From Paenibacillus albidus (GTDB lineage: Bacteria > Bacillota > Bacilli > Paenibacillales > Paenibacillaceae), in contig NZ_BMKR01000021.1 in NCBI RefSeq assembly GCF_014644435.1, positions 1 through 64,000 of the forward strand: a stretch of DNA of 64,000 bases, given 5' to 3'. This document shows, one piece after another, positions 1 through 64,000 of the stretch. The stretch's first letter is position 1, and each line of letters begins with the position of its first letter. The notes below the pieces were generated by a model. The model saw nothing but the letters and a program-made list of their open reading frames with translations, was not told the DNA's origin and ran no database searches. The translations under genes were made by a program, and so were the position numbers.

Positions 1-2
1 CA

Positions 3-617
3 ACGCCGGTGGCAACACCGACACCAACGCCGGTGGTAACACCGACACCAACGCCGGTGGTAACACCGACACCAACGCCGGTGGCAACACCGACACCAAC
101 GCCGGTGGTAACACCGACACCAACGCCGGTGGTAACGCCAACACCAACGCCAGTGGTAACACCAGCGCCAACGCCGGAGGTAACACCGGCACCAGGCTCA
201 GGAGTACCTTCAATACCAGTATCAAGCCCGACAGCCACACCTATAATCGGGACTATAGTGATTGAAGATGAACCTGTTCCGGCTGGACCTGTAGCAACAG
301 AGACACCGACACCGACGCCAACGCCAACACCAACACCGGTGGTGACACCGACACCAGCGCCGGGCGATGACATCATCGTGATCGATGAAGATCCGGTGCC
401 GTTCGGTCCTGCTGACCCAGTTACACCGACCCCGTCACCTTCACCGGCTCCTGCCGATACTGTGGTGCCAGATGAGGATATGCCGCTGGGAGGTCCGCCT
501 GTAGCTCAGCTGCCAAAGACAGGAGAATCCAGTCCGGCGCCGTATTACTTGGCAGGTCTTGGATTGGCCGCGTTAGGATTATTGATGAGAACCCGCTTCT
601 CCAAAAAGAATAAATAA
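3..617 (+). CDS. LPXTG cell-wall-anchored protein, C-terminal part (5' end outside window)
   Basis: This is the C-terminal end of a surface protein covalently attached to peptidoglycan by a sortase. The visible part starts with Pro/Thr repeats (PVVTPTPT, 8 residues each). Three related acidic segments follow ([34 protein letters not shown]), separated by further PT-rich linkers. The end is a textbook sorting signal: LPKTGE, a hydrophobic stretch ([15 protein letters not shown]) and a basic tail (RTRFSKKNK). The reading frame is open to the window edge, so the start codon and functional domains lie upstream. The visible region is probably a wall-spanning stalk. The role of the missing N-terminal part cannot be told. 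Confidence 0.9.
6..197 (+). repeat. 24-bp tandem repeat coding for Pro/Thr octapeptides
   Basis: Eight consecutive 24-bp units are visible, each beginning CCGGTGG or a close variant and coding PVVTPTPT or PVATPTPT. They become more diverged toward 197, and the array continues leftwards out of the window. The unit length is a multiple of three, so copy-number change would alter stalk length without breaking the frame. Confidence 0.85.
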
Positions 618-630
618 TCACTTCACAGCA

Positions 631-677
631 AAGAGCCGCCTTCGGAGTATCTAATCCGGAGGGCGGCTCTTTTTTTA
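631..677 (+). terminator. Rho-independent terminator of the LPXTG gene
   Basis: AGAGCCGCC with a following TTCGGA pairs with TCCGGA and GGCGGCTCT around an 8-nt loop. A run of seven T follows. Confidence 0.9.
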
Positions 678-787
678 GGTTCCGCTATTAGTCGAAAGGC
701 AGCATTTTGGCGCTGCCTGTGGGCATGTTATACTATTTTTACTGTTGTTCTCAAGCACATATCAAACTGGAAAAGGGGAGAACCCCA

Positions 788-1732
788 TTGCTATGGATCA
801 TCATTATTCTCGCTGTAATCTTAGTTAGCGCTGCAGCTGTTACTTACGCCGGGTTCTTTTTCTATGGAGTGGCTGTCAAGCGGGCATCCAAAGAGTTCCT
901 GGCCAAAAATGTAGACTTAAAAGCCGATCCTCCGGTTGCCGGGGCTTCATGGGGAGAAGGGAAAAGCTGGATCTCCCGCCAACAGTTTAGAAACCTTGAA
1001 ATGATCTCGGATGACGGGCTGGTGCTGAAGGGGTACTATCTTGCATCGGACCGTGCAGAAGGCCGTACGGTTATCATTGCCCATGGATATTCAGGACAAG
1101 GCAAGGATATGGGGGCTTATGCCAAATTCTATGCAGAAAAACTGGGCTATAACGTGCTGATTCCCGATGCCCGGGGGCACGGAAGCAGCGGGGGCAGTTA
1201 TATCGGCTTCGGCTGGCCGGAGCGCCGTGATTATGTGCGGTGGATTCAGCTTATGATTGAAGAGAACGGGCCGGATTCGCAAATTGTCCTGCATGGGGTA
1301 TCCATGGGCGGAGCGACCGTACTGTCTACTTCGGGAGAAGAGCTGCCGCCGCAGGTCAAGGCCATCGTCTCTGACTGTGCGTTCTCTTCGGTGCAAGCCC
1401 AGTTGTCCTACCAGCTGCGGCGTATGTACCGTCTGCCAAGCTTCCCGTTTGTCCAGAGTGCCAGCCTGGTTACCCGTATGAAAGCAGGGTATTCCTTCGG
1501 CGAAGCTTCTGCTCTGAAACAGGTACGGAAGACCCGGATTCCGATTCTGTTTATTCACGGAGACAAGGACACATTTGTACCTTTTTTCATGATGGATGAG
1601 TTGTATGAGGCCTGCGGGAGTCCCAAGGAGAAATTCGTAGTGCCGGGTGCCGGCCATGGTTATGCGTATGATACGGATAATGCCGCTTATATAGACAGAG
1701 TTGCCGGTTTTGTTACTAAATATGTGCATTAA
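788..1732 (+). CDS. Membrane-anchored alpha/beta hydrolase (serine lipase/esterase type)
   Basis: A predicted hydrolase of 314 residues acting at the outer face of the membrane. The TTG start at 788 is chosen because AAAAGGGGAG lies 7 nt upstream; an earlier in-frame TTG has no such site. One N-terminal membrane helix (about residues 3-25) is followed by the hydrolase fold: an oxyanion-region HGYSGQG, the nucleophile elbow GVSMGG with Ser172, an acid in HGDKD and the catalytic His in GAGHGY. This pattern matches the BAAT/DUF1100-like alpha/beta hydrolases that sit beside the membrane in Bacillales. The substrate is unknown. The gene is monocistronic, with terminators on both sides. Confidence 0.85.
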   Translation: MLWIIIILAVILVSAAAVTYAGFFFYGVAVKRASKEFLAKNVDLKADPPVAGASWGEGKSWISRQQFRNLEMISDDGLVLKGYYLASDRAEGRTVIIAHGYSGQGKDMGAYAKFYAEKLGYNVLIPDARGHGSSGGSYIGFGWPERRDYVRWIQLMIEENGPDSQIVLHGVSMGGATVLSTSGEELPPQVKAIVSDCAFSSVQAQLSYQLRRMYRLPSFPFVQSASLVTRMKAGYSFGEASALKQVRKTRIPILFIHGDKDTFVPFFMMDELYEACGSPKEKFVVPGAGHGYAYDTDNAAYIDRVAGFVTKYVH

Positions 1733-1761
1733 TAAATGCTAATCTAACCCCTGAACGTAGA

Positions 1762-1806
1762 CAGAGCCCGATATCCGCCAGCAGCGGTTATCGGGCTCTT
1801 ATATTC
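1762..1806 (+). terminator. Rho-independent terminator after the hydrolase
   Basis: AGAGCCCGATA pairs with TATCGGGCTCT, followed by a T-rich TTATATTCTTT. Confidence 0.85.
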
Positions 1807-2119
1807 TTTCCACACATGAGTGGCTTCCCTGAGCAGAAGAGGGATAACGCACACATGCCTTCTCGTTATATCCAATCCCCGCCGTTCGTGAGCAACGGGT
1901 GTATAATCCCTTGTTATTTCCAGCAGCCGTGTGGCGAGAGAAATCCTTCCAATACGACAAAAGCCCTACCTCTCTTTTGTCCTTGCGGCTCCATTGACCG
2001 CGCCAGTGTGAATCGGAATGCTATGTTTGAATTTAGTCTCATAAAAAGGAAGAGTACTGCAAGAAAACGTAAGGTTTTGTGTCCAAAATGCCGATAAATA
2101 GAATAAAAAATGGATCGGC
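1807..2119 (+). other. Gene-free stretch
   Basis: I see no gene here. Short open frames exist on both strands but lack ribosome sites and protein-like composition. No repeat or RNA motif was recognised. Confidence 0.6.
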
Positions 2120-2153
2120 TTGACATCTTCTTGATGGGAAAAGATATACGGAA
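2120..2153 (+). promoter_or_regulatory. Candidate distal promoter of the EET operon
   Basis: A perfect -35 TTGACA at 2120-2125 is followed 17 to 19 nt later by GATATA or TATACG as a weak -10. If used, transcription would start near 2155 and give eetA a leader of about 280 nt containing the folded region at 2203-2345. Confidence 0.4.
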
Positions 2154-2202
2154 AATCAATATTTCTATATTATAACACATGATTTGTATTTTGGCAATAA
2201 GT

Positions 2203-2345
2203 GTAGCTTTAACTTAGGGAGCGGACAGGTTGGCTTGCGCAGGCAGGCTGGAGACGGGGAACCTATGAATTTACACGTAGCAGAAAACTTACCCGGATCA
2301 AGCGGGATAAGCTAACGTGCCTATTTTGTGAACCCTGCCGTTTAT
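2203..2345 (+). other. Candidate structured leader RNA upstream of eetA
   Basis: A closing stem TAGCTT (near 2204) with AAGCTA (near 2308) encloses several smaller helices. They are AGGTT with AACCT, GCTT with AGGC, and CCCG with CGGG. Short blocks (GGGGAACC, CCCGGATC, AGCTAAC) recall the ydaO c-di-AMP riboswitch, but their order and spacing do not clearly fit. It does not resemble an FMN riboswitch. Class and function are unresolved. Confidence 0.3.
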
Positions 2346-2370
2346 ATTCGACAAATGACGACTCCCTTCA

Positions 2371-2399
2371 TTGAAGGATTGAAAGCGGGCCGTTATAAT
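2371..2399 (+). promoter_or_regulatory. Promoter of the eetA operon
   Basis: TTGAAG at 2371-2376, a 17-nt spacer and a perfect TATAAT at 2394-2399. The predicted start near 2406 leaves a short leader before eetA. A ResD-like 9-mer TTTGTGAAC lies upstream at 2325-2333. Confidence 0.7.
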
Positions 2400-2439
2400 T
2401 AATGAGTCGGATTTTAATTAAAAAATAAGGGAGATCTTT

Positions 2440-2829
2440 ATGAAACGCGCAGACGTGCTGCTGATTTCCATCGTTTTAGTTGCTGCGCTGGCTTTTCTCG
2501 CACCGAGGTGGTTTTCGGGCAATGACGATAAAGGTGGGCCTGGCCAGAATCTCGTGGCCAATGTGACGGTGGATGGCGAATTATTCCGGACTATTCAACT
2601 TACTAAGGAAGAACAAACGATTGAAATCCGTACAGACCGTGGCTATAACCTGTTGAAGGTGCATGATTATGGCATTGAAATGTACGAAGCGGATTGCCCG
2701 GATGAGGTATGTCTCGGGTTCGGCCATATTACCCGGCCCAAGCAGACTATTGTATGTCTGCCGCACCGTGTATTAGTGGAGATTGCCAGCTCGGCGGGGG
2801 AGGATGAAGTAGATGCCTATGTCCAGTAG
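2440..2829 (+). CDS. eetA: EetA-like NusG domain II protein of the extracellular electron transfer locus
   Basis: A 129-residue protein with one N-terminal membrane helix (about residues 5-23) and an extracytoplasmic NusG domain II fold (about 40-125). The domain contains the conserved stretch YEADCPDEVCLGFGHI and the end IVCLPHRVLVEI. The ATG follows AAGGGAGA. Proteins of this family pair with Gx-type membrane proteins. In Listeria the equivalent pair is EetA/EetB, needed for flavin-based extracellular electron transfer. Here it is the first gene of an eight-gene run that also holds a prenyltransferase, with pplA and ndh2 nearby. Two Cys residues in the conserved block could be redox-active or structural; which is not known. 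Confidence 0.75.
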   Translation: MKRADVLLISIVLVAALAFLAPRWFSGNDDKGGPGQNLVANVTVDGELFRTIQLTKEEQTIEIRTDRGYNLLKVHDYGIEMYEADCPDEVCLGFGHITRPKQTIVCLPHRVLVEIASSAGEDEVDAYVQ

Positions 2830-3364
2830 TGAATCGGCGGCCGCTCTGAAAAGAACGGTAATCATCGCGATTTTTGCGGCGGTTGCTGTAGTGCTCAGCA
2901 TAGTGGAAGCGCAGATTCCACTGGTCGGGATGGGACTGATGCCCGGTGCCAAGCTGGGGTTTGCCAACATTATGGTCTTGACCTGTATTTATTTTTTACG
3001 CGGGCGTGACGCTTTTGTACTGGTGATATTAAAGACCCTGCTGACGGCCTTTTTGCTGGGTACGTTCTCGAGTTTGCTCTTCAGTTTGTTCGGCTCCATT
3101 CTCAGCTTTGTTGTGATGTTCCTGCTGGTACGGCTTGGCGGCAAAAAGTTCAGCCTGATTGGGATCAGTATTGCCGGCGGACTGGCTCACAATGCGGGCC
3201 AGCTGCTGGCCGCGGCGATGGTCTTTGATTCCATGAGCATTTTGTACTATCTGCCGGTGCTGCTGATTACCGGGCTGGTAACAGGAATTGCCGTTGGTTT
3301 TGCAGTCCGTTATCTGGTGGCGTCGTTGTCCAAAATATCGCTGTTTGAAGAGTTTCTGGATTAA
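2813..3364 (+). CDS. eetB: EetB-like Gx transporter family membrane protein
   Basis: A 183-residue integral membrane protein with five or six helices, of the Gx transporter family (often named heptaprenyl diphosphate synthase component I by transfer). It has the typical VEAQIPLVGMG and PGAKLGFANI segments after the first helix. The ATG at 2813 follows GGGGGAGG and overlaps eetA by 17 nt, so translation is probably coupled. The family is fold-related to ECF transporter S components. The three following genes encode exactly the ECF energy-coupling module, which suggests EetB is the substrate-binding subunit. Substrate unknown: a flavin, a prenyl compound or another EET precursor are inferences only. 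Confidence 0.75.
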   Translation: MPMSSSESAAALKRTVIIAIFAAVAVVLSIVEAQIPLVGMGLMPGAKLGFANIMVLTCIYFLRGRDAFVLVILKTLLTAFLLGTFSSLLFSLFGSILSFVVMFLLVRLGGKKFSLIGISIAGGLAHNAGQLLAAAMVFDSMSILYYLPVLLITGLVTGIAVGFAVRYLVASLSKISLFEEFLD

Positions 3365-3393
3365 ACGCTCAAGGCAACGGAAGGATGACTAAC

Positions 3394-4266
3394 ATGAATG
3401 AAACGTACAGACCGGTTCACGCAGCGGCCGGGGAGGAACAAATCTCCGTCTCTCTGAAGGAGGTGTCCTTCGGATACGACCCGGAGCACCCGATCCTGCA
3501 GGACATCACGCTCGCCGTTCCTCAGGGGCAATGGGTCAGTATTGTAGGGCCCAACGGCTGCGGCAAATCCACGCTGGTTAAGCTGCTGAATGCCCTGCTG
3601 CCCAAAAGTGGCGGAGAGATCGTGATCTGCGGCCATAAGCTTGAAGAAGAGACAATATCCGACATCCGGCAGTGCATAGGCATGGTGTTCCAGAATCCCG
3701 ATAACCAGTTTATTGGGGCTACTGTGGAAGAGGATATCCTGTTCGGCCTGGAAGGCCTGTGTTTGCCTTACGCGGAGATGGAGAGCCGCCTGCATGTTTA
3801 TGCCGCGAAGCTGGGGATAGACCATCTGATGTCCAAACATCCGGGAGAGCTGTCCGGAGGCCAGAAGCAGCGTGTTGCCATCGCGTCCATTCTTGCCATG
3901 GAGCCAGGCATCGTCATCTTTGACGAGGCCTCTTCCATGTTGGATGAAGGAAGCCGGAATGAGCTGCTGGGTATTTTGCAGGAGATGCGTACTGAAGGGA
4001 AATATACCATCCTGATGATCACGCATGATGCGGATGAAATTCTGGCAGCAGATCGTGTGGTGGCGCTGGCCGGAGGCCAGATTATAGCAGACGTCACTCC
4101 GGAAGAGCTGTTCCGCGACGAGGTGCTCCTTGCGGAATGCCACCTGCAGATGCCTTATCCTTGGCGGCTTGCCCGTGAATTGCACAGACGTGGTATCGAT
4201 GCCGGTGTTGCCGCCGATGAAAAGGAGCTTATAGACAGGATATGGCCATTCAACTACAACAAGTAA
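3394..4266 (+). CDS. ecfA1: ECF transporter ATPase, first subunit (EcfA1-like)
   Basis: An ABC ATPase of 290 residues powering an energy-coupling-factor importer. Visible motifs are Walker A GPNGCGKST, Q-loop FQNPDNQF, signature LSGGQKQR, Walker B VIFDEASS and a His switch in ITHDAD. FQNPDNQF is typical of the CbiO/EcfA group. The second ATG at 3394 is preferred because GGAAGG lies 9 nt upstream, while the first at 3385 abuts it. The gene follows eetB by about 30 nt and overlaps the next ATPase. Firmicutes usually carry the shared ecfA1A2T set in a ribosomal-protein neighbourhood. A copy placed inside an EET operon looks dedicated, but whether another copy exists cannot be seen here. Confidence 0.85.
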   Translation: MNETYRPVHAAAGEEQISVSLKEVSFGYDPEHPILQDITLAVPQGQWVSIVGPNGCGKSTLVKLLNALLPKSGGEIVICGHKLEEETISDIRQCIGMVFQNPDNQFIGATVEEDILFGLEGLCLPYAEMESRLHVYAAKLGIDHLMSKHPGELSGGQKQRVAIASILAMEPGIVIFDEASSMLDEGSRNELLGILQEMRTEGKYTILMITHDADEILAADRVVALAGGQIIADVTPEELFRDEVLLAECHLQMPYPWRLARELHRRGIDAGVAADEKELIDRIWPFNYNK

Positions 4267-5138
4267 GCTACATTTATGCGGACCGGAGCCTTTGGAAGCA
4301 GACTGCGCTCCATGACATTGATCTCGCGGTTCCGCAAGGCTCCATGGTGGGGATTGCCGGGGCGACGGGCTCCGGCAAATCGACGCTGCTGCAGCTGTTC
4401 AACGGCATTCTGAAACCGACCGGGGGCAGTGTGAGGGTGCTGGATGTTACGATAAAGGCCGGAGAGAAGTCGCCCAAGCTGCTGCCGCTGCGGCGGCGGG
4501 TTGGACTGGTGTTTCAATTCCCGGAACAGCAAATGTTCGAGGAGACTGTCGAGAAGGACTTGTGTTTTGGGCCGCTGAATTTTGGCCTGAGTCTGGAGGA
4601 GGCCAAGGAACGTGCACACCGTGCGCTGCTGGATATGGGCCTGGACCCGGCGCTGCTGGCGCGCAATCCGTTCAAGCTGAGCGGCGGGCAGATGCGCAAA
4701 GCGGCGATTGCTTCCGTGCTGGCCATGGACCCGGACATTCTCGTGCTGGATGAGCCGACGGCGACGCTGGATCCGCTCAGCCGCGCGGAACTGATCACGC
4801 TGCTTGAACGGCTTTGCCGGGAACAGGGCCGGACGGTCATTATCGTGACTCACCGGATGGATGAGCTGCTTCCTTATGCGGACAGCTGGGTAGTCCTGGA
4901 GAAAGGCCGCAAGGCGTTTCAAGGCAGCGCCCAGGAGCTGGCCCGGGACCCGTTTATTCTCGAGCAGTGCGGACTGACCGTACCGCAGTCCCTGCGTTAC
5001 TGGCGGGCCGTCGCCGACCGTTTTGGGCTGGATAATGAAGCTCCATGCCTGACCGCCGAGAGCCTGGCGGAGCGGATCGCTTCCTTATGCGCACAGCCGG
5101 AAGAGGACGGCAGAGGGGAGAGGGATGGTTATGAATGA
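4242..5138 (+). CDS. ecfA2: ECF transporter ATPase, second subunit (EcfA2-like)
   Basis: The second ABC ATPase, 298 residues. Motifs are Walker A GATGSGKST, Q-loop FQFPEQQMFEETV, signature LSGGQMRK, Walker B LVLDEPTATLD and switch His in VTHRMD. FQFPEQQ is diagnostic of EcfA2, so the two ATPases form a heterodimer rather than being duplicates. The ATG at 4242 lies 25 nt inside ecfA1, and the stop at 5138 lies inside ecfT, giving tight translational coupling through the three-gene module. Confidence 0.88.
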   Translation: MAIQLQQVSYIYADRSLWKQTALHDIDLAVPQGSMVGIAGATGSGKSTLLQLFNGILKPTGGSVRVLDVTIKAGEKSPKLLPLRRRVGLVFQFPEQQMFEETVEKDLCFGPLNFGLSLEEAKERAHRALLDMGLDPALLARNPFKLSGGQMRKAAIASVLAMDPDILVLDEPTATLDPLSRAELITLLERLCREQGRTVIIVTHRMDELLPYADSWVVLEKGRKAFQGSAQELARDPFILEQCGLTVPQSLRYWRAVADRFGLDNEAPCLTAESLAERIASLCAQPEEDGRGERDGYE

Positions 5139-5922
5139 GAAGCTGCTGCTGGGCCGCAGTATAGAGACGGGATCATGGGTGCACAGGCTGGATGCACGCG
5201 CCAAACTTACCGGAATGATAGTATATGTGGCCATTATACTGTTGTCCCGTTCGTGGCTTGCCCTGGCACTGCTGGCGGTCTTTTCCTTGACAGTGATGGC
5301 TTCGACCCGCATTCCGCTGAAATATTTCATTAAAGCGGCCAAACCTCTGCGTTATCTGATGCTGTTTATCTTTATTGTACAGATGTTGTCCGTGAAGGAG
5401 GGGGCTGTCTGGTTCTCCGCCGGATCTTTTTCGCTGCATGAGGAGGGTTTGCGGCTGGGGGCCTTTTCGGTTATCCGGATGGTGTTCCTGATTACCTTCA
5501 CGGCACTGCTGACCTTCACCACAACGCCCGGCAAGCTGAATCAGGGGCTGGAGGGGATCCTGTCTCCATTTCGCAGGCTTGGCCTCTCGCCGGACCGCAT
5601 TACACTAATGATCAGCATTGCGCTGCGTTTCATACCGACAATACTGGATGAAGCACAGATTATCATGAAGGCGCAGGCTTCACGGGGGGCGGATCTGCAA
5701 GAGCTGTCCCTGAAGGAAAAGGCCAAGATGCTTGTATCCCTGCTGGTGCCCGTCATTTCCAGCGCATTCCGGCGGGCGCAGGATCTGGTCTATTCCATGG
5801 AGGCGCGTGGCTTCCGTATGGATGCCCGGCGCAGCCGCTATCACCGCCCGAAGTGGGGCGGGGCCGATACTGCTTTTATAGCGATGTTTGTGGTGCTTGG
5901 GATTGCCATAGTCATCCTGTAA
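5125..5922 (+). CDS. ecfT: ECF transporter transmembrane coupling protein (EcfT-like)
   Basis: A 265-residue protein of the CbiQ/EcfT family with about five membrane helices. Two cytoplasmic Ala-Arg-Gly-type motifs are visible (AQASRGAD and SMEARGF) that insert into the ATPase pair. The start may be 5125 or the in-frame ATG at 5131; GGGGAG lies 4 or 10 nt before them. With EcfA1 and EcfA2 it completes an ECF energizing module; the only candidate S component in the operon is EetB. Fifty-eight nt separate it from the U32 gene, with no terminator. Confidence 0.85.
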   Translation: MVMNEKLLLGRSIETGSWVHRLDARAKLTGMIVYVAIILLSRSWLALALLAVFSLTVMASTRIPLKYFIKAAKPLRYLMLFIFIVQMLSVKEGAVWFSAGSFSLHEEGLRLGAFSVIRMVFLITFTALLTFTTTPGKLNQGLEGILSPFRRLGLSPDRITLMISIALRFIPTILDEAQIIMKAQASRGADLQELSLKEKAKMLVSLLVPVISSAFRRAQDLVYSMEARGFRMDARRSRYHRPKWGGADTAFIAMFVVLGIAIVIL

Positions 5923-5980
5923 AGGCTATTACACGGAAATTTGGATTGTTTGATTTGAGAGTACAACGGGAGGGAACAAA

Positions 5981-7906
5981 ATGGCACGTTATTTTAATGG
6001 TAAAGAGATTGAACTACTCGCACCGGCCGGCACATTTGAAATTTTCAGGGAAGTGGTTAAGTCCCGCTGTGATGCCGTTTATTTTGGCGGACCGGTTCTT
6101 AATATGCGAATGATGCGCAAGGGATATAACCTGTCCCACGAGGAAATTGTGGAGGCACTGGATATCGCTCACCGGCTTAATAAAAAAGTGTATATCACTG
6201 TCAACAACCTGTTCAGCGAGGAGGATGTGGAAGAAGCCAGGGAGTATCTGCGGTTTCTGGATCATGCCCGCCCGGATGCGCTGATTGTACAGGACATGGC
6301 TGTGCTGGAGCTGATTCGCGAAATGGAGCTCACCGTACCCATTCACGCCTCAGTGATGATGAATGTGCACAACCTGGAGATGATTCACGCCTTACGTGAT
6401 CTCGGGGTGAGCAGGGTGGTGACGTCGCGGGAGATGGACTTGCAGACTGCCAAGCTGTTAGCCCAGGGCAGCGGCATGGAGCTGGAATATTTCGTGCACG
6501 GCGATATGTGCTCTGTCCACGGGGCGAACTGCTACTTTAGCTCCCAGGTATTCGGCATGAGCAGCAACCGGGGCAAATGTATGAAGCCTTGCCGCTGGGA
6601 TTACCGGATCAAACGGGACGGATATGTCTTTCCGGCTGAATACCCGCTGGCGGTCAAAGATATGTTCATGTATGAGCATCTCCCTGAACTGATTGAATCG
6701 GGGATTACCTCCTTCAAGATCGAAGGGCGGATGCGCGACAAGGAATTTATGGTGAGCCTGGCCAACAGCTATGGTGAAGCCATTGACCGTTACATTGATG
6801 ATCCGCTTGGCTTCGACCGTAGAGTGGACTCGAAAGAGTTGTACAAAAACCGCAAACGGGATTTTTCGACCGCCTATGCTTTTGGCAGACCGGGCTTGTC
6901 CAATATTAACCGCCGGTATGAAGGCACGGGTAAATTCTATAGTACTGGCAAAGTATTCAGTACCCCTACCGCAGAACGGGAGTTGTCGGAGGAGCGTGTG
7001 GAACAGCTGCGGGAACGATTGGCGGAAGCGGGCAGAGCCCCGCAAGGAAAGCCGGAGCTCGCGGTGCGTGTGAACAATATGGAACAAGCCCGGGTGGTAC
7101 TGGAGCAGGGCGTGGAGAATCTGTACCTGTCAGGCGATGTGTATGAGCCGGATCGGCCTTTTACGAAGAAAGACATACAAGAACTGGGTGCGCTCAAAGG
7201 GAATACCAAGCTGTATCTGGGCATGCCGCGGATGATGACAGAGCTGCATTTTGATATGTATGATCAGCTGCTGGGCGGAGAACGGCTGCCGATTGACGGA
7301 TTGCTGGTGACCAATCTGGGCGCGATCCGCCGTTACAGAACTTCGGGTTATGGCATGATCGGCGACGCTAATCTGAATGTGTACAATCATCTGTCCGCCG
7401 GACTTTATGCGGGGCTGGGCCTTACTAAGCTTACAGTTTCACCGGAGATGACTCTGGAGCATTTTACCGCTTTTACTTCCCGTTGTGAGCTGCCGCTGGA
7501 GGTTGTGGTGCATGGGACACCGGCTTTGATGTATATGGAGCATGATTTGGTTGAGAACACCGAAGTGATGGAGCCGATCGGCCAGGAAGACAATAGGTAT
7601 GTCAGCAACGATGTGCTCGTGCTCAAGACAGATCAAGGGGAGAATCCCGTATACCGCGACCAGTATGGACGTTGCCATCTATTATTCGCCAAGGAGCTCT
7701 GTTACCTGCCTATGCTGAATGAGATGAGCGGACTGGGCATATCCTGTTTCCGGATTGAGGGTGCGACTTATCACGCAGACCAACTTCGCGGCATTATTGC
7801 ATCCTATCAAAATAAACTGAATGGCCCCGATTCCGGCAGCGGGTTGCTCGGCGGTTTGCAGCCGGTGTATGCAGGGTTTACGCTTGGTTCGCTACAGTTC
7901 AATTAA
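5981..7906 (+). CDS. Peptidase U32-family iron-sulfur protein with two U32-like halves
   Basis: A 641-residue U32-family protein; the ATG follows GGGAGGG. Despite the family name, characterised members (TrhP/YrrN-YrrO, RlhA, UbiU/UbiV) are 4Fe-4S proteins for oxygen-independent hydroxylation of tRNA, rRNA or quinone rings. The N-terminal barrel starts with ELLAPAG and carries Cys177, Cys184, Cys200 and Cys204 in the segment VHGDMC...GKCMKPCRW, a fitting cluster site. The second half (about 350-620) looks like a degenerate copy: VVVHGTPALMYMEH stands where the first cluster Cys would be. The length approaches RlhA rather than the roughly 420-residue TrhP form. Position in an EET operon hints at a quinone-related task, but RNA hydroxylation is equally possible. 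Confidence 0.8.
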   Translation: MARYFNGKEIELLAPAGTFEIFREVVKSRCDAVYFGGPVLNMRMMRKGYNLSHEEIVEALDIAHRLNKKVYITVNNLFSEEDVEEAREYLRFLDHARPDALIVQDMAVLELIREMELTVPIHASVMMNVHNLEMIHALRDLGVSRVVTSREMDLQTAKLLAQGSGMELEYFVHGDMCSVHGANCYFSSQVFGMSSNRGKCMKPCRWDYRIKRDGYVFPAEYPLAVKDMFMYEHLPELIESGITSFKIEGRMRDKEFMVSLANSYGEAIDRYIDDPLGFDRRVDSKELYKNRKRDFSTAYAFGRPGLSNINRRYEGTGKFYSTGKVFSTPTAERELSEERVEQLRERLAEAGRAPQGKPELAVRVNNMEQARVVLEQGVENLYLSGDVYEPDRPFTKKDIQELGALKGNTKLYLGMPRMMTELHFDMYDQLLGGERLPIDGLLVTNLGAIRRYRTSGYGMIGDANLNVYNHLSAGLYAGLGLTKLTVSPEMTLEHFTAFTSRCELPLEVVVHGTPALMYMEHDLVENTEVMEPIGQEDNRYVSNDVLVLKTDQGENPVYRDQYGRCHLLFAKELCYLPMLNEMSGLGISCFRIEGATYHADQLRGIIASYQNKLNGPDSGSGLLGGLQPVYAGFTLGSLQFN

Positions 7907-7960
7907 TGTTCTTAAAATTTGAAATATACGAGTCCGATTAGATTCAGCAATATGTTACAC

Positions 7961-7993
7961 TATAGTAAGTTATTAATTTCACAAAGTTTGTGA
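7961..7993 (+). promoter_or_regulatory. Candidate internal promoter and operator before the aminotransferase
   Basis: A -10-like TATAGT at 7961-7966 is followed at 7979-7993 by a perfect inverted repeat, TCACAAA and TTTGTGA around one G. The -35 is weak. The palindrome would sit just after the start point, a usual repressor position. The binding protein is unknown; it does not match the Rex or FNR orientation. Confidence 0.45.
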
Positions 7994-8022
7994 TATTCGG
8001 ATTGGAAAGTGAGGGTTCGCTC

Positions 8023-9315
8023 ATGGTGCATCAGGAGTTCATAGGAAGAGAAGCGGTAGTGGCGAAAAGGGGGGAGTATTTCTACCCGTGCACGGTGCAC
8101 TTTTACCGGGATTCACCCCAGCTTGTGCGTGGGAGCATGCAGTTTGTATATGATGAAAAAGGCAAGCGGTACACCGATTTTTTTGCCGGTGTGTCGGTAG
8201 TGGCTTGCGGCCACTGCAACCCGGCCATCACATCCAGGACCATAGAGCAGCTGCAGCAGCTCCAGCATACAACGACGATCTATCTTACCCAGCCTGCTGT
8301 GGATTTGGCGGAACGGCTGGCGGAAGTGCTGCCGGGCAGCATGTGCCGAACGTTTTTCGTCAACAGCGGCTCCGAAGCGAACGAAGGTGCTTTGCTGCTG
8401 GCCCGCATGCATACCGGCCGCCAAGGGTTCCTGGCGCTGGAGAGCGGACTGCATGGACGCACCAATCTGACCATGAGTGTAACCGGTCTGCCCATGTGGA
8501 GAACGGACCGCTATCTGGCCGAAGAGGTATCCTTTATCGAACGGCCCTATCATCCGGAGCTTAGCCTGGATGATGCGGCAACGAGGTCGCTGGAGAGCCT
8601 GAAGCGTGTTCTGGAACAGAAGGGGCATAGCTTTGCGGCCATGATCGTAGAGCCTATCCAGGGGAATGGAGGCATGATTATGCCGGTCTCCTGGTATTTC
8701 CGTGAGCTGAAGGCACTGCTGGATGAGCATGGTGTACTGCTGATCGCCGACGAGATTCAGACTGGCTTTGGCCGGACCGGAGCGATGTTCGCTATGGAGC
8801 ATTTCGGGGTGGTGCCGGATATCATCAGTATGGCAAAAGCGCTGGGCAATGGTGTTCCGGTAGCTGCATTCGCAACAACGGATGATATTGCCCTTTCGCT
8901 GAACCGGCCGTCTGCCTCCACCTTCGGCGGGAACCCGGTCTCTGCGGCTACAGCGCTGGCCGTACTGGATTATATCCGGGATGAGCGACTGCCGGAACGA
9001 TCCGCAGAGCTGGGCCAACGTCTGCAGGCGGGACTACTGGCCTTGCAGGAACGTTACCCGGAACTGATTGCCGATGTCCGGGGAACCGGGCTGATGCTGG
9101 GGGCGGAACTTAGCGGTGAAGACGCAGCGGCTGCGGCCGGGATCACCGATGATATTCTGGAAGAGATGAAGGACCGCGGCTACTTGATTGGCAAAAACGG
9201 AGTAGGCCGCAATGTGCTGGCTTTCCAGCCCCCTCTGATCATCACAGCCGGGGATATTGATGGTATGATTGCTGTATTGGATGAAGTGCTGCTTCAAGTA
9301 CGGAACAGGAAATGA
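8023..9315 (+). CDS. Class III pyridoxal-phosphate aminotransferase
   Basis: A 430-residue PLP enzyme of the class III (ornithine/alanine-glyoxylate type 2-like) aminotransferases. It shows the cofactor-binding NSGSEANEGAL (about 114-124), DEIQTGFGRTG (about 243-253) and the Schiff-base Lys272 in SMAKALGNG. The ATG at 8023 is preferred over an upstream GTG because AAAGTGAGGG precedes it. The amino donor and acceptor cannot be told from sequence. It is 18 nt ahead of the prenyltransferase, so the two are probably co-transcribed, and both may also be read from the upstream EET operon. Its link to electron transfer is not established in any characterised EET locus I know. Confidence 0.85.
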   Translation: MVHQEFIGREAVVAKRGEYFYPCTVHFYRDSPQLVRGSMQFVYDEKGKRYTDFFAGVSVVACGHCNPAITSRTIEQLQQLQHTTTIYLTQPAVDLAERLAEVLPGSMCRTFFVNSGSEANEGALLLARMHTGRQGFLALESGLHGRTNLTMSVTGLPMWRTDRYLAEEVSFIERPYHPELSLDDAATRSLESLKRVLEQKGHSFAAMIVEPIQGNGGMIMPVSWYFRELKALLDEHGVLLIADEIQTGFGRTGAMFAMEHFGVVPDIISMAKALGNGVPVAAFATTDDIALSLNRPSASTFGGNPVSAATALAVLDYIRDERLPERSAELGQRLQAGLLALQERYPELIADVRGTGLMLGAELSGEDAAAAAGITDDILEEMKDRGYLIGKNGVGRNVLAFQPPLIITAGDIDGMIAVLDEVLLQVRNRK

Positions 9316-9333
9316 AGAAAGAGGAATAATGCT

Positions 9334-10218
9334 ATGGTTATATTCAATGTATTCAAAAACGCTGCACTCAAGCTGAAGTTGTTCAGTGAACTGGTAATGT
9401 TCTCGCACACGTTATTTTCACTGCCTTTTGCGATCATCTCGATGGTCTGGGCGGCAGGCGGATGGCCTTCGGGACATGTAATGCTGTGGGGACTTATCGC
9501 TTTGATCGGGGCACGTAATGGCGCCAATGCGTTCAACCGCCTGGTAGACCGTACGTTTGACGGCCAGAATCCGCGTACGGCGCACCGGCATTTACCGCAG
9601 CGGCTGCTGGCAGAAAAAGAAGTTATTTTATTCATTATTATTAACTACGTCCTGTTCATCGCTGCTTCCGGTATGCTGAATTTATTATGTCTGTTGCTGT
9701 CTCCGGTAGCGATCGTACTCATTTCGTCGTATTCCTACACCAAGCGGTTCACGTTCCTCAGCCATCTGTATCTGGGTTTTGTGATTGCTTCCGCGCCGAT
9801 TGGCGCCTGGTTTGCTGTGACGGGGACGATTGCCTTTACGCCTTTTGTGATCGGAACTGTCGTAATGCTCTGGATTGCCGGTTTTGACATTATTTATGGC
9901 ACCCAGGATATTGATTTTGACCGGCGGCATGGACTTTGGTCGATCCCGAGTTTTTTCGGCCTCGAGAATGCCCTGCGAATCTCAAAAGGGCTGCATTTCA
10001 TCATGATCATGCTGTTGCTGCTTCTGTATTTATGGCGTGATCTTGGCTGGATTTATCTGGTGGGCATTGGCCTGGCTACCATGCTCTTAATGACTGAACA
10101 CAAGATTATCAAACCCTCGAACCGCCGCTTGATGCATGTGGCTTCTTATAATCTGAATCAGGTCATCAGTATGGTGATTTTGTTCAGTGCGCTGGCAGAT
10201 TATTTTTATTTGGGCTAG
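9334..10218 (+). CDS. dmkA: UbiA-family aromatic prenyltransferase, probable demethylmenaquinone-forming DmkA
   Basis: A 294-residue membrane enzyme with about eight helices that transfers a polyprenyl chain to an aromatic ring. Both Asp-rich motifs are present: NAFNRLVDRTFD (Asp72, Asp76) and DIIYGTQDIDFD (Asp185, Asp192, Asp196). The motif spelling, with NPRTAHRHLP just after the first motif, resembles the 4-hydroxybenzoate/MqnP branch rather than classical MenA. In Listeria the EET locus has its own prenyltransferase (DmkA), making a separate demethylmenaquinone pool. The presence of a prenyl diphosphate synthase pair in the convergent block supports the same role here. The ATG at 9334 follows AAAGAGGA. 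A MqnP-like role in a futalosine route is the main alternative. Confidence 0.8.
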   Translation: MVIFNVFKNAALKLKLFSELVMFSHTLFSLPFAIISMVWAAGGWPSGHVMLWGLIALIGARNGANAFNRLVDRTFDGQNPRTAHRHLPQRLLAEKEVILFIIINYVLFIAASGMLNLLCLLLSPVAIVLISSYSYTKRFTFLSHLYLGFVIASAPIGAWFAVTGTIAFTPFVIGTVVMLWIAGFDIIYGTQDIDFDRRHGLWSIPSFFGLENALRISKGLHFIMIMLLLLLYLWRDLGWIYLVGIGLATMLLMTEHKIIKPSNRRLMHVASYNLNQVISMVILFSALADYFYLG

Positions 10219-10409
10219 GGCAACGGGGCGGGGAGGCGCTTCACTGCGCAGAATATTTGGACTTCCGGTCGCTGTTAGGCTCAGATTTCTTTAATTGTAG
10301 CAGGAGTCAGCGGTAGAAATCCGACCCTAAAGGCGAACGCTGCGCTCCTCCAGTTCCAAAATTCCGCTCCGTTCCGTCCCTGATCTGCTGGTAGCTGAAG
10401 CTTGAGTCT
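10219..10409. other. Intergenic stretch, possible dispersed element
   Basis: No gene or strong terminator was seen. The text has an uneven, GC-skewed look with short echoes (GCGCTTCACTGCGCAG, GCGAACGCTGCGCTCC). It resembles non-coding repeats I associate with Paenibacillus genomes, but no second copy lies in this window, so repeat status is unproven. Confidence 0.3.
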
Positions 10410-11321
10410 TTAGCGATGCTGTGTATACCGGTTACCCGGGTGAAGATTCTGCACCGCTGTAAGCTCCTCGGCAGAGAGCGGAGGGGTCTTTGCGGCGGAT
10501 ACGTTTTGCCGCAGCTGCTCCAGGCTGCTCGCACCGGGGATAATTACGGCTACGGCCGGATGGGCCAGCGGATAACGCAGCGCGGTTTGGGAGATGGATC
10601 GGGTGCTGCCGGCCAGCTCGACCAGACGCTTATGCATTTCCGGCAGCTCCGCGCTGCTGTAATTCAAGTATCCCTTGGCCATTTTTCGCTGCCCGTACTC
10701 TGTGAGAATGCCGCCGGCGAGCGGACCACGGGCGATCAGGCTAATCCCGTGCTCTGCGAGCAGCGGGAGTACTTCTTCCTCGGGCCGTCTGTCGAGAATG
10801 TTGTATTGGCTCATAACACTGACAATGCCGGAGTGCTTCACATATTCACGAATGACATTTGGGCGGATGGAAGAAATGCCGTAATACCTGATAACCCCAT
10901 CTTGTTTCAGCTCTTCAAAAGCTTCGATGGTTTCCCCGATCCGGTCCTCCATGGTTCCGCCATGCAGCTGGTAGAGGTCGATGTAATCCGTTTGCAGCCG
11001 TCTAAGGCTGTCTTTGACCGCCGACTTAATATAAGACTTCGATGCATCCCAGCTCCACCCGTCCTGACCCGGGATTCTGCGGTTGCCTACCTTGGTTGCC
11101 AGCACAACGTCCGCACGACGGTGACGGATGGCTTTGCCTACGATTTCTTCATTCAGCCCTGCATCATATAAATCTGCCGTATCGAGAAAGTTAATGCCCT
11201 CCGCTAATGCTTCATCCACAATCGCAACGGCCTTGGCTTCCTCCGTCCCGAGCGACATACAGCCTAAACCGATTTCACTTACGTATAATTCCGATTGACC
11301 CAAGCGGTTTTTATTCATCAT
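10410..11321 (-). CDS. Aldo/keto reductase
   Basis: A 303-residue NADPH-dependent oxidoreductase with the AKR barrel. The catalytic tetrad is visible as Asp47 and Tyr52 (FLDTADLYDAG), Lys77 (LATKVG) and His120 (YQLHGG). The cofactor-side ARGPLAGG and IPGASS segments are present. AAAGGATCAG precedes the double ATG. It is read convergently toward dmkA and separates the two EET blocks. Close relatives are general carbonyl reductases with broad substrates, so a role in electron transfer is not implied. Confidence 0.88.
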   Translation of the reverse strand: MMNKNRLGQSELYVSEIGLGCMSLGTEEAKAVAIVDEALAEGINFLDTADLYDAGLNEEIVGKAIRHRRADVVLATKVGNRRIPGQDGWSWDASKSYIKSAVKDSLRRLQTDYIDLYQLHGGTMEDRIGETIEAFEELKQDGVIRYYGISSIRPNVIREYVKHSGIVSVMSQYNILDRRPEEEVLPLLAEHGISLIARGPLAGGILTEYGQRKMAKGYLNYSSAELPEMHKRLVELAGSTRSISQTALRYPLAHPAVAVIIPGASSLEQLRQNVSAAKTPPLSAEELTAVQNLHPGNRYTQHR

Positions 11322-11445
11322 CTGATCCTTTCTGTAATCCGTTTTATTACTTTATTATAACCATGAACGGTATCCGAAGAGTAGTCTCTACGGATGAGGT
11401 CTAATACAGTGGAAATGGGAAACACTCTTCTCCGGAGCAATAACA

Positions 11446-11489
11446 AGAAAAAAGCTGCCCGCCAGCCATTAAGGCAGCTGGGGCAGCTT
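11446..11489 (-). terminator. Terminator of the pplA-ndh2-hepS-dmkB block
   Basis: Read on the minus strand, AAGCTGCC with CTGG pairs with the mirror arm and is followed by TTTTTTCTTGTT. It lies 17 nt beyond the dmkB stop. Confidence 0.85.
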
Positions 11490-11505
11490 GTTAGGTCATA
11501 AATGA

Positions 11506-12486
11506 TTAATGGTCACGTCCTGCGAAATACTGGAGCAGAGTCTTTAGATCAGTATGAGCCGGATAATGAGAGAGCTGCTCGACAATGGCAGCGGCCTGTT
11601 CCAGGTAATCTTGGCTGACTTGCTCAGTACGGTAAAGAGCATCGCTGTTCTTGATCAGCTGCAATACGGTATCCACTTCCGCCTCGGAGGAGGCGGGGCC
11701 AATGGTGCGAATTGCAGGTGCGAGCTTCGGGTCCTGGAGGGCGAACAGCACAGGCAGTGTGACCTGACCATGCCGCAGGTCACTTCCAGCCGGTTTGCCG
11801 AGTACCTCTGCAGACTGCGTGAAATCCAGCAGATCATCCTGAATTTGAAAAGACATGCCAAGCGCTTCGCCGAACGTGTACAGCAGGTCTGCGATCTCCT
11901 CGGGGCTCTCTGCCGAGAGGGCGCCTACCCGTAAGCAGGTGGCCATCAGCAGGGCTGTTTTGTTGCGTGATTTCTCAAAATACTGCTCCATGGTGAGATC
12001 ATAATCGTATGCATGCTCCATTTGTTGATATTCGCCGAGACAAAGCTGGGCGGTAGCGACAGAGGATAGATCATGCACGTAACGATTCTTGTCTCCGGTA
12101 TATTTACTTAGGAGCTCAATGACCCGGGCAGACATATAGTTGCCAATATGCACAGCCGGTAAAACACCGGTTCTGGTATGAAGTGCGGGTTCACCGCGCC
12201 GCAGCTCGGCATTATCAATAATATCGTCATGAATTAAAGAAGCGGCGTGGATAAATTCAGCGGCAGCAGACAGTTGCAGGGTTCTGCGGTCAACCGGCTT
12301 GCGTCCGAAGCGGCTGCCCACGATCACCATCAGCGGGCGCAGGCGTTTGCCTCCCGAGCCAATGAGTCCAAGAATACTCTGCTGCAGTTGGGAACGGGGC
12401 GGGACATCTTTATCACGTGCGACCAAATTCTCGATTTCGCGGTTAATTTGATTAAGATTGATATTTAAGGCTTCATGCAGCTTCAT
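11506..12486 (-). CDS. dmkB: Polyprenyl diphosphate synthase, catalytic subunit (DmkB/HepT-like)
   Basis: A 326-residue trans-prenyltransferase that chains isoprene units to make the quinone side chain. It has GGKRLRP, the first Asp-rich motif LIHDDIIDNAELRRG (Asp87, Asp88, Asp91) and the second FQIQDDLLDF. The frame stays open further upstream, but the ATG at 12486 with AGGTGGG before it matches the family N-terminus. The small gene just upstream looks like the partner subunit, as in HepS/HepT. It lies in the same minus-strand block as ndh2 and pplA, so the product probably supplies DmkA at the far side of the locus. Confidence 0.85.
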   Translation of the reverse strand: MKLHEALNINLNQINREIENLVARDKDVPPRSQLQQSILGLIGSGGKRLRPLMVIVGSRFGRKPVDRRTLQLSAAAEFIHAASLIHDDIIDNAELRRGEPALHTRTGVLPAVHIGNYMSARVIELLSKYTGDKNRYVHDLSSVATAQLCLGEYQQMEHAYDYDLTMEQYFEKSRNKTALLMATCLRVGALSAESPEEIADLLYTFGEALGMSFQIQDDLLDFTQSAEVLGKPAGSDLRHGQVTLPVLFALQDPKLAPAIRTIGPASSEAEVDTVLQLIKNSDALYRTEQVSQDYLEQAAAIVEQLSHYPAHTDLKTLLQYFAGRDH

Positions 12487-12502
12487 TATGGATTCCCACC
12501 TG

Positions 12503-12952
12503 TCAAATGGCTTTGCTTGTGCGATTACGTCCCTTGTACTCCTGGTCCAGGAACAGCGCCATTTCAGCAGCCGGATTTTCTTGGGTCCAATCTCCGCTCG
12601 AGCGCCTGATCTGCATTTTTTTAATGGATGGGGCCAGATAGGCCACCAGGTCAAGCTCACGGCATTTCACGGCAAACTGCAAATAAAAGCTGTACAGATA
12701 ATCTCCGTCCAAAATGTTGCGGGTGAGGTCGGGATGATGTGGGACACATTCCATATGACGCTGTGCAGCCAGCGTGAGAATAGTGTAAAGGCCAAGCAAA
12801 TGGACTTTGCGGGTGTATTCCAGATCATAGCGTTCCAGTACCGGGAGCAGCTGCTCACATTCGACCAGAGAGAGATGAAGCTGAATACCGGCGATCGGTG
12901 ATATTTCAGCTTGCAGCAACCGGAAGGTATCTTCAATGAGTTGTCTGTTCAC
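12503..12952 (-). CDS. Small HepS-like partner subunit of the prenyl diphosphate synthase
   Basis: A 149-residue protein that starts with GTG behind AAGGAGAG. The segment from about residue 78 to 112, ILDGDYLYSFYLQFAV then ELDLVAYLAPSIKKMQ, resembles the conserved part of heptaprenyl diphosphate synthase component I. The classical HepS is about 250 residues, so this is a shortened form with the C-terminal part missing. It ends 17 nt before dmkB starts, as expected for an obligate heterodimer. The assignment rests on this one conserved block plus context; a different regulatory partner of dmkB is possible. Confidence 0.6.
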   Translation of the reverse strand: MNRQLIEDTFRLLQAEISPIAGIQLHLSLVECEQLLPVLERYDLEYTRKVHLLGLYTILTLAAQRHMECVPHHPDLTRNILDGDYLYSFYLQFAVKCRELDLVAYLAPSIKKMQIRRSSGDWTQENPAAEMALFLDQEYKGRNRTSKAI

Positions 12953-13085
12953 AAGATTCTCTCCTTCTTGTCGGTTTTGCCGGAAGAAACCCTATCCCAG
13001 ATTATCCCTACAAAACCCTTCTTTAAAAATGTCCTGCTATCCTAAAAATGACAGGTGACGTCTGTTTTCTGCTTGTTAAATAAGG

Positions 13086-13116
13086 AGAGTAATGTGTCAG
13101 AAGGACACATTACTCT
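13086..13116 (-). other. Perfect 13-bp hairpin between ndh2 and the hepS-like gene
   Basis: AGAGTAATGTGTC and GACACATTACTCT pair perfectly around a 5-nt loop. On the minus strand only TCCTTATTT follows, a weak tail for a terminator. It may end a fraction of pplA-ndh2 transcripts, protect an RNA end, or be an operator. Confidence 0.6.
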
Positions 13117-13211
13117 AAAAGTACCTCATATGAGCTATATAAACACAGAATCTACACAAATTAAGAATATCATTGGATTATCCCCTGAAGGGTCATGAAA
13201 TAATAATCTTA

Positions 13212-15092
13212 TCAGTCCGTGTACAAGTACCAACGCCGTACGAGCGGGAGTCTCTTCCACTGCTTTTTGAGCCAAGGGAGTACATAGTAGTCCAGGCCAA
13301 AGGTGCTGCCCGATCCGCCGATGCAGGCAATCGCAGCTGCCACGTACCACAGCATTTCTGTAGAGGCCATTTTGGAAGACCAGATCATTGCGGCCATTCC
13401 TATCGTAACTATGGAAGACAGGGCTGTGAACAGACCAACGATAAGCATAATACCGAAGACGATCTCGGCACATACCATACCGATTTGGAACCATTTCGCG
13501 AGGAAGGTGTAGCTTCCGTCGGTGTTGTAGAACATAAGATCCATGAACCAGTTGGTGATGTCATAGACAAAACCCGGAACCGGCAAGGCTTGAACGGCTT
13601 CTTTAGCCGTGGACACTGCGGAAGCTGCCGATTGTGCGTCTACCGTGTCCTTGACTGCGTCTACCGCTTGGCTTGCTGCCGATGCAGCATCTGTAGCATA
13701 AGGAGCGGCAGGGATCAGGAAGATCTTATTCGGGTCTTCCCATATCTTCTTAAGCTTGTCGATTCCTTCATATAACCACATTCCCCCGAGCAGAACACGG
13801 AGCGGAACGATCCAGAAATTCGGCGAGCGTTTGGAGAAATGGCCGCCCAGAAAGCTCTTGCGGTTCTCCACATGGAAGAATTCATGCATCATATAAGTCC
13901 AAACTTTATTGAAGCCAACAACCTGTGACAGGTAGAACATGTTAATCATATGTTTGGACAACATCGCCATGAAGCCGGTAAGCATGAACAATTTGCCTGG
14001 AAGTCCGACATTTGCAACGCCGTAGCGGCTGCCGATGGATACCATCGTGCCGTGGAAAGCGGGCTTGTAGGCTTTCTTGGCCGTGCCGTTAATGTCTGCC
14101 GCAATGTTGCCGGCCACTACCGGAGCCGCTTGTTCTGCGTTCTCAACCATTTGCGGAACAGGACGGGTCTCACCTTCAGGGATGTAGAAGATATTGTCCC
14201 CAACTACGTAAACATTCTTGTGGTCCACACTTTCCAGGTGTTCATTGGTAACGATCCGCTTGCGTCCTTCTTGCTTCACTTCAAGGTTGCCTACGATCTC
14301 GGAGCCTTCAACACCGGCAGTCCAAACGACAGTGTGCGCATCCACTACGTTTTTCTCGCCAAGGGCAATATTGCCTTTGCCTACTTCGGTGATTTTGGCG
14401 CCGGTCACGATTTCTACATTAAGTTTCTTCAGATAAGCCGTTGCTTTCTGGATCAGCTTATCCGGCAGGATCGGCAGGATCTTAGGTGCCATATCCGCAA
14501 CGACCAGCCGCACATCGGAAGGATCAATGTAGAACTCTTTGCAGAGCTCTTCGCGGTACTCCGCCATCTCGCCTACGAGTTCAACGCCGGTAAACCCTGC
14601 ACCAATGATGACAAAGGTCAGCATGGAGCGGCGGACCGCCACATTTTTTTCCTTCGCGGCTTGGGTGAACATATCGCGGATTTGACGCTTCAGGGCTACT
14701 GCATCGTCATTGGACCAGAAGGAGAAGGTGTTTTCTTCTGCGCCCGGAATCCCGAAGAAAGTCGGTTTGCTTCCTGTGCCGATAACAAGGTAATCATAGG
14801 CATAGGCAGCTTTATCGGATGTAAGCTTTTTGCCTTTGAAATCAATATTGCTGATTTCATCGAGAACAACATCTACTTTAAGGCCAGCAAAGATTTTTTT
14901 AAGATCAATTTTGATCGAATCCTCAGGAGCGCGGTTTGCGGAAACCTCATGCAGCTCAGTCAATAGAGTGTGGTATGGATTTCGGTCAATCAGCTTGATT
15001 TCAACTTCTTTGTTGTTCTTAAATTTCTTCGCTAGTTTTTTGGCCGTAAGAACGCCGCCGTAACCGCCGCCCAAAATGACTATTTTTTTCAA
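13212..15092 (-). CDS. ndh2: Type II NADH dehydrogenase with membrane extension (Ndh2 of EET)
   Basis: A 626-residue flavoprotein that oxidises NADH and reduces a quinone at the membrane. The usual NDH-2 part (about 1-400) has the FAD site GGGYGGVLTAKKL, the NADH site VIIGAGFTGVEL and the FAD-contacting YVVGDN. The C-terminal 200 residues are an added membrane domain resembling DoxX, with several helices interrupted by an Ala-rich linker (ATDAASAASQAVDAV). Common NDH-2 enzymes stop near 400 residues. The extended form is the hallmark of Ndh2 in flavin-based extracellular electron transfer. It starts with TTG behind GAGGTGAG and lies 47 nt downstream of pplA. Confidence 0.9.
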   Translation of the reverse strand: MKKIVILGGGYGGVLTAKKLAKKFKNNKEVEIKLIDRNPYHTLLTELHEVSANRAPEDSIKIDLKKIFAGLKVDVVLDEISNIDFKGKKLTSDKAAYAYDYLVIGTGSKPTFFGIPGAEENTFSFWSNDDAVALKRQIRDMFTQAAKEKNVAVRRSMLTFVIIGAGFTGVELVGEMAEYREELCKEFYIDPSDVRLVVADMAPKILPILPDKLIQKATAYLKKLNVEIVTGAKITEVGKGNIALGEKNVVDAHTVVWTAGVEGSEIVGNLEVKQEGRKRIVTNEHLESVDHKNVYVVGDNIFYIPEGETRPVPQMVENAEQAAPVVAGNIAADINGTAKKAYKPAFHGTMVSIGSRYGVANVGLPGKLFMLTGFMAMLSKHMINMFYLSQVVGFNKVWTYMMHEFFHVENRKSFLGGHFSKRSPNFWIVPLRVLLGGMWLYEGIDKLKKIWEDPNKIFLIPAAPYATDAASAASQAVDAVKDTVDAQSAASAVSTAKEAVQALPVPGFVYDITNWFMDLMFYNTDGSYTFLAKWFQIGMVCAEIVFGIMLIVGLFTALSSIVTIGMAAMIWSSKMASTEMLWYVAAAIACIGGSGSTFGLDYYVLPWLKKQWKRLPLVRRWYLYTD

Positions 15093-15139
15093 AAGAAACT
15101 CACCTCATTCGTCTGATTAGCTGCAAGAGGGCCTACGAA

Positions 15140-16042
15140 TTATTTCGCGCCTTCAAGTGCTTTTTCTGCCAGTGTAAAGTATTCGCCAACATGGATGCTT
15201 ACGCCGGAAATGGCATCGGTTTTGCCTTCGGCATCCAGAGTGGGAGCAGCACCTTTGTTCTCAAGGAAATAAGCTTCGGCTTTCTCGATTTCTTCATGCC
15301 ATTCAGCTTGTGCGCCGCCAGCTTTCATGCCATATTTGCCATCGATGGAGAACTGTTTCTTGTCATCGCCGGCTTCATTAACACCGCTGAATTTGACAGC
15401 TACGATGTTGCCTGCGGCTACAGTCAGGTCCACAGTGGATTTCCAGCCGGATTTGGCATCCATTTCACCTTCGGCATGGTAACCTCCGTCTTTATAAGTG
15501 CCAACTTCTACAGGACCGGCAGCCAGAGCGGCTTTGGCGGATTCTACGAAGTCGTTGACATGTACGGATACGCCGGAAACGGCATCAGTCTTGCCTTCTG
15601 CGTCAAATGCAATGGCAGCTGGATCTTGCTTCTCTACCAGGAACGCTTCAGCTTTGGCCGCTTGTTCATGCCATTCAGCTTGTGCGCCGCCTTTTTCCAC
15701 CAGGCCGTATTTGCCGTCTTCGGATACTTTTTTCTTCAAATCGCCAGCGTTGTTTATGTTAAAAGCATTCCAGTCAGCCTTGGTGATCTTGCCGCCTTCA
15801 ACTGTGAGCAGGGAATACGTCTGCCAGCCGGTCTTCTCATCAGCAGGAACTGTACCAAAGTAAGTACCGTCTTGATAAGCGCCAGCCTCACTTGCAGCAG
15901 GAGCCTTGGTGGCGTCAGCAGCAGGGGCAGTTGTCTCAGCAGGTGTGTTGGATGCGGCAGGGGCATTATCTGTATTGCTGCCACAGCCTGCAAGCAGACC
16001 CAGCATTAGAGCGCTCGACAAAATTACAGAAAACTTTTTCAT
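15140..16042 (-). CDS. pplA: PplA-like extracellular lipoprotein with two FMN-binding domains
   Basis: A 300-residue lipoprotein that should carry covalent flavin outside the cell and pass electrons to external acceptors. A signal peptide ends in lipobox LAGC (Cys20). A flexible Ala/Pro/Thr linker (about 25-55) is followed by two repeats of about 110 residues. Each repeat ends in a flavinylation-like motif: DAVSGVS (Asp153-Ser159) and DAISGVS (Asp276-Ser282). Listeria PplA has the same two-domain plan with Thr acceptors; here both acceptors would be Ser and the preceding Ala is Val. The ApbE-type flavin transferase needed for attachment is not in this window. The ATG follows GGAGG, and the gene leads the pplA-ndh2 operon. 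Confidence 0.85.
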   Translation of the reverse strand: MKKFSVILSSALMLGLLAGCGSNTDNAPAASNTPAETTAPAADATKAPAASEAGAYQDGTYFGTVPADEKTGWQTYSLLTVEGGKITKADWNAFNINNAGDLKKKVSEDGKYGLVEKGGAQAEWHEQAAKAEAFLVEKQDPAAIAFDAEGKTDAVSGVSVHVNDFVESAKAALAAGPVEVGTYKDGGYHAEGEMDAKSGWKSTVDLTVAAGNIVAVKFSGVNEAGDDKKQFSIDGKYGMKAGGAQAEWHEEIEKAEAYFLENKGAAPTLDAEGKTDAISGVSIHVGEYFTLAEKALEGAK

Positions 16043-16080
16043 TTGATATGACCTCCAAAAAAATAGTTTAAAATATATAT

Positions 16081-16129
16081 ATTAAAATGTAAAACATTTT
16101 AATAGCTAAGGAAGTGATAAAAATCACTT
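16081..16129 (-). promoter_or_regulatory. pplA promoter with perfect CRP/FNR-like palindrome
   Basis: At 16112-16129 stands AAGTGATAAAAATCACTT, a perfect 7+7 dyad with a 4-nt centre in the GTGAT-N4-ATCAC style of the CRP/FNR family. A minus-strand -10 TTTAAT at 16081-16086 would place the box centre about 46 bp before the start, near the classical activator position. Confidence 0.6.
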
Positions 16130-16132
16130 TCT

Positions 16133-16150
16133 AAATGACATAAATCACTT
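16133..16150 (-). promoter_or_regulatory. Second CRP/FNR-like box before pplA
   Basis: AAATGACATAAATCACTT matches the perfect box at 15 of 18 positions and lies 21 bp further upstream, two helical turns away. Confidence 0.5.
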
Positions 16151-16273
16151 TTGAATTGGACTGTAGACCTATAATATAACAGCTATATGACATATATCGG
16201 CATCCATTAAAAAAAAATTTAATAATTTGCTTTCTGGTTCGATGGCATTTTAGCACAGATATAAGTTTTAAAT

Positions 16274-16291
16274 ATGTGAAAAAAATCACTT
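16274..16291 (-). promoter_or_regulatory. Third CRP/FNR-like box, between pplA and csbD
   Basis: ATGTGAAAAAAATCACTT matches the perfect box at 16 of 18 positions. It sits about 160 bp upstream of the first and could serve the divergent transcript. Confidence 0.5.
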
Positions 16292-16503
16292 AGAATAACA
16301 ATAATTAATTCATACCTGAATTATATCAAATTTTAAGATATATGAATACCTTATTTAAAAGACTATTATGTGACAAAATACGACGTACTTCGTGGGTAGA
16401 GAAGCTGGCTTTTCCAGATTCGTCTCAAATCTTATCGGGTAATAGTCTCTTGTCGAGGCATTTAGCAAACCAAAACTTCAAAGAGCTAAGGAGATGAGCA
16501 CAA

Positions 16504-16707
16504 ATGGACAGCAACGTATTTAAGGGAAAGTGGATGCAGCTCAAAGGCGAAGCCAAGAAGCAATGGGGCAAGCTGACTGACGATGACCTGGATGTAATTG
16601 ATGGTGAGAAGGATAAGCTGGTAGGAAAGCTGCAGGAACGGTATGGTCATACCAAGGATGCGGCAGAAGTGGAGTACGAAACATGGGGCCGCTCGTACCG
16701 TGATTAA
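16504..16707 (+). CDS. CsbD-family stress protein
   Basis: A 67-residue hydrophilic protein of the CsbD family: starts MDSNVFKGKWMQLKGEAKKQWGKL in split form and continues with the typical LTDDDLDVIDGEKDKLVGKLQERYG. The family is induced by general stress in Bacillus, and its biochemical role is unknown. The ATG follows AAGGAGATG. A GGGTAA at 16437-16442 resembles a sigma-B -10 element, but no good -35 stands at the right distance. It is monocistronic and divergent from pplA. Confidence 0.85.
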   Translation: MDSNVFKGKWMQLKGEAKKQWGKLTDDDLDVIDGEKDKLVGKLQERYGHTKDAAEVEYETWGRSYRD

Positions 16708-16745
16708 TGTATAAATACAGCCCCCTGGTGTCAGGGGCAGGGTGA

Positions 16746-16777
16746 AGAGCGCAAATCTTCGGATTTGCGCTCTTTTT
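16746..16777 (+). terminator. Terminator of csbD
   Basis: A perfect 12-bp stem, AGAGCGCAAATC with GATTTGCGCTCT, capped by a TTCG tetraloop and followed by TTTT. Confidence 0.95.
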
Positions 16778-16893
16778 GCGTAAAAAGTTAGCTTTACCGG
16801 AGCGGCTGTAGTGAAGCTCCATGTATTGGCTTATATAATATGGTAATATAATTGATGAGTTTTACAATTTATCTTTCCAGCAGGAGTGAAAGT

Positions 16894-18291
16894 ATGGAGT
16901 ATCTTAAAATATTTTTCGTGAACACTTCATTGCTGATAACCGTTTCTTATCTGGCAAATTTATTATATAAGCACGTCATTAGCCATGCGCCTGAACAAGC
17001 GAAGAAAATAAGCTGGGTAGCGCTGGCCATCTTTGCCGGCTGGGTCAGTTCCGTGTTTGGCTACAGACTGGATGAGAATGTGATCTTTGATTTAAGGTTT
17101 GTGCCCCTTATTGTCTCTACTCTGGCCTTCCCGCAGCCTTTTCTCCTCATACTGGTTGGTGTGGGAACCGGACTGACGCGCCTGACCTTCGGCATTAATG
17201 AAGCCGCGGTGGCAGGAGTGCTTAATCTGTCCATCCTGGGGTTCGTTTGTGCCGGCCTCAGCTTCTGGGTCCGTCGCTCGGTTTCTTCTATTGTAAATAA
17301 AGGGTTGACGATTATACTGGTTGTGAATTTGTTTAATGCCCTGAATATCATTGCTTTCGGCGTCATTCCGGCCCGAGACTACATTACCGATATCATGCCT
17401 GTTACCTTCCCTGCAGGACTCATCCTAAGTATGGTATTTGCGCTTATTATCCGTGACTTCCAGCTGGAATTGCTGCGCAACAGCCAGATTCAGAGAGCTA
17501 ATAAGCTGCTGTCCGAGCAGACCGAGGAATTGCACAAGAACAAGATTGTTCTGGAGGAGAGGGCCAAGCAACTGACACTGGCTTCGCAATATAAATCCGA
17601 ATTTCTTGCCAATATGTCCCATGAGCTCAGAACGCCGCTCAACAGTATTATTAATCTCTCGCAATTAATTGAGGAGAGTGACGCTTCCCTTAGTATGGAG
17701 GAAACCTCCCAGTATGGAGGCATGATCCGCCGTTCCGGAGAAGATCTGATGCTGCTGATTAATGATATTCTGGATCTGTCCAAAGTAGAAGCCGGACGTC
17801 TTGATATCGTCAAGGAAGAACTTAATGTGAGTGAAATTCCCGAGCTGCTTGCCATGCAGTTTGAGGTTGCGGCCCTGCAGAAAGGGCTGGATTTCAGAAT
17901 CACGCTCGACGAGGATGTGCCGCCAACCCTTCATTCCGATCCGCAGCGGGTACAGCAGATTCTGCGCAACCTGCTTTCCAATGCTTTTAAATTCACCTCG
18001 CTCGGCTCAGTCTCGCTTAATATCCGGATGGAAGAGCGGCGGCAGAGGGAATCACGGCAGAATTGGGTTGTCTTTGATGTGCAGGATACGGGCATTGGAA
18101 TAGCCCCGGAGAAGCATGCGATCATCTTTGAAGCCTTTCGCCAGGCTGATGCAACGATCAGCCGCAAGTACGGCGGGACCGGGCTTGGGCTGTCGATCAG
18201 CCATGATCTGGCCCGGTTGCTGGGCGGGTTCATTACCATGCAGAGCCAGGAGGGAGAAGGCAGTAAATTTTCTTTGTATTTGCCGCTTTGA
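16894..18291 (+). CDS. Orphan sensor histidine kinase with multi-helix membrane sensor
   Basis: A 465-residue kinase. The first 200 residues hold about six membrane helices resembling the 5TM-LYT sensor type. A coiled-coil-like linker (about 205-245), a HisKA domain with phospho-acceptor His in SHELRTPLN, and a HATPase domain (N box LLSNAFKF, DTGIGI, YGGTGLGL) follow. The ATG at 16894 is preferred since AGGAG precedes it. No response regulator gene is adjacent, so the partner is elsewhere. The ligand is unknown; LytS-type sensors respond to cell-wall or pyruvate-like cues. Confidence 0.85.
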   Translation: MEYLKIFFVNTSLLITVSYLANLLYKHVISHAPEQAKKISWVALAIFAGWVSSVFGYRLDENVIFDLRFVPLIVSTLAFPQPFLLILVGVGTGLTRLTFGINEAAVAGVLNLSILGFVCAGLSFWVRRSVSSIVNKGLTIILVVNLFNALNIIAFGVIPARDYITDIMPVTFPAGLILSMVFALIIRDFQLELLRNSQIQRANKLLSEQTEELHKNKIVLEERAKQLTLASQYKSEFLANMSHELRTPLNSIINLSQLIEESDASLSMEETSQYGGMIRRSGEDLMLLINDILDLSKVEAGRLDIVKEELNVSEIPELLAMQFEVAALQKGLDFRITLDEDVPPTLHSDPQRVQQILRNLLSNAFKFTSLGSVSLNIRMEERRQRESRQNWVVFDVQDTGIGIAPEKHAIIFEAFRQADATISRKYGGTGLGLSISHDLARLLGGFITMQSQEGEGSKFSLYLPL

Positions 18292-18358
18292 GTCAAGGGG
18301 GACAGGCGGTCCGGAGTTCCAACATTATTTGTGATTTTGGTGTATTGACAGGAGTTTG

Positions 18359-19684
18359 ATGCGGAGTAGAATGAAGCCAAAGCCGCATCAAAGGAGTGTT
18401 ATTACCAGAGTGAACATCATGAGAAATAAGCCGCCAGGCAGCCGCCCGGGGCGCGTGCGCAAAGCTTCGCTCCATCGCAGGAATCTGCGTATTGCCACGT
18501 TTGAGGGGGTGCCCTCCACAATCTTTCAGGTTCTGCTGCAAGGGCAGTTTCTGACAGGCTTTCTGCTGTACTTAGGGGCCTCATCCAGCCAGATCGGTTT
18601 TGTGCTGGCACTGACCACCCTGGTGAACATTGCACAGATTGGTGTAGCCTTCATGATCCAGAAGCTGCCCAGCCGCAAGTGGGCGATGGTTACTTTCATT
18701 GGGCTGCACAGGATACTCTGGAGCTCCACGGGGCTTGTTCCGTTCCTGTTTCCGCAGGAGTATTGGGTCATTGCATTTATAGGATTGTACACCATTGCTT
18801 TTATGGCCAACACAGCCGGAGCTGTATTGTGGAGCTCTGTGATAAGCGACCTGGTGCCGCCACGCGTGCGCGGGCGTTATTTCGGGATCCGGAATACGCT
18901 TCTGAATGCTCTGGGCAGCCTCGTTATGTATGGCGGGGGGATTGTGCTTGACCGCTATCCCGGGGGGCATGGTTTTCTCATTCTTTATATTGTGGTATGG
19001 ATCTTTTCCATCGCCAATGTGATTGTGTTTTTCTTTTATCCGGATGTGCCATTTGAGAAGTCGGAAGAACGCGAATTTCTGCCGATGTTCAGGAAGCCGC
19101 TGCATGACAAGCTGTTTATGAAATCCACGTTATTTCTGGCCGCCTGGCTGTTGCTTCAGAATCTGACGGTTCCGCTATATGCGTACGTCATGCTGGAGCT
19201 GCTTCATATCAACTACGAGACGTTGTCTCTGCTTAACGTATCCCAGACCATTTTTATGATGGGCAGTTTCTATGTCTGGGGCAACCTGAACGCCAAATAC
19301 AGCAATAAGCGGCTTTTGCTCTGGACATTGCCGATTATTGCGGCCTCGTCACTGCTCTGGGGGCTGTTATCCGTGCTGCCGATGCTGCTGGTGTTGTTCG
19401 CCGCGCATATTGTGTTTGGAGTGGGTGTGGGCGGCTTTAACCAGTTGGCCTTTAACTTCATTATCGGAGACACGCCCAAAAAAGAACGGCCGATGTATAT
19501 GGCGGTATATGCGGCGTTAACCGGGTTATCCTCCTTTTTTGGACCCTTAATAGGAGGGGAGATTTACGAATGGATCAAAGCCTGGCCGCATTGGACACAG
19601 GTGTTCGGCATGCAGCTTGTAGTCGGTATACTGATGATCTTGCTTGCTGTGCTGCTGGGTCGCCGTATTCTGAAGGATGAATAG
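18359..19684 (+). CDS. Major facilitator superfamily transporter
   Basis: A carrier of about 440 residues with roughly twelve membrane helices and an unusually long, basic N-terminal tail (HQRSVITRV, RPGRVRKASLHRR). The MFS loop signature is degenerate: PPRVRGRYFGIRNTL between helices four and five recalls a sugar or macrolide efflux-type carrier. The start is uncertain: ATG at 18359 (AGGAG 4 nt before), 18371 or 18419. Substrate unknown. It is followed after 19 nt by the oxidoreductase gene, probably in one transcript. Confidence 0.8.
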   Translation: MRSRMKPKPHQRSVITRVNIMRNKPPGSRPGRVRKASLHRRNLRIATFEGVPSTIFQVLLQGQFLTGFLLYLGASSSQIGFVLALTTLVNIAQIGVAFMIQKLPSRKWAMVTFIGLHRILWSSTGLVPFLFPQEYWVIAFIGLYTIAFMANTAGAVLWSSVISDLVPPRVRGRYFGIRNTLLNALGSLVMYGGGIVLDRYPGGHGFLILYIVVWIFSIANVIVFFFYPDVPFEKSEEREFLPMFRKPLHDKLFMKSTLFLAAWLLLQNLTVPLYAYVMLELLHINYETLSLLNVSQTIFMMGSFYVWGNLNAKYSNKRLLLWTLPIIAASSLLWGLLSVLPMLLVLFAAHIVFGVGVGGFNQLAFNFIIGDTPKKERPMYMAVYAALTGLSSFFGPLIGGEIYEWIKAWPHWTQVFGMQLVVGILMILLAVLLGRRILKDE

Positions 19685-19703
19685 AGCTTAAGGGGACAGA
19701 TAG

Positions 19704-20369
19704 ATGACGAAGATTGCCATGGTACTCGGAGCGACCGGACTGGTAGGAAGCGAGGTTACGAAGGAACTGCTGAGCCGTGTTGCCTGGGATGAGGTTCGGG
19801 TGCTTGTACGCCGGCCCTTGGAATTACAGCATCCCAAGCTGAAGCAGACGGTGGTGGACTGGGAACAGCTCGAACAGTACAAGGAACAATTTCAGGGCGT
19901 TCAAGCCGTATTCTGCTGCCTCGGGACTACCATTAAGAAAGCAGGCTCGCAGAAGGAATTTGAACGCGTGGATTTGGACTATCCGCTGGCGGCCGCATCT
20001 CTCGCCAAAAGCCAGGGGGTGAAGCAGTTTCTTGCGGTCTCCTCTATGGGAGCCAGCTCGAAATCGCGCACATTCTACAGCCGGACCAAAGGCCGGGCGG
20101 AGGACGGATTGGTGGGCATGGGCTTTCAGGGCCTGCATCTCTTCCGTCCCTCTCTGCTTCTGGGTGAACGTGAAGAATTCCGGCCCGGCGAACGGGCTGC
20201 AGCCGTGCTGATGAAAGGATTGGATTTCCTGATGGTAGGAAAAGCTGCGAAATATCGGGCGATTCAGGGGAAGACCGTCGCTAAGGCGATGGTGAATATC
20301 GCGCTTGCGAATACGCGCGGAGTGCATATCTACGAGAACGAAGTCATCCATGTGGTTGGCGGGCACTAA
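19704..20369 (+). CDS. NAD(P)-binding Rossmann protein, HTATIP2/SDR-like
   Basis: A 221-residue atypical short-chain dehydrogenase. The N-terminal dinucleotide site is GATGLVGSEV and a CLGTT segment follows at the end of strand four. SSMGASSKSRTFYSRTKGRAED holds the Ser, Tyr and Lys of the YxxxK-type site in split form. This arrangement is typical of HTATIP2/TIP30-like oxidoreductases. The substrate is not known. The ATG follows AAGGGGACAG. Confidence 0.8.
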   Translation: MTKIAMVLGATGLVGSEVTKELLSRVAWDEVRVLVRRPLELQHPKLKQTVVDWEQLEQYKEQFQGVQAVFCCLGTTIKKAGSQKEFERVDLDYPLAAASLAKSQGVKQFLAVSSMGASSKSRTFYSRTKGRAEDGLVGMGFQGLHLFRPSLLLGEREEFRPGERAAAVLMKGLDFLMVGKAAKYRAIQGKTVAKAMVNIALANTRGVHIYENEVIHVVGGH

Positions 20370-20450
20370 AGTGAGGTTTGCATTTAGCAGAGGTCAGGCC
20401 GTACAATGGGACCATAAATAAGGAATTGCATTTTGGAGAGGAGCAGGAAC

Positions 20451-20831
20451 ATGAGCAAGAAGCAGGTAGCTACAACCAAAGCGCCCGGAGCCATCGGTCC
20501 TTACAGCCAGGCGATCACTACAGGCAGCTGGATTTACACTTCGGGACAGCTGGGGCTGGACCCGGAGACGGGTGTGCTGGCAGAAGGTGTGCAGGACCAG
20601 GCCCGTCAAGCTCTTAATAACTTGAAGGCGATTCTTGAAGAAGCGGGTGCATCTTTGGATCACATCGTGAAAACAACTGTTTTTTTGAAGGATATGAATG
20701 ACTTTGTAGCCGTCAATGAAGTGTACAGCAGCTTCTTTACGGAGCCTTATCCGGCCCGCAGTGCCGTTGAGGTGGCGCGTCTGCCTAAGGACGGACTCGT
20801 GGAGATTGAAGCGGTAGCCCGCAAGAAATAA
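20451..20831 (+). CDS. ridA: RidA-family enamine/imine deaminase
   Basis: A 126-residue protein that hydrolyses reactive 2-aminoacrylate and related enamines released by PLP enzymes. The family blocks are visible: GPYSQA near residue 17, SGQLGLDP, the KTTVFLKDMNDF segment and PARSAVEVARLPKDGLVEIEAVA, whose Arg binds the substrate carboxylate. The ATG at 20451 is chosen behind GGAGAGGAGC. Cytosolic trimer by homology. Confidence 0.95.
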   Translation: MSKKQVATTKAPGAIGPYSQAITTGSWIYTSGQLGLDPETGVLAEGVQDQARQALNNLKAILEEAGASLDHIVKTTVFLKDMNDFVAVNEVYSSFFTEPYPARSAVEVARLPKDGLVEIEAVARKK

Positions 20832-20872
20832 GGAATACGCCCGTCAGGTGCAGAAACTTCTAAACACAGCAG

Positions 20873-20917
20873 AGCAGCGATTCTCCCGATATTGGAGGAT
20901 CGCTGCTTTGTGTTTTT
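20873..20917 (+). terminator. Terminator after ridA, possibly bidirectional
   Basis: AGCAGCGATTCTCC pairs with GGAGGATCGCTGCT, followed by TTGTGTTTTT. The convergent gene ends just beyond it. Confidence 0.9.
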
Positions 20918-20930
20918 GGTACCTCCAGGC

Positions 20931-21690
20931 TTAATATTTGCTGCGGCGCGGTGACAGGAACAACCAGATGCTGTAGAGCAGCAGCAGTCCTGTCATGGCC
21001 AGACCGGTGACATAGACATTGCCGGCGTCCTTATGCTCCAGAGCGATCGCGAGGTAGGCCCATACAAAGACCAATGGATATAGGCTGTCCCGATATGGGA
21101 AACTGACGGCTATAGCCAGGACAGCTCCGATGCAGAGCATGATGACTGCCCAGGTGGTGTCGCTGAGGCCGAAACCATCCCAGTGATTTTTTTTCCAGCA
21201 CAACACTGACGTTGACAATGGTGGCCACCGAAATCCAGCCGAGATAAATGCTGAAAGGCAGCTGGATGAGCCCTCTTTCGCCAGCAGTAGGTTTGTTAAT
21301 ACGGCGGGTAATACGGTAAATAACAATCAGAGTGACAAGCAGGAGCAGCATGGCCAGGAGGGAGAGCTCGATGTGCAGATAATGCCAATTGAACAGCCAG
21401 CTTATATTAAATATACAGCTTGCCGCGAACCAGTACCCGATAGAAAACACAGAGTCACGGGACCCGGTGGAGGCACGGGATTGATAAATGAGAAACCCGG
21501 CGAGGAGCAGGTAGATGACCGACCAAATGGAGAAGGCATAACCAGCAGGAGTTAGATACGTATGATACCTGTCCGAAATTTCATCGGTACTGTTTCCACC
21601 TAAAGGCAACAGTACCGAGAAGGCGTTGACAGCTATCATGGCGAGGAAAAAGAACAGGTTCCACCATTTATACGGATTAGCTCTTGTCAT
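20931..21690 (-). pseudogene. TspO/MBR-like membrane protein gene, frameshifted in an A8 tract
   Basis: Two overlapping minus-strand frames together encode one membrane protein of about 250 residues. The first runs from the ATG at 21690 (MTRANPYKWWN) through LTPAGYAFSIWSVIY to VVLEKK. The second resumes with NHWDGFGLSDTTWAVIM and runs to the end at 20931. The break lies in a run of eight A on the coding strand (T8 at 21187-21194); seven A would restore VVLEKNHWDGF. The LTPxGxxFSIW motif is typical of long TspO-related tryptophan-rich proteins. It may be a recent null mutation, a slippage-tolerant gene or a sequencing error. Confidence 0.75.
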
Positions 21691-21883
21691 AAGATTCACT
21701 CTCCAGTGTAATGGATTTTGAAGGATTTTGTGCGCAACCTAATAGAATATACCCGCTTTGGGGGAGATGAAGACTATTTTTCCGAAAAAATGACTAATCG
21801 GTCATAAGTTTGCGGATAATCCGGCTGGACTGCGGGGTAATATGTATTATTAACAAGCCGTAACAGCCGAAGGGGGAAGGGAT

Positions 21884-24334
21884 ATGGAGAGCAGCGAGGC
21901 GATACGACCTGAGAAAATGGGTCCGCTCGTGATGAAGGAGACCTGGAACACGCCGGGTGGCATAGTATCATGGGAACGTTCGGAGAACATCTATATTTGC
22001 CGGGGCGAATGCGGCGGGATGGTTATTATGTTTCTGAGTGATGAGATTGTCCGTATGAAGGTCTTTCGGGACAAGGTGCCGGACCTGACAACAACGGCGG
22101 CGATTCTGCCGGAATGCTGTATTCCGCATCTGTTTCCGGTGGAGGAAACGGAGAACGAGCTGATCTTCACGACCAGCGCGATCCGGCTGATTCTGGAGAA
22201 AAGCTCCTTCCTGATCAAGGTGGAGAATATGCAGGGCAAGGTGATCATGCAGCAGAATCTTACGAGCTGGAACCCGCGGGGCGCCAGTCATGCCGAGTAT
22301 GATATGCAGCCGGATTCGCATTTTTATGGCCTTGGTGAAAAAGCGAGCTTTCTGGATAAGCGCGGAGAGCGCTATACCAACTGGAATACGGATGTTTTTG
22401 CGCCGCATTTGCCGGAGATCGAAGCTCTCTATGAATCCATTCCGCTGCTGATCCATATGCACGGTGAGCTTTCTTATGGTCTTTTTCTGGATAATCCCGG
22501 ACGGAGCGATTTTGACATGCGTTCTCACGGTGTGGCGTTTACCATCAGCTGCTCTACCGGGGCATACGATATTTATTTCATCAATGGGCCGCATATCAAG
22601 GATGTGGTCAAAAGATACACCTCCCTGACCGGACGGATTCCGCTTCCCCCCAAATGGGCCATTGGCTATCATCAATCCCGCTACAGCTACATGAATCAGC
22701 AGGAGGTGCTGCAGCTTGCCCGGACTTTCCGGGAGAAGCGCATTCCCTGCGATGTCATCTATTTAGATATTCATTATATGGATGAATACAGGGTATTCAC
22801 GTTTGATCCGGTCAATTTCCCCAGTCCGGACAAAATGATCCGGGAGCTGGGAGAGTTGGGGGTGCGGATTGTGCCAATTGTAGACCCTGGTGTCAAAAAA
22901 GACCCCAACTACGAGGTGTATAAGGAAGGTGTGCTGGATAAGCATTTTTGCCGCCGGCTGGAGGGGGATATTTTCTTCGGTGAGGTCTGGCCGGGGATCA
23001 GTGCGTTTCCCGATTTCAGTGACAGCCGGACTGCTGAGTGGTGGGGCGATCTACACAAGTATTACACCGATCTTGGCATCCAGGGCATCTGGAACGATAT
23101 GAATGAGCCGGCGGTATTTAATGAGAGCAAGACGATGGATCTGGATGTCATGCACTTCAATAATGGACGCCCAGTTACACATGAGGAGTACCATAATCTG
23201 TATGGCATGATGATGTCCAAGGCTACTTATGAAGGCTTGGCTGAGCATTTGCAGGGAGAACGTCCGTTTGTCCTGACACGTGCAGGATACGCAGGGATAC
23301 AGCGTTACGCAGCCGTCTGGACAGGGGATAACCGCAGCTTTTGGGAGCATATGGCGATGGCGATGCCAATGGTGCTTAACATGGGGCTGTCGGGTCTGGC
23401 TTTCGCCGGACCGGATATCGGAGGATTTGCCCATCATACCTCGGCGCAGCTCCTGGTGCGGTGGACACAGATGGGCGTCTTTTTCCCCTATTGCCGCAAC
23501 CATTCCTCTATAGGCACCCTGCGGCAGGAGCCGTGGTCCTTTGGCGAGGAAGTAGAGGGGATTCTGCGTGAGTTCATTGGTCTGCGATACCGCTGGATGC
23601 CGCATTTATACAATCTGTTCCGCGAGGCCGAGGTCAGCGGCCTGCCCGTTATCCGTCCGCTAATTCTGGAGTATCCGCGCGACCCGCATGTCACCAATCT
23701 GTGCGACCAGTACCTGCTGGGAGAGAATGTGCTGATTGCCCCTGTGTACCGGCCGGATACCGATCACCGCTCCGTGTATCTGCCTGAAGGGCGCTGGATA
23801 GACTATTGGGATGGTGAAGTCCATGAAGGCGGGCGGCATATTCTGGCTGTTGCACCGCTGCGCATTATGCCGATGTATGTCCGGGAGGGTACCTTTGTTG
23901 CCGAAGGGCCGCTGAAGCAATATGCCCAGGAAGAAACGGGAGAAATGATCATTTTCCACCTGTATGGAGCCCAAGCGGAGGAGGGTTTCTCAGCAAGCTA
24001 CTCGCTGTATGAGGATGACGGACACAGCTTCAGTTACAGAAAAGGCGATTATTCCGAAATGCGTGTACATGCTGAGGCGGAGAAGGGGCGCTTGATGCTG
24101 AAATGGTCCTATACGATGGACGGCTATAAGCCGCATCGTGAAACGCTACGTTTTGCACTCTGCTACCCTTTTTTTGAGACGGCCGCTGTAGAAGGATTGG
24201 GGGAAATCTCCATAGAGGAGCTTGACGAAGGCCGTGCAGGCTGGACGCGCAATGGCAAAGGCGGGAGCATTATCGTGCAGGTCAGCGAGTCGCGGGATGG
24301 CGGCGAGCTTGTAATTGTGGCAGCTCAAGGATAA
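21884..24334 (+). CDS. Glycoside hydrolase family 31 alpha-glucosidase
   Basis: An 816-residue retaining alpha-glycosidase. The nucleophile Asp405 lies in IWNDMNEPAVF and the acid/base Asp482 in WTGDNRSFWEHM, both diagnostic for GH31. RWTQMGVFFPYCRNHS and the C-terminal beta-sandwich segments are also present. No signal peptide is seen, so it should act in the cytosol on imported oligosaccharides. The ATG follows AGGGGGAAGGG. The gene stands alone with no sugar transporter nearby. Alpha-xylosidase is an alternative, though the overall length and motif fit alpha-glucosidase. Confidence 0.92.
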   Translation: MESSEAIRPEKMGPLVMKETWNTPGGIVSWERSENIYICRGECGGMVIMFLSDEIVRMKVFRDKVPDLTTTAAILPECCIPHLFPVEETENELIFTTSAIRLILEKSSFLIKVENMQGKVIMQQNLTSWNPRGASHAEYDMQPDSHFYGLGEKASFLDKRGERYTNWNTDVFAPHLPEIEALYESIPLLIHMHGELSYGLFLDNPGRSDFDMRSHGVAFTISCSTGAYDIYFINGPHIKDVVKRYTSLTGRIPLPPKWAIGYHQSRYSYMNQQEVLQLARTFREKRIPCDVIYLDIHYMDEYRVFTFDPVNFPSPDKMIRELGELGVRIVPIVDPGVKKDPNYEVYKEGVLDKHFCRRLEGDIFFGEVWPGISAFPDFSDSRTAEWWGDLHKYYTDLGIQGIWNDMNEPAVFNESKTMDLDVMHFNNGRPVTHEEYHNLYGMMMSKATYEGLAEHLQGERPFVLTRAGYAGIQRYAAVWTGDNRSFWEHMAMAMPMVLNMGLSGLAFAGPDIGGFAHHTSAQLLVRWTQMGVFFPYCRNHSSIGTLRQEPWSFGEEVEGILREFIGLRYRWMPHLYNLFREAEVSGLPVIRPLILEYPRDPHVTNLCDQYLLGENVLIAPVYRPDTDHRSVYLPEGRWIDYWDGEVHEGGRHILAVAPLRIMPMYVREGTFVAEGPLKQYAQEETGEMIIFHLYGAQAEEGFSASYSLYEDDGHSFSYRKGDYSEMRVHAEAEKGRLMLKWSYTMDGYKPHRETLRFALCYPFFETAAVEGLGEISIEELDEGRAGWTRNGKGGSIIVQVSESRDGGELVIVAAQG

Positions 24335-24377
24335 GGTCTCCACAGGATGGAATGCGGCAGCAGCTGCTTACAATATA

Positions 24378-24425
24378 AACAAAGTCGCCATTCTCCCGTG
24401 CCCGCGGAATGGCGACTTTGTTATT
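24378..24425. terminator. Bidirectional terminator between convergent genes
   Basis: A perfect 16-bp stem, AACAAAGTCGCCATTC with GAATGGCGACTTTGTT, and T-rich flanks on both strands. Confidence 0.92.
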
Positions 24426-24457
24426 GTCGGGCTCCTGGCCGAAGGGGCGCTTAAAGT

Positions 24458-25147
24458 TTAACGCCCGCTCCAGGTCCGGCTGTCTTCTCCGTCATCAAGG
24501 GTGATGTTGAAACTTCCAAAGTTGTTTCCCTGGGCCTCCGCCGTACTGCTGGAAGTGAGATTAAATTCCGGGTTGAAGCTGCTCATGGAATGGGGGGCGA
24601 TTGTAAGCTTGGGCAATGTAATAGCCTCGCGGGACAACGGGTGGTCATAGTTCAATGGAAGCTGCAATACCGGCCGAACGGTTACGGCAGCCCGGCTGTG
24701 ATTCTTCAAAGGAATGGAACAGCTGCCGCTAAGCTGCTGCTGCTTCAAGTCGTAGCTGCAGCTGACCTGCCGGGGGTCAAGCTCCACAGCATACACGCCC
24801 GATGTAAAGAGGCGTTGGTAACCGGTCACCATCCAGCCCGGGGCGTTGCTGAGCAGGAAGATGAACGCAATGAATATTAAGAAACGGTGTCTGTTCAGCG
24901 CTTTGTTCAAATGAATCAAAGCCACGATCAGCAGCGCAAACGATAGAATGCCAGTGAAATGCAGTCCGGTGCTTGATTCGGGACGGGTGTACAGCGGAAT
25001 GCCCAAGCTGTACAGCAGAACATCAATCAGCGGGTCGGACCCGGGATATTTGATGCTGAACAGGATTAATAAAGCGAATATACCCAGGGCCAGGGACAAT
25101 GAGCGTTTGTTGTGGATCAGAGGATTATCGGGCTTGATAACGGACAC
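24458..25147 (-). CDS. Uncharacterised membrane protein with extracytoplasmic C-terminal domain
   Basis: About 229 residues and not recognised. It has three hydrophobic segments (around 17-33, 65-80 and 88-103) and then a beta-rich domain of 120 residues with two Cys (VSCSYDL, SGSCSIPL) that could form a disulfide outside the cell. The start is odd. A GTG at 25147 overlaps a perfect AGGAGG, too close for initiation, while the codon 8 nt after that site is ATC. A TATAAT near 25170 suggests a very short leader. The true start may be non-canonical or further inside. Confidence 0.65.
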   Translation of the reverse strand: MSVIKPDNPLIHNKRSLSLALGIFALLILFSIKYPGSDPLIDVLLYSLGIPLYTRPESSTGLHFTGILSFALLIVALIHLNKALNRHRFLIFIAFIFLLSNAPGWMVTGYQRLFTSGVYAVELDPRQVSCSYDLKQQQLSGSCSIPLKNHSRAAVTVRPVLQLPLNYDHPLSREAITLPKLTIAPHSMSSFNPEFNLTSSSTAEAQGNNFGSFNITLDDGEDSRTWSGR

Positions 25148-25384
25148 CTCCTGTAAATATATCTCAATTATAACATATTGGCGGAGGGGTCTTTCGGGAA
25201 ATTATCCAGAAAGGTTTTTAAATCTGCCGATTTTCGTATAAGATGAAGAGATGGGGAGAATACCTGTATAACCTGAAAGCTTCTTTATCTTACAAACGAT
25301 CGGATTTCCATACTTTAAATATATGGCTTATCGGTCTGGGCGCTGTACATTATTTCTGCTTGCTTAAAAGACAGGAGATCACCG

Positions 25385-28300
25385 ATGACTAAGCATCTGT
25401 ATTCAATATGGCTTGGGGATGTATTATTCTGCTTCTCCGGCGAAACTTCGGAGCCAAAGGTTGACGCCTGGACCCGTGTGATCAAGCGGCTCGAGCTGCT
25501 GGGCGGGGTCCGGCCTTTTGCAGGGGCAACACTGCGGCTGGCGGAAGTGAAGTATCCGATAGCTCCGGCGGCAGACAAACCCGCGCGGCGTACCTTTCCC
25601 GGGCGGACGATGGAAGGGCTTGCCCTGCTGCCGAAGGATGCCTTTGAGCTGCTGCTGGCCTATGATGAGCAGCTATGTCTGAAACAGGGGGTTGAGCCTG
25701 GCGGAGAGCTCCGGTATTGGGCGGCCGCAGCACGGTTTGCACTGGAGCTGATGGGCACAGGCGGCATTGTGCCGGGAGCGCTGCCGCCCCGTACGGTAGG
25801 ACCGCGGCGGCGCGGTGGAGAGCAGGCGGCTGTGGCCTGCTGGTCCCCTGTATTCCGCAGCCCGGAGGAGCGGGACTATTTCCTGCAACTGGCTGCGTCC
25901 ATGCCTGTGCTTGCACTGGGTACCCATACCGCCGAAGCGGGGGACTTGTCTTCACGTGAAGAAGCCGGCGCGTATGTGCTGTACTCTTTTTTACAGGCGG
26001 TGATGACGACAGAGATTAAAAAGGTTGTTGCCGGCATAGAAGGTGAGCTGGCGCCTTATAAAGCGAATTACCGCCGCGGGTACTCTCCGCTGACGGAGCT
26101 GTGGTGGAACAGCTTGCTTACAGGTTCCCGGGATGTCCCTGTCCAGGGAACCCCGGCCGAGGTGACGGAGCTGCTGGCTAGCGTCAATGAGACTGCTGGC
26201 AGCGAAGTCCCGCGCTCCAAGGTCGAGGAAGTCCGCAGCGGCCAACTGGGGCTTGGCCTGCGGCTGGAACCTCCGCAAGGTGAAGAGGAGACATGGCGTC
26301 TGACCTTCTGGGCAGAAAGCAAGGAGGAAGGGGAGTTCTGGCTGTCCGCCGGCTCAATCTGGAGCAGCAAAGAACGTGAATTCACGTTATGGGGCAAAGT
26401 CTACCGGAATATTCAGCAGCAGCTGCTCACGGCGCTTGGAAGGGCAGCGAAGTTGTCGCCCGATATCGGCCGGGCACTGGCGGTTCCGGCACCGGAAGGC
26501 GTGGATCTTGCGCCTGAGCATCTGTACAATTTCCTGAAGGAGAGCGTACAGCTGTTGACTTCCAAAGGCATTACCGTGCAGATGCCCTCACGCTGGAGCC
26601 GCGAGGGACGCCGCCGGATCGGCATGAAAATGAAGATGCAGCCGCCTGCAGGCACGACGGACGGCCCGGCACCGGTCGCGCTGGGTATGGAGGAACTGAT
26701 CTCCTTCCGCATGGAGGCCTCCCTGGGGGACGTTTCCATCAGTGCCGAGGAATTGAATGCATTGGTTGAGGCCGGGGTGCCCTTTGTGAGATTCCGCGGG
26801 GAATGGATTGAAGTCGATCCCAAGGAAATCCGTCAGGTTCTGAAATACATGAAACGCCATGAGAGCGGCGAAATGACGGCGGCGGACTGGATGCGACTGG
26901 AAGCCGAGGATGGGGAAGACCGGCTCTGGAAAGGCATGTCCGTGACCGGGATGGAGACTTCCGGCTTGCTGGCTTCACTTATGCGCGGCGATGTGCTGCG
27001 CAATCTTCCGTCCCGTTCTGTACCGGAGGACCTCCAGGGTACACTCAGGCCCTATCAGGAACGCGGTTATCAATGGTTAGCTGCCCTCAGCGGACTGGGC
27101 TTTGGTGTCTGTCTGGCTGATGATATGGGTCTGGGCAAAACCGTACAGGTTATTACCTGCCTACTGGACCGTTCTTTGAACGCACCGCCGGAGGAATTGC
27201 GCAGACCTGTGCTTATTCTCTGTCCTACCTCGCTGCTGGGGAACTGGCAGCGGGAGCTGCAGCGGTTTGCTCCATCGCTTCATGTACATATCCATCATGG
27301 AGGGCGGCGTGTGCGCGGTGAGAGCTTCATGGAGCTTGCGGAGAGTCATGATATTGTGCTGACGACCTACCATTTGGCGGGCCGGGACAGTGAAGATTTG
27401 GCGGGCGTGCAGTGGTCGACAGTAGTCCTGGATGAAGCTCAGTACATTAAGAATCACCGGACCAAACAGGCGCAAAGTGTCATGAAGCTTTCGGCACCGC
27501 ACCGGATTGCCATGACGGGTACACCGGTGGAGAACCGTCTCGGGGAGCTGTGGTCCATCTTTCACTTCTTGAATCCCGGGTACCTGGGAACTTATCATTC
27601 CTTCCGCCAGCGATATGTGTCGGGAGAGGGCGGCGAACGGCTGCGCGAGCTGCATCGGCTGGTCTCCCCGTTCCTGCTGCGACGGCTCAAAAGCGATCCG
27701 GATATTTCCAAGGATCTGCCGGAGAAGCTGGAACTGAAGTCCTATTGTCCCCTGACCGAAACCCAGGCTTCCCTGTATCAGGGAGTGGTCGATGAAATGC
27801 TGGGGGTTATCGGGGAAAGCTCCGGAATGGCGCGGCGCGGGCTGGTGTTGTCCTCCCTGACCAAGCTGAAGCAGATCTGCAACCACCCGCAGCTGTTCCG
27901 GAAAGAGGAGGGGCGGACACAGCGCAATGAACAATCCGGCAAAATGGAAGTGATGTTCGAAGTGCTGGACAGTATTGCCGAGCTGGGCGAATCGGCGCTG
28001 ATCTTCACCCAATATGTGGCGATGGGCGAACTGCTCGTCAGCCGTCTGGCTCGCCGCTATGGCGTAACGCCGCTGTTTCTGCATGGCGGGATTCCCAAAC
28101 GGGAACGCGATGAGATGGTGCATGATTACCAGGAAGGGAAAGGGCCGGCATTCTTCGTGCTTTCCCTCAAGGCCGGCGGCGTCGGGCTCAACCTGACCCG
28201 GGCGAACCATGTTATCCATTACGACCGCTGGTGGAACCCGGCGGTGGAGAACCAGGCTACCGACCGTGCATTTCGGATCGGGCAAGACCGGAATGTGCAG

Positions 28301-28471
28301 GTGCATAAGCTGATCTGCCAGGGTACCCTGGAGGAACGGATCGACGAACTGATTGAACGTAAAAAAAGTCTGTCCGAGCAGGTTGTCGGCTCCGGTGAAA
28401 CCTGGTTGACCGAGATGTCCAATCATGAGCTCAAGGAGCTTATCGAACTGCAGGGGCAGGACTGGATGTAA
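25385..28471 (+). CDS. SNF2-family helicase (DEAQ type)
   Basis: A 1028-residue double-stranded DNA translocase of the Swi2/Snf2 superfamily. The first 540 residues are a family-specific region without clear motif. The ATPase core has Walker A DMGLGKT (Lys585), DEAQ at 683-686 and TGTPVENRLGELWSIFHFLNPG. The second RecA lobe ends with GLNLTRANHVIHYDRWWNP then ENQATDRAFRIGQ. It resembles the YwqA/YqhH type of Bacillus. The ATG follows AGGAG. A second gene follows after 18 nt and is probably its partner. Exact role (repair, transcription recycling or defence) cannot be told. Confidence 0.9.
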   Translation: MTKHLYSIWLGDVLFCFSGETSEPKVDAWTRVIKRLELLGGVRPFAGATLRLAEVKYPIAPAADKPARRTFPGRTMEGLALLPKDAFELLLAYDEQLCLKQGVEPGGELRYWAAAARFALELMGTGGIVPGALPPRTVGPRRRGGEQAAVACWSPVFRSPEERDYFLQLAASMPVLALGTHTAEAGDLSSREEAGAYVLYSFLQAVMTTEIKKVVAGIEGELAPYKANYRRGYSPLTELWWNSLLTGSRDVPVQGTPAEVTELLASVNETAGSEVPRSKVEEVRSGQLGLGLRLEPPQGEEETWRLTFWAESKEEGEFWLSAGSIWSSKEREFTLWGKVYRNIQQQLLTALGRAAKLSPDIGRALAVPAPEGVDLAPEHLYNFLKESVQLLTSKGITVQMPSRWSREGRRRIGMKMKMQPPAGTTDGPAPVALGMEELISFRMEASLGDVSISAEELNALVEAGVPFVRFRGEWIEVDPKEIRQVLKYMKRHESGEMTAADWMRLEAEDGEDRLWKGMSVTGMETSGLLASLMRGDVLRNLPSRSVPEDLQGTLRPYQERGYQWLAALSGLGFGVCLADDMGLGKTVQVITCLLDRSLNAPPEELRRPVLILCPTSLLGNWQRELQRFAPSLHVHIHHGGRRVRGESFMELAESHDIVLTTYHLAGRDSEDLAGVQWSTVVLDEAQYIKNHRTKQAQSVMKLSAPHRIAMTGTPVENRLGELWSIFHFLNPGYLGTYHSFRQRYVSGEGGERLRELHRLVSPFLLRRLKSDPDISKDLPEKLELKSYCPLTETQASLYQGVVDEMLGVIGESSGMARRGLVLSSLTKLKQICNHPQLFRKEEGRTQRNEQSGKMEVMFEVLDSIAELGESALIFTQYVAMGELLVSRLARRYGVTPLFLHGGIPKRERDEMVHDYQEGKGPAFFVLSLKAGGVGLNLTRANHVIHYDRWWNPAVENQATDRAFRIGQDRNVQVHKLICQGTLEERIDELIERKKSLSEQVVGSGETWLTEMSNHELKELIELQGQDWM

Positions 28472-28489
28472 TAAGGGAGGGAATTACCA

Positions 28490-29275
28490 ATGATTGAAAC
28501 CCTGGAGCTGAGGCTGGAAGCCGCCCCCGGGCTGCTGAGCGCTGCGTGGATTCCACTTTCCGGCACAGCGGGTAAACCGGAGGCGGGGTCAAACAACAGG
28601 GGGACTTCTGCAGAGCTTCGTCTTTCTTTGGAGGTTCCGGTCTGGCCGGCGGCCCGCAGGGAGGAAATTCTGCAGCAGATCGCCCATCATCCGAATGAGC
28701 TCTTTGCGCTGCTGGAAGGACGGTTGACAGGCGGGTGTGCGAAACTGGATCCGGATCTGTTTCCGCCAGAGGATGTACTTATGCAGGGGATTGTGAGTCA
28801 GGCTGAGAATGTAGATGCAACAAAGGTGCTGGAGCTGATCCGCAAACAGCTGGCACAGAAGCCGCTGCTTGCGTTTACGTTAAAAGGGCTCTCCAAAGGA
28901 GACCTGCTGGAAGGGGTGTTTGCCCAGTGGGCCGAGGAAGAACAGGGGGCTGCTCGTGACGAGGCTGCGGCACCGTTGTCGGCGGGCAGTCTAGCTGCGG
29001 AGCTGACCCGGCTGGAGCGCAAGGGGCCTGCCATCTCCACCGGAGAATGGCTGGCGGAGGCGGTAGCCGAAGGTTCCCTGCATCAGCCGGGCCCGTTATT
29101 TCATGAGATCGAAGCCCGTCCGTTTCCGGCTTCCCACCCGGTAGCAGCTCCGGCCGAAGATTGGGGAGCGCTGCTCCCCAAGACGCCAAAAGCGCAGGAG
29201 GGAGTGGCTCTGATTATGAACCGTGTGGCGGAGGCCGCTGCGCGGAAGGCACAGAGCATACTGAAGCCGAAGTGA
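28490..29275 (+). CDS. Uncharacterised protein co-transcribed with the SNF2 helicase
   Basis: A 261-residue protein I do not recognise. It is acidic, soluble and Ala/Glu/Leu-rich, with a beta-like N-terminal part (about 1-60), a helical centre and a Pro-rich patch near 205-225. SWIM zinc-finger proteins often accompany this helicase type, but no CxC...CxH motif is present here. The ATG follows GGGAGGG. Co-transcription suggests a complex with the helicase. Confidence 0.7.
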   Translation: MIETLELRLEAAPGLLSAAWIPLSGTAGKPEAGSNNRGTSAELRLSLEVPVWPAARREEILQQIAHHPNELFALLEGRLTGGCAKLDPDLFPPEDVLMQGIVSQAENVDATKVLELIRKQLAQKPLLAFTLKGLSKGDLLEGVFAQWAEEEQGAARDEAAAPLSAGSLAAELTRLERKGPAISTGEWLAEAVAEGSLHQPGPLFHEIEARPFPASHPVAAPAEDWGALLPKTPKAQEGVALIMNRVAEAAARKAQSILKPK

Positions 29276-29306
29276 ATTCATCCGCAGCATCATTGGGAAA
29301 TGGCAA

Positions 29307-29351
29307 AAAGGCAGCCCCGCTTCAGCATCAGCTGATTGCGGGGCTGCCTTT
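29307..29351. terminator. Bidirectional terminator
   Basis: AAAGGCAGCCCCGC pairs perfectly with GCGGGGCTGCCTTT between convergent genes, with A and T runs on the two sides. Confidence 0.92.
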
Positions 29352-29386
29352 AATTGTCTCCCTTGCCGGGCAGCAAGGGCGGGCGG

Positions 29387-30121
29387 TCAGGCCTTGCGCT
29401 GTCCGGGGCCGGGGCCGTCTCCCTCGGAGAGCTCCAGAATCTCCCGGCGCAGGCGCAGCATCTTCTGATCGAGCTCATCCGCAGCGCGGGCGGCTTCCTT
29501 CAGTTCTTCCGCGACGTGGGCGGGAAGCTGTTTGTCGAATTTATAATACAGAATATGCTCCATGCTCGCCCAGAAATCCATAGCGAGCGTACGTAGCTGA
29601 ATCTCTACTTTGACCCAGCGTGTTCCCTCCAGCAGGATCAGCGGAATCGCTATTATTAAATGCAGACTCTGGTATCCATTGGGCTTGGGATGGGCGATAT
29701 AATCCTTGATTTCCAGGATGCGCATATCCTCACGGGCACTCAGATGATCCACCAGGCGGTAAATATCTTTGACGAATGCACAGACGATCCGCATGCCGGC
29801 GATATCATGAATGTACTGTTCCATATTTCCAAGGCTGAATTCATAGCCCTTGCGCTGCATTTTTTGCAGAATGCTCTTCGGTTCCTTGATCCGTGACTTC
29901 ACATGCTCGATCGGACTGAAGCCGTCGCGTACCTGCCATTCGCTTTTGATGACATCGATCTTATTCTGAAGCTCGTTCAGAGCATGGCGGTAGAGTACCG
30001 GCAAAGTCTTGAAATCCTCAATCTGCTTGGCAAAATCCTCATTAATCTGCCATTGCTGCATATCCTTAACATGTACCTGCAACTGATTTAGCGTTAACTG
30101 TGTACCTTCTTGTTCGTCCAC
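29387..30121 (-). CDS. Small alarmone synthetase, (p)ppGpp-forming GTP pyrophosphokinase
   Basis: A 244-residue single-domain synthetase of the RelQ/YjbM or YwaC type that transfers pyrophosphate from ATP to GDP or GTP. RelA/SpoT synthetase blocks are visible: VKSRIKEPKSILQKMQRKG, YIHDIAGMRIVC, PKPNGYQSLHLII and VEIQLRT followed by DFWASMEH. There is no hydrolase, TGS or ACT domain. The GTG start follows GGGAGAG. The C-terminal helix is longer than in the about 210-residue relatives and ends in a Gly/Pro-rich tail. Confidence 0.9.
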   Translation of the reverse strand: MDEQEGTQLTLNQLQVHVKDMQQWQINEDFAKQIEDFKTLPVLYRHALNELQNKIDVIKSEWQVRDGFSPIEHVKSRIKEPKSILQKMQRKGYEFSLGNMEQYIHDIAGMRIVCAFVKDIYRLVDHLSAREDMRILEIKDYIAHPKPNGYQSLHLIIAIPLILLEGTRWVKVEIQLRTLAMDFWASMEHILYYKFDKQLPAHVAEELKEAARAADELDQKMLRLRREILELSEGDGPGPGQRKA

Positions 30122-30185
30122 TGAAACTCTCCCGATTTTCGTTATAGGTGACTAAATCTATTTTAACCGATTTTTGGTCCTGGAA

Positions 30186-30229
30186 GCAAAATAAAGCCCG
30201 GGCAGGGACGTTGTCCGTAGCAGGGCTTT
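30186..30229 (-). terminator. Terminator of the 30.3-30.7 kb gene
   Basis: On the minus strand AAAGCCC pairs with GGGCTTT, with an internal GAC/GTC helix, followed by ATTTTGC. Confidence 0.7.
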
Positions 30230-30346
30230 GGTGCGGGTGCGAATATCCTGAACTGATGGCAAAACGGTGAAATGCCCGTTATTCCAGAAACATTATGCCC
30301 GCGAAGGCGTATTACTGCACATCAAAGGAAACCTGGGGCTGCTCCA

Positions 30347-30724
30347 TTATTTGTTGGTGGGTGAGCCTCCGTCATAGCCCTTGTCCTGATATCCGGTATT
30401 CTCAAGTTTGGGGAGAACCCCCATCCCGTCAATGGCTGACCGGGTCTCCCCGGTACCCTGCTCACGCAGATATTCAAACAGCTTAACGGTCTGATCATCA
30501 AACTGATCTATCGCGTCGTCATGGTCAGCAGACTTGTACGGCACAAAGGCACGGCGAAAAGCATATCCGTCGCCTCTTTCCAAATCCTTCAACAAATCCT
30601 GCAGGACAGTGAGCTCATCGGTTGTCAGCAGCACTTCGAATTCATTCGAGTCATTGCGGACATCCTGGATCAGGCCGTGGGCCACGGATACGAAATAATG
30701 TTTTTTCTCTTCACTAACGGTCAA
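30347..30724 (-). CDS. Small uncharacterised protein
   Basis: A predicted 125-residue soluble protein, not recognised. The TTG start at 30724 is preferred because GGAGGG lies 7 nt upstream. Earlier ATG codons overlap the -10 TATAAT (30773-30778) or lack a ribosome site. The N-terminal half (HYFVSVAHGLIQDV, FEVLLTTDELTVLQDLLKDL) looks like a compact alpha/beta domain. The C-terminal tail (about 95-125) is Gly-rich and probably disordered. Confidence 0.65.
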   Translation of the reverse strand: MTVSEEKKHYFVSVAHGLIQDVRNDSNEFEVLLTTDELTVLQDLLKDLERGDGYAFRRAFVPYKSADHDDAIDQFDDQTVKLFEYLREQGTGETRSAIDGMGVLPKLENTGYQDKGYDGGSPTNK

Positions 30725-30924
30725 GGTTAATCCCTCCATCTTCTGGGTAAGGTTCACCATCATTATTTTACTATTATACACAGAACGACAAATAATGAAT
30801 CTGCTCCACAGTTTTGGTATGATAGAAGCACGTTTCCGGTGTGCCGGACCGAAGTCCGATTAACTCAAAGACGATTCAGGCTGCCATTCAGCCCTGTTCT
30901 CACTGTGTAGGAGGAGGAGCAACA

Positions 30925-31710
30925 ATGAATTTATTACAACGTATCAAAGACGGTGCCAGCAAGGTTACCGAAAAAGCACAGAACTCCGTAGAGATCGGCA
31001 AGCTGAACAGCCATATATCCGATATCGAGCGTGAGATGGAAGTTGAATTTGCCAAAATGGGCAAGCTTTTTTATGAGGGATACCGTTCGAGGGATATGTC
31101 GGTGGCCGAAGGCCAAATGCTGGAGCTGTCGCGTGCCTGCTCCAAGCTGCAGGAGAAGATTGACGGACTGCGCTCACGTATCGCTGAGCTGAAAAATGAG
31201 CGTCTGTGCAGCTGCGGTTATGTAGTGGCCTTGGATGCCAATTTCTGCCCGCATTGCGGGCGCAGACTGGAGGAGCCTCTCAATTTTCGCAAGACACCCG
31301 CAGCGCCGGTAACGGTGGCTTCGGTCTATGAAGACGAAGAGGAAGATCAATACTACGGTGCGGATGAGCTTACGGCTGAAGAGAAAGAGCTGGCGATGAA
31401 GTCCGAACAACATGCCGTGTATACCGAAGTGCAGGAATCCGAGGATGAGCTCCCGCTGGACCCTTATGCAGGGGGGCAGGAAGTAGACCGGGATCGCCGT
31501 CATGCTGATGAACTGGAACGCGAACGGGAGAGACAGCTGGAGCTGGACCGGCGCATCAGGGATTGGAAGGCGAGCGAACATGGGGAGGAAGCCTCAGCGG
31601 CAGAAGGCGAGGACAACGGAGTGCGCGATTTGGTGAAATGCCAGATTTGCCGGGCAGATTTGCCTAAGGGCTCCATGTGGTGCCCGCGCTGCGGATCAGA
31701 ACAAATCTAG
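30925..31710 (+). CDS. Double zinc-ribbon protein with coiled-coil start
   Basis: A 261-residue cytosolic protein. Residues 1-90 are helical and charged, like a coiled coil (HISDIEREMEVEFAKMGKLF). A first ribbon is CSCGY...FCPHCGRRL near 95-115 and a second is CQICRADL...WCPRCGSEQI at the end. Between them lies a long acidic linker. The ATG at 30925 follows AGGAGGAGGAGC. Function unknown; similar proteins are small scaffold or sensor-like zinc ribbons. A TrmB-type regulator follows after 37 nt. Confidence 0.75.
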   Translation: MNLLQRIKDGASKVTEKAQNSVEIGKLNSHISDIEREMEVEFAKMGKLFYEGYRSRDMSVAEGQMLELSRACSKLQEKIDGLRSRIAELKNERLCSCGYVVALDANFCPHCGRRLEEPLNFRKTPAAPVTVASVYEDEEEDQYYGADELTAEEKELAMKSEQHAVYTEVQESEDELPLDPYAGGQEVDRDRRHADELERERERQLELDRRIRDWKASEHGEEASAAEGEDNGVRDLVKCQICRADLPKGSMWCPRCGSEQI

Positions 31711-31747
31711 TCAGTCAGGATTTCAGTCAGCTTAGGGGGACAACAGG

Positions 31748-32629
31748 ATGGAACAGTTGCTGCTGCATCTGCGCAATCTGGGCTTCACGGAGATGGAGTC
31801 CAAAATTATGGTGGAGCTGGCGACCAAGGGTCAGGCTTCCGGCTACGAAGTGGCCAAACAGCTCGGAGTCTCCAGGTCCAATGTATATGCGGCGCTTCAG
31901 CGCCTGACCCAGCAAGGTTATGTGAGATGTGGAGAGGGAGAGCCGGCACGTTACAGCGTCCTTGATCCGGAGGAGCTGGCGACCATGATCTCCGGCCGGG
32001 TGCAGGCATCGCTGGCCTATATGGAGAGCGAAATGCCCCGCGGAGGACCGGTCAGTCCATCTTTTTATAATGTGGAAGGCGACCGGAACGTCCTTGGAGC
32101 ACTGGTTCGGCAGCTGAATCTGGCCGGCCAGGAAATTGTGGTGGATGTGTGGCGGGAGGAAGCATCCCTGCTGCGCAGTGAGCTTGAGCAGGCGGAGCTG
32201 CGGGGGGTTAAGCTGCTGTGGGCTTTTGACGGCGGCAATGCGGTTCCCTCGCCCTATCCGGTCTGGCCGCCGCTTGGCGGCAAGCCGGGGCGCAGTGACG
32301 GGAGGAAGTTCTCTTTTGTCGTCGACCGCAGCTGGTGCATGCTGGGCATGCGGTATGAGGACGGGTCGGCACAGGCTGTCGTCACCGAACATCCCGTGCT
32401 GGTGGAGCTCCTGCTGAATCATTTTACGCAGGAAATGGTGTTGTTTGAGCTGGAGGAGGATATGGGGCCGGAGCTTGAGAAACGTTACGGGGAGCGCTAC
32501 AGCCGGATCTATAGCAAATATGTGATGAACGAGCAGGAAGAACACCCGGAAGAACGGGAAGAACACCTGGGAAAACCCGAAGAACCCGATCAACTGCCGG
32601 AACAGCTCCGCCAGGAGAACGGTAACTAA
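31748..32629 (+). CDS. TrmB-family transcriptional regulator
   Basis: A 293-residue regulator. A winged helix-turn-helix (about 1-75, with YEVAKQLGVSRSNVYAALQRL) is followed by a TrmB-type effector domain, which in characterised members binds sugars. The last 40 residues are a Glu/Pro-rich tail (EEHPEEREEHLGKPEEP) unusual for the family. No sugar transporter is adjacent, so its targets are not obvious. It follows the zinc-ribbon gene and precedes a small gene by 18 nt. Confidence 0.85.
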   Translation: MEQLLLHLRNLGFTEMESKIMVELATKGQASGYEVAKQLGVSRSNVYAALQRLTQQGYVRCGEGEPARYSVLDPEELATMISGRVQASLAYMESEMPRGGPVSPSFYNVEGDRNVLGALVRQLNLAGQEIVVDVWREEASLLRSELEQAELRGVKLLWAFDGGNAVPSPYPVWPPLGGKPGRSDGRKFSFVVDRSWCMLGMRYEDGSAQAVVTEHPVLVELLLNHFTQEMVLFELEEDMGPELEKRYGERYSRIYSKYVMNEQEEHPEEREEHLGKPEEPDQLPEQLRQENGN

Positions 32630-32647
32630 TGCAGGGAGGTTTTAAAG

Positions 32648-33590
<943 letters not shown>

Positions 33591-33613
33591 ATTTGGACTT
33601 TAAGGATATGGCT

Positions 33614-33643
33614 AAGGCCGCACGAAGGATGTGCGGCCTTTTT
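33614..33643 (+). terminator. Terminator of xpt
   Basis: AAGGCCGCAC pairs with GTGCGGCCTT around 7 nt and is followed by TTTTT. Confidence 0.93.
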
Positions 33644-33654
33644 GGTATTAAACT

Positions 33655-34317
33655 GAGCTGTTTCAGCTAAAGTCGCTCATCCAAAGGCATTTATGCCTTC
33701 CAATCGAGCTGTTTCCGCTACAGTCGCTCATCTAAAGGCATTTATGCCTCACAATCGAGCTGTTTCCGCTACAGCTGCTCAACGAAAGGCAATTATGCCT
33801 CACAATCGAGCTGTTTCCGCTACAGTCGCTCATCTAAAGGCAATTATGCCTCACAATCGAGCTGTTTCCGCTACAGCTGCTCAACGAAAGGCAATTATGC
33901 CTCACAATCGAGCTGTTTCCGCTGAAGTCGCTCATCCAAAGGCAATTATGCCTTCCAATCGAGCTGTTTCCGTTACAGCTGCTCAACGAAAGGCAATTAT
34001 GCCTTCCAATCGAGCTGTTTCTGCTACAACTGCTCAACGAAAGGCATTTATGCCTTCCAATCGAGCTGTTTCCGCTGAAGTCGCTCATCCAAAGGCATTT
34101 ATGCCTCACAATCGGGCTGTTTCCGCTGTAGTCGCTCATCCAAAGGCAATTATGCCTTCCAATCGAGCTGTTTCCGTTACAGCTGCTCAACGAAAGGCAA
34201 TTATGCCTTCCAATCGAGCTGTTTCTGCTACAACTGCTCAACGAAAGGCATTTATGCCTTCCAATCGAGCTGTTTCCGCTGAAGTCGCTCATCCAAAGGC
34301 ATTTATGCCTTCCACTT
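33655..34317. repeat. Tandem array of thirteen 51-bp units
   Basis: Thirteen units run without spacers. Each begins GAGCTGTTTCCGCT and contains a near-palindrome AAGGCATTTATGCCTT. Two forms alternate: one with GTCGCTCATCC, one with GCTGCTCAACG. Higher-order duplication is visible. Units 2-3 and 4-5 differ at one base. Units 6-9 (33910-34113) and 10-13 (34114-34317) are near-copies, with 7 equal to 11 and 8 equal to 12. The 51-bp period keeps frames open on both strands, but differences between units change amino acids freely and there is no ribosome site, so I do not call a gene. Confidence 0.95.
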
Positions 34318-34411
34318 GTAAACTCCGCGCCCCTTTGGCACCGGGATCGCTTTCCGGGCAATGCGAAAAGACGGGTTCCTCAGTTTCATAGCTGCGAACT
34401 CAGAAGGGGCG

Positions 34412-35359
34412 CTAGCCGCTGGCATGACAAGGTGAGCCGGCAGGCAACGCGAGCAACGCCGCCTGCGGGAAGCGCACCTTCAGGGCGCCCGGCTCGCAGC
34501 GTACGGCAAGTGGCCCGGTGCCCAGGCTTTCGCCGTCGCCGATGGCATGCCGGGCCTCGGCGAAGCGGACGGACACGCAACGTCCGCGTAACATCGTCAC
34601 GAAGGGCAGCGTCACATGCCTGCCCTTAAACACCGTCGGGAACAGCCGCAGCAGCTGCCAGCGGCTGCACCCATGCACCACGCAGACGTCGAGCAGGCCG
34701 TCATCGGCCTTCGCCTGCGGGCAGATCAGCAGCCCGCCGCCGTAGCTGGGCAGGTTGCAGACCGAGACGAGCCAGGCCGTCTCGTATACATCCTCCCGGC
34801 CATCGCAGGCTACGCTGACCCGGCAGGGCTTAAACGTCATCAGCGTATGCACGATGCCGAAGAGATAGGCCAGCTGGCCGGCGCCAATGGCATTGCACAG
34901 CCGCTTGTAGCGGCTGGCGTTCACATTGGCAGCCACCTGGGCGTCGAAGCCGCTGGCCACGGCCGTGAGCGTCAGGCCATCCGCGCCGGAGAGCAGATCG
35001 GCCGCGGTGCAGCGGCCTGTCAGCGCGGCGTCCAGCGCCGCCCCGGTGGCCAGCGGGATGCCGAAGCCGCGCGCGGTGTCATTGCCGGAGCCGGCCGGGA
35101 TGACCGCCAGCGGCACGTTCATGCGCTGCAGCGCGCCGAGCACACTGTGGATGGTGCCGTCACCGCCGACCACCACAGCTGCTTCCCAGGCCTCGTGGCG
35201 GGAGAGGGCCCCGCAGACGGCTTCTTCTGCACCCGCGGCGCTTTTCGTGAACAGGGTCTCGTACGCAATGTTCCTTCTTTTCAGCAATGTCTCCACCGCC
35301 TGCCAGGTCCGCTGCCCCGATCCGCCCCCGGACCGCGGATTGATGATGAATAAATACAT
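34412..35359 (-). CDS. Diacylglycerol kinase-family lipid kinase
   Basis: A 315-residue ATP-dependent lipid kinase of the DagK/YegS/BmrU type. The nucleotide loop VVVGGDGTIHSVLGAL and PAGSGNDTARGFGIP are diagnostic, and a C-terminal beta-sandwich follows. The ATG at 35359 is chosen behind GGAGG with 7 nt spacing. The coding sequence is clearly more GC-rich than its neighbours, which may mean different selection or transfer. The substrate could be diacylglycerol, sphingosine-like or another lipid. Confidence 0.87.
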   Translation of the reverse strand: MYLFIINPRSGGGSGQRTWQAVETLLKRRNIAYETLFTKSAAGAEEAVCGALSRHEAWEAAVVVGGDGTIHSVLGALQRMNVPLAVIPAGSGNDTARGFGIPLATGAALDAALTGRCTAADLLSGADGLTLTAVASGFDAQVAANVNASRYKRLCNAIGAGQLAYLFGIVHTLMTFKPCRVSVACDGREDVYETAWLVSVCNLPSYGGGLLICPQAKADDGLLDVCVVHGCSRWQLLRLFPTVFKGRHVTLPFVTMLRGRCVSVRFAEARHAIGDGESLGTGPLAVRCEPGALKVRFPQAALLALPAGSPCHASG

Positions 35360-35462
35360 GGATGTTCCTCCAGCCTGTTCTAATTCCCGTGTGTCACTGA
35401 CTCCATTGTAAGGAGTGGAAGGGTAAAAGGGAATTCTTTTTGGAAGAGTCCGGATACCTGTG

Positions 35463-35801
35463 CTACAGCTGGCGGAGCTGGCGTTCGGCAAGCTCCCCGA
35501 CCCAGGGCAGCTTATACCACATACCGCTGAGGGAATGGTAGAGCATCAGCAGCCAGACGGCCAGGCCGGCCAGAGAGAGCAGGGCTGCCAGGAAAGGGCC
35601 AAGCAGAGGAATGAACCCGGCGACCACATGGCCTATTGTCAAAGCGCCAAAGGCAAACAGTGATTGAAGGGCATGGAAGAGCACGAAGCGGCTGCGTTTC
35701 TCCAAAGCCAAAAAGACGACGCCACCGACAAAGGGGATCAAATAACAACATGCACCCGCGAGGTTCTCGGGCAATCCGGTCGAAGATCGGAATGGGGACA
35801 A
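35463..35801 (-). CDS. DUF4870-type small membrane protein
   Basis: A protein of about 112 residues with three membrane helices, matching the DUF4870 pattern (AGACCYLIPFVGGVVFL, FVLFHALQS, WYKLPWVGE). The TTG at 35801 is 10 nt after AAGGAG; a GTG at 35810 is only 1 nt after it, so the start is uncertain. Function unknown; such proteins may be membrane import or stress-related. It is read in the same direction as the kinase. Confidence 0.75.
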   Translation of the reverse strand: MSPFRSSTGLPENLAGACCYLIPFVGGVVFLALEKRSRFVLFHALQSLFAFGALTIGHVVAGFIPLLGPFLAALLSLAGLAVWLLMLYHSLSGMWYKLPWVGELAERQLRQL

Positions 35802-35925
35802 AAGGCTCACGCTCCTTGTAGTAGTAGTAGAAGGAGGCCTGCAGAAATGGAATGCAGAAGAGGCAAGCGTCCGTTCCTTCCTCCTAAGAGCCTATGAGTC
35901 CTGCGGATGAAGTATGTGGGCTAAG

Positions 35926-36942
35926 CTAGCACATCGCCGGTATAATGTATTGCTCCACCAGCCTTCGGGGGTTTTTCCAGGTGCGCACCTTGCTCTCGGC
36001 GGTGAAGATGACAGCGGCATCCAGTTCGGGGAGCAGCAGAATCTGCTGGCCTCCGTGGCCATGGGCCAGTCTGTAGGTCTGGCCGCTCATGGACCCGGTC
36101 CAGAACTGGTAGCCGTAATCGCCAAAAGCCGGGTATCCGGCTGTTTGCGGAGCCAGCATCTGCTGCAGCCATTCACCAGGAATCACCGGTTTGTCTGCAA
36201 ATCGGCCTCCTTCCAGCAGGCAGACTCCGATCTTGGCCATATCACGGGAGGTCAGGTACAGGCCGATATGCCCCATACTGTGACCCTCCGGGCTGGGGAC
36301 CCAGGCGGTATGGGTGATGCCCAGCGGTTCAAACAAATGCAAACGGGCATAGCTGTAAGCATCAAGCCCGGTAGATTCACTGAGCATCATGGAGATTAGA
36401 TGGGAATCGGTGCTGCGGTATTGAAAGTGGCCGATATTCTCTGGAATGATAGGTAAGCCAAGCGCAAATAACCCCCATTGGCGGCTGCGGTGCAGCTGCT
36501 TGACCAGCGGCTCACCCAGTCTTTTTCCGGTAATCCAGCTGAATCCGGAAGTCATGGTAAGCAGATGGCCCAGTGTGATTTTGGCGAGCTCCGGGGAGTG
36601 CCGTGGGGGAATATAGGCGTGCAGCAGTTCTGCAACAGAAGTATGAATGCCGGGCAGATCTCCGCGGCCGATGGCAATTCCCGTAAGGATGGACAACACA
36701 CTTTTGGTAGCGGAGCGGAGATCATTTAGCATTCCGGCTTGATGACTCCCGTAGTAACGTTCGAATATAAGTTTCCCGTGGCGGATAATAAGCAGACTAT
36801 GCATCCTGGGAAATTCCTTCAAAATGTTAAAATGTAAGTTTTCAAGAGGCGGAGCCTGTGTCCCCGTGTCTTCCGGCCGTGCTTGGGTGAGCTTGGAGCC
36901 TCTGGCCACAGGTGAGCTCAGTAACGGTAACTGCTGATTCAT
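35926..36942 (-). CDS. Serine hydrolase of the class C beta-lactamase family
   Basis: A 338-residue protein with the penicillin-binding fold of esterases and DD-peptidases. The SxxK motif is SATK in LRSATKSVLSIL, the second motif is likely YRS in FQYRSTDSH, and HGHGG replaces KTG. No signal peptide or membrane helix is evident, so it should be cytosolic. The ATG follows AAGGAGAG. This branch often has esterase or peptidase activity; antibiotic hydrolysis is unlikely. Confidence 0.85.
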   Translation of the reverse strand: MNQQLPLLSSPVARGSKLTQARPEDTGTQAPPLENLHFNILKEFPRMHSLLIIRHGKLIFERYYGSHQAGMLNDLRSATKSVLSILTGIAIGRGDLPGIHTSVAELLHAYIPPRHSPELAKITLGHLLTMTSGFSWITGKRLGEPLVKQLHRSRQWGLFALGLPIIPENIGHFQYRSTDSHLISMMLSESTGLDAYSYARLHLFEPLGITHTAWVPSPEGHSMGHIGLYLTSRDMAKIGVCLLEGGRFADKPVIPGEWLQQMLAPQTAGYPAFGDYGYQFWTGSMSGQTYRLAHGHGGQQILLLPELDAAVIFTAESKVRTWKNPRRLVEQYIIPAMC

Positions 36943-37414
36943 GGGCCTCTCCTTCCTTCTCGCCTTTTGTTATTTTCTTTTGTTCATCTTACCCGGCGTA
37001 TATTATATTCTACCCCAAGCGGCAGGCCTGACCTCCTATTGAATAGGCCGTGAATAAAATAAATCCAAAAAGCACATTTTACAAGGAAAGGTGGAAGTTA
37101 CAGAGGAATATGATACAATATAACGATAAGGCCCGAAAGGAGTGATTCAGAAAGTGGCTCTTCGGGTAACTATAGTGTCAAGGTGTTATTTGTGGAATGG
37201 ACACCTTAAACTTTCAGCCCAAATCACGACGAACCTGCTTCACCGATTAGACGGGTCAAGCTGTTAAGCTCAGCTGGCATCACGTGTAGACGGATAATGC
37301 AAGCCGCGTATGTGTACTGGATATTCACTTGCATTTCAAGGTTACGGCGGACTTTTCATCATGCATTCTCTACAACGGAGCATTCATTTTCAATGTTTTG
37401 GGAGGGAACTGATC
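36943..37414 (+). other. Long leader region of the 62-residue gene
   Basis: No protein gene is convincing here. An extended -10 TGATACAAT at 37111-37119 would start an RNA near 37126, giving a leader of about 290 nt. It contains a hairpin AAGGTGT with ACACCTT (about 37179-37206) and AGCTG with CAGCT further on. A possible 37-codon frame begins with GTG at 37154. I do not recognise a known riboswitch. Confidence 0.45.
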
Positions 37415-37603
37415 ATGGCAAGTAAAGGTCATAACGAAGTCAAGGAAAGTCTACGGGAAATGACACGTATTTTCCGGCCCAAAGATCCCAAGAAATTCGT
37501 GAAAGAGTATGTCCGGAAGTATCGGATTACGGGAGGCTATGAAGAAGAGCTGACCATGGTCGTGGAACATGAGCTGGTGAGGATGAACTCATCCGTCTCC
37601 TAA
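37415..37603 (+). CDS. Small basic uncharacterised protein
   Basis: A 62-residue protein with many Lys, Arg and Glu residues and predicted helices (VKESLREMTRIFRP, PKKFVKEYVRKY). The ATG at 37415 follows GGGAGGG, which decides the start; the frame is open further upstream without another good site. Not recognised. A terminator follows about 70 nt downstream. Confidence 0.65.
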   Translation: MASKGHNEVKESLREMTRIFRPKDPKKFVKEYVRKYRITGGYEEELTMVVEHELVRMNSSVS

Positions 37604-37674
37604 CTTTGAACAGAGAAGTTGTTCCGCGTTTTTTGCGAACTAAACCTGAGTTACAACATCCATGAGGATTCTCA

Positions 37675-37720
37675 TAAACCGTGCCCGGGCGGCGTGCCGC
37701 TGCAGGAAGCGGTTTTTTTT
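37675..37720 (+). terminator. Terminator of the small gene
   Basis: CCGCT pairs with AGCGG, inside an outer AAACCG/CGGTTT pairing, followed by eight T. Confidence 0.8.
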
Positions 37721-37887
37721 GTTGCGTCTATGGGAGGTATTGAGATGAATTCTCACAAAATAGTCAAATGAATTAATAGACACATTTTCATTTGTATGCG
37801 CTTTCGACAAATTTTTTCTGATGTTTGCGTTTTCAAAAAATGCGAAAAAATCCAGTCGTGACAAGCTTTTTTTACAAGTATGAAAGG

Positions 37888-37938
37888 TTTGTGAACTCCT
37901 TGTGAACGATTGACAAAACACCCCCTTAAACTTATATT
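37888..37938 (+). promoter_or_regulatory. ctaC promoter with two ResD-like boxes
   Basis: TTGACA at 37910-37915, a 17-nt spacer and TATATT at 37933-37938 form a strong promoter. Directly upstream are TTTGTGAAC (37888-37896) and CTTGTGAAC (37899-37907), 11 bp apart, close to the TTTGTGAAT consensus of ResD, the respiratory response regulator. Confidence 0.7.
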
Positions 37939-38007
37939 AATAGTGATTGTTATAATTGACAGGGAAAATGTAGTAATCTACGAATTCGGGAAAAGCGGGG
38001 TAGATCA

Positions 38008-39057
38008 ATGATGAAAACGTGGCAGGCTGTAAAGCGACTCCTTCCCATGACTGCGGTATCGGGACTCCTACTTATTCTTGCCGGGTGCGGACGCGAGGAC
38101 TTGTCGGTGCTCAGACCGCAGGGACCTGAAGCGGAGACTTCTTATGGACTGATAAAGCTGTCGATCACAATTATGATCGTTGTATTGTTGATCGTTTTTT
38201 TCATTGCAGCTTATGTAATGGTTCGTTTCCGCAGAAAACCCGGGCAGAACGAAATTCCGGAACAGGTGGAGGGCAGCTTTAAGCTGGAAGTACTCTGGAC
38301 GGTCATTCCGCTCATTCTGGTAGTGGTGCTGGCAGTGCCGACTGTGAAAGCGGTATTTGCAGCCGGAGATGATCATGCGAATGATGCAAATGCGGTCAAG
38401 GTCAAAGTGACAGGCCACCAATACTGGTGGGAGTTCGAATATTCCGATTATGATGTGAAGACTGCGCAGGATCTGGTGATTCCTACAGGGAAAGACATCG
38501 CTTTTGAATTGACGACGGCAGATGTACTGCACTCCTTCTGGGTACCTTCTCTTGCCGGTAAAATTGACACCAACCCTGCAGGTACGATTAACCGGTTCAG
38601 CTTCAGTGCGCCTAATGAAGGCGTTTACCGGGGGAAATGTGCGGAGCTGTGCGGACCTTCCCATGGATTCATGGAGTTTAAGGTAAAGGCGGTCAGCGAT
38701 CAGGAGTTCGAGAAGTGGATTGCTTCAATGAAAGCCCCTGCCGTGCTGCCTGAGGACACGGCCCTGGCCGAGAAGTTCAAGTCGCAATGTCTGACTTGCC
38801 ACGCAGTTGGCGGTCAAGGGGTTGCTCTGGGGCCTGACCTGACAGGCATTGGCTCCCGCGAGTCGATAGCCGGTATTCTGCTGAACGACGATACCAGGGA
38901 AGACGGGGCACCGGTCGAAGAGAATCTTAAGACATGGCTGCATGATCCGCAAAGCGTGAAGCCGGGTAACTTGATGCCAAGCCCCAAAGATCTGGGCCTG
39001 AGCGATGCCGAGATAGATGGCATTGCTGAATATCTGGCCAATTATAAACTGGACTGA
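38008..39057 (+). CDS. ctaC: Cytochrome caa3 oxidase subunit II with fused cytochrome c
   Basis: A 349-residue lipoprotein subunit. The signal peptide ends in LAGC (Cys27), and two helices anchor it. The CuA centre is in HSFWVPS and CAELCGPSHGFM, and HQYWWEFEY is the electron-entry loop. The C-terminal extension carries heme-binding CLTCH and a distal Met in NLMPSP, which makes the enzyme caa3-type. Electrons come from cytochrome c or directly from a bc complex. First gene of ctaCDEF; the ATG pair at 38008 has a weak ribosome site. Confidence 0.95.
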   Translation: MMKTWQAVKRLLPMTAVSGLLLILAGCGREDLSVLRPQGPEAETSYGLIKLSITIMIVVLLIVFFIAAYVMVRFRRKPGQNEIPEQVEGSFKLEVLWTVIPLILVVVLAVPTVKAVFAAGDDHANDANAVKVKVTGHQYWWEFEYSDYDVKTAQDLVIPTGKDIAFELTTADVLHSFWVPSLAGKIDTNPAGTINRFSFSAPNEGVYRGKCAELCGPSHGFMEFKVKAVSDQEFEKWIASMKAPAVLPEDTALAEKFKSQCLTCHAVGGQGVALGPDLTGIGSRESIAGILLNDDTREDGAPVEENLKTWLHDPQSVKPGNLMPSPKDLGLSDAEIDGIAEYLANYKLD

Positions 39058-39106
39058 TGATTTAGCCCGTTTAAGAAGCAGCATATATGATAAGGGGGTA
39101 CGAACC

Positions 39107-41023
39107 TTGGCTCAAGCAGCGCACAGCTTGAATTCTTCCAAACCTCTGGGACATGGCCACAGCGTCAAGCGCCATACCGGGCTGATGGATTGGATCACAA
39201 CCGTCGATCACAAAAAAATAGCAATTCTGTACCTATGGGCCGGAGGTTTGTTCTTCGGAATAGGAGGGCTTGAGGCCATCCTGATCCGCATCCAGCTAAT
39301 CAAACCGATGAATGCCTTCCTGGATGCCCAGACCTTTAATGAACTGATTACGATGCATGGTACGACTATGATCTTTCTCGGTGTCATGCCGATCATCTTT
39401 GCACTGATGAATGCGGTCATACCGCTGCAGATCGGTGCGCGGGACGTAGCTTTTCCATTCCTTAATGCGCTGGGTTTCTGGACTTTTCTGTTTGGGGGGA
39501 TCTTACTCAATCTAAGCTGGATTATGGGTGGGGCACCTGATGCGGGCTGGACTGCATACGTTCCTTTGTCGTCAACTACTTACAGTAATACACATGGAGT
39601 CGATTTTTATACGATTGGGCTGCAGATAGCCGGACTCGGTACGCTTATCGGCGGCATTAACTTTCTGGCGACGATCATTACCATGCGTGCGCCGGGGATG
39701 TCCTTTATGCGAATGCCAATGTTCGCCTGGACAACATTTATTACTTCCGCCATTATTCTGTTTGCTTTTCCTGCAGTTACAGTAGGATTAGTCCTGCTTA
39801 CTTTTGACCGGATTCTGGGCGCCAATTTCTTCGACGTAGCCGGTGGAGGGAATCCGGTACTATGGCAGCATATTTTCTGGATCTTCGGACACCCTGAAGT
39901 GTACATCCTGATTCTTCCTGCCTTCGGTATTATTTCCGAGGTTATTCCGACCTTCTCGCGCAAGCGGCTGTTCGGGTACAGCTCCATGGTGTTCGCAACG
40001 ATCCTGATTGCCTTCCTGGGCTTCATGGTATGGGCGCATCACATGTTCACAACCGGTCTTGGGCCGGTAGCCAATGCGCTTTTCTCCGTATCCACGATGT
40101 TGATCGCAGTGCCTACGGGAATCAAGATCTTCAACTGGCTGTTCACGATGTGGGGCGGCCAAGTGCGTTTCACTACACCTAATCTGTTTGCAGCCGGTTT
40201 TATTCCGACCTTTACGATGGGTGGAGTTACAGGTGTCATGCTGGCTTCGGCACCTGCGGATTTCCAGTTCCATGATACGTATTTTGTCGTGGCGCATTTT
40301 CACTACGTTATTGTCGGGGGTCTGGTACTTGGCCTTTTTGCCGGCCTGCATTACTGGTGGCCCAAGATGTTCGGCCGCATGCTGAGCGAGAAGCTGGGCA
40401 AATGGACCTTCTGGACCTTTATCATCGGCTTCCACATGACCTTTTTTGTTCAGCATTTCCTCGGTCTGATGGGAATGCAGCGCCGCGTATTCACGTATTT
40501 GCCGAATCAGCAGTTTGATCTGCTGAATCTGGTCAGCACGATAGGCGCGGGGCTGATGGGTGTCGGAACGATCCTGTTCCTCCTGAACGCCTTCCTGACT
40601 TCCAGACGGCCTGCCGATGCAGCTGATGATCCGTGGGAAGACGGACGTACACTGGAATGGACCATTCCTTCGCCGCCGCCGGAGTATAACTTCAAGCAGA
40701 CTCCGCTTGTGCGCGGAATCGACGCTTTCTGGAAAGAGAAAACGGCCGGGCATAAGGGGATGACCCCTGCGGAGCCTGTAGGTTCGATTCATATGCCATC
40801 CGCGACAGTGCTGCCGTTCACCATGTCCGTCGGAATCTTTATTGCCGGGCTGGGTTTTATGTTCAGCAGGGATGAATTCGGAAATGCCTTTATGAGCTTT
40901 CTCTTCAATAATTATATTGTAACTGCAATTGGTCTTGTCATTACGTTCGGGTCCATGCTGCTGCGTTCGCTCTATGACGATCATGGCTGGCATATTGAAC
41001 CCGAAGAGCTGGAAGGAAGGTGA
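39107..41023 (+). CDS. ctaD: Cytochrome caa3 oxidase subunit I
   Basis: A 638-residue catalytic subunit holding heme a and the heme a3-CuB centre, with twelve or more helices. Key blocks are ITMHGTTMIFL, the CuB/cross-linked tyrosine segment FGHPEVYILILPAFG, VWAHHMFTTG and VAHFHYVIVGG. The TTG start at 39107 behind AAGGGGGT is preferred; the frame is open earlier and overlaps ctaC. The C-terminal extension fits the bacillus caa3 type. Confidence 0.95.
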   Translation: MAQAAHSLNSSKPLGHGHSVKRHTGLMDWITTVDHKKIAILYLWAGGLFFGIGGLEAILIRIQLIKPMNAFLDAQTFNELITMHGTTMIFLGVMPIIFALMNAVIPLQIGARDVAFPFLNALGFWTFLFGGILLNLSWIMGGAPDAGWTAYVPLSSTTYSNTHGVDFYTIGLQIAGLGTLIGGINFLATIITMRAPGMSFMRMPMFAWTTFITSAIILFAFPAVTVGLVLLTFDRILGANFFDVAGGGNPVLWQHIFWIFGHPEVYILILPAFGIISEVIPTFSRKRLFGYSSMVFATILIAFLGFMVWAHHMFTTGLGPVANALFSVSTMLIAVPTGIKIFNWLFTMWGGQVRFTTPNLFAAGFIPTFTMGGVTGVMLASAPADFQFHDTYFVVAHFHYVIVGGLVLGLFAGLHYWWPKMFGRMLSEKLGKWTFWTFIIGFHMTFFVQHFLGLMGMQRRVFTYLPNQQFDLLNLVSTIGAGLMGVGTILFLLNAFLTSRRPADAADDPWEDGRTLEWTIPSPPPEYNFKQTPLVRGIDAFWKEKTAGHKGMTPAEPVGSIHMPSATVLPFTMSVGIFIAGLGFMFSRDEFGNAFMSFLFNNYIVTAIGLVITFGSMLLRSLYDDHGWHIEPEELEGR

Positions 41024-41029
41024 GCAGAT

Positions 41030-41656
41030 ATGACAACGGCACACGCAGAACCTGCTAATGGTACGCTACCGCACGAACCGGAAAAGGCAACCCTCGAAGG
41101 CCGCAATAAGGTGCTTGCCTTCTGGCTGTTCCTTGGCGGAGAAGCTGTACTCTTCGGAACACTGTTTGCTACCTTCCTGGCGCTGCGCAATCAGACCAAT
41201 GAAGGCCCCAGTGCGAATGAGCTGTTTCATCTTCCGCTGGTAGCGGCAGCAACCTTCATCCTGCTGGTCAGCAGCTTGACAAGTGTGTTCGCTATCCAGG
41301 CGATGCACAGAGGGCGCGTAGCTCAGCTGCGCAATTGGCTGCTTCTGACCGTCTTGCTTGGGCTAGGGTTCCTGGGTCTGGAAATTTATGAATTTGCAGA
41401 GTATATCCGGCATGAGAATTTCGGTATGACGACAAGTGCGTTCAGCTCGGCGTTTTATACGCTGGTAGGTTTTCACGGGGCTCACGTGGCATTCGGGATT
41501 CTCTGGATTGCTGTCCTGATCGGTCAGCTGGCCCGTAAAGGGCTGACGGTTGTTACTGCACCGAAGATATATGTGTCTGCCATGTACTGGCATTTTATCG
41601 ACGTGGTGTGGGTCTTCATCTTCACGGTTGTATACCTGCTCGGAAAGGTGGGCTAA
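41030..41656 (+). CDS. ctaE: Cytochrome caa3 oxidase subunit III
   Basis: A 208-residue membrane subunit with five helices. LFLGGEAVLFGTLFATFL, GFHGAHVAFGILW and YWHFIDVVWVFIFTVVYL are family hallmarks. It stabilises subunit I and its proton path. The ATG follows GGAAGGTGAG, 7 nt after the ctaD stop. Confidence 0.95.
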   Translation: MTTAHAEPANGTLPHEPEKATLEGRNKVLAFWLFLGGEAVLFGTLFATFLALRNQTNEGPSANELFHLPLVAAATFILLVSSLTSVFAIQAMHRGRVAQLRNWLLLTVLLGLGFLGLEIYEFAEYIRHENFGMTTSAFSSAFYTLVGFHGAHVAFGILWIAVLIGQLARKGLTVVTAPKIYVSAMYWHFIDVVWVFIFTVVYLLGKVG

Positions 41657-41660
41657 AGCC

Positions 41661-41984
41661 ATGGCGACGGAACAGCATTCGCAGGAAGGCGTTGTCAAAC
41701 ACCGCCACCGGCATGAAGGGCCGCAGAAGCATATTGTTGTGTTTATCTTCTCCATCGTCCTGACATTGATTGCTTTTGCGGCAGTGGCCGCCGGAGGCGT
41801 AAATCCCGCGTTTGCGGTAGTTTTGCTCCTGGTAATGGCTGTGCTTCAGGTGTTTGTGCAGATGGGCTTCTGGATGCACTTAAAGGACAGAGGGCATTTG
41901 ATACCGATTATTTTCATGATAGGCGGATTTTTTGTCGCTGGGACCAGTATTATAATGGCGTTGTATTGGGTCTGGTGGGACTAA
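41661..41984 (+). CDS. ctaF: Cytochrome caa3 oxidase subunit IV
   Basis: A 107-residue subunit with a His-rich N-terminus and three helices; MGFWMHLKDRG is the conserved core. The ATG lies 5 nt after the ctaE stop behind AAAGGTGGG. The last gene before a terminator, so ctaCDEF forms one transcription unit. Confidence 0.92.
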   Translation: MATEQHSQEGVVKHRHRHEGPQKHIVVFIFSIVLTLIAFAAVAAGGVNPAFAVVLLLVMAVLQVFVQMGFWMHLKDRGHLIPIIFMIGGFFVAGTSIIMALYWVWWD

Positions 41985-41996
41985 GCATTATCCAAA

Positions 41997-42027
41997 GGAG
42001 GCGGGCTGCAGAGGCCCCCTCTTTTTT
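41997..42027 (+). terminator. Terminator of ctaCDEF
   Basis: GAGGCGGGC pairs imperfectly with GGCCCCCTC and is followed by TTTTTT. Confidence 0.8.
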
Positions 42028-42108
42028 AGTAGTTGGACTTTTCGGTTTAATTATTCTATCAAGCTTTGTTGATTTGCTAATCATTCCCTGCGCGAGGAGG
42101 CTTTGATC

Positions 42109-43029
42109 ATGCTGGGACTTTCCTATTTCAGTTTTGCCGATTTGTGGAGCCCGCTGTTTCTGGCAGCCATTCTGCTGCTGATTGCCGGTTATTTTGTGGT
42201 GATTGGGCCATTGTCGGGGAAGTTTCCCGGATCGGGTCCGGTATCGCTCTGGCAGCGGCTGCTCTTTGTGAGTGGAATTATTGCCCTTTATCTCGCTCAA
42301 GGAGGACCAGTAAGCCTGCTTGGGCATATCATGTTCTCGTTCCATATGCTCAGCATGGCGCTGTCTTATCTGGTTGCCGTACCGCTGATCATGCTGGGCA
42401 TTCCTGAATGGATCTGGCGGGCGCTGCTTAAAGTAAACCCGCTGCGGAGATTGTCCTTTCTGGCCCATCCTGTGGTAGCAGCGCTGGTGTTCAACGGCCT
42501 GTTCTCCCTGTACCATATTCCGGCAATCCATGATTATGTGATGCTGAACTTTACGGTGCACCGGCTTTATTATCTGGTGTTGTTCCTGACAGCAGGTCTG
42601 ATGTGGTGGACATTGATTAATCCCCTCCCGGAACGCAGAATGGCCAGCGGGCTTGGCAAAATCGGCTTTATTTTCCTGAACATGGTGCTGTTGACCCCCG
42701 CCTGTGGCCTGATCATTTTTGCTGACCAGACGCTTTATGCCACATACAGCGATCCGGACACCTGGGCCCAGGCGATGGGGTATTGTGTATCGGGCGATCC
42801 AGCAGTGCTGCTGCAGAATTTTGGAGGGCCAACGTTTTTTGGACTGATGTCGCCAAAGGTGGATCAGCAGGTCGGAGGCATTGCCATGAAGTTCATTCAA
42901 GAAATTATTTTTGCCTCTATGCTTGCTTATGTGTTCTATCATTGGTATAAAAAAGAGAACGGGCAAGACGATGCAGAAGTATCCGGCTCACCTTCCGAAG
43001 TGGATGGAGGGCATTTGACCCGTGCATAG
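42109..43029 (+). CDS. ctaG: Cytochrome c oxidase assembly protein CtaG
   Basis: A 306-residue membrane protein of the caa3 CtaG family with seven or so helices. It is needed to build the copper centre of caa3 oxidase. FSFHMLSMALSYLVAVPLIM holds His and Met residues that may handle copper, and a second His cluster lies in HAVHRLYY-like VHRLYYL. The ATG follows GAGGAGG. It sits just after the ctaF terminator, presumably from its own promoter. Confidence 0.9.
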   Translation: MLGLSYFSFADLWSPLFLAAILLLIAGYFVVIGPLSGKFPGSGPVSLWQRLLFVSGIIALYLAQGGPVSLLGHIMFSFHMLSMALSYLVAVPLIMLGIPEWIWRALLKVNPLRRLSFLAHPVVAALVFNGLFSLYHIPAIHDYVMLNFTVHRLYYLVLFLTAGLMWWTLINPLPERRMASGLGKIGFIFLNMVLLTPACGLIIFADQTLYATYSDPDTWAQAMGYCVSGDPAVLLQNFGGPTFFGLMSPKVDQQVGGIAMKFIQEIIFASMLAYVFYHWYKKENGQDDAEVSGSPSEVDGGHLTRA

Positions 43030-43054
43030 CTGGTGATCGCCAAGGAGGATATTC

Positions 43055-43519
43055 ATGGATATTTTTACACTGTTTCCAACGATCAGTACATCTTTTATTG
43101 TGATCAGCGCGGTATTGGTGGCGATTGGCTGGAGACAAATTATTAAGGGCCAACGTGAGGCGCACAAGAAGACAATGATTGCCGCCGCAATCGCTGCGCT
43201 GCTGTTCTTCATTGTGTATGTCTCAAGAACGCTGTTTGTAGGGAATACCTCATGGGGCGGGCCGGATGAACTGAAGGGAATTTATCAAGTGTTCCTAATC
43301 TTTCATATTGTGCTGGCTACCGTGGCCGCCGTATTTGGTCTAACTACCCTCACGCTGGGCTTCAAAGCCAAATATGCCAAACACCGCAAATGGGGAAGGG
43401 TGACCTCCATCATGTGGTTCGTCACAGCCATAACGGGTGTGATGGTATATGTGCTGCTCTATATGCTGTACCCGGGAGGACATACGAAGCCGGTATGGGA
43501 AGTCATATTGGGGGCATGA
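43055..43519 (+). CDS. DUF420 membrane protein (CtaM/YozB-like)
   Basis: A 154-residue protein with four helices matching DUF420; FHIVLATVAAVFGL and KYAKHRKWGRVTSIMW are typical. In Staphylococcus the DUF420 protein CtaM is required for heme-copper oxidase function. Its place after ctaG supports an assembly role for the caa3 enzyme. The start follows AAGGAGG. Confidence 0.85.
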   Translation: MDIFTLFPTISTSFIVISAVLVAIGWRQIIKGQREAHKKTMIAAAIAALLFFIVYVSRTLFVGNTSWGGPDELKGIYQVFLIFHIVLATVAAVFGLTTLTLGFKAKYAKHRKWGRVTSIMWFVTAITGVMVYVLLYMLYPGGHTKPVWEVILGA

Positions 43520-43526
43520 AACTAAA

Positions 43527-43582
43527 AACTGGCCTGTGCATCAGTAGGTTCCTTGAGGGACAGGCTGATACACAGGCCAGTT
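43527..43582 (-). terminator. Long hairpin terminator, minus strand (possibly both)
   Basis: AACTGGCCTGTG then ATCAG pairs with CTGAT and CACAGGCCAGTT. On the minus strand it is followed by TTTTAGTTT, ending the HD-GYP transcript. Confidence 0.85.
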
Positions 43583-43622
43583 GTGTGTGTTGAGCTTTCT
43601 CCGCTGCCGGGAGCCTATTGTC

Positions 43623-44234
43623 CTATACGATCAGCTGCAGATCGGTTAGTCTCAGGAACTGCTCTACGACACCGGGGTCGAATTGAGTTCCGGAGCAGGC
43701 CGACAGCTCCTGCTTGGCTTGCTCCAGGGTCGTTTGCCTCCGGTAAGGCCGGGAGGACAACATCGCATCAAAGGCATCGATCACAGAGCAGACCCGGGCA
43801 AGCAGCGGAATGTTTTCGCCTTGCAGGCCATAGGGGTAACCCGTTCCATTCCACCGTTCATGGTGATAGCGGATGATGTCCGTAACAACGGCATCAATGC
43901 CGGGGAAATCCTTGGCAAGCTCTGCACCAATCACAGGATGCATCTTCAGAATATTCCACTGATCCTCCGATAAAGGCTCTTGTTGATCCAAGATATGTAC
44001 GGGTACAAATGATTTTCCGATATCGTGCAGAAAGCAACCTCTGACGAGATGGGTTCGCTCCTTCTCCGCAAGCTCCATGGAAGTGGCCATCACTTCTCCC
44101 AGCATGGCTACTCTGACTGAATGCCGATGAGTCTCCGCATGCTTGTTCCGCAAAAAATTCATCCACACACTAACATGTGCTTCTTCGGTAAGAGCCATCT
44201 GTACCTTTTTAACCAGTTCGGCTATCTCCCCCAA
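43623..44234 (-). CDS. HD-GYP domain protein, probable c-di-GMP phosphodiesterase
   Basis: A 203-residue protein. HDIGKS and the GYP-type block HHERWNGTGYPYGL with IPLLARVCSVIDAFDAM identify the HD-GYP class, which hydrolyses cyclic di-GMP. The TTG start at 44234 behind GGAGGG is preferred over an upstream TTG at 44273. No sensor domain is fused; the N-terminal 40 residues are helical. It is divergent from the recombinase gene and lies directly beside the left inverted repeat, so its expression may depend on the orientation of the neighbouring segment. Confidence 0.85.
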   Translation of the reverse strand: MGEIAELVKKVQMALTEEAHVSVWMNFLRNKHAETHRHSVRVAMLGEVMATSMELAEKERTHLVRGCFLHDIGKSFVPVHILDQQEPLSEDQWNILKMHPVIGAELAKDFPGIDAVVTDIIRYHHERWNGTGYPYGLQGENIPLLARVCSVIDAFDAMLSSRPYRRQTTLEQAKQELSACSGTQFDPGVVEQFLRLTDLQLIV

Positions 44235-44335
44235 CCTTACTCCCTCCCTATAGTTCTTATTGCGTCCTCCCAAAAGATCAAAAACAGCAAAACCTTCTAC
44301 AATATGTAAATAAATGGAACAAAAGTTGTGAAAAA

Positions 44336-44365
44336 ATGTCGTACAATATCACTTATGCGACATTT
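44336..44365. repeat. Left 30-bp inverted repeat, candidate recombination site
   Basis: Identical to the reverse complement of 45484-45513 over 30 bp. It begins ATGTCGTAC and ends ATGCGACATTT. With the flanking bases it is itself a dyad: AAATGTCG and CGACATTT around a 16-nt centre, the layout of a tyrosine recombinase core site. Confidence 0.9.
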
Positions 44366-44387
44366 ATATTGAAGAAGGAGCCATGAA

Positions 44388-45350
44388 ATGACAATGGAAC
44401 GAAGCGATTCTAATTGTTTGCAGCTAGCTTTGGTGGAACGTGGGGATACAATAAACAGTGATGAACAAATCGTCCAAATGTTTTTGGCAACATGCTGCCG
44501 GACAACTAATACACGGCGTAATTATGAAAGAGCCATTGCTGCTTTTCGTAAGTTTATATCTGCTACTGCCTTAAGGGATGTGTCATGGAGGGAAATTGAG
44601 GCTTACAAAATCTTTCTGACCCAAGGTGGTTACAGCTACCCGAAGCAATTGGCCCCTGCAAGTATCGCCGCTTTTATCGCACCTTTAAAATCCTTTTATA
44701 AGTGGGGCAGCGATCAGCATATTGGCTTTTTTGCAAATAATCCAACCGCAAGTGTACGTATTCCAAGCATCACCATCACCAGCAGAAGAAATTTTTTGAC
44801 CAAAAGAGAGGTGGGAAGCCTGCTGCGGGAGATGCAGTCACAGGGCTTGCGGAATTACCTGATCGGCCTGACATTGGTCTTGTTGGGCTTGCGTGTCTCC
44901 GAGCTAACAGCGATGAAATGGGGCGATTTTCATACAGATCCTCTGGAAACCTCGATCTGGCTAACGATTGCCAATGCCAAAGGCGGCAAGCGGAGGGAGA
45001 TCAAAGTACCGGCGGTTCTATGGGAGTTATACTCTGAGCTGTCCAGAACATTGTCCAAGGATGAAGATCCCGATCCGGGCCTGTTGATGTTTCCGTTATC
45101 CTCAAGACAGGTGGAACGGATTATTAAAAATGCGGGAGAGGCCAGCTCTATTGAGAAAAAATTAACCCCGCATTGGCTTAGACACACCAACGCGACACTT
45201 GCCTTATTACAGGGGGCTTCCCTCCAGCAGGTGCAGGAGACGCTTGGGCATTCGCATATCAATACGACTCAGCGCTACTTGCATACGGTTCAGCAAATCC
45301 AAAAGGCTGCTCCGGATTTTGTAGAGGATTGCTTGCGTGATTTCTTTTAA
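44388..45350 (+). CDS. Tyrosine recombinase between inverted repeats
   Basis: A 320-residue integrase/XerC-like recombinase. An N-terminal SAM-like DNA-binding domain (about 25-115) precedes the catalytic domain with Arg169 (GLRVSEL), a Lys near 198-201 (AKGGKRREI), His262 and Arg265 (HWLRH), His288 (LGHSHI) and nucleophile Tyr297 (RYLHT). All catalytic residues are present. The ATG at 44388 follows AAGGAG by 7 nt; a two-codon frame ATGAAATGA overlaps it. The gene lies entirely between the 30-bp inverted repeats, so the enzyme could invert the DNA that encodes it. No phage or conjugative genes are near, which argues against a standard prophage integrase. Confidence 0.9.
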   Translation: MTMERSDSNCLQLALVERGDTINSDEQIVQMFLATCCRTTNTRRNYERAIAAFRKFISATALRDVSWREIEAYKIFLTQGGYSYPKQLAPASIAAFIAPLKSFYKWGSDQHIGFFANNPTASVRIPSITITSRRNFLTKREVGSLLREMQSQGLRNYLIGLTLVLLGLRVSELTAMKWGDFHTDPLETSIWLTIANAKGGKRREIKVPAVLWELYSELSRTLSKDEDPDPGLLMFPLSSRQVERIIKNAGEASSIEKKLTPHWLRHTNATLALLQGASLQQVQETLGHSHINTTQRYLHTVQQIQKAAPDFVEDCLRDFF

Positions 45351-45397
45351 AGAAAGACACAAATAGGAAAGAAATTACTGTTATTTCTATTAATAAC

Positions 45398-45426
45398 TAT
45401 ACACTATTATACAAATGGCCTATAAT
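45398..45426 (+). promoter_or_regulatory. Outward-facing promoter inside the inverted-repeat segment
   Basis: TATACA at 45398-45403, a 17-nt spacer and a perfect TATAAT at 45421-45426. It points to the right inverted repeat. A hairpin TGTGCA with TGCACA (45438-45453) follows the likely start. In the opposite orientation it would read toward the HD-GYP gene. Confidence 0.6.
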
Positions 45427-45483
45427 ACTAGAAGGGCTGTGCAATTATGCACAAAGACGAAAAAGACCTATTTTTTAGTCCCG

Positions 45484-45513
45484 AAATGTCGCATAAGTGA
45501 TATTGTACGACAT
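45484..45513. repeat. Right 30-bp inverted repeat, candidate recombination site
   Basis: Perfect inverted copy of 44336-44365. Outside the 30 bp the flanks differ, so identity ends sharply. The enclosed segment is about 1.12 kb. Confidence 0.9.
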
Positions 45514-45525
45514 ATAAGCTAATTT

Positions 45526-45542
45526 TCGACATGAATTGTCGA
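45526..45542. other. Short palindrome beside the right repeat
   Basis: TCGACA and TGTCGA around TGAAT. It reuses the CGACAT/TGTCG half-site of the 30-bp repeats, 12 bp outside the right copy, and may be an accessory binding site. Confidence 0.5.
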
Positions 45543-45650
45543 TTTCCCCAATATACTAACCCGTTTATAGCAGCCTTAATCAATAGATTCTTAGTTCTTC
45601 CCATTTACACGTGATTTATCCCGGTACATACCTATAATAAGTTTGATGAG

Positions 45651-45680
45651 CCTGGCACTATTGTGCCGGGTTCTTTTATT
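45651..45680 (+). terminator. Terminator right of the inverted-repeat segment
   Basis: CCTGGCAC pairs with GTGCCGGG around TATT, then TTCTTTTATT. It would stop transcripts leaving the segment to the right. A TATAAT at 45633-45638 just before it has no clear -35. Confidence 0.85.
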
Positions 45681-46258
45681 ATTTAGGAAATGATGCAATG
45701 CCCAAAAATGTGGATATCTTGGAAGCTTCAGATGATATAGCAGTGCAGGGGGATTGGGCTCCATCAGCGGAGTGAAGCGGACAGAGAAGACCCTATTTTG
45801 CGAAAAAGTGTGCTTTCCTGGTGAATTCGGACTATGGAGCCGTTATATCGTTCGATTGGGCCTAGAATGAAGGGAGATAGGACAATTAGCGGAATCTCTG
45901 TCCGTTTATCCTGCTGAATAGACGAATCCTCCCCATTAACGGATTTCCTGTCCGCATCAGCCGCGGATAGAACGTGAAGGGACCTCATCATGTACGCAGA
46001 GGGACCCACGCAAAATCGTTACGCTCAACAATGCATGTCCTAACCACGCTATATGGGCGAGAGTTGGGCACGTTGAGCAACAATGTGAGCTCTAAGCAAG
46101 CCAAATGACGATAATCTTGCCTATTGTACAACAATCCGGGCCTCGTAAGCTCCGGGTTGTTATTCACCCGTAGGGTGATTTTGTTCATTTGGTCGCCAAG
46201 ACCTCACCGCTGCCTGATTATGCGGTGAGGTTTATTTCATGCATAGGATTGACACAGG
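45681..46258. other. Gene-free stretch rich in hairpins
   Basis: No convincing gene. Two degenerate copies of a motif ending CTGTCCG lie 50 bp apart (near 45886 and 45936). From about 46015 there is GCTCAAC pairing with GTTGAGC, then AACAATCCGG with CCGGGTTGTT (46129-46158), TCACCC with GGGTGA (about 46164-46178) and ACCTCACCGC with GCGGTGAGGT (46201-46231) before TTATTT, a likely terminator. It may be a noncoding RNA or the remains of a mobile element. Confidence 0.5.
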
Positions 46259-46273
46259 AAAATTAAGGACATA

Positions 46274-46299
46274 TACTGTGTATATAGATATATACAGTA
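46274..46299 (+). promoter_or_regulatory. GntR/YtrA-type operator over a promoter
   Basis: TACTGT-G-TATATA and TATATACAGTA form an inverted repeat with a TATATA -10-like core. It lies upstream of a cluster that encodes its own GntR regulator. A second palindrome CAGGTG-ATCA-CACCTG follows 4 nt later. Confidence 0.6.
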
Positions 46300-46389
46300 A
46301 GCACAGGTGATCACACCTGAGCAGACTTGATTCAGTCAAATCCGGTTGCCGCTTCAGACTAAAGAAGCAGTAAAGTGAGGTTCATATTT

Positions 46390-47118
46390 ATGGAAATTTT
46401 AAGAAATTCGTGGTTTATTGTGAAGAGCGATTTTCGCGGCGACAAATTAAGGCTGCTGTGGACTTTTCTTTTTTCCATTCTCATGATGGGATATCTTGCA
46501 GGAATCACCGGGATGGTTGTGAATGAGGCTGTGGGCCAGCATGAACGGACAATTGTGGCCGATTATCTTTTGCTGACGATGATTCCAATGCTGGGGTTTA
46601 CATTCTCCGTCCGCACCATGAAGTATTGGAGCAGCAACTCCTATACGAAAATGCTGGCCTACCTGAGAGCTCTGCCGATCCCCGCTCCGGTCATTTTGTG
46701 CAAAAGAAAGATACAGGCGCTTATTTCCTTTGGGCTAAACGGTACATTGTTCTTCGGGCTAATGTACGCCATTAGTGGGAGTTTACGGAATGAGCTTACG
46801 GGTTCCTCCTATTTTGCTTTTGCCCTGACCTGGGTTGGCTACGGGCTGATGTTGACGGGAGTATACATTTTCATCGAATACCTGTTCAGCGGCATAGCTT
46901 ATCTCTGGCTTACGATGCTGATTATGGTGGTGTTCTTCGGTATTACAATGGTTATTCACTTGGCGGGAGCCAATGTGTTGCTCTACAGCATCTCCTCTTC
47001 CAAAGAGTGGGGGCTGCTGTCCCCGCTGATGTGGGGCACGCTGCTGCTGGGGACGTTATCCGTTCAGCTTTTTTCCAAATGGACCATTTACAGATTAAAG
47101 AGCCGTGATCTTGTATGA
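46390..47118 (+). CDS. ABC-2-type permease, first gene of a GntR-controlled cluster
   Basis: A 242-residue membrane protein with six helices and no other motif, like the permease partners of YtrB-type ATPases. The ATG at 46390 follows GTGAGG by 9 nt. The gene is immediately followed by the regulator and two ATPase genes. The transported compound is unknown; in Bacillus the ytr operon reacts to cell-wall antibiotics. Confidence 0.75.
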   Translation: MEILRNSWFIVKSDFRGDKLRLLWTFLFSILMMGYLAGITGMVVNEAVGQHERTIVADYLLLTMIPMLGFTFSVRTMKYWSSNSYTKMLAYLRALPIPAPVILCKRKIQALISFGLNGTLFFGLMYAISGSLRNELTGSSYFAFALTWVGYGLMLTGVYIFIEYLFSGIAYLWLTMLIMVVFFGITMVIHLAGANVLLYSISSSKEWGLLSPLMWGTLLLGTLSVQLFSKWTIYRLKSRDLV

Positions 47119-47176
47119 AGAGGCAGAACTGCAAGGCGGCACTCCGGCATACCGGAGTGGAAGGCGGGGTGAGGAC

Positions 47177-47572
47177 GTGTGGATACCGGTACAAATCAAT
47201 GAAAATAGCGCAGAACCCCTTTATCACCAAATTGAGACCCAACTCCGCTCGCTGATTATTAGCGGGGTGATTACCGAAGGAACGTTATTGCCTTCCATCC
47301 GGGAATTTGCAGGGGAGCTGAAATGCAGCGTCATTACGGTGCGCCGGGTCTATCAGGATTTGGAGAATGAAGGGCTGCTGCGGACCAGGCAAGGCACAGG
47401 GACCTTTGTATCCAATGTCGGCGATGCTGCGATGGCGGAATACAAGCATGAAGCGGTCCGCAAGGCGCTTGAGGGTGCTGTGGATGTAGGAAAGTCGGTA
47501 CAATGTGGCCAAGAGGAGCTTACAAGGATCTTTTTGGAGATTGTAGAAAACAAGTACAGAGAACAGCAATGA
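47177..47572 (+). CDS. GntR-family repressor, YtrA type
   Basis: A 131-residue regulator made almost only of a winged helix-turn-helix: EPLYHQIETQLRSLI, LPSIREFAGELKCSVITVRRVYQDLE split over residues 35-65 and RQGTGTFVS. The short C-terminal tail is typical of the YtrA subfamily, which dimerises there. The GTG at 47177 gives the usual family length. It probably binds the operator at 46274-46299 and represses its own cluster until the envelope is challenged. Confidence 0.88.
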   Translation: MWIPVQINENSAEPLYHQIETQLRSLIISGVITEGTLLPSIREFAGELKCSVITVRRVYQDLENEGLLRTRQGTGTFVSNVGDAAMAEYKHEAVRKALEGAVDVGKSVQCGQEELTRIFLEIVENKYREQQ

Positions 47573-47586
47573 AAGGCGGCGCTGCC

Positions 47587-48519
47587 ATGATGGCACAGAT
47601 GGCAATCGAATTACGCAATGTAAGCAAACAGCGGCGTAACAAGACAATAGGACCCCTTAATCTAACGCTGCCGCAGGGATACATTACTGCTCTTGTAGGG
47701 CACAATGGTTCCGGAAAAAGCACACTAATGAACATGCTGATGCAGCTCGTGAATCCCGACGACGGCGAGATTTACTGGTTTGAACAGAAATATAAGCAGG
47801 GGCTTCCACTTAAGGTCCGCCAGGCCATTGCCTACGTTCCGGAGAACTCGCTTGCTGAAGAAGCATACTGGAATGTGGAGGAAGCGGCCTCCTTCAGGAA
47901 GCATTGGTATCCGGAATGGGATGCGGAGTATCTGGAGGGACTGCTTGAGAAATTTGAAGTTCCCCGCAATGTCAAACTTGGCAAGATGTCAAAAGGGGAA
48001 CGCCGCAAATTCGAAATCGCCGCTGCGCTGGCTGCCCGTCCGCAGTTGCTGCTGCTGGATGAGCCCTCTTCGGGGCTGGACCCTTTTGCCTGGAAAGTGA
48101 TGCTGGAGACGTTGCTCCGGTATATGGATGAGACGGGGGCCACAATTCTGATCTCTACCCATATCGTGGAGGAAGTCCGGCGGCTGGCCGATTATATTGT
48201 GCTGATGCACAAAGGGGAACTGCTCGGCATGGCCGAGAAGGACAGCCTGTTCGGTTCATGGAGTGAAGTCTGGGTGAACGCAGCGGATGAGGAAGAGCTT
48301 GCAGAGCTGGCGGCCGAATTGCCGGGAGTGCTGCAATTGACGCTGGAGGCTCCGGGAGCAGCTTCGTTTCTGACACAGCAGGTTCAGGGAGTTGAGGAAC
48401 ACATCCATCATTTGGGTTTGAAGGTTATCAAAAGCCGCAGCCTGGAGCTGGATGAGATATTGCATTTATGGACACATGGACATCGTCCGATCCTGGTTGA
48501 TTACGAGAAAGGGGACTGA
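47587..48519 (+). CDS. ABC transporter ATPase, YtrB-like
   Basis: A 310-residue ATPase with Walker A GHNGSGKST, signature MSKGERRK (a variant of LSGGQ) and Walker B LLLLDEPSSGLD. The start may be ATG 47587 (AAAGGCGG before it) or 47569, where ATGA overlaps the regulator stop. The last 100 residues are a C-terminal accessory domain. It presumably works with the permease at 46390. Confidence 0.85.
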   Translation: MMAQMAIELRNVSKQRRNKTIGPLNLTLPQGYITALVGHNGSGKSTLMNMLMQLVNPDDGEIYWFEQKYKQGLPLKVRQAIAYVPENSLAEEAYWNVEEAASFRKHWYPEWDAEYLEGLLEKFEVPRNVKLGKMSKGERRKFEIAAALAARPQLLLLDEPSSGLDPFAWKVMLETLLRYMDETGATILISTHIVEEVRRLADYIVLMHKGELLGMAEKDSLFGSWSEVWVNAADEEELAELAAELPGVLQLTLEAPGAASFLTQQVQGVEEHIHHLGLKVIKSRSLELDEILHLWTHGHRPILVDYEKGD

Positions 48520-48522
48520 AGA

Positions 48523-49425
48523 ATGGAAGCTTTGAAGCTCGAACAGGTAGTGAAGCAATACGGAGACAAAACGGCGGTTAATGGTATAAGTCTGGCTGTG
48601 GGCAAAGGGGAAATCTACGGCTTGCTTGGAGGCAACGGAGCAGGCAAAACAACAACCATGCGTATGGTACTCGGACTTATCTATCCGGATCAAGGGAAAA
48701 TACTCTATAACGGAAAAAACTTCAGCACCGAGCTCCAGCATATTATGGGGTATCTCCCGGAAGAACGCGGGTTATATCCGAAAGTAAAGGTCAGCGACCA
48801 GATTATTTATCTGGCCCGGCTGCGAGGGATGTCTGCAAGCGATGCGGATGAGAGCCTGCGATATTGGCTGGACCGGTTCGAGGTCCCGGAATATTACAAT
48901 AAGAAGATTGAAGAGCTCTCCAAAGGAAATCAGCAAAAAATGGGTTTTATCGCCGCCGTGGTGCATAAACCACAGTTCCTCATTCTGGACGAAGCGTTCA
49001 GCGGTCTGGATCCGGTCAATGTGGAGCTGCTCAAAGATACGGTCCGCGAAATGCGCGACCAGGGAACCAGCATTTTGTTCTCTACACACCGGATGGAGCA
49101 TGTCGAGGAGCTGTGCCGCAATATCACGATTCTGGATCGGTCTAACACAGTAATACAGGGCGAAATCCGCGAGATCAAAAAAGGCTATCCCCGCGAAGAA
49201 GTCCTGCTGCGTACAGCTGCTGAGATATCCGGTCTGGAATCGCTGGCCGGCGTAACCGGCGTTCAGCGTCAGGAGAGAGGGTATCTGCTGAAGATCAGCG
49301 AGCCGGGGGCCGCACAGCGTATCCTGCACCATGCGATCGGGCAGGGGGAAGTAGAGCATTTTGAACTCAAGGAACCAACGTTAAACCAAATCTTTATCAG
49401 AGCGGTGGGTGACTCAAATGAATAA
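48523..49425 (+). CDS. ABC transporter ATPase, NatA/YhaQ-like
   Basis: A 300-residue ATPase: Walker A GGNGAGKTT, PEERGLYPKVKV after the Q-loop, signature LSKGNQQK and LDEAFSGLDPVN. PEERGLYP and KGNQQK are typical of the Na+/drug exporter-like NatA/YhaQ group. It starts 4 nt after the previous ATPase and overlaps the following permease by 8 nt, its obvious partner. Confidence 0.88.
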   Translation: MEALKLEQVVKQYGDKTAVNGISLAVGKGEIYGLLGGNGAGKTTTMRMVLGLIYPDQGKILYNGKNFSTELQHIMGYLPEERGLYPKVKVSDQIIYLARLRGMSASDADESLRYWLDRFEVPEYYNKKIEELSKGNQQKMGFIAAVVHKPQFLILDEAFSGLDPVNVELLKDTVREMRDQGTSILFSTHRMEHVEELCRNITILDRSNTVIQGEIREIKKGYPREEVLLRTAAEISGLESLAGVTGVQRQERGYLLKISEPGAAQRILHHAIGQGEVEHFELKEPTLNQIFIRAVGDSNE

Positions 49426-50710
49426 AATGGGGACAATTATCGGCTTCACATTCAAGAATAAAGCAAAAACGAAATCATTTATGATTACTACGCTGATTCT
49501 GGTGCTGTTGCTTAGCATCGGTATGAATATTCCTTATCTGATCAAAGTCTTTCAGGGTGAAGATAAGACCGGCGGTACGGCGGGGAGCGGTACGCAGATT
49601 GGGGTAATCGCCGAAGAGGGCAGCACGGCGCTTGAGTTGCTGAAAGCTTACCAGCTGCCAGAAGGACTTGCACAAGTAACCGTGAATCCATATGCCTCTG
49701 CAGATGACCCGGAATTAAAGAAGGCGCTGGATGAAGAGCAAATCGAAGGTTACATCTCGCTTGCGGACACCTCTGCTGCGGGGCTGTCGGGTGTTACCTA
49801 CTACAGTCCCGATGGAGATATCGATAATGATGTGAAGGCCTATCTGCAAAATGCGTTGCAGCAAGTCAACGCTGCGCTAATCGCCGGTGATAAACTCACA
49901 CCTGAGCAGATCGCTGCCATGAACTCGCCGGTTGAGATTGGTACCCAGGAGGTAAGCCCTGCAAGCGGGGAAGCGGCCCAGGAGGAGGCGCCTCCCATTA
50001 TCAATTACGTCATTGTTTATGTACTGTTGATTTTGTTCTTCATGTCCATCATGATGACCGGCAATATGATTTCAGCCGAAGTGACCTCGGAGAAGAGCTC
50101 GCGGATCATGGAGATCCTGATTACAAGCGCCTCACCGCTGGTACAGATGTTCGGAAAGGTGATCGGAATCTTCCTCGTCGGCTTGCTGCAGATTGTTATC
50201 ATCGCCGCAGCGGTGGCTGCCAATCTCGCCCTTCCGCATAATGCAACAATTATGACAGACTTTAATCTGGATCTGGGCCAACTGAATGTCAGTCTGCTTG
50301 CTTATGGACTGGTGCTGTATGTGCTCGGTTACTTCCTGTTCGCTCTGATGTATGCCGCAGTCGGTTCGATTGTCAGCCGTACAGAGGACCTGGGCCAGGC
50401 GGTTATGCCGATCATGATGCTGGGCTTCGCAGCTTTCTACATCCCGTTGTTCAGTATCTCGAATGCCGATACCTTGCTGGTCAAAATAGCCAGCTATGTG
50501 CCGTTCACATCGCCATTGACCATGCTGCTGCGCATCGGGGTGGGTCAAGTAGAACTGTGGGAGATCCTCGTCTCGCTTGCTATTCTGCTGGTGTCCATCG
50601 TGTTCTTCGGCTGGCTGGCCGCCAAAATCTACCGTACCGGCGTATTGATGTACGGCAAGCGTCCAACCATTAAAGAGCTGAGAAAAGCAATGAAGGCTTA
50701 TAAGATCTAA
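49418..50710 (+). CDS. ABC-2 permease, NatB/YhaP-like
   Basis: A 430-residue exporter permease. One N-terminal helix, an extracytoplasmic domain of about 150 residues, then six helices including the MMTGNMISAEVTSEKSSRIME segment that defines the family. With the upstream ATPase it forms a separate exporter from the ytr-like pair. Ligand unknown. Confidence 0.85.
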   Translation: MNKMGTIIGFTFKNKAKTKSFMITTLILVLLLSIGMNIPYLIKVFQGEDKTGGTAGSGTQIGVIAEEGSTALELLKAYQLPEGLAQVTVNPYASADDPELKKALDEEQIEGYISLADTSAAGLSGVTYYSPDGDIDNDVKAYLQNALQQVNAALIAGDKLTPEQIAAMNSPVEIGTQEVSPASGEAAQEEAPPIINYVIVYVLLILFFMSIMMTGNMISAEVTSEKSSRIMEILITSASPLVQMFGKVIGIFLVGLLQIVIIAAAVAANLALPHNATIMTDFNLDLGQLNVSLLAYGLVLYVLGYFLFALMYAAVGSIVSRTEDLGQAVMPIMMLGFAAFYIPLFSISNADTLLVKIASYVPFTSPLTMLLRIGVGQVELWEILVSLAILLVSIVFFGWLAAKIYRTGVLMYGKRPTIKELRKAMKAYKI

Positions 50711-50774
50711 ATCAGTGAGAATTGAATGATTATACACAATTATGTGGTATTAACTGTACAGAAGGAGAACTTAC

Positions 50775-51980
50775 ATGAAAAATTGGAAACGATCGCTCTT
50801 ATCCCTCATAATCTCTGTTGGTTTGCTCTCGACAGCAGCCCCGGCCATGGCTGCTCCGCAGCAACCGGCGGTGAAGGTTGATAACCAAAACGTTGAATTT
50901 GCAAAGAATGCACCTATTGTGGATCAAGGCACAACGATGGTACCGCTGAGAACAACACTCCAGGCTATGGATGCCAAGCTGAAATCTGTACAGAATGGTA
51001 CCATTCATGTGGTTATTGACGGTAAGGAGATCACACTCAAAAGTAAAACAAAGCTGATTCATGGCGTGACCTATGCTCCTGTCCGAGTCGTTGCCGAAGC
51101 CGCGGGTTATGAGGTTCGCTGGGATCAGCAATCCCGCACTGTTCTTCTGGTCTCCAAGGCAACGGGGGAAGGCGCCCGGGGTTTCATGTGGGAAGTCGAG
51201 AATAATGGAAATACGGTATATTTGGTAGGCTCAATGCATATTGCGGATGATAGCTTCTACCCGCTGCGTTCGGAAATTGAGGATGCTTTTGCCGAAGCTG
51301 ATTATCTCGGTGTGGAGATTGACGTCAGTAAGGCGGCCGGTGAGGCGCAGCAGAAAATGATCATGGATCTGGGTACGTATCAGGACGGCACGACCTTGAA
51401 GGACCATGTATCCAAGGAAACGTATGCGAAGGTTGAAGAAGTTCTGAAGCAAAATGGTATGGAAGCGAACGCGCTTGATGCCTTTAAGCCTTGGGTTGTC
51501 GAGACGACCATCAGCACGCTGAAATCAATGAAGGCAGGGTACGAGGCGGCTGCGGGTATCGATCTGTATTTCATCCAGAAAGCTATGGAACGCAAACTGC
51601 CGGTCATGGAGCTGGAATCCTATGAATCCCAGCTGGGCATGTTTAACGGCTTCTCCAAGGAGCTGCAGGAGAAGAATCTGAATGCAGCTTTGGACAATTT
51701 CGATGTTCTCGATGACAATGTGGATCAAATGGCCAATATGTGGAAATCGGGTAATGACGAGCAATTGCTTGAGTTAACCAACAGCATATCTGGTGACCCG
51801 GAGTATAACAAAGCGATGCTGATTGACCGGAATATCGGAATGGCTGATAAAATTGATGGTTACCTGAAAAGCGATAAGAAAGAGGAGTTTTTCATCGTAG
51901 TTGGTGCAGCCCACTTCCTGGGTAAGGATGGAGTCGTTCAATTGCTGAAGGATAAAGGTTATTCTGTCATTCGAAAATAA
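50775..51980 (+). CDS. Secreted TraB/GumN-family protein with copper amine oxidase-like N-domain
   Basis: A 401-residue exported protein. A signal peptide ends near AAPAMA. Residues about 30-125 form a copper amine oxidase N-like domain (PLRTTLQAMDAKL, APVRVVAEAAGYEVRWD), common on Paenibacillus surface proteins. The rest is a TraB/GumN domain: VYLVGSMHIADDSFYPL, YLGVEIDV and a C-terminal FFIVVGAAHFLGKDGV. TraB-like proteins are thought to be metal-dependent proteases. The ATG follows GAAGGAG. Confidence 0.88.
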   Translation: MKNWKRSLLSLIISVGLLSTAAPAMAAPQQPAVKVDNQNVEFAKNAPIVDQGTTMVPLRTTLQAMDAKLKSVQNGTIHVVIDGKEITLKSKTKLIHGVTYAPVRVVAEAAGYEVRWDQQSRTVLLVSKATGEGARGFMWEVENNGNTVYLVGSMHIADDSFYPLRSEIEDAFAEADYLGVEIDVSKAAGEAQQKMIMDLGTYQDGTTLKDHVSKETYAKVEEVLKQNGMEANALDAFKPWVVETTISTLKSMKAGYEAAAGIDLYFIQKAMERKLPVMELESYESQLGMFNGFSKELQEKNLNAALDNFDVLDDNVDQMANMWKSGNDEQLLELTNSISGDPEYNKAMLIDRNIGMADKIDGYLKSDKKEEFFIVVGAAHFLGKDGVVQLLKDKGYSVIRK

Positions 51981-52003
51981 TAGTAGTTTACGCTTCACTA
52001 CAA

Positions 52004-52050
52004 TAGGGGTGTCCAAAAGCCATGTGAATGGCTTGGGACACCCCTTTTTG
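52004..52050 (+). terminator. Terminator of the TraB-like gene
   Basis: AGGGGTGTCC and AAGCCAT pair with ATGGCTT and GGACACCCCT around GTGA, followed by TTTT. Confidence 0.93.
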
Positions 52051-52320
52051 AAAATATAAGGATTTATATGTTTACGCCATAAATCTGTCTTATATTTCTA
52101 CGAGAAACGGATACCCTCCTCTTCCAGAGGACGGCGAAGCCGTTTCTTCTTGTTTGGGTAGATTAGCATATGTTCCGCTTTTGAACACTCCCCTTGGGTT
52201 TTACGATTTTGAACGTGACAAGAATGTAACATTCCGCTCCCGCTTGTCATCTGAATCAAACGACAGTGCCTGATCCAGACCCTATGATAAGTGTATATGA
52301 AAAAGAGGAGAGGATCTGAG

Positions 52321-54429
52321 TTGAATAGTAAAAAGAAGAGAACTGGTTGCACGTTCAGCATCCTGTCGGTTCTATTGACGGTAAGCCTGGCTGCAGAATC
52401 AAGTGTGTACGCAAAGGCGCCGTCCGAATGGAACACAGGTGCCGCTGGAGGACACAAGACCTCAATCAGCAGCGCCTCCCTACCCGCACTGGATATCGCG
52501 GCTTCGACAGCTAAGATGGACGGTCCGCGTGAAGCCAAGGAAGTGCAGGCGTTCCTGGATGCTTTTTTTGCCAGGGAGGACATCAAGCAAAAGGCCGGGG
52601 CCGTTGCAGTATCCGTCGTTAAGAACGGGGAGGTGCTTGCTTCCAAAGGTTACGGGATAACCGACCGAACGTCGAAATCGCCGGTGGATGCAAGCCGAAC
52701 CACTTTCCGGATCGCTTCTGTCTCCAAAGTGTTTACGGCAGCCGCCGTAATGCAGCTCGTCCAGGAAGGGAAGATTTCGCTGCAAGACAATATTGAAAAG
52801 TATCTGGACGGTTATCATTTAACCAATGCCTTTAACACACCGGTTACCATCGAGAATCTGTTGACGCATACGTCCGGATTTGAAGTGCGCGAACCTTCCG
52901 ATGCCAGCTATTTAATGGATGATTCCCAAAAGCCGATCTCGCTGAAGGAAAGCATCTTTGAGCAGTTTCCCCCGGTTGTCCGCAAGCCGGGAACGTCCTA
53001 CATGTACGATAATTTTGCGTCCAGGCTGCTGGGATACATCGTCCAGCAGGCAAGCGGAGAGCCCTTCGGGAGCTATATGCAGCAAAATCTGTTTGAGCCG
53101 CTCGGCATGAATTCAACCAGCTTTAGCCTGAGCCAAGAGTTGGCCGGACGACTGGCGGCTTCCTACGATGCAGAGGGCAATCCCATCCCGGTGTATGATT
53201 TTTCACCGAGTGAGTGGCCGGAGGGCAGCCTGATATCGACAGCCTCCGATATAGCCTTGTTTATGAAGGCCTTCTTGAACGATGGCCGGACAGCTGACGG
53301 CACGGTTATCCTGTCGCCCGAGTCGATAAAAGCAATGTCAGCGTACCACATAGCCATCCATCCGGATTTGCCGGATATGACATACGGCTTTGAAGCGCCT
53401 GCTCTTCCATCCAGAACAAACGGCGAAAAGGTAATATCCAAGGGTGGGGATATCCTGGGCTTCAGTTCAGCGCTTTGGCTTTTGCCGGACCGCAAAACGG
53501 GTGTCTTCGTGACTTATAATGCGAATCAGGATTTGCGGGATGAACTGTTTGCCGCCTTTATGGATCATTATTATTCCGGTCATCCAACTTCGTTTGGAAC
53601 AGAGGGCTTTAAGCCGCAATCCAGGGAGGTTCTCGCTAAATTTGAAGGGTTGTATTCCGATTTGCGGGTTAAATTACTGACCCGGGTAGAGGTGTCCGGC
53701 ACAGGCACTCTGACCGTGAGTGATCTAATGGGGGGGCGTCACGAACTGAGCCAGGTGGAGGATACGCTGTTCATCGATGAACAGGGCAAGCCGCTAGCCT
53801 TCAAGGCGGATCAAGACGGCCGCATCAGTTATATGAAATACTCTAATCTATACAGCTATGCAGCCAAAATACCGGAGAATCCGCCCGGATTCCCGGATGT
53901 ATCAGAAAGTCATCCTTATGCAAGCTACATTCTCGGCCTGAAGTCACTCGGCTATCTGGCAGATGATCTGTCCAAGCCGTTTCATCCAGAGCAAGCTGTT
54001 ACCCGCGGAGCGTTTATCCAGGCTTTTAATGCGGTGTGGAGCATCCCGGAATCATCCAATCCGTCGACGTTCAAGGACACCGCAAATTCTCCGTACCGGC
54101 GGGCTATCCAAGCCGCTGTCGAGTCCGGCTTGCTGGAGGGGGCAGGGGGAGGTTTGTTTGAACCAGACCGTCCCATCCGCCGCGAAGAAGCAGCCGCTAT
54201 CGTATTTCGCTTACTGGCCGGATCGGGGATCAGAATGCCGGATTCCACAGCTGTCCTTGTGCCCGGCACGTCAAAATGGGCTGTCGATGCGGTCAGCTCT
54301 GCTGTGATCTGGAAGCTTCATGGGCCGGAAGTGACAGAGTCAAAGGGCATGTTCGACTACGGCTCGCAGCGGACGCTGAACAAACAGGAGCTGGCGGCGC
54401 TGCTGTACACGATGCTGCTTCCGGATTAA
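52321..54429 (+). CDS. SLH-anchored serine hydrolase (beta-lactamase/DD-peptidase fold)
   Basis: A 702-residue surface enzyme. A signal peptide is followed by the penicillin-binding fold (about 75-420) with Ser133-Val-Ser-Lys136, a Tyr-Asp-Asn second motif in YMYDNFASRL and KGGDILGFSS near the third. A DUF3471-like beta domain precedes three S-layer homology repeats (from about 524, 584 and 640), which attach the enzyme to wall polysaccharide. The TTG at 52321 behind GAGGAGAGG is preferred over ATG codons at 52291 and 52297 that lie too near a -10 TATGAT (52283-52288). The substrate is unknown: a wall peptide, D-amino-acid ester or peptide antibiotic are all possible. Confidence 0.87.
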   Translation: MNSKKKRTGCTFSILSVLLTVSLAAESSVYAKAPSEWNTGAAGGHKTSISSASLPALDIAASTAKMDGPREAKEVQAFLDAFFAREDIKQKAGAVAVSVVKNGEVLASKGYGITDRTSKSPVDASRTTFRIASVSKVFTAAAVMQLVQEGKISLQDNIEKYLDGYHLTNAFNTPVTIENLLTHTSGFEVREPSDASYLMDDSQKPISLKESIFEQFPPVVRKPGTSYMYDNFASRLLGYIVQQASGEPFGSYMQQNLFEPLGMNSTSFSLSQELAGRLAASYDAEGNPIPVYDFSPSEWPEGSLISTASDIALFMKAFLNDGRTADGTVILSPESIKAMSAYHIAIHPDLPDMTYGFEAPALPSRTNGEKVISKGGDILGFSSALWLLPDRKTGVFVTYNANQDLRDELFAAFMDHYYSGHPTSFGTEGFKPQSREVLAKFEGLYSDLRVKLLTRVEVSGTGTLTVSDLMGGRHELSQVEDTLFIDEQGKPLAFKADQDGRISYMKYSNLYSYAAKIPENPPGFPDVSESHPYASYILGLKSLGYLADDLSKPFHPEQAVTRGAFIQAFNAVWSIPESSNPSTFKDTANSPYRRAIQAAVESGLLEGAGGGLFEPDRPIRREEAAAIVFRLLAGSGIRMPDSTAVLVPGTSKWAVDAVSSAVIWKLHGPEVTESKGMFDYGSQRTLNKQELAALLYTMLLPD

Positions 54430-54647
54430 GGAGACAGAAATATCAGGCGCAGCGACAAGGAAGGACAATAATACACCTTTCAGAATCGGCAGAATCTGGA
54501 GGCGGTTATTGGCCTTTCCTTTTTTATTTGTCTTGACCGTGGGAATAACGGTGGAAATACCAGGCTGGAGTAGTATGATGGAGAAAGCCAGGGATCAATT
54601 GCTTTACTGCCGGAAGCTGCACGGCAATCGCGGGAAGGATTTCAGCC

Positions 54648-55334
54648 ATGATGGATTTGAACATTTTTATTATCGAAGACGATGCCGCCATTTTCCGCTC
54701 CTTGAAGGAAAGATTGGAGTTATGGTCGTTTCATGTTACGGGCCCCGAGCGGTATGATGATGTGATGCATAATTTTATCAGCTTGCAGCCTCAGTTAGTG
54801 ATTATTGATATCCAGCTCCCGATGTACGATGGGTTCCACTGGTGCCGGGAGATTCGGGCAGTGTCCAAAGTGCCGATTCTGTTTCTGTCTTCACGTGACC
54901 ATCCGCTGGACATGGTGATGGCGATGAATCTGGGGGCAGACGATTATATTCCGAAGCCGTTCCATATGGACGTGCTGCTGGCCAAAATCCAGGCGATTCT
55001 CCGCCGGACGTATGCTTACACAGAGGAGTCTGCTGATCTGATCGAATGGAATGGTGCCATCATCGACATGAAGCGCGGTTTGATCCGCAAGGATGGGCAG
55101 GATGTCCTGTTAACCAAAAATGAGTTTTTTATTCTCGTTGTCCTCGTCCAGGCGAAGGATCAAATCATCTCCCGGCATGAGCTGATCCGCAAGCTCTGGG
55201 ATGATGAGCATTTTGTCAACGACAATACATTAACTGCAAATATAGCCCGGCTGCGCCAAAAACTGACCGTATTTGAGCTGGAAGAAGCCATTGTCACCAA
55301 AAAAGGACTTGGCTATATGGCAGCAACGTTATGA
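54648..55334 (+). CDS. Response regulator, BceR-like
   Basis: A 228-residue OmpR/PhoB-type regulator. The receiver has acidic IIEDD, phospho-Asp in VIIDIQLP, SS and KPF residues; the winged helix C-terminal half follows (TLTANIARLRQKL). It belongs with the next three genes, which form a Bce-type peptide sensing and detoxification module. The start codons at 54648 and 54651 follow GGAAGGA. An ACCGT/ACGGT dyad around 54536-54552 upstream may be its operator. Confidence 0.9.
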   Translation: MMDLNIFIIEDDAAIFRSLKERLELWSFHVTGPERYDDVMHNFISLQPQLVIIDIQLPMYDGFHWCREIRAVSKVPILFLSSRDHPLDMVMAMNLGADDYIPKPFHMDVLLAKIQAILRRTYAYTEESADLIEWNGAIIDMKRGLIRKDGQDVLLTKNEFFILVVLVQAKDQIISRHELIRKLWDDEHFVNDNTLTANIARLRQKLTVFELEEAIVTKKGLGYMAATL

Positions 55335-56371
55335 GGGGGAAGCTGGCTTTGATACTCCGCTATCTGTATGACAGGAAAAGCTGGATCAGCTTCTATCTGC
55401 TGTCCCTGGTGTTTGTGGATTTGCTGAACTGGATGGACGGCGGTATTTCGATCCGGTGGGAGTCGATGTTATATCTGAACCTTCTGTTGCTCCTGGCGAT
55501 GGCCGTTTTCCTCGGGTGGCGTTGTCAGAAAGAGATGAAGTATGCACAGACTCTCGCGAAGCTGGCCGTAGAGATTAATGAAGACTGGATTGAGACATTG
55601 CCTGCGGCCTATTTTTATCAGGAGGAAGCAACCAACCAGCTCTTGAGAGCGGCGAACCGCTGGTACTGGAATCAGCTCTCAGACGGCAAGGCAACCCGGT
55701 CGCTCGAACAGGATTATATGGCTGCCTGGGTGCATGAAGTGAAGACGCCGCTGACCGCTATGAAATTGACGATTGATGCGGGCAAAGGCCACCCGGCTAT
55801 GCGCAGTATCGAATCTGAATGGCTGCGGATTCATTTGCTTATGGACCAGCAGCTGCATATTTCACGTCTGCCGTCCCTGGAGTCCGATTATATGCTGGAA
55901 GAGGCCGGGATTCAGCGGCTTGCCGCCCAGGAAGTACGCGAGCTGGCCTCTTGGTGTGTGGAGAAAAATATAGCTGTCGAATTCGGCGGGGAAGAGGTCA
56001 TGGTCAAAACGGACCGCAAATGGTGCCGTTTCATCATCCGGCAATTGTTGACCAATGCGGTCAAATATAGCCCGGAGGGCGGAACGATACATCTGTCGTC
56101 CATGGCAACGCCGGAGGGTACGGTTCGTATGACGATTACGGATGAAGGTCCGGGTATCGCCGCGCATGACCTGCCAAGGATTTTTGACAAAGGCTTTACC
56201 GGAGGGCACGGAAGACTGCATAATGCGGCAACCGGACTGGGGCTTTATCTGGCCCGTACAGTTGCGGACAAAATCGGAATTTCCCTGACCGTACAGTCGG
56301 AGCTGCACAGAGGAACAGCCATGCAGCTTACCTTTCCTGTAAGTAATGCGTTCGAGTCAGTCCGGACATGA
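55331..56371 (+). CDS. Intramembrane-sensing histidine kinase, BceS-like
   Basis: A 346-residue kinase with two closely spaced membrane helices (about 15-60) and almost no extracellular loop, so it cannot sense ligand alone. Phospho-acceptor His lies in [13 protein letters not shown], and the ATPase domain has [15 protein letters not shown] and [10 protein letters not shown]. Such kinases are driven by conformational signals from the BceAB transporter. ATGA overlap with the regulator gene couples translation. Confidence 0.9.
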
Positions 56372-56394
56372 CATTCAGGGGGGAGGTAATGAAG

Positions 56395-57177
56395 ATGCAA
56401 GACAGGATTCAAAAAACTGTGCTGCTTGCAAAGCAGGTCCGTAAATCATATGGTGTCAGGGGCAATGTTCAGCAGGTGCTCAGGGGAATAGACCTACGTG
56501 TATTAGAGGGGGAGTTTGTCGGTATTATGGGGCCGTCCGGGTCCGGGAAATCAACTTTGCTCAATGTACTGGCTACCATCGATACAGCGACGGAAGGTAC
56601 AATTTTCCTTGAGGATACGGACATCGCGGCCATGAAAAATGCTGAATTGTCTGCTTTTAGACAGAGTAAGCTCGGGTTCATCTTTCAAGATTACAACCTG
56701 CTCGATATATTGACGGTAAAAGAGAATATCCTGCTGCCCATTTCGCTCGGCAAGAGGAACAAACAGGCGGCAGAATCCGAATTTCAGGCAATTGCCGCAA
56801 ATCTTGGCATTGGAGAGATCGCGCATAAATTTCCGCATGAAATTTCCGGCGGCCAGCGGCAGCGGACATCTGCAGCACGTGCGCTGATCCACCGGCCCTC
56901 TCTCGTATTTGCGGACGAGCCTACAGGCGCTTTGGATTCAAAGGCGGCCTCTTCTCTGCTGGGAACACTGGAGGAGCTTAACCGGGAGCGCAATATTACG
57001 ATTATGATGGTCACTCATGATCCCTTAGCCTCAAGCTATTGCAGCCGCGTTGTGTTTTTGAAGGATGGTGCGCTTTATTCCGAATTATACCGCGGCCGCA
57101 AGACGCGGCAGACTTTCTTCAAAGATATTCTGAATGTGCAGGCCGTGCTCGGGGGTGACCGCGTTGACCCTGTATGA
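56395..57177 (+). CDS. ABC transporter ATPase, BceA-like
   Basis: A 260-residue ATPase with Walker [11 protein letters not shown]-loop IFQDYNLLD, signature ISGGQRQR and [13 protein letters not shown]. The ATG at 56395 lies 8 nt after GGGGGGAGG. It powers the large permease that follows. Confidence 0.92.
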
Positions 57178-59098
57178 GTTGGTCCTTCGCAGTATGCGGA
57201 AGAATCTCAAGCATTACTACCTGTATTTTTTTGCCCTGATTCTCAGCACAAGTCTATATTTTGTGTTTGCTTCATTGCAGAATGAGTCCACGGTAATGGC
57301 CGCGACCTTCGTGGATATTCAATTCAAGTCCCTGTTTAGAGCCGCCGGGGTATTGCTGATTGTGATTATGGCTGTATTCATCATTCATGCAAACGGTATA
57401 TTTCTTAAGCGGCGGAGCAGGGAAATTGGCTTATATCAACTGGTGGGGCTGACCCGCAGGACGGTGGGCGGGTTGCTTATTGCTGAAAATCTGCTGCTGG
57501 GGCTGGGTGCGCTTCTGCTTGGTATCGGAGGCGGCGCGTTTGTGTCGCGGCTTTTTTTGCTCACACTGATGAAACTGACCGGCACTGACAATGTAATTAC
57601 ATTATCGTTCTCCAGCACGGCAGCCCTGCAGACTGCCACCGTATTTGCTGTTCTTATCGGTTTTACATGGGTTCAGATGCTGTTCATGGTTTACCGCACT
57701 ACGCTGCTTGATCTTTTCAAGGGAGAGCAGCAGGGGGAGCCTCCGAAACAGCCGAGACCGGTTCTGTCCGCTATGTTGGGGCTGCTCGGCCTTGTACTCA
57801 TTGTGGCCGGATACCTGCTATCCAGCCAAATAACCAGCCAGGGGCTGCTCCTGCCGTTGCTGGGTATTCTGGCCTTCGTTATATCCGGAACTTATCTGTT
57901 TTTTCGTGTAATGATCGGCTGGGTGTTCTACCGGATCCGCAGGAGCATGGACGGACAGCTCGGGCTGAAAAACAGCTTGTCGCTGGCCCCGGTCATTCAT
58001 CGCATGAAAGGCAATGCCAACTCGCTGACGCTGATTACCATTTTGTCTGCGACGACACTGACAATGGTGGCCGTCGCTTATTCGCTGTACTATTCGGCCG
58101 GGAGTGAGTCCCGGGCGATGTTGCCCTACGATTTCGCCTTGGAACAGAATGAGCAGGCAACCCAAGCCTTTCAGGCGGAACTGGAGAAAAGCGGCATTGC
58201 ATTTGCCCATCAACCGGTAGAGGCCGTTCGGTTAGCCGGCACGATGGGACAAATAAATGGAGATGAACGCAGTCTGTTGCTGCTCGCGGCAGAGCAGCTG
58301 CAGGCAAGTGGTGCGGAACTTGCAATGCCGGCTGAAGGTGAAGGCGTTTTGTACAACGGGCAGAGGAAGGCATTAAGCAAAGAAACGGACAACGTTGCTT
58401 ATCCGCAGACCATTGCTTTTGCCGCAGACGGGGTTCATGCAGAGGTCCGGTTGACCGGAGTTATGGATCGTTATGTGATGAATTACAATATAAACGGTCG
58501 TCAACTTGTCGTGCCCGAGGCGACGGTAAGGGCTATTCGTGAGCAGATGATGGCTTCCTCCGGGATTGAAGCCTTTCGTATCCACACCTATCAGATTGCG
58601 GACCCGGATGAACGTGCGGCGGCTTCAGGGGACTTTGCGAAATATATCAAGCAAGAAGAGTTCAGAACGGATTTCTACGCCTATTCTCAAGAATCGCGGC
58701 AAAAGTTCGGGCTTATTATGTTTGTTGCAGGTTTTCTCGGACTGATCTTCCTGATCATGACGGGCAGTATTCTGTATTTCAAACAGATGACCGAGGCCGA
58801 GCAGGAGAAGCAAAATTATACAATTCTGCGGCAGCTCGGATTCAGTGAGCGTGAGATGATGGGCGGCATTATCCGCAAGCAGCTGTTTGTATTCGGCATT
58901 CCGCTGGCAATTGGACTGCTGCATTCCATCTTCGCCCTAAAAGCGGCCGCTACACTGACATTCTCGGGCATTGTCTTTCCCGCGGCTGCGGCCATGGGGG
59001 TATACACGTTCATTTATCTGATATTTGCTGCGCTCACCGTGGGTTATTACCGCCGAATTGTGAAGGCCCTGCCAGCATCGGACACAAGAAAAGGGTAG
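57164..59098 (+). CDS. FtsX-type permease, BceB-like
   Basis: A 644-residue permease with ten helices and a large extracytoplasmic domain (about 330-520) between helices seven and eight, the ligand-binding mark of BceB proteins. The TTG at 57164 behind GGGGGTGA overlaps the ATPase gene. With BceA it frees lipid II cycle intermediates from bacitracin- or nisin-like peptides and signals through the kinase. The exact peptide cannot be read from sequence. Confidence 0.92.
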
Positions 59099-59132
59099 CT
59101 CTGGGCCGATGGCGCCAGAGCTACCCTTTTCT
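59091..59132 (+). terminator. Terminator of the Bce-like operon
   Basis: GGGTAGCTCTGG pairs perfectly with CCAGAGCTACCC, flanked by AAAA and TTTT, so it may serve both strands. It includes the permease stop codon. Confidence 0.92.
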
Positions 59133-59178
59133 GTTACAAGCTGATCCCTGCTAAACGCACAGGCACAGGCGTGGAAGG

Positions 59179-59418
59179 CTAAACGGCGGCTTGGACAAGC
59201 GCCTGAAGCTCCGCGAGGTTGAAGCCCTTGACGGACTGATCCCCGCTTACGGTTACAGGCACGCCCATATAACCGAGCTTCTCCACTTCCTCCTGATAGA
59301 CGGTGCTGGTCATGACGTCTCTTACTTCAAAGGTTATCCCCTGCTCGGTCAGCCATTGTTTGACCAGGTTGCAGTCGCTGCAGCCTGCGGTGGAATATAC
59401 AATCACCTGCCGGCTCAT
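59179..59418 (-). CDS. Glutaredoxin-family protein
   Basis: A 79-residue thiol-redox protein. Active site Cys13-Ser-Asp-Cys16 follows VIVYSTAG, and GVPVTVSG is the cis-Pro loop. It is the shape of NrdH or YtpP-like glutaredoxins. The ATG overlaps the stop of the bacilliredoxin gene (ATGA). Confidence 0.88.
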   Translation of the reverse strand: MSRQVIVYSTAGCSDCNLVKQWLTEQGITFEVRDVMTSTVYQEEVEKLGYMGVPVTVSGDQSVKGFNLAELQALVQAAV

Positions 59419-59744
59419 TGGTTAACGGCCTCCTGGATAGCGGACCGTGTAATCTTCCAGTGGGAAGTGTTCCAGCGGACTTCGCTATCCTCAAGCAGGA
59501 AGAGCTGCGGAGATTCGTGCTTAATGCCGAAATTTTCGGCGATTTGGTTGGACACCGGACGGTCTTCAATCACGTGCACGATCGCTGCCGTGGTATCGGC
59601 ATCTTTCAGGTAAGCCTGGAATTCTTCGTGGGCTTTGGCGCTGATCGGACAGGTCGTGCTGTGTTTGAAGAGCAGCTTTTTACCCGGCTGTGCCACATAT
59701 TGGTTCAATTCTTCCAATGTATGAAGTTGTTGAATGGACATCAT
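59415..59744 (-). CDS. ytxJ: YtxJ-type monothiol bacilliredoxin
   Basis: A 109-residue thioredoxin-like protein with a single active-site Cys32 in HSTTCPIS. Members (YtxJ, also called BrxC) remove or transfer bacillithiol from proteins after oxidative stress. The ATG at 59744, 6 nt after GGGAGG, is preferred over one at 59750 that touches the ribosome site. Its presence suggests a bacillithiol-using host, and it is co-transcribed with the glutaredoxin. Confidence 0.9.
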   Translation of the reverse strand: MMSIQQLHTLEELNQYVAQPGKKLLFKHSTTCPISAKAHEEFQAYLKDADTTAAIVHVIEDRPVSNQIAENFGIKHESPQLFLLEDSEVRWNTSHWKITRSAIQEAVNQ

Positions 59745-59970
59745 ATTCATCCTCCCGAAATATTATTTTTGCGAATAAATGGGTTGAAATCAACCTGTAA
59801 TCATGATTGTAACATAGTTCAAAATTAATGCAAAAGAGAGGGCGTTCTACTGCCATAAATGGCTTGAACCTGCACACAACAGCGTTGAAAAAACGCTTTC
59901 AACATGCTAAGGTGGGGAAGACAAAGGCAGGCGCCTATAAGGCAGATCAGGAGAAGGAGTGTCCCTTAGC

Positions 59971-60693
59971 ATGCGAAGAACCGCTTGTGTGACCGGTGCG
60001 GACCGTGGCCTTGGATTGTATATTGTCCGGTGGCTGCTGGAGAATGGCTACGAGGTGTTTGCCGGACAGTATATGCCGGAAATTGATTCCTTGGGCGAAC
60101 TTAAAGACAAGTATGCCGGGCAGCTGCAGATCATCCCTTTGGATGTCGGCAGCAAGGACAGTGTGAAGCAGGCGGCACGGTCCATTGCCGGCAGCACCAG
60201 GCACATCGATCTTATAATCAACAACGCAGGTATTATTCATAGAGCTGATGACGCTACGATGCTGGTGGATATGGACGATGAGGCGATGGCGCACCTATAC
60301 AATGTTAACACGCTGGGCGCGCTTAGGGTCAGCAATGCCCTGATGGGTCTGCTGCTGCAAGGCGACCAGAAGCTGATCGTCAATATCTCGTCGGAAGCGG
60401 GCAGCATCACCCGCAACAAACGCATAAATATGTATGGATATTGTATGTCCAAGGCGGCTCTTAACATGCAGTCTTCCCTTATGCACAACCATCTGAAGAC
60501 GCTTGGGGGCCAGGTTATGGTGTTTCATCCGGGGTGGCTGCAGAGTTATATGAGCGGACACAAGAATCTGGAGGCAACGACATCTCCGGAAGAAGCAGCC
60601 ATCAAAATTATGGATATCGTGCAGCAGCACAACAAGTACCTGGGTGAAGAACCCGCCTATCTCGATCTGGATAACCAGCCATGGCCGTGGTAA
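59971..60693 (+). CDS. Short-chain dehydrogenase/reductase
   Basis: A 240-residue SDR with cofactor loop TGADRGLGLYIV, NNAG near 91, catalytic Ser in NISSEAGS and Tyr-x-x-x-Lys in YGYCMSKAAL. The ATG at 59971 lies 11 nt after AAGGAG; a GTG at 59959 is too close to it. Upstream, TTGAAAAAACGCTTTCAA recalls a catabolite or LacI-type operator. A ThuA-like gene follows after 36 nt, hinting at a small sugar-related operon. Confidence 0.88.
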   Translation: MRRTACVTGADRGLGLYIVRWLLENGYEVFAGQYMPEIDSLGELKDKYAGQLQIIPLDVGSKDSVKQAARSIAGSTRHIDLIINNAGIIHRADDATMLVDMDDEAMAHLYNVNTLGALRVSNALMGLLLQGDQKLIVNISSEAGSITRNKRINMYGYCMSKAALNMQSSLMHNHLKTLGGQVMVFHPGWLQSYMSGHKNLEATTSPEEAAIKIMDIVQQHNKYLGEEPAYLDLDNQPWPW

Positions 60694-60729
60694 CTATTCA
60701 GGATATTAACAATGAAGGGTGTGAATAGT

Positions 60730-61359
60730 ATGACTACCTTAAAAGCCCTTGCACTGGGCAGCTATACACAGGTTAAATATCATCCGTTTACCGGGGTGGA
60801 CCGCGAGCTGGAACAGATTATGGCTCCTGAACTGGAGGTATTCAGCTCCGAGGATTTGGGGCTGCTGCACCCGGATACGCTTGCCGCGTACAAGCTGGTT
60901 ATCTCCTATACGGAATTCTCCGATGACCCCATACCACCTGAACAGAGTGCTGCTTTGCTCTCTTATGTGGCGGGGGGCGGTGGACTGCTGGTCGTGCATA
61001 ACGGAATTTCGCTCCAGCGCAATCAGGAGCTGGGGGCGATGCTGGGGGCACATTTCACCTATCATCCGGCCTATACTTCACTGCATATGACTGCCATGGA
61101 GCATCCGATTATGCAAGGGATTGAGGATTTTGTGATTGAGGATGAACCTTATTATTTTGAGCGGTATCCTTATTTTGAGACGACAGTCCTGGCAGCGTAT
61201 CCACATGAAGGTGAAATGCGCGAGGCCGCCTGGTGTCATAAGTTCGGTCTGGGCCGTGTAGTCTATCTGATGCCCGGGCATCATTTGCCTTCCTTTTCGG
61301 TAGAGCCGTTCCGGCGGATGATCAAGCGGGGTGGCTTGTGGGCAGCAAATTTGCTGTAA
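60730..61359 (+). CDS. ThuA-like trehalose utilisation family protein
   Basis: A 209-residue protein with the class I amidotransferase-like fold of ThuA. VVHNGISLQRNQELG, MEHPIMQGIEDFVIEDEPYYF in pieces and GLGRVVYLMPGHH are family blocks. ThuA proteins take part in oxidation of disaccharides such as trehalose to keto sugars. The preceding dehydrogenase fits the same theme. The ATG at 60730 follows AAGGGTG. Confidence 0.8.
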   Translation: MTTLKALALGSYTQVKYHPFTGVDRELEQIMAPELEVFSSEDLGLLHPDTLAAYKLVISYTEFSDDPIPPEQSAALLSYVAGGGGLLVVHNGISLQRNQELGAMLGAHFTYHPAYTSLHMTAMEHPIMQGIEDFVIEDEPYYFERYPYFETTVLAAYPHEGEMREAAWCHKFGLGRVVYLMPGHHLPSFSVEPFRRMIKRGGLWAANLL

Positions 61360-61391
61360 TCCATATCCACGCATTAATGTTCCAAACAGAA

Positions 61392-61429
61392 GAGTCCCAT
61401 TGCTGCGTCAGCTGCATGGGGCTTTTTTA
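61392..61429 (+). terminator. Terminator of the SDR-thuA unit
   Basis: AGTCCCAT and GC pair with GC and ATGGGGCT, followed by TTTTTT. Confidence 0.82.
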
Positions 61430-61447
61430 TTTTGTCATAACAAGAGT

Positions 61448-61476
61448 GCATGATTTATCCAGCTTAGGTCAAAATA
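61448..61476 (+). promoter_or_regulatory. Sigma-G-like forespore promoter
   Basis: GCATG at 61448-61452, a 17-nt spacer and CAAAATA at 61470-61476 closely fit the forespore sigma-G consensus, as expected for a germination receptor operon. Confidence 0.6.
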
Positions 61477-61505
61477 GGATTACAAATTCTAAGGGGGCGA
61501 TGACG

Positions 61506-63254
61506 ATGTGGAGTATGATCATGCGGTTCATTCCAAGCTGGAGCGTGCTGCTGCAAGGGGGCTTCATCATCGGCTTCCCCATTCTTCTTACCCGTGCCAT
61601 GAGCTGGATCAGAATATCTGATGGACGATTGGGGACAAGGACAAGGAAAGCTTCCGGCAGAAAAGGCGGTGGAGTGCCTGCAGGAATTCAGAATGGAGCG
61701 GAGAAAGATCAGACTCATCTGAAGAACAGGGACCAGGGAGATGAGGCTTCCGATCAAAGCCAAGCCGTTCCCGGAATGGTGTACAGCGGACGTTTCGCTG
61801 AGGATTTACAGCTGTTCAAGAATATCAGCGACGATATGGCGGATATCAATCTCAGGGAACTGCGTATTGGCTCACTCCAGCTTAGGGCTGTACTGTTTTT
61901 TGTAGACGGCCTTACAGACAAGGACGGTATGGACCGCAACATTCTGAAGCCTTTGATGAACGCCGTCCGGCCCTTTGAAGGTATGAATACGGCACCGGAG
62001 CCACAGGCGCTGAAAGATATCATTGTTCATCAGATTGTCCTGGTGTCAGAGATTGAATATACCCGTGATCCTGTGAAATCCCTGGAAAAGGTGCTGTTCG
62101 GTTCTGTGGTATTGCTGGTAGACGGCATGGCAGAAGTTCTCATACTGGGAACGCCTAAAGGCCGGACAAGGGTGGGGGAAGAGCCGGTCTCGGAGGCGCT
62201 GCTGCGCGGGCCGCGGATCGGTTTCAACGAGACGCTCAGCGATAATACCGCGATGCTGCGCAGACAGGGACAGAACACGGAGCTTGCGATGATTTCTTTT
62301 ACAGTAGGCAAAAGAATACAGAAAGAACTGGTGTTGACGTATATCAGAGACATCGCCAATGAGGAGCTTGTGGCAGAGGTCAAACGCAGAATCCGAACCA
62401 TAGATGTGGATGATGTTCAGGAATCGGGATTTGTAGAGCAATTAATTGAAGATAACTTCCTCAGCCCCTTTCAGCAGATCCAAAATACCGAAAGGCCCGA
62501 CCGCGTAATGGCTGCGCTGCTGGAGGGCAGAGTGGCCATTCTTCTGGACGGCACACCGTTTGTATTGATTATGCCGGTAACCTTTGGAATGCTGCTGCAA
62601 TCTCCGGAAGATTACTATGACCGGTGGTATGCCGGTTCGTTGCTCCGCAGTTTACGTTTTTTAGCTGCATCGCTCTCGTTGTTCGCTCCGGCACTGTATA
62701 TCTCCTTCATCTCCTTCCACCCCGGACTGATTCCTACCAGGCTGGCCATATCTATCATTAGCTCCCGTCAGGGTGTCCCTTTTCCTTCTTTGATTGAGGC
62801 GCTGATTATGGAGATTTCGATTGAAATATTGCGGGAAGCAGGACTGCGCCTGCCCAAGCCGATTGGTCCTGCAATGGGAATCGTAGGCGGTTTGATTATC
62901 GGCCAGGCAGCAGTAGAGGCGGGGATTGTCAGCCCGATTCTCGTTATTGTAGTCGCGGTTACAGCCATTTCGTCTTTTTCGGTGCCCATGTACAGTGCGG
63001 GAATTACCATGCGGTTTCTCCGGTTCCTGGCCATGTTTTTTGCAGCTACATTCGGCTTGTACGGGGTGATTATGTTCTTTCTTTTGCTTAGCAGCCATCT
63101 GCTGAAGCTGAAGAGTTTCGGAGTGCCCTATCTGGGAATGATAGCACCCAATCAGATTAGGGACTGGAAGGATTTTATTATTCGGATGCCGCTGCAATTT
63201 CTAAGGAAACGTCCGGCGTTGATTAAGCCAAAAGACCCGAGAAGAAAAGGATAA
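61506..63254 (+). CDS. Spore germination receptor subunit A (GerAA family)
   Basis: A 582-residue GerA-family protein of the spore inner membrane that senses nutrient germinants with subunits B and C. The soluble N-terminal domain (about 90-330) holds FVDGLTDKDGMDRNILKPLM and VLFGSVVLLVDGM. The membrane part has FISFHPGLIPT, REAGLRLPKPIGPAMGIVGG and SVPMYSAGITMRFLRF. An additional N-terminal hydrophobic segment (about 10-28) and a charged linker precede the usual domain. The ATG at 61506 is 8 nt after AAGGGGG; another at 61500 is only 2 nt away from it. Confidence 0.93.
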   Translation: MWSMIMRFIPSWSVLLQGGFIIGFPILLTRAMSWIRISDGRLGTRTRKASGRKGGGVPAGIQNGAEKDQTHLKNRDQGDEASDQSQAVPGMVYSGRFAEDLQLFKNISDDMADINLRELRIGSLQLRAVLFFVDGLTDKDGMDRNILKPLMNAVRPFEGMNTAPEPQALKDIIVHQIVLVSEIEYTRDPVKSLEKVLFGSVVLLVDGMAEVLILGTPKGRTRVGEEPVSEALLRGPRIGFNETLSDNTAMLRRQGQNTELAMISFTVGKRIQKELVLTYIRDIANEELVAEVKRRIRTIDVDDVQESGFVEQLIEDNFLSPFQQIQNTERPDRVMAALLEGRVAILLDGTPFVLIMPVTFGMLLQSPEDYYDRWYAGSLLRSLRFLAASLSLFAPALYISFISFHPGLIPTRLAISIISSRQGVPFPSLIEALIMEISIEILREAGLRLPKPIGPAMGIVGGLIIGQAAVEAGIVSPILVIVVAVTAISSFSVPMYSAGITMRFLRFLAMFFAATFGLYGVIMFFLLLSSHLLKLKSFGVPYLGMIAPNQIRDWKDFIIRMPLQFLRKRPALIKPKDPRRKG

Positions 63255-63279
63255 CAGAACAGGAGGGCGGGAAGGGAAC

Positions 63280-64000
63280 ATGCAGGCCAAACTGAAAGAC
63301 AGGATAACCACTACGGAAGCCGTGATTATTAATGTGAACTATGTGCTCGCCGCAGGTGTTCTTACCCTACCACGGACCGCAGTCGAGGCAGCAGGAACGT
63401 CTGATGTATGGATCAGCGTAATCCTCTGCGGACTGCTGGCCATGGTCACCGGTGCGGTAATCGCGAAATTAAGCCAGCGTTTTCCGGGCCGGACGTTCTT
63501 CGAATATATCCGTTTCATCATTGGAAAGCCGCTCGGATTCCTGCTGGGTATAAGTGTAGCAGCGTATTTTCTCTCCATAGCCAGCTTTGAAATGCGTACC
63601 GTACAGGAAATTACCGGGTTTTATCTGCTGGAGGGAACGCCCTCCTGGGCCATCTGCGCCTTATTTCTCTGGGTTGCTCTTTATCTCTGCCTTGGCGGAA
63701 TCAATGCCGTAGCCCGGATGTGCAGACTGATCATACCGATTGCCTGGGGGATCTTCCTGGGTGTCAGCCTGCTGAGTCTGGAAATCTTTGATCTCAATAA
63801 TTTACGCCCTGTGATGGCGGAAGGAGTGGGCCCGGTTTGGCGAGCGCTGAGGCCGACGGCGCTTACGTTTACTGCGGGGGAATCTCTGCTTTTTCTGGTG
63901 GCTTTTATGGATAAGCCCAAAAAAGTGATGCAGGTGGTCGTGGGTGGAAATGCGATCGCCATGGTTTTTTATTTGGCGGCGGTTGTGCTTAGCATAGGAG
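63280..64000 (+). CDS. Spore germination receptor subunit B (GerAB family), 3' end outside window
   Basis: The first 240 codons of a GerAB/ArcD-type permease. The ATG at 63280 follows GGAGGGCGGGAAGGG, and the frame is open to the window edge. It starts MQAKLKDRITTTEAVIINV and continues with alternating hydrophobic helices (VLAAGVLTLPRTAVEAAG, ISVILCGLLAMVTGAVIAKL) typical of the amino-acid transporter-like B subunit. It lies 25 nt after subunit A, so an operon of at least two, and normally three, genes is likely. Confidence 0.93.
   Translation, partial: MQAKLKDRITTTEAVIINVNYVLAAGVLTLPRTAVEAAGTSDVWISVILCGLLAMVTGAVIAKLSQRFPGRTFFEYIRFIIGKPLGFLLGISVAAYFLSIASFEMRTVQEITGFYLLEGTPSWAICALFLWVALYLCLGGINAVARMCRLIIPIAWGIFLGVSLLSLEIFDLNNLRPVMAEGVGPVWRALRPTALTFTAGESLLFLVAFMDKPKKVMQVVVGGNAIAMVFYLAAVVLSIG

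Follow-up and report, generated by a model that had tools for sequence, protein, structure and literature searches.

A candidate self-inverting tyrosine-recombinase promoter switch beside a c-di-GMP signalling gene in Paenibacillus

The window analysed here, a 64,000-nucleotide stretch of Paenibacillus albidus DNA (contig NZ_BMKR01000021.1, positions 1 to 64,000), contains two perfect 30-bp inverted repeats (100% complementary, 1118 nt apart) that flank a single intact open reading frame. Apart from one short hairpin near 59.1 kb, no other 18-mer in the window has a perfect inverted partner 20-2000 bp away. The features of the locus are as follows.

43623-44273, minus strand: HD-GYP c-di-GMP phosphodiesterase gene, the presumed target, with its 5' end facing the unit (the open reading frame starts at 44273, although by eye a TTG at 44234 after GGGAGGGAG looks the likelier start)
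44336-44365, plus strand: left recombination site (30-bp repeat; core 44336-44363, arms of 11 bp, centre TATCAC at 44347-44352)
44388-45350, plus strand: tyrosine recombinase of 320 residues, inside the invertible segment
45398-45426, plus strand: outward promoter candidate, with TATACA (45398-45403), a 17 bp spacer and TATAAT (45421-45426), pointing out through the right site and away from the HD-GYP gene in this orientation
45484-45513, minus strand: right recombination site, the exact inverse of the left (centre 45497-45502)
45526-45542, no strand assigned: TCGACA/TGTCGA dyad just outside the right site
46375-47118, plus strand: first gene on the other, non-target flank, 862 bp from the unit, with no Pfam hit and beside ABC-exporter genes (named by eye)

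The recombinase shows a Phage_integrase domain (PF00589, E 7e-27) and an N-terminal SAM-like domain, and only tyrosine-recombinase models matched at E<=0.001. Residues Arg169, Lys198, His262, Arg265, His288 and Tyr297, which are presumably the catalytic residues, are invariant in 95 of 95 aligned homologues. The protein nevertheless scores below the curated cutoffs of the XerA (142 versus 220 bits), XerC (120 versus 335 bits) and XerD (112 versus 330 bits) equivalog models and below those of the NCBIfam tyrosine-type DNA invertase models (46 versus 222 and 42 versus 221 bits). The divergent gene to its left is an HD-GYP gene (Pfam HD_5, with additional HDIG and NosR-family hits), and a 27-bp imperfect, terminator-like hairpin (43527-43582) lies between it and the DUF420 gene. 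The unit is present in a single copy in the 7.67-Mb genome, and its site, allowing up to three mismatches, occurs only twice there. These results confirm the observation in the preliminary description, which had recognized an intact recombinase gene between perfect inverted repeats with TGTCG/CGACA dyad arms and had proposed that the recombinase flips its own gene. That description did not, however, note the outward promoter candidate or the constancy of the neighbouring gene among relatives; the unit carries more than a recombinase gene alone.

Close homologues of the recombinase occur in 18 of 100 genomes of the genus (E<=1e-40), 84 of 394 genomes of the family (E<=1e-70) and 81 of 392 genomes drawn from the order (E<=1e-60); these sets overlap and include the window's own genome. 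Named relatives are Paenibacillus and Cohnella (22 loci). A set of 96 loci (numbered with the prefix L, their genomes with the prefix G) was assembled from 93 loci of the genus and family searches, two named loci (L037 and L043) and the window. A repeat pair encloses the gene in 95 of these 96 loci, the exception being L115, which argues that the arrangement in the window is more than chance. In L061 (G074) the recombinase gene is broken into pieces while its 43-bp repeats stay perfectly matched.

Alignment of the two copies of each pair shows a core of 24-28 bp, consisting of arms like TGTCGTACAA, a 6-bp centre and the mirrored arm; in the window the layout is an 11-bp arm, the asymmetric 6-bp centre TATCAC and an 11-bp arm. 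In 95 pairs (L104 being read by eye) 78 arm differences and three centre differences were counted, with all three centre differences and seven of the arm differences belonging to L097, one of whose sites is broken near a contig end. Thus, 94 of 95 pairs have identical centres, of about 32 kinds, none of them palindromic, although 71 arm differences exist outside L097. Shuffling the right-hand centres among the 75 loci matched by a stricter pattern gives 6.6 matches on average (maximum 15), compared with the 75 of 75 observed. Because the pairs were found by similarity, identity itself is partly built in and related loci are not independent, but the contrast between drifting arms and unchanged centres is not built in. 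This is the rule for strand exchange, and the inverse placement of an asymmetric centre predicts inversion. In some genomes the repeat extends beyond the 28-bp core into the flanks (36 bp in L077), as if flank sequence had been copied between the two sides, and in L128 (G112) a 73-bp inverted repeat (5932-6004 and 7067-7139 of the gene-oriented locus) includes the start of the recombinase gene, which is therefore duplicated downstream in inverse orientation.

Comparison of the outer flanks shows that most pairs of relatives with comparable flanks share one orientation (207 pairs with both flanks same-side), but several have the left and right flanks exchanged relative to the recombinase. In the cleanest case, L075 (G147) and L076 (G168), the flanks are 89% and 92% identical when swapped (1329/1499 and 1375/1498) and only 63-65% identical when compared same-side (819/1290 and 803/1230), the inner identity is 1311/1462, and similarity breaks at the site edges on both sides. 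L089 shares the orientation of L075. The pairs L087/L093 and L076/L089 are exchanged on both sides, L086/L091 and L148/L150 are clear on one side only and L148/L149 is not clear on either. On a tree of 95 recombinases, from which L061 was omitted because its gene is broken, the orientation relative to the adjacent gene (72 loci with it on the 5' side and 23 with it on the 3' side) needs at least 12 changes, at least eight of which are forced by well supported branches.

Both junction types are clearly present in one draft assembly (G141) and probably in two more (G276 and G278). In G141 the contig carrying the unit ends 3 bp past the 21-bp core of the right site, while a second contig carries the same core followed by 47 bp identical to the 5' side of the recombinase, joined to a different flank, and ends there; the identical stretch covers 71 bp. 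The two flanks share exactly those 3 bp, and the first contig thus stops at their last common base. The flank on the second contig resembles the non-target flank of the relative G138 clearly only over about its last 55 bp, and beyond that the similarity is no better than in the control. In G276 the contig ends exactly at the core, where the two flanks share 0 bp, and a second place on the same scaffold joins the core and 14 bp of the 5' side (35 bp in all) to another flank before unknown bases, although a genuine third site is not excluded there. In G278 the same roughly 64 bp of the HD-GYP-side flank is attached to both ends of the unit within a 92-bp repeat; a true longer repeat could also explain this, and a search of the whole genome for a separate second junction matched only the one contig. 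For L097 (G134) no site matched the pattern used. Contig ends within 70 bp outside a site were found in three of 59 loci in 52 drafts, against about 0.13 expected from rounded contig counts.

The stretch between the recombinase stop codon and the right site (median 112 bp) carries TATAAT on the outward strand in 72 of 95 loci and on the other strand in six, whereas dinucleotide shuffles give a mean of 13.6 and a maximum of 22. The promoter rests on consensus matches: 23 of 95 loci lack an exact TATAAT, and a simple -35/-10 score prefers the outward strand in 83 of 95 loci but not in 12. In the window the TATAAT-containing candidate lies 62 bp from the right core. Of 17 loci inspected, five of six from the window's clade have TATACA at 17 bp (L059 does not), three others have ATGCAA and four a TTG-box at 17 bp before the TATAAT, and in the rest the best-scoring pair is a different one. 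A promoter for the recombinase itself could not be placed, since the best promoter scores in the flanks did not exceed those of shuffles. Loci L056, L097, L098, L104 and L126 were left out of the flank statistics (n = 90), as was L148 in the flank promoter comparison (n = 89), because of contig ends, a broken site or unknown bases.

In 96 of 96 loci at least one gene of the tested families (HD-GYP, CheW, CheA, MCP, GGDEF-EAL and SecA) lies within 3 kb with its 5' end towards the unit, and the nearest hit always reads away from the unit. This nearest hit is HD-GYP in 73 loci, CheW in 17, SecA in four and GGDEF-EAL in two, with distances measured to the tblastn match. Pfam searches of representatives identified HD_5, CheW, CheA domains, MCPsignal, GGDEF and EAL, whereas SecA was named by eye; in one clade (L114, L116, L118 and L120) this SecA-like gene lies 59-68 bp from the unit in place of a signalling gene. 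Since the query families were chosen from neighbours already seen, their presence is partly circular, but their direction is not. In 20 further loci, taken from 16 of 31 order-level genomes outside the family and not used to choose the queries, 18 have the repeat pair (L181 and L182 lack it), 19 have such a gene reading away and HD-GYP is nearest in 15, although one of the 20 (L166) is the same contig as L037. Two genomes of the genus have the HD-GYP gene but no close recombinase hit. In the first, G001, the locus is syntenic with the window and only one site was found, but the promoter candidate and that site remain, turned towards the HD-GYP gene. This frozen relic shows that the other orientation has existed in the genus and suggests that the promoter was worth keeping there. 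In the second, G064, which has the window's exact 30-bp repeat, the bases between the two repeats are unknown from repeat to repeat; this is suggestive of a fork but is not proof, and is given little weight.

Taken together, these observations support with good confidence the interpretation of the unit as a self-encoded invertible promoter switch, although promoter activity, the effect on the target gene and inversion in the window strain itself are inferred. In this model the recombinase binds the two 28-bp sites around its own gene, pairs them and exchanges strands in the 6-bp centre, which inverts the roughly 1.15-kb segment because the centres are identical, asymmetric and inversely placed. 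When the 3' end of the recombinase gene lies beside the signalling gene the outward promoter would read across the site into it (ON), and when the 5' end does, as in the window, the promoter would read away. The window would thus be in a presumed OFF state for the HD-GYP gene, and the inverted form would be ON, with lower c-di-GMP.

It is possible, although less likely, that the unit is a locked relic in the window's clade, fixed in the orientation facing away from the HD-GYP or CheW gene while the switch works elsewhere in the family. All 18 loci of this clade (17 intact and the broken L061) have one orientation, G001 has lost its recombinase and the window's own assembly shows no second junction, suggesting that switching there is rare, conditional, strongly biased or lost. 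However, the residues presumed to be catalytic are intact in the window and its two sites are identical, and where the centre changed within the clade (TATCTC in L058, TAACAC in L059 and L060) both copies changed together, which suggests continued recombination or conversion. Somewhat less likely still is that the sites recombine but that the flipped promoter is not what matters, with inversion mainly switching transcription of the recombinase itself, or reading an antisense RNA, and the HD-GYP gene being driven by its own promoter. The recombinase start lies only 22 bp inside the left site in the window, so its promoter must overlap the site or lie in whichever flank abuts it. The conservation of an outward TATAAT, the orientation of the nearest signalling genes and the retention of promoter candidate and site in G001 argue against this alternative. 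Very unlikely is the reading of the repeats as operators for autoregulation, with the orientation differences being old accidents of homologous recombination between short repeats; the left repeat does overlap the region where a recombinase promoter would lie, but the arms drift while the centres do not, as is the rule for strand exchange rather than for an operator, and both junctions occur in one draft assembly and probably in others. A small transposable or integrative element, for which one gene between terminal inverted repeats would be a plausible layout, is the least supported alternative, given the single copy, the same kinds of neighbour throughout, the inversion in place between conserved flanks and the absence of matches in phage records, of matches covering 80% of the protein in plasmid records and of matches in IMG/VR with the patterns used.

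The preliminary description had considered a unit whose only gene is the recombinase, placed beside a c-di-GMP gene, to be an arrangement unknown from described systems, but the architecture is not unprecedented, as Salmonella Hin lies inside its own invertible segment (PMC5903667), which is bounded by inverse sites and carries a promoter driving the adjacent fljBA operon in one orientation (PMC9368917, PMC5903667). Hin, which is helped by Fis and HU, is a serine recombinase acting on hix sites, whereas the enzyme described here is a tyrosine recombinase with an 11+6+11 site and the neighbouring gene is a c-di-GMP or chemosensory gene rather than flagellin. The Clostridioides difficile pdcB switch (Cdi2) is an invertible promoter upstream of a c-di-GMP phosphodiesterase gene whose orientation sets expression (PMC9286219), but it is only 174 bp in length, too short to hold a recombinase gene, has imperfect 19-bp repeats, lies 840 bp upstream of the gene and controls an enzyme with an EAL domain. 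Tyrosine invertases of the FimB/FimE type flip a promoter segment, but the window protein falls below the invertase cutoffs given above. The best solved relatives by sequence are XerA, a XerC-like protein and XerD, from which the present system differs in having paired inverse sites around its own gene rather than one chromosomal dif. No description of this Paenibacillus system was found in the literature searched (including PMC3694910, PMC10333796 and PMC3908376), which left out most subscription papers.

If functional, the unit would give Paenibacillus-type bacteria a heritable coin-flip for c-di-GMP breakdown and chemosensing, in a device that inverts the gene of the enzyme that inverts it. 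In the nine genomes of the 96-locus set with two or three units the units have different centres (L097 of G134 having one broken site), as do those of G500, G504 and G518 in the order-level set, so that the units could also serve as compact, mutually independent inversion tools. A more tentative reading is that a previously undescribed family of self-encoded tyrosine-recombinase switches has spread through Paenibacillus and its relatives and has duplicated into several switches per genome, each with its own centre and signalling target, so that one cell flips two or three c-di-GMP or chemosensory modules independently. Such switches may be a genetic basis of the motile/sessile morphotype switching known in Paenibacillus. 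Two interchanging morphotypes are described in P. vortex, for which the mechanism of temporary phenotypic adaptation is called unclear (PMC3908376), and the mechanism of colony phase variation in P. polymyxa is said to remain to be elucidated (PMC3694910), although neither species is among the 22 named loci. The TCGACA/TGTCGA dyad just outside the right site of the window, a similar one being present in close relatives (L045 and L061), appears to resemble paired Spo0A boxes and could tie the switch to sporulation state.
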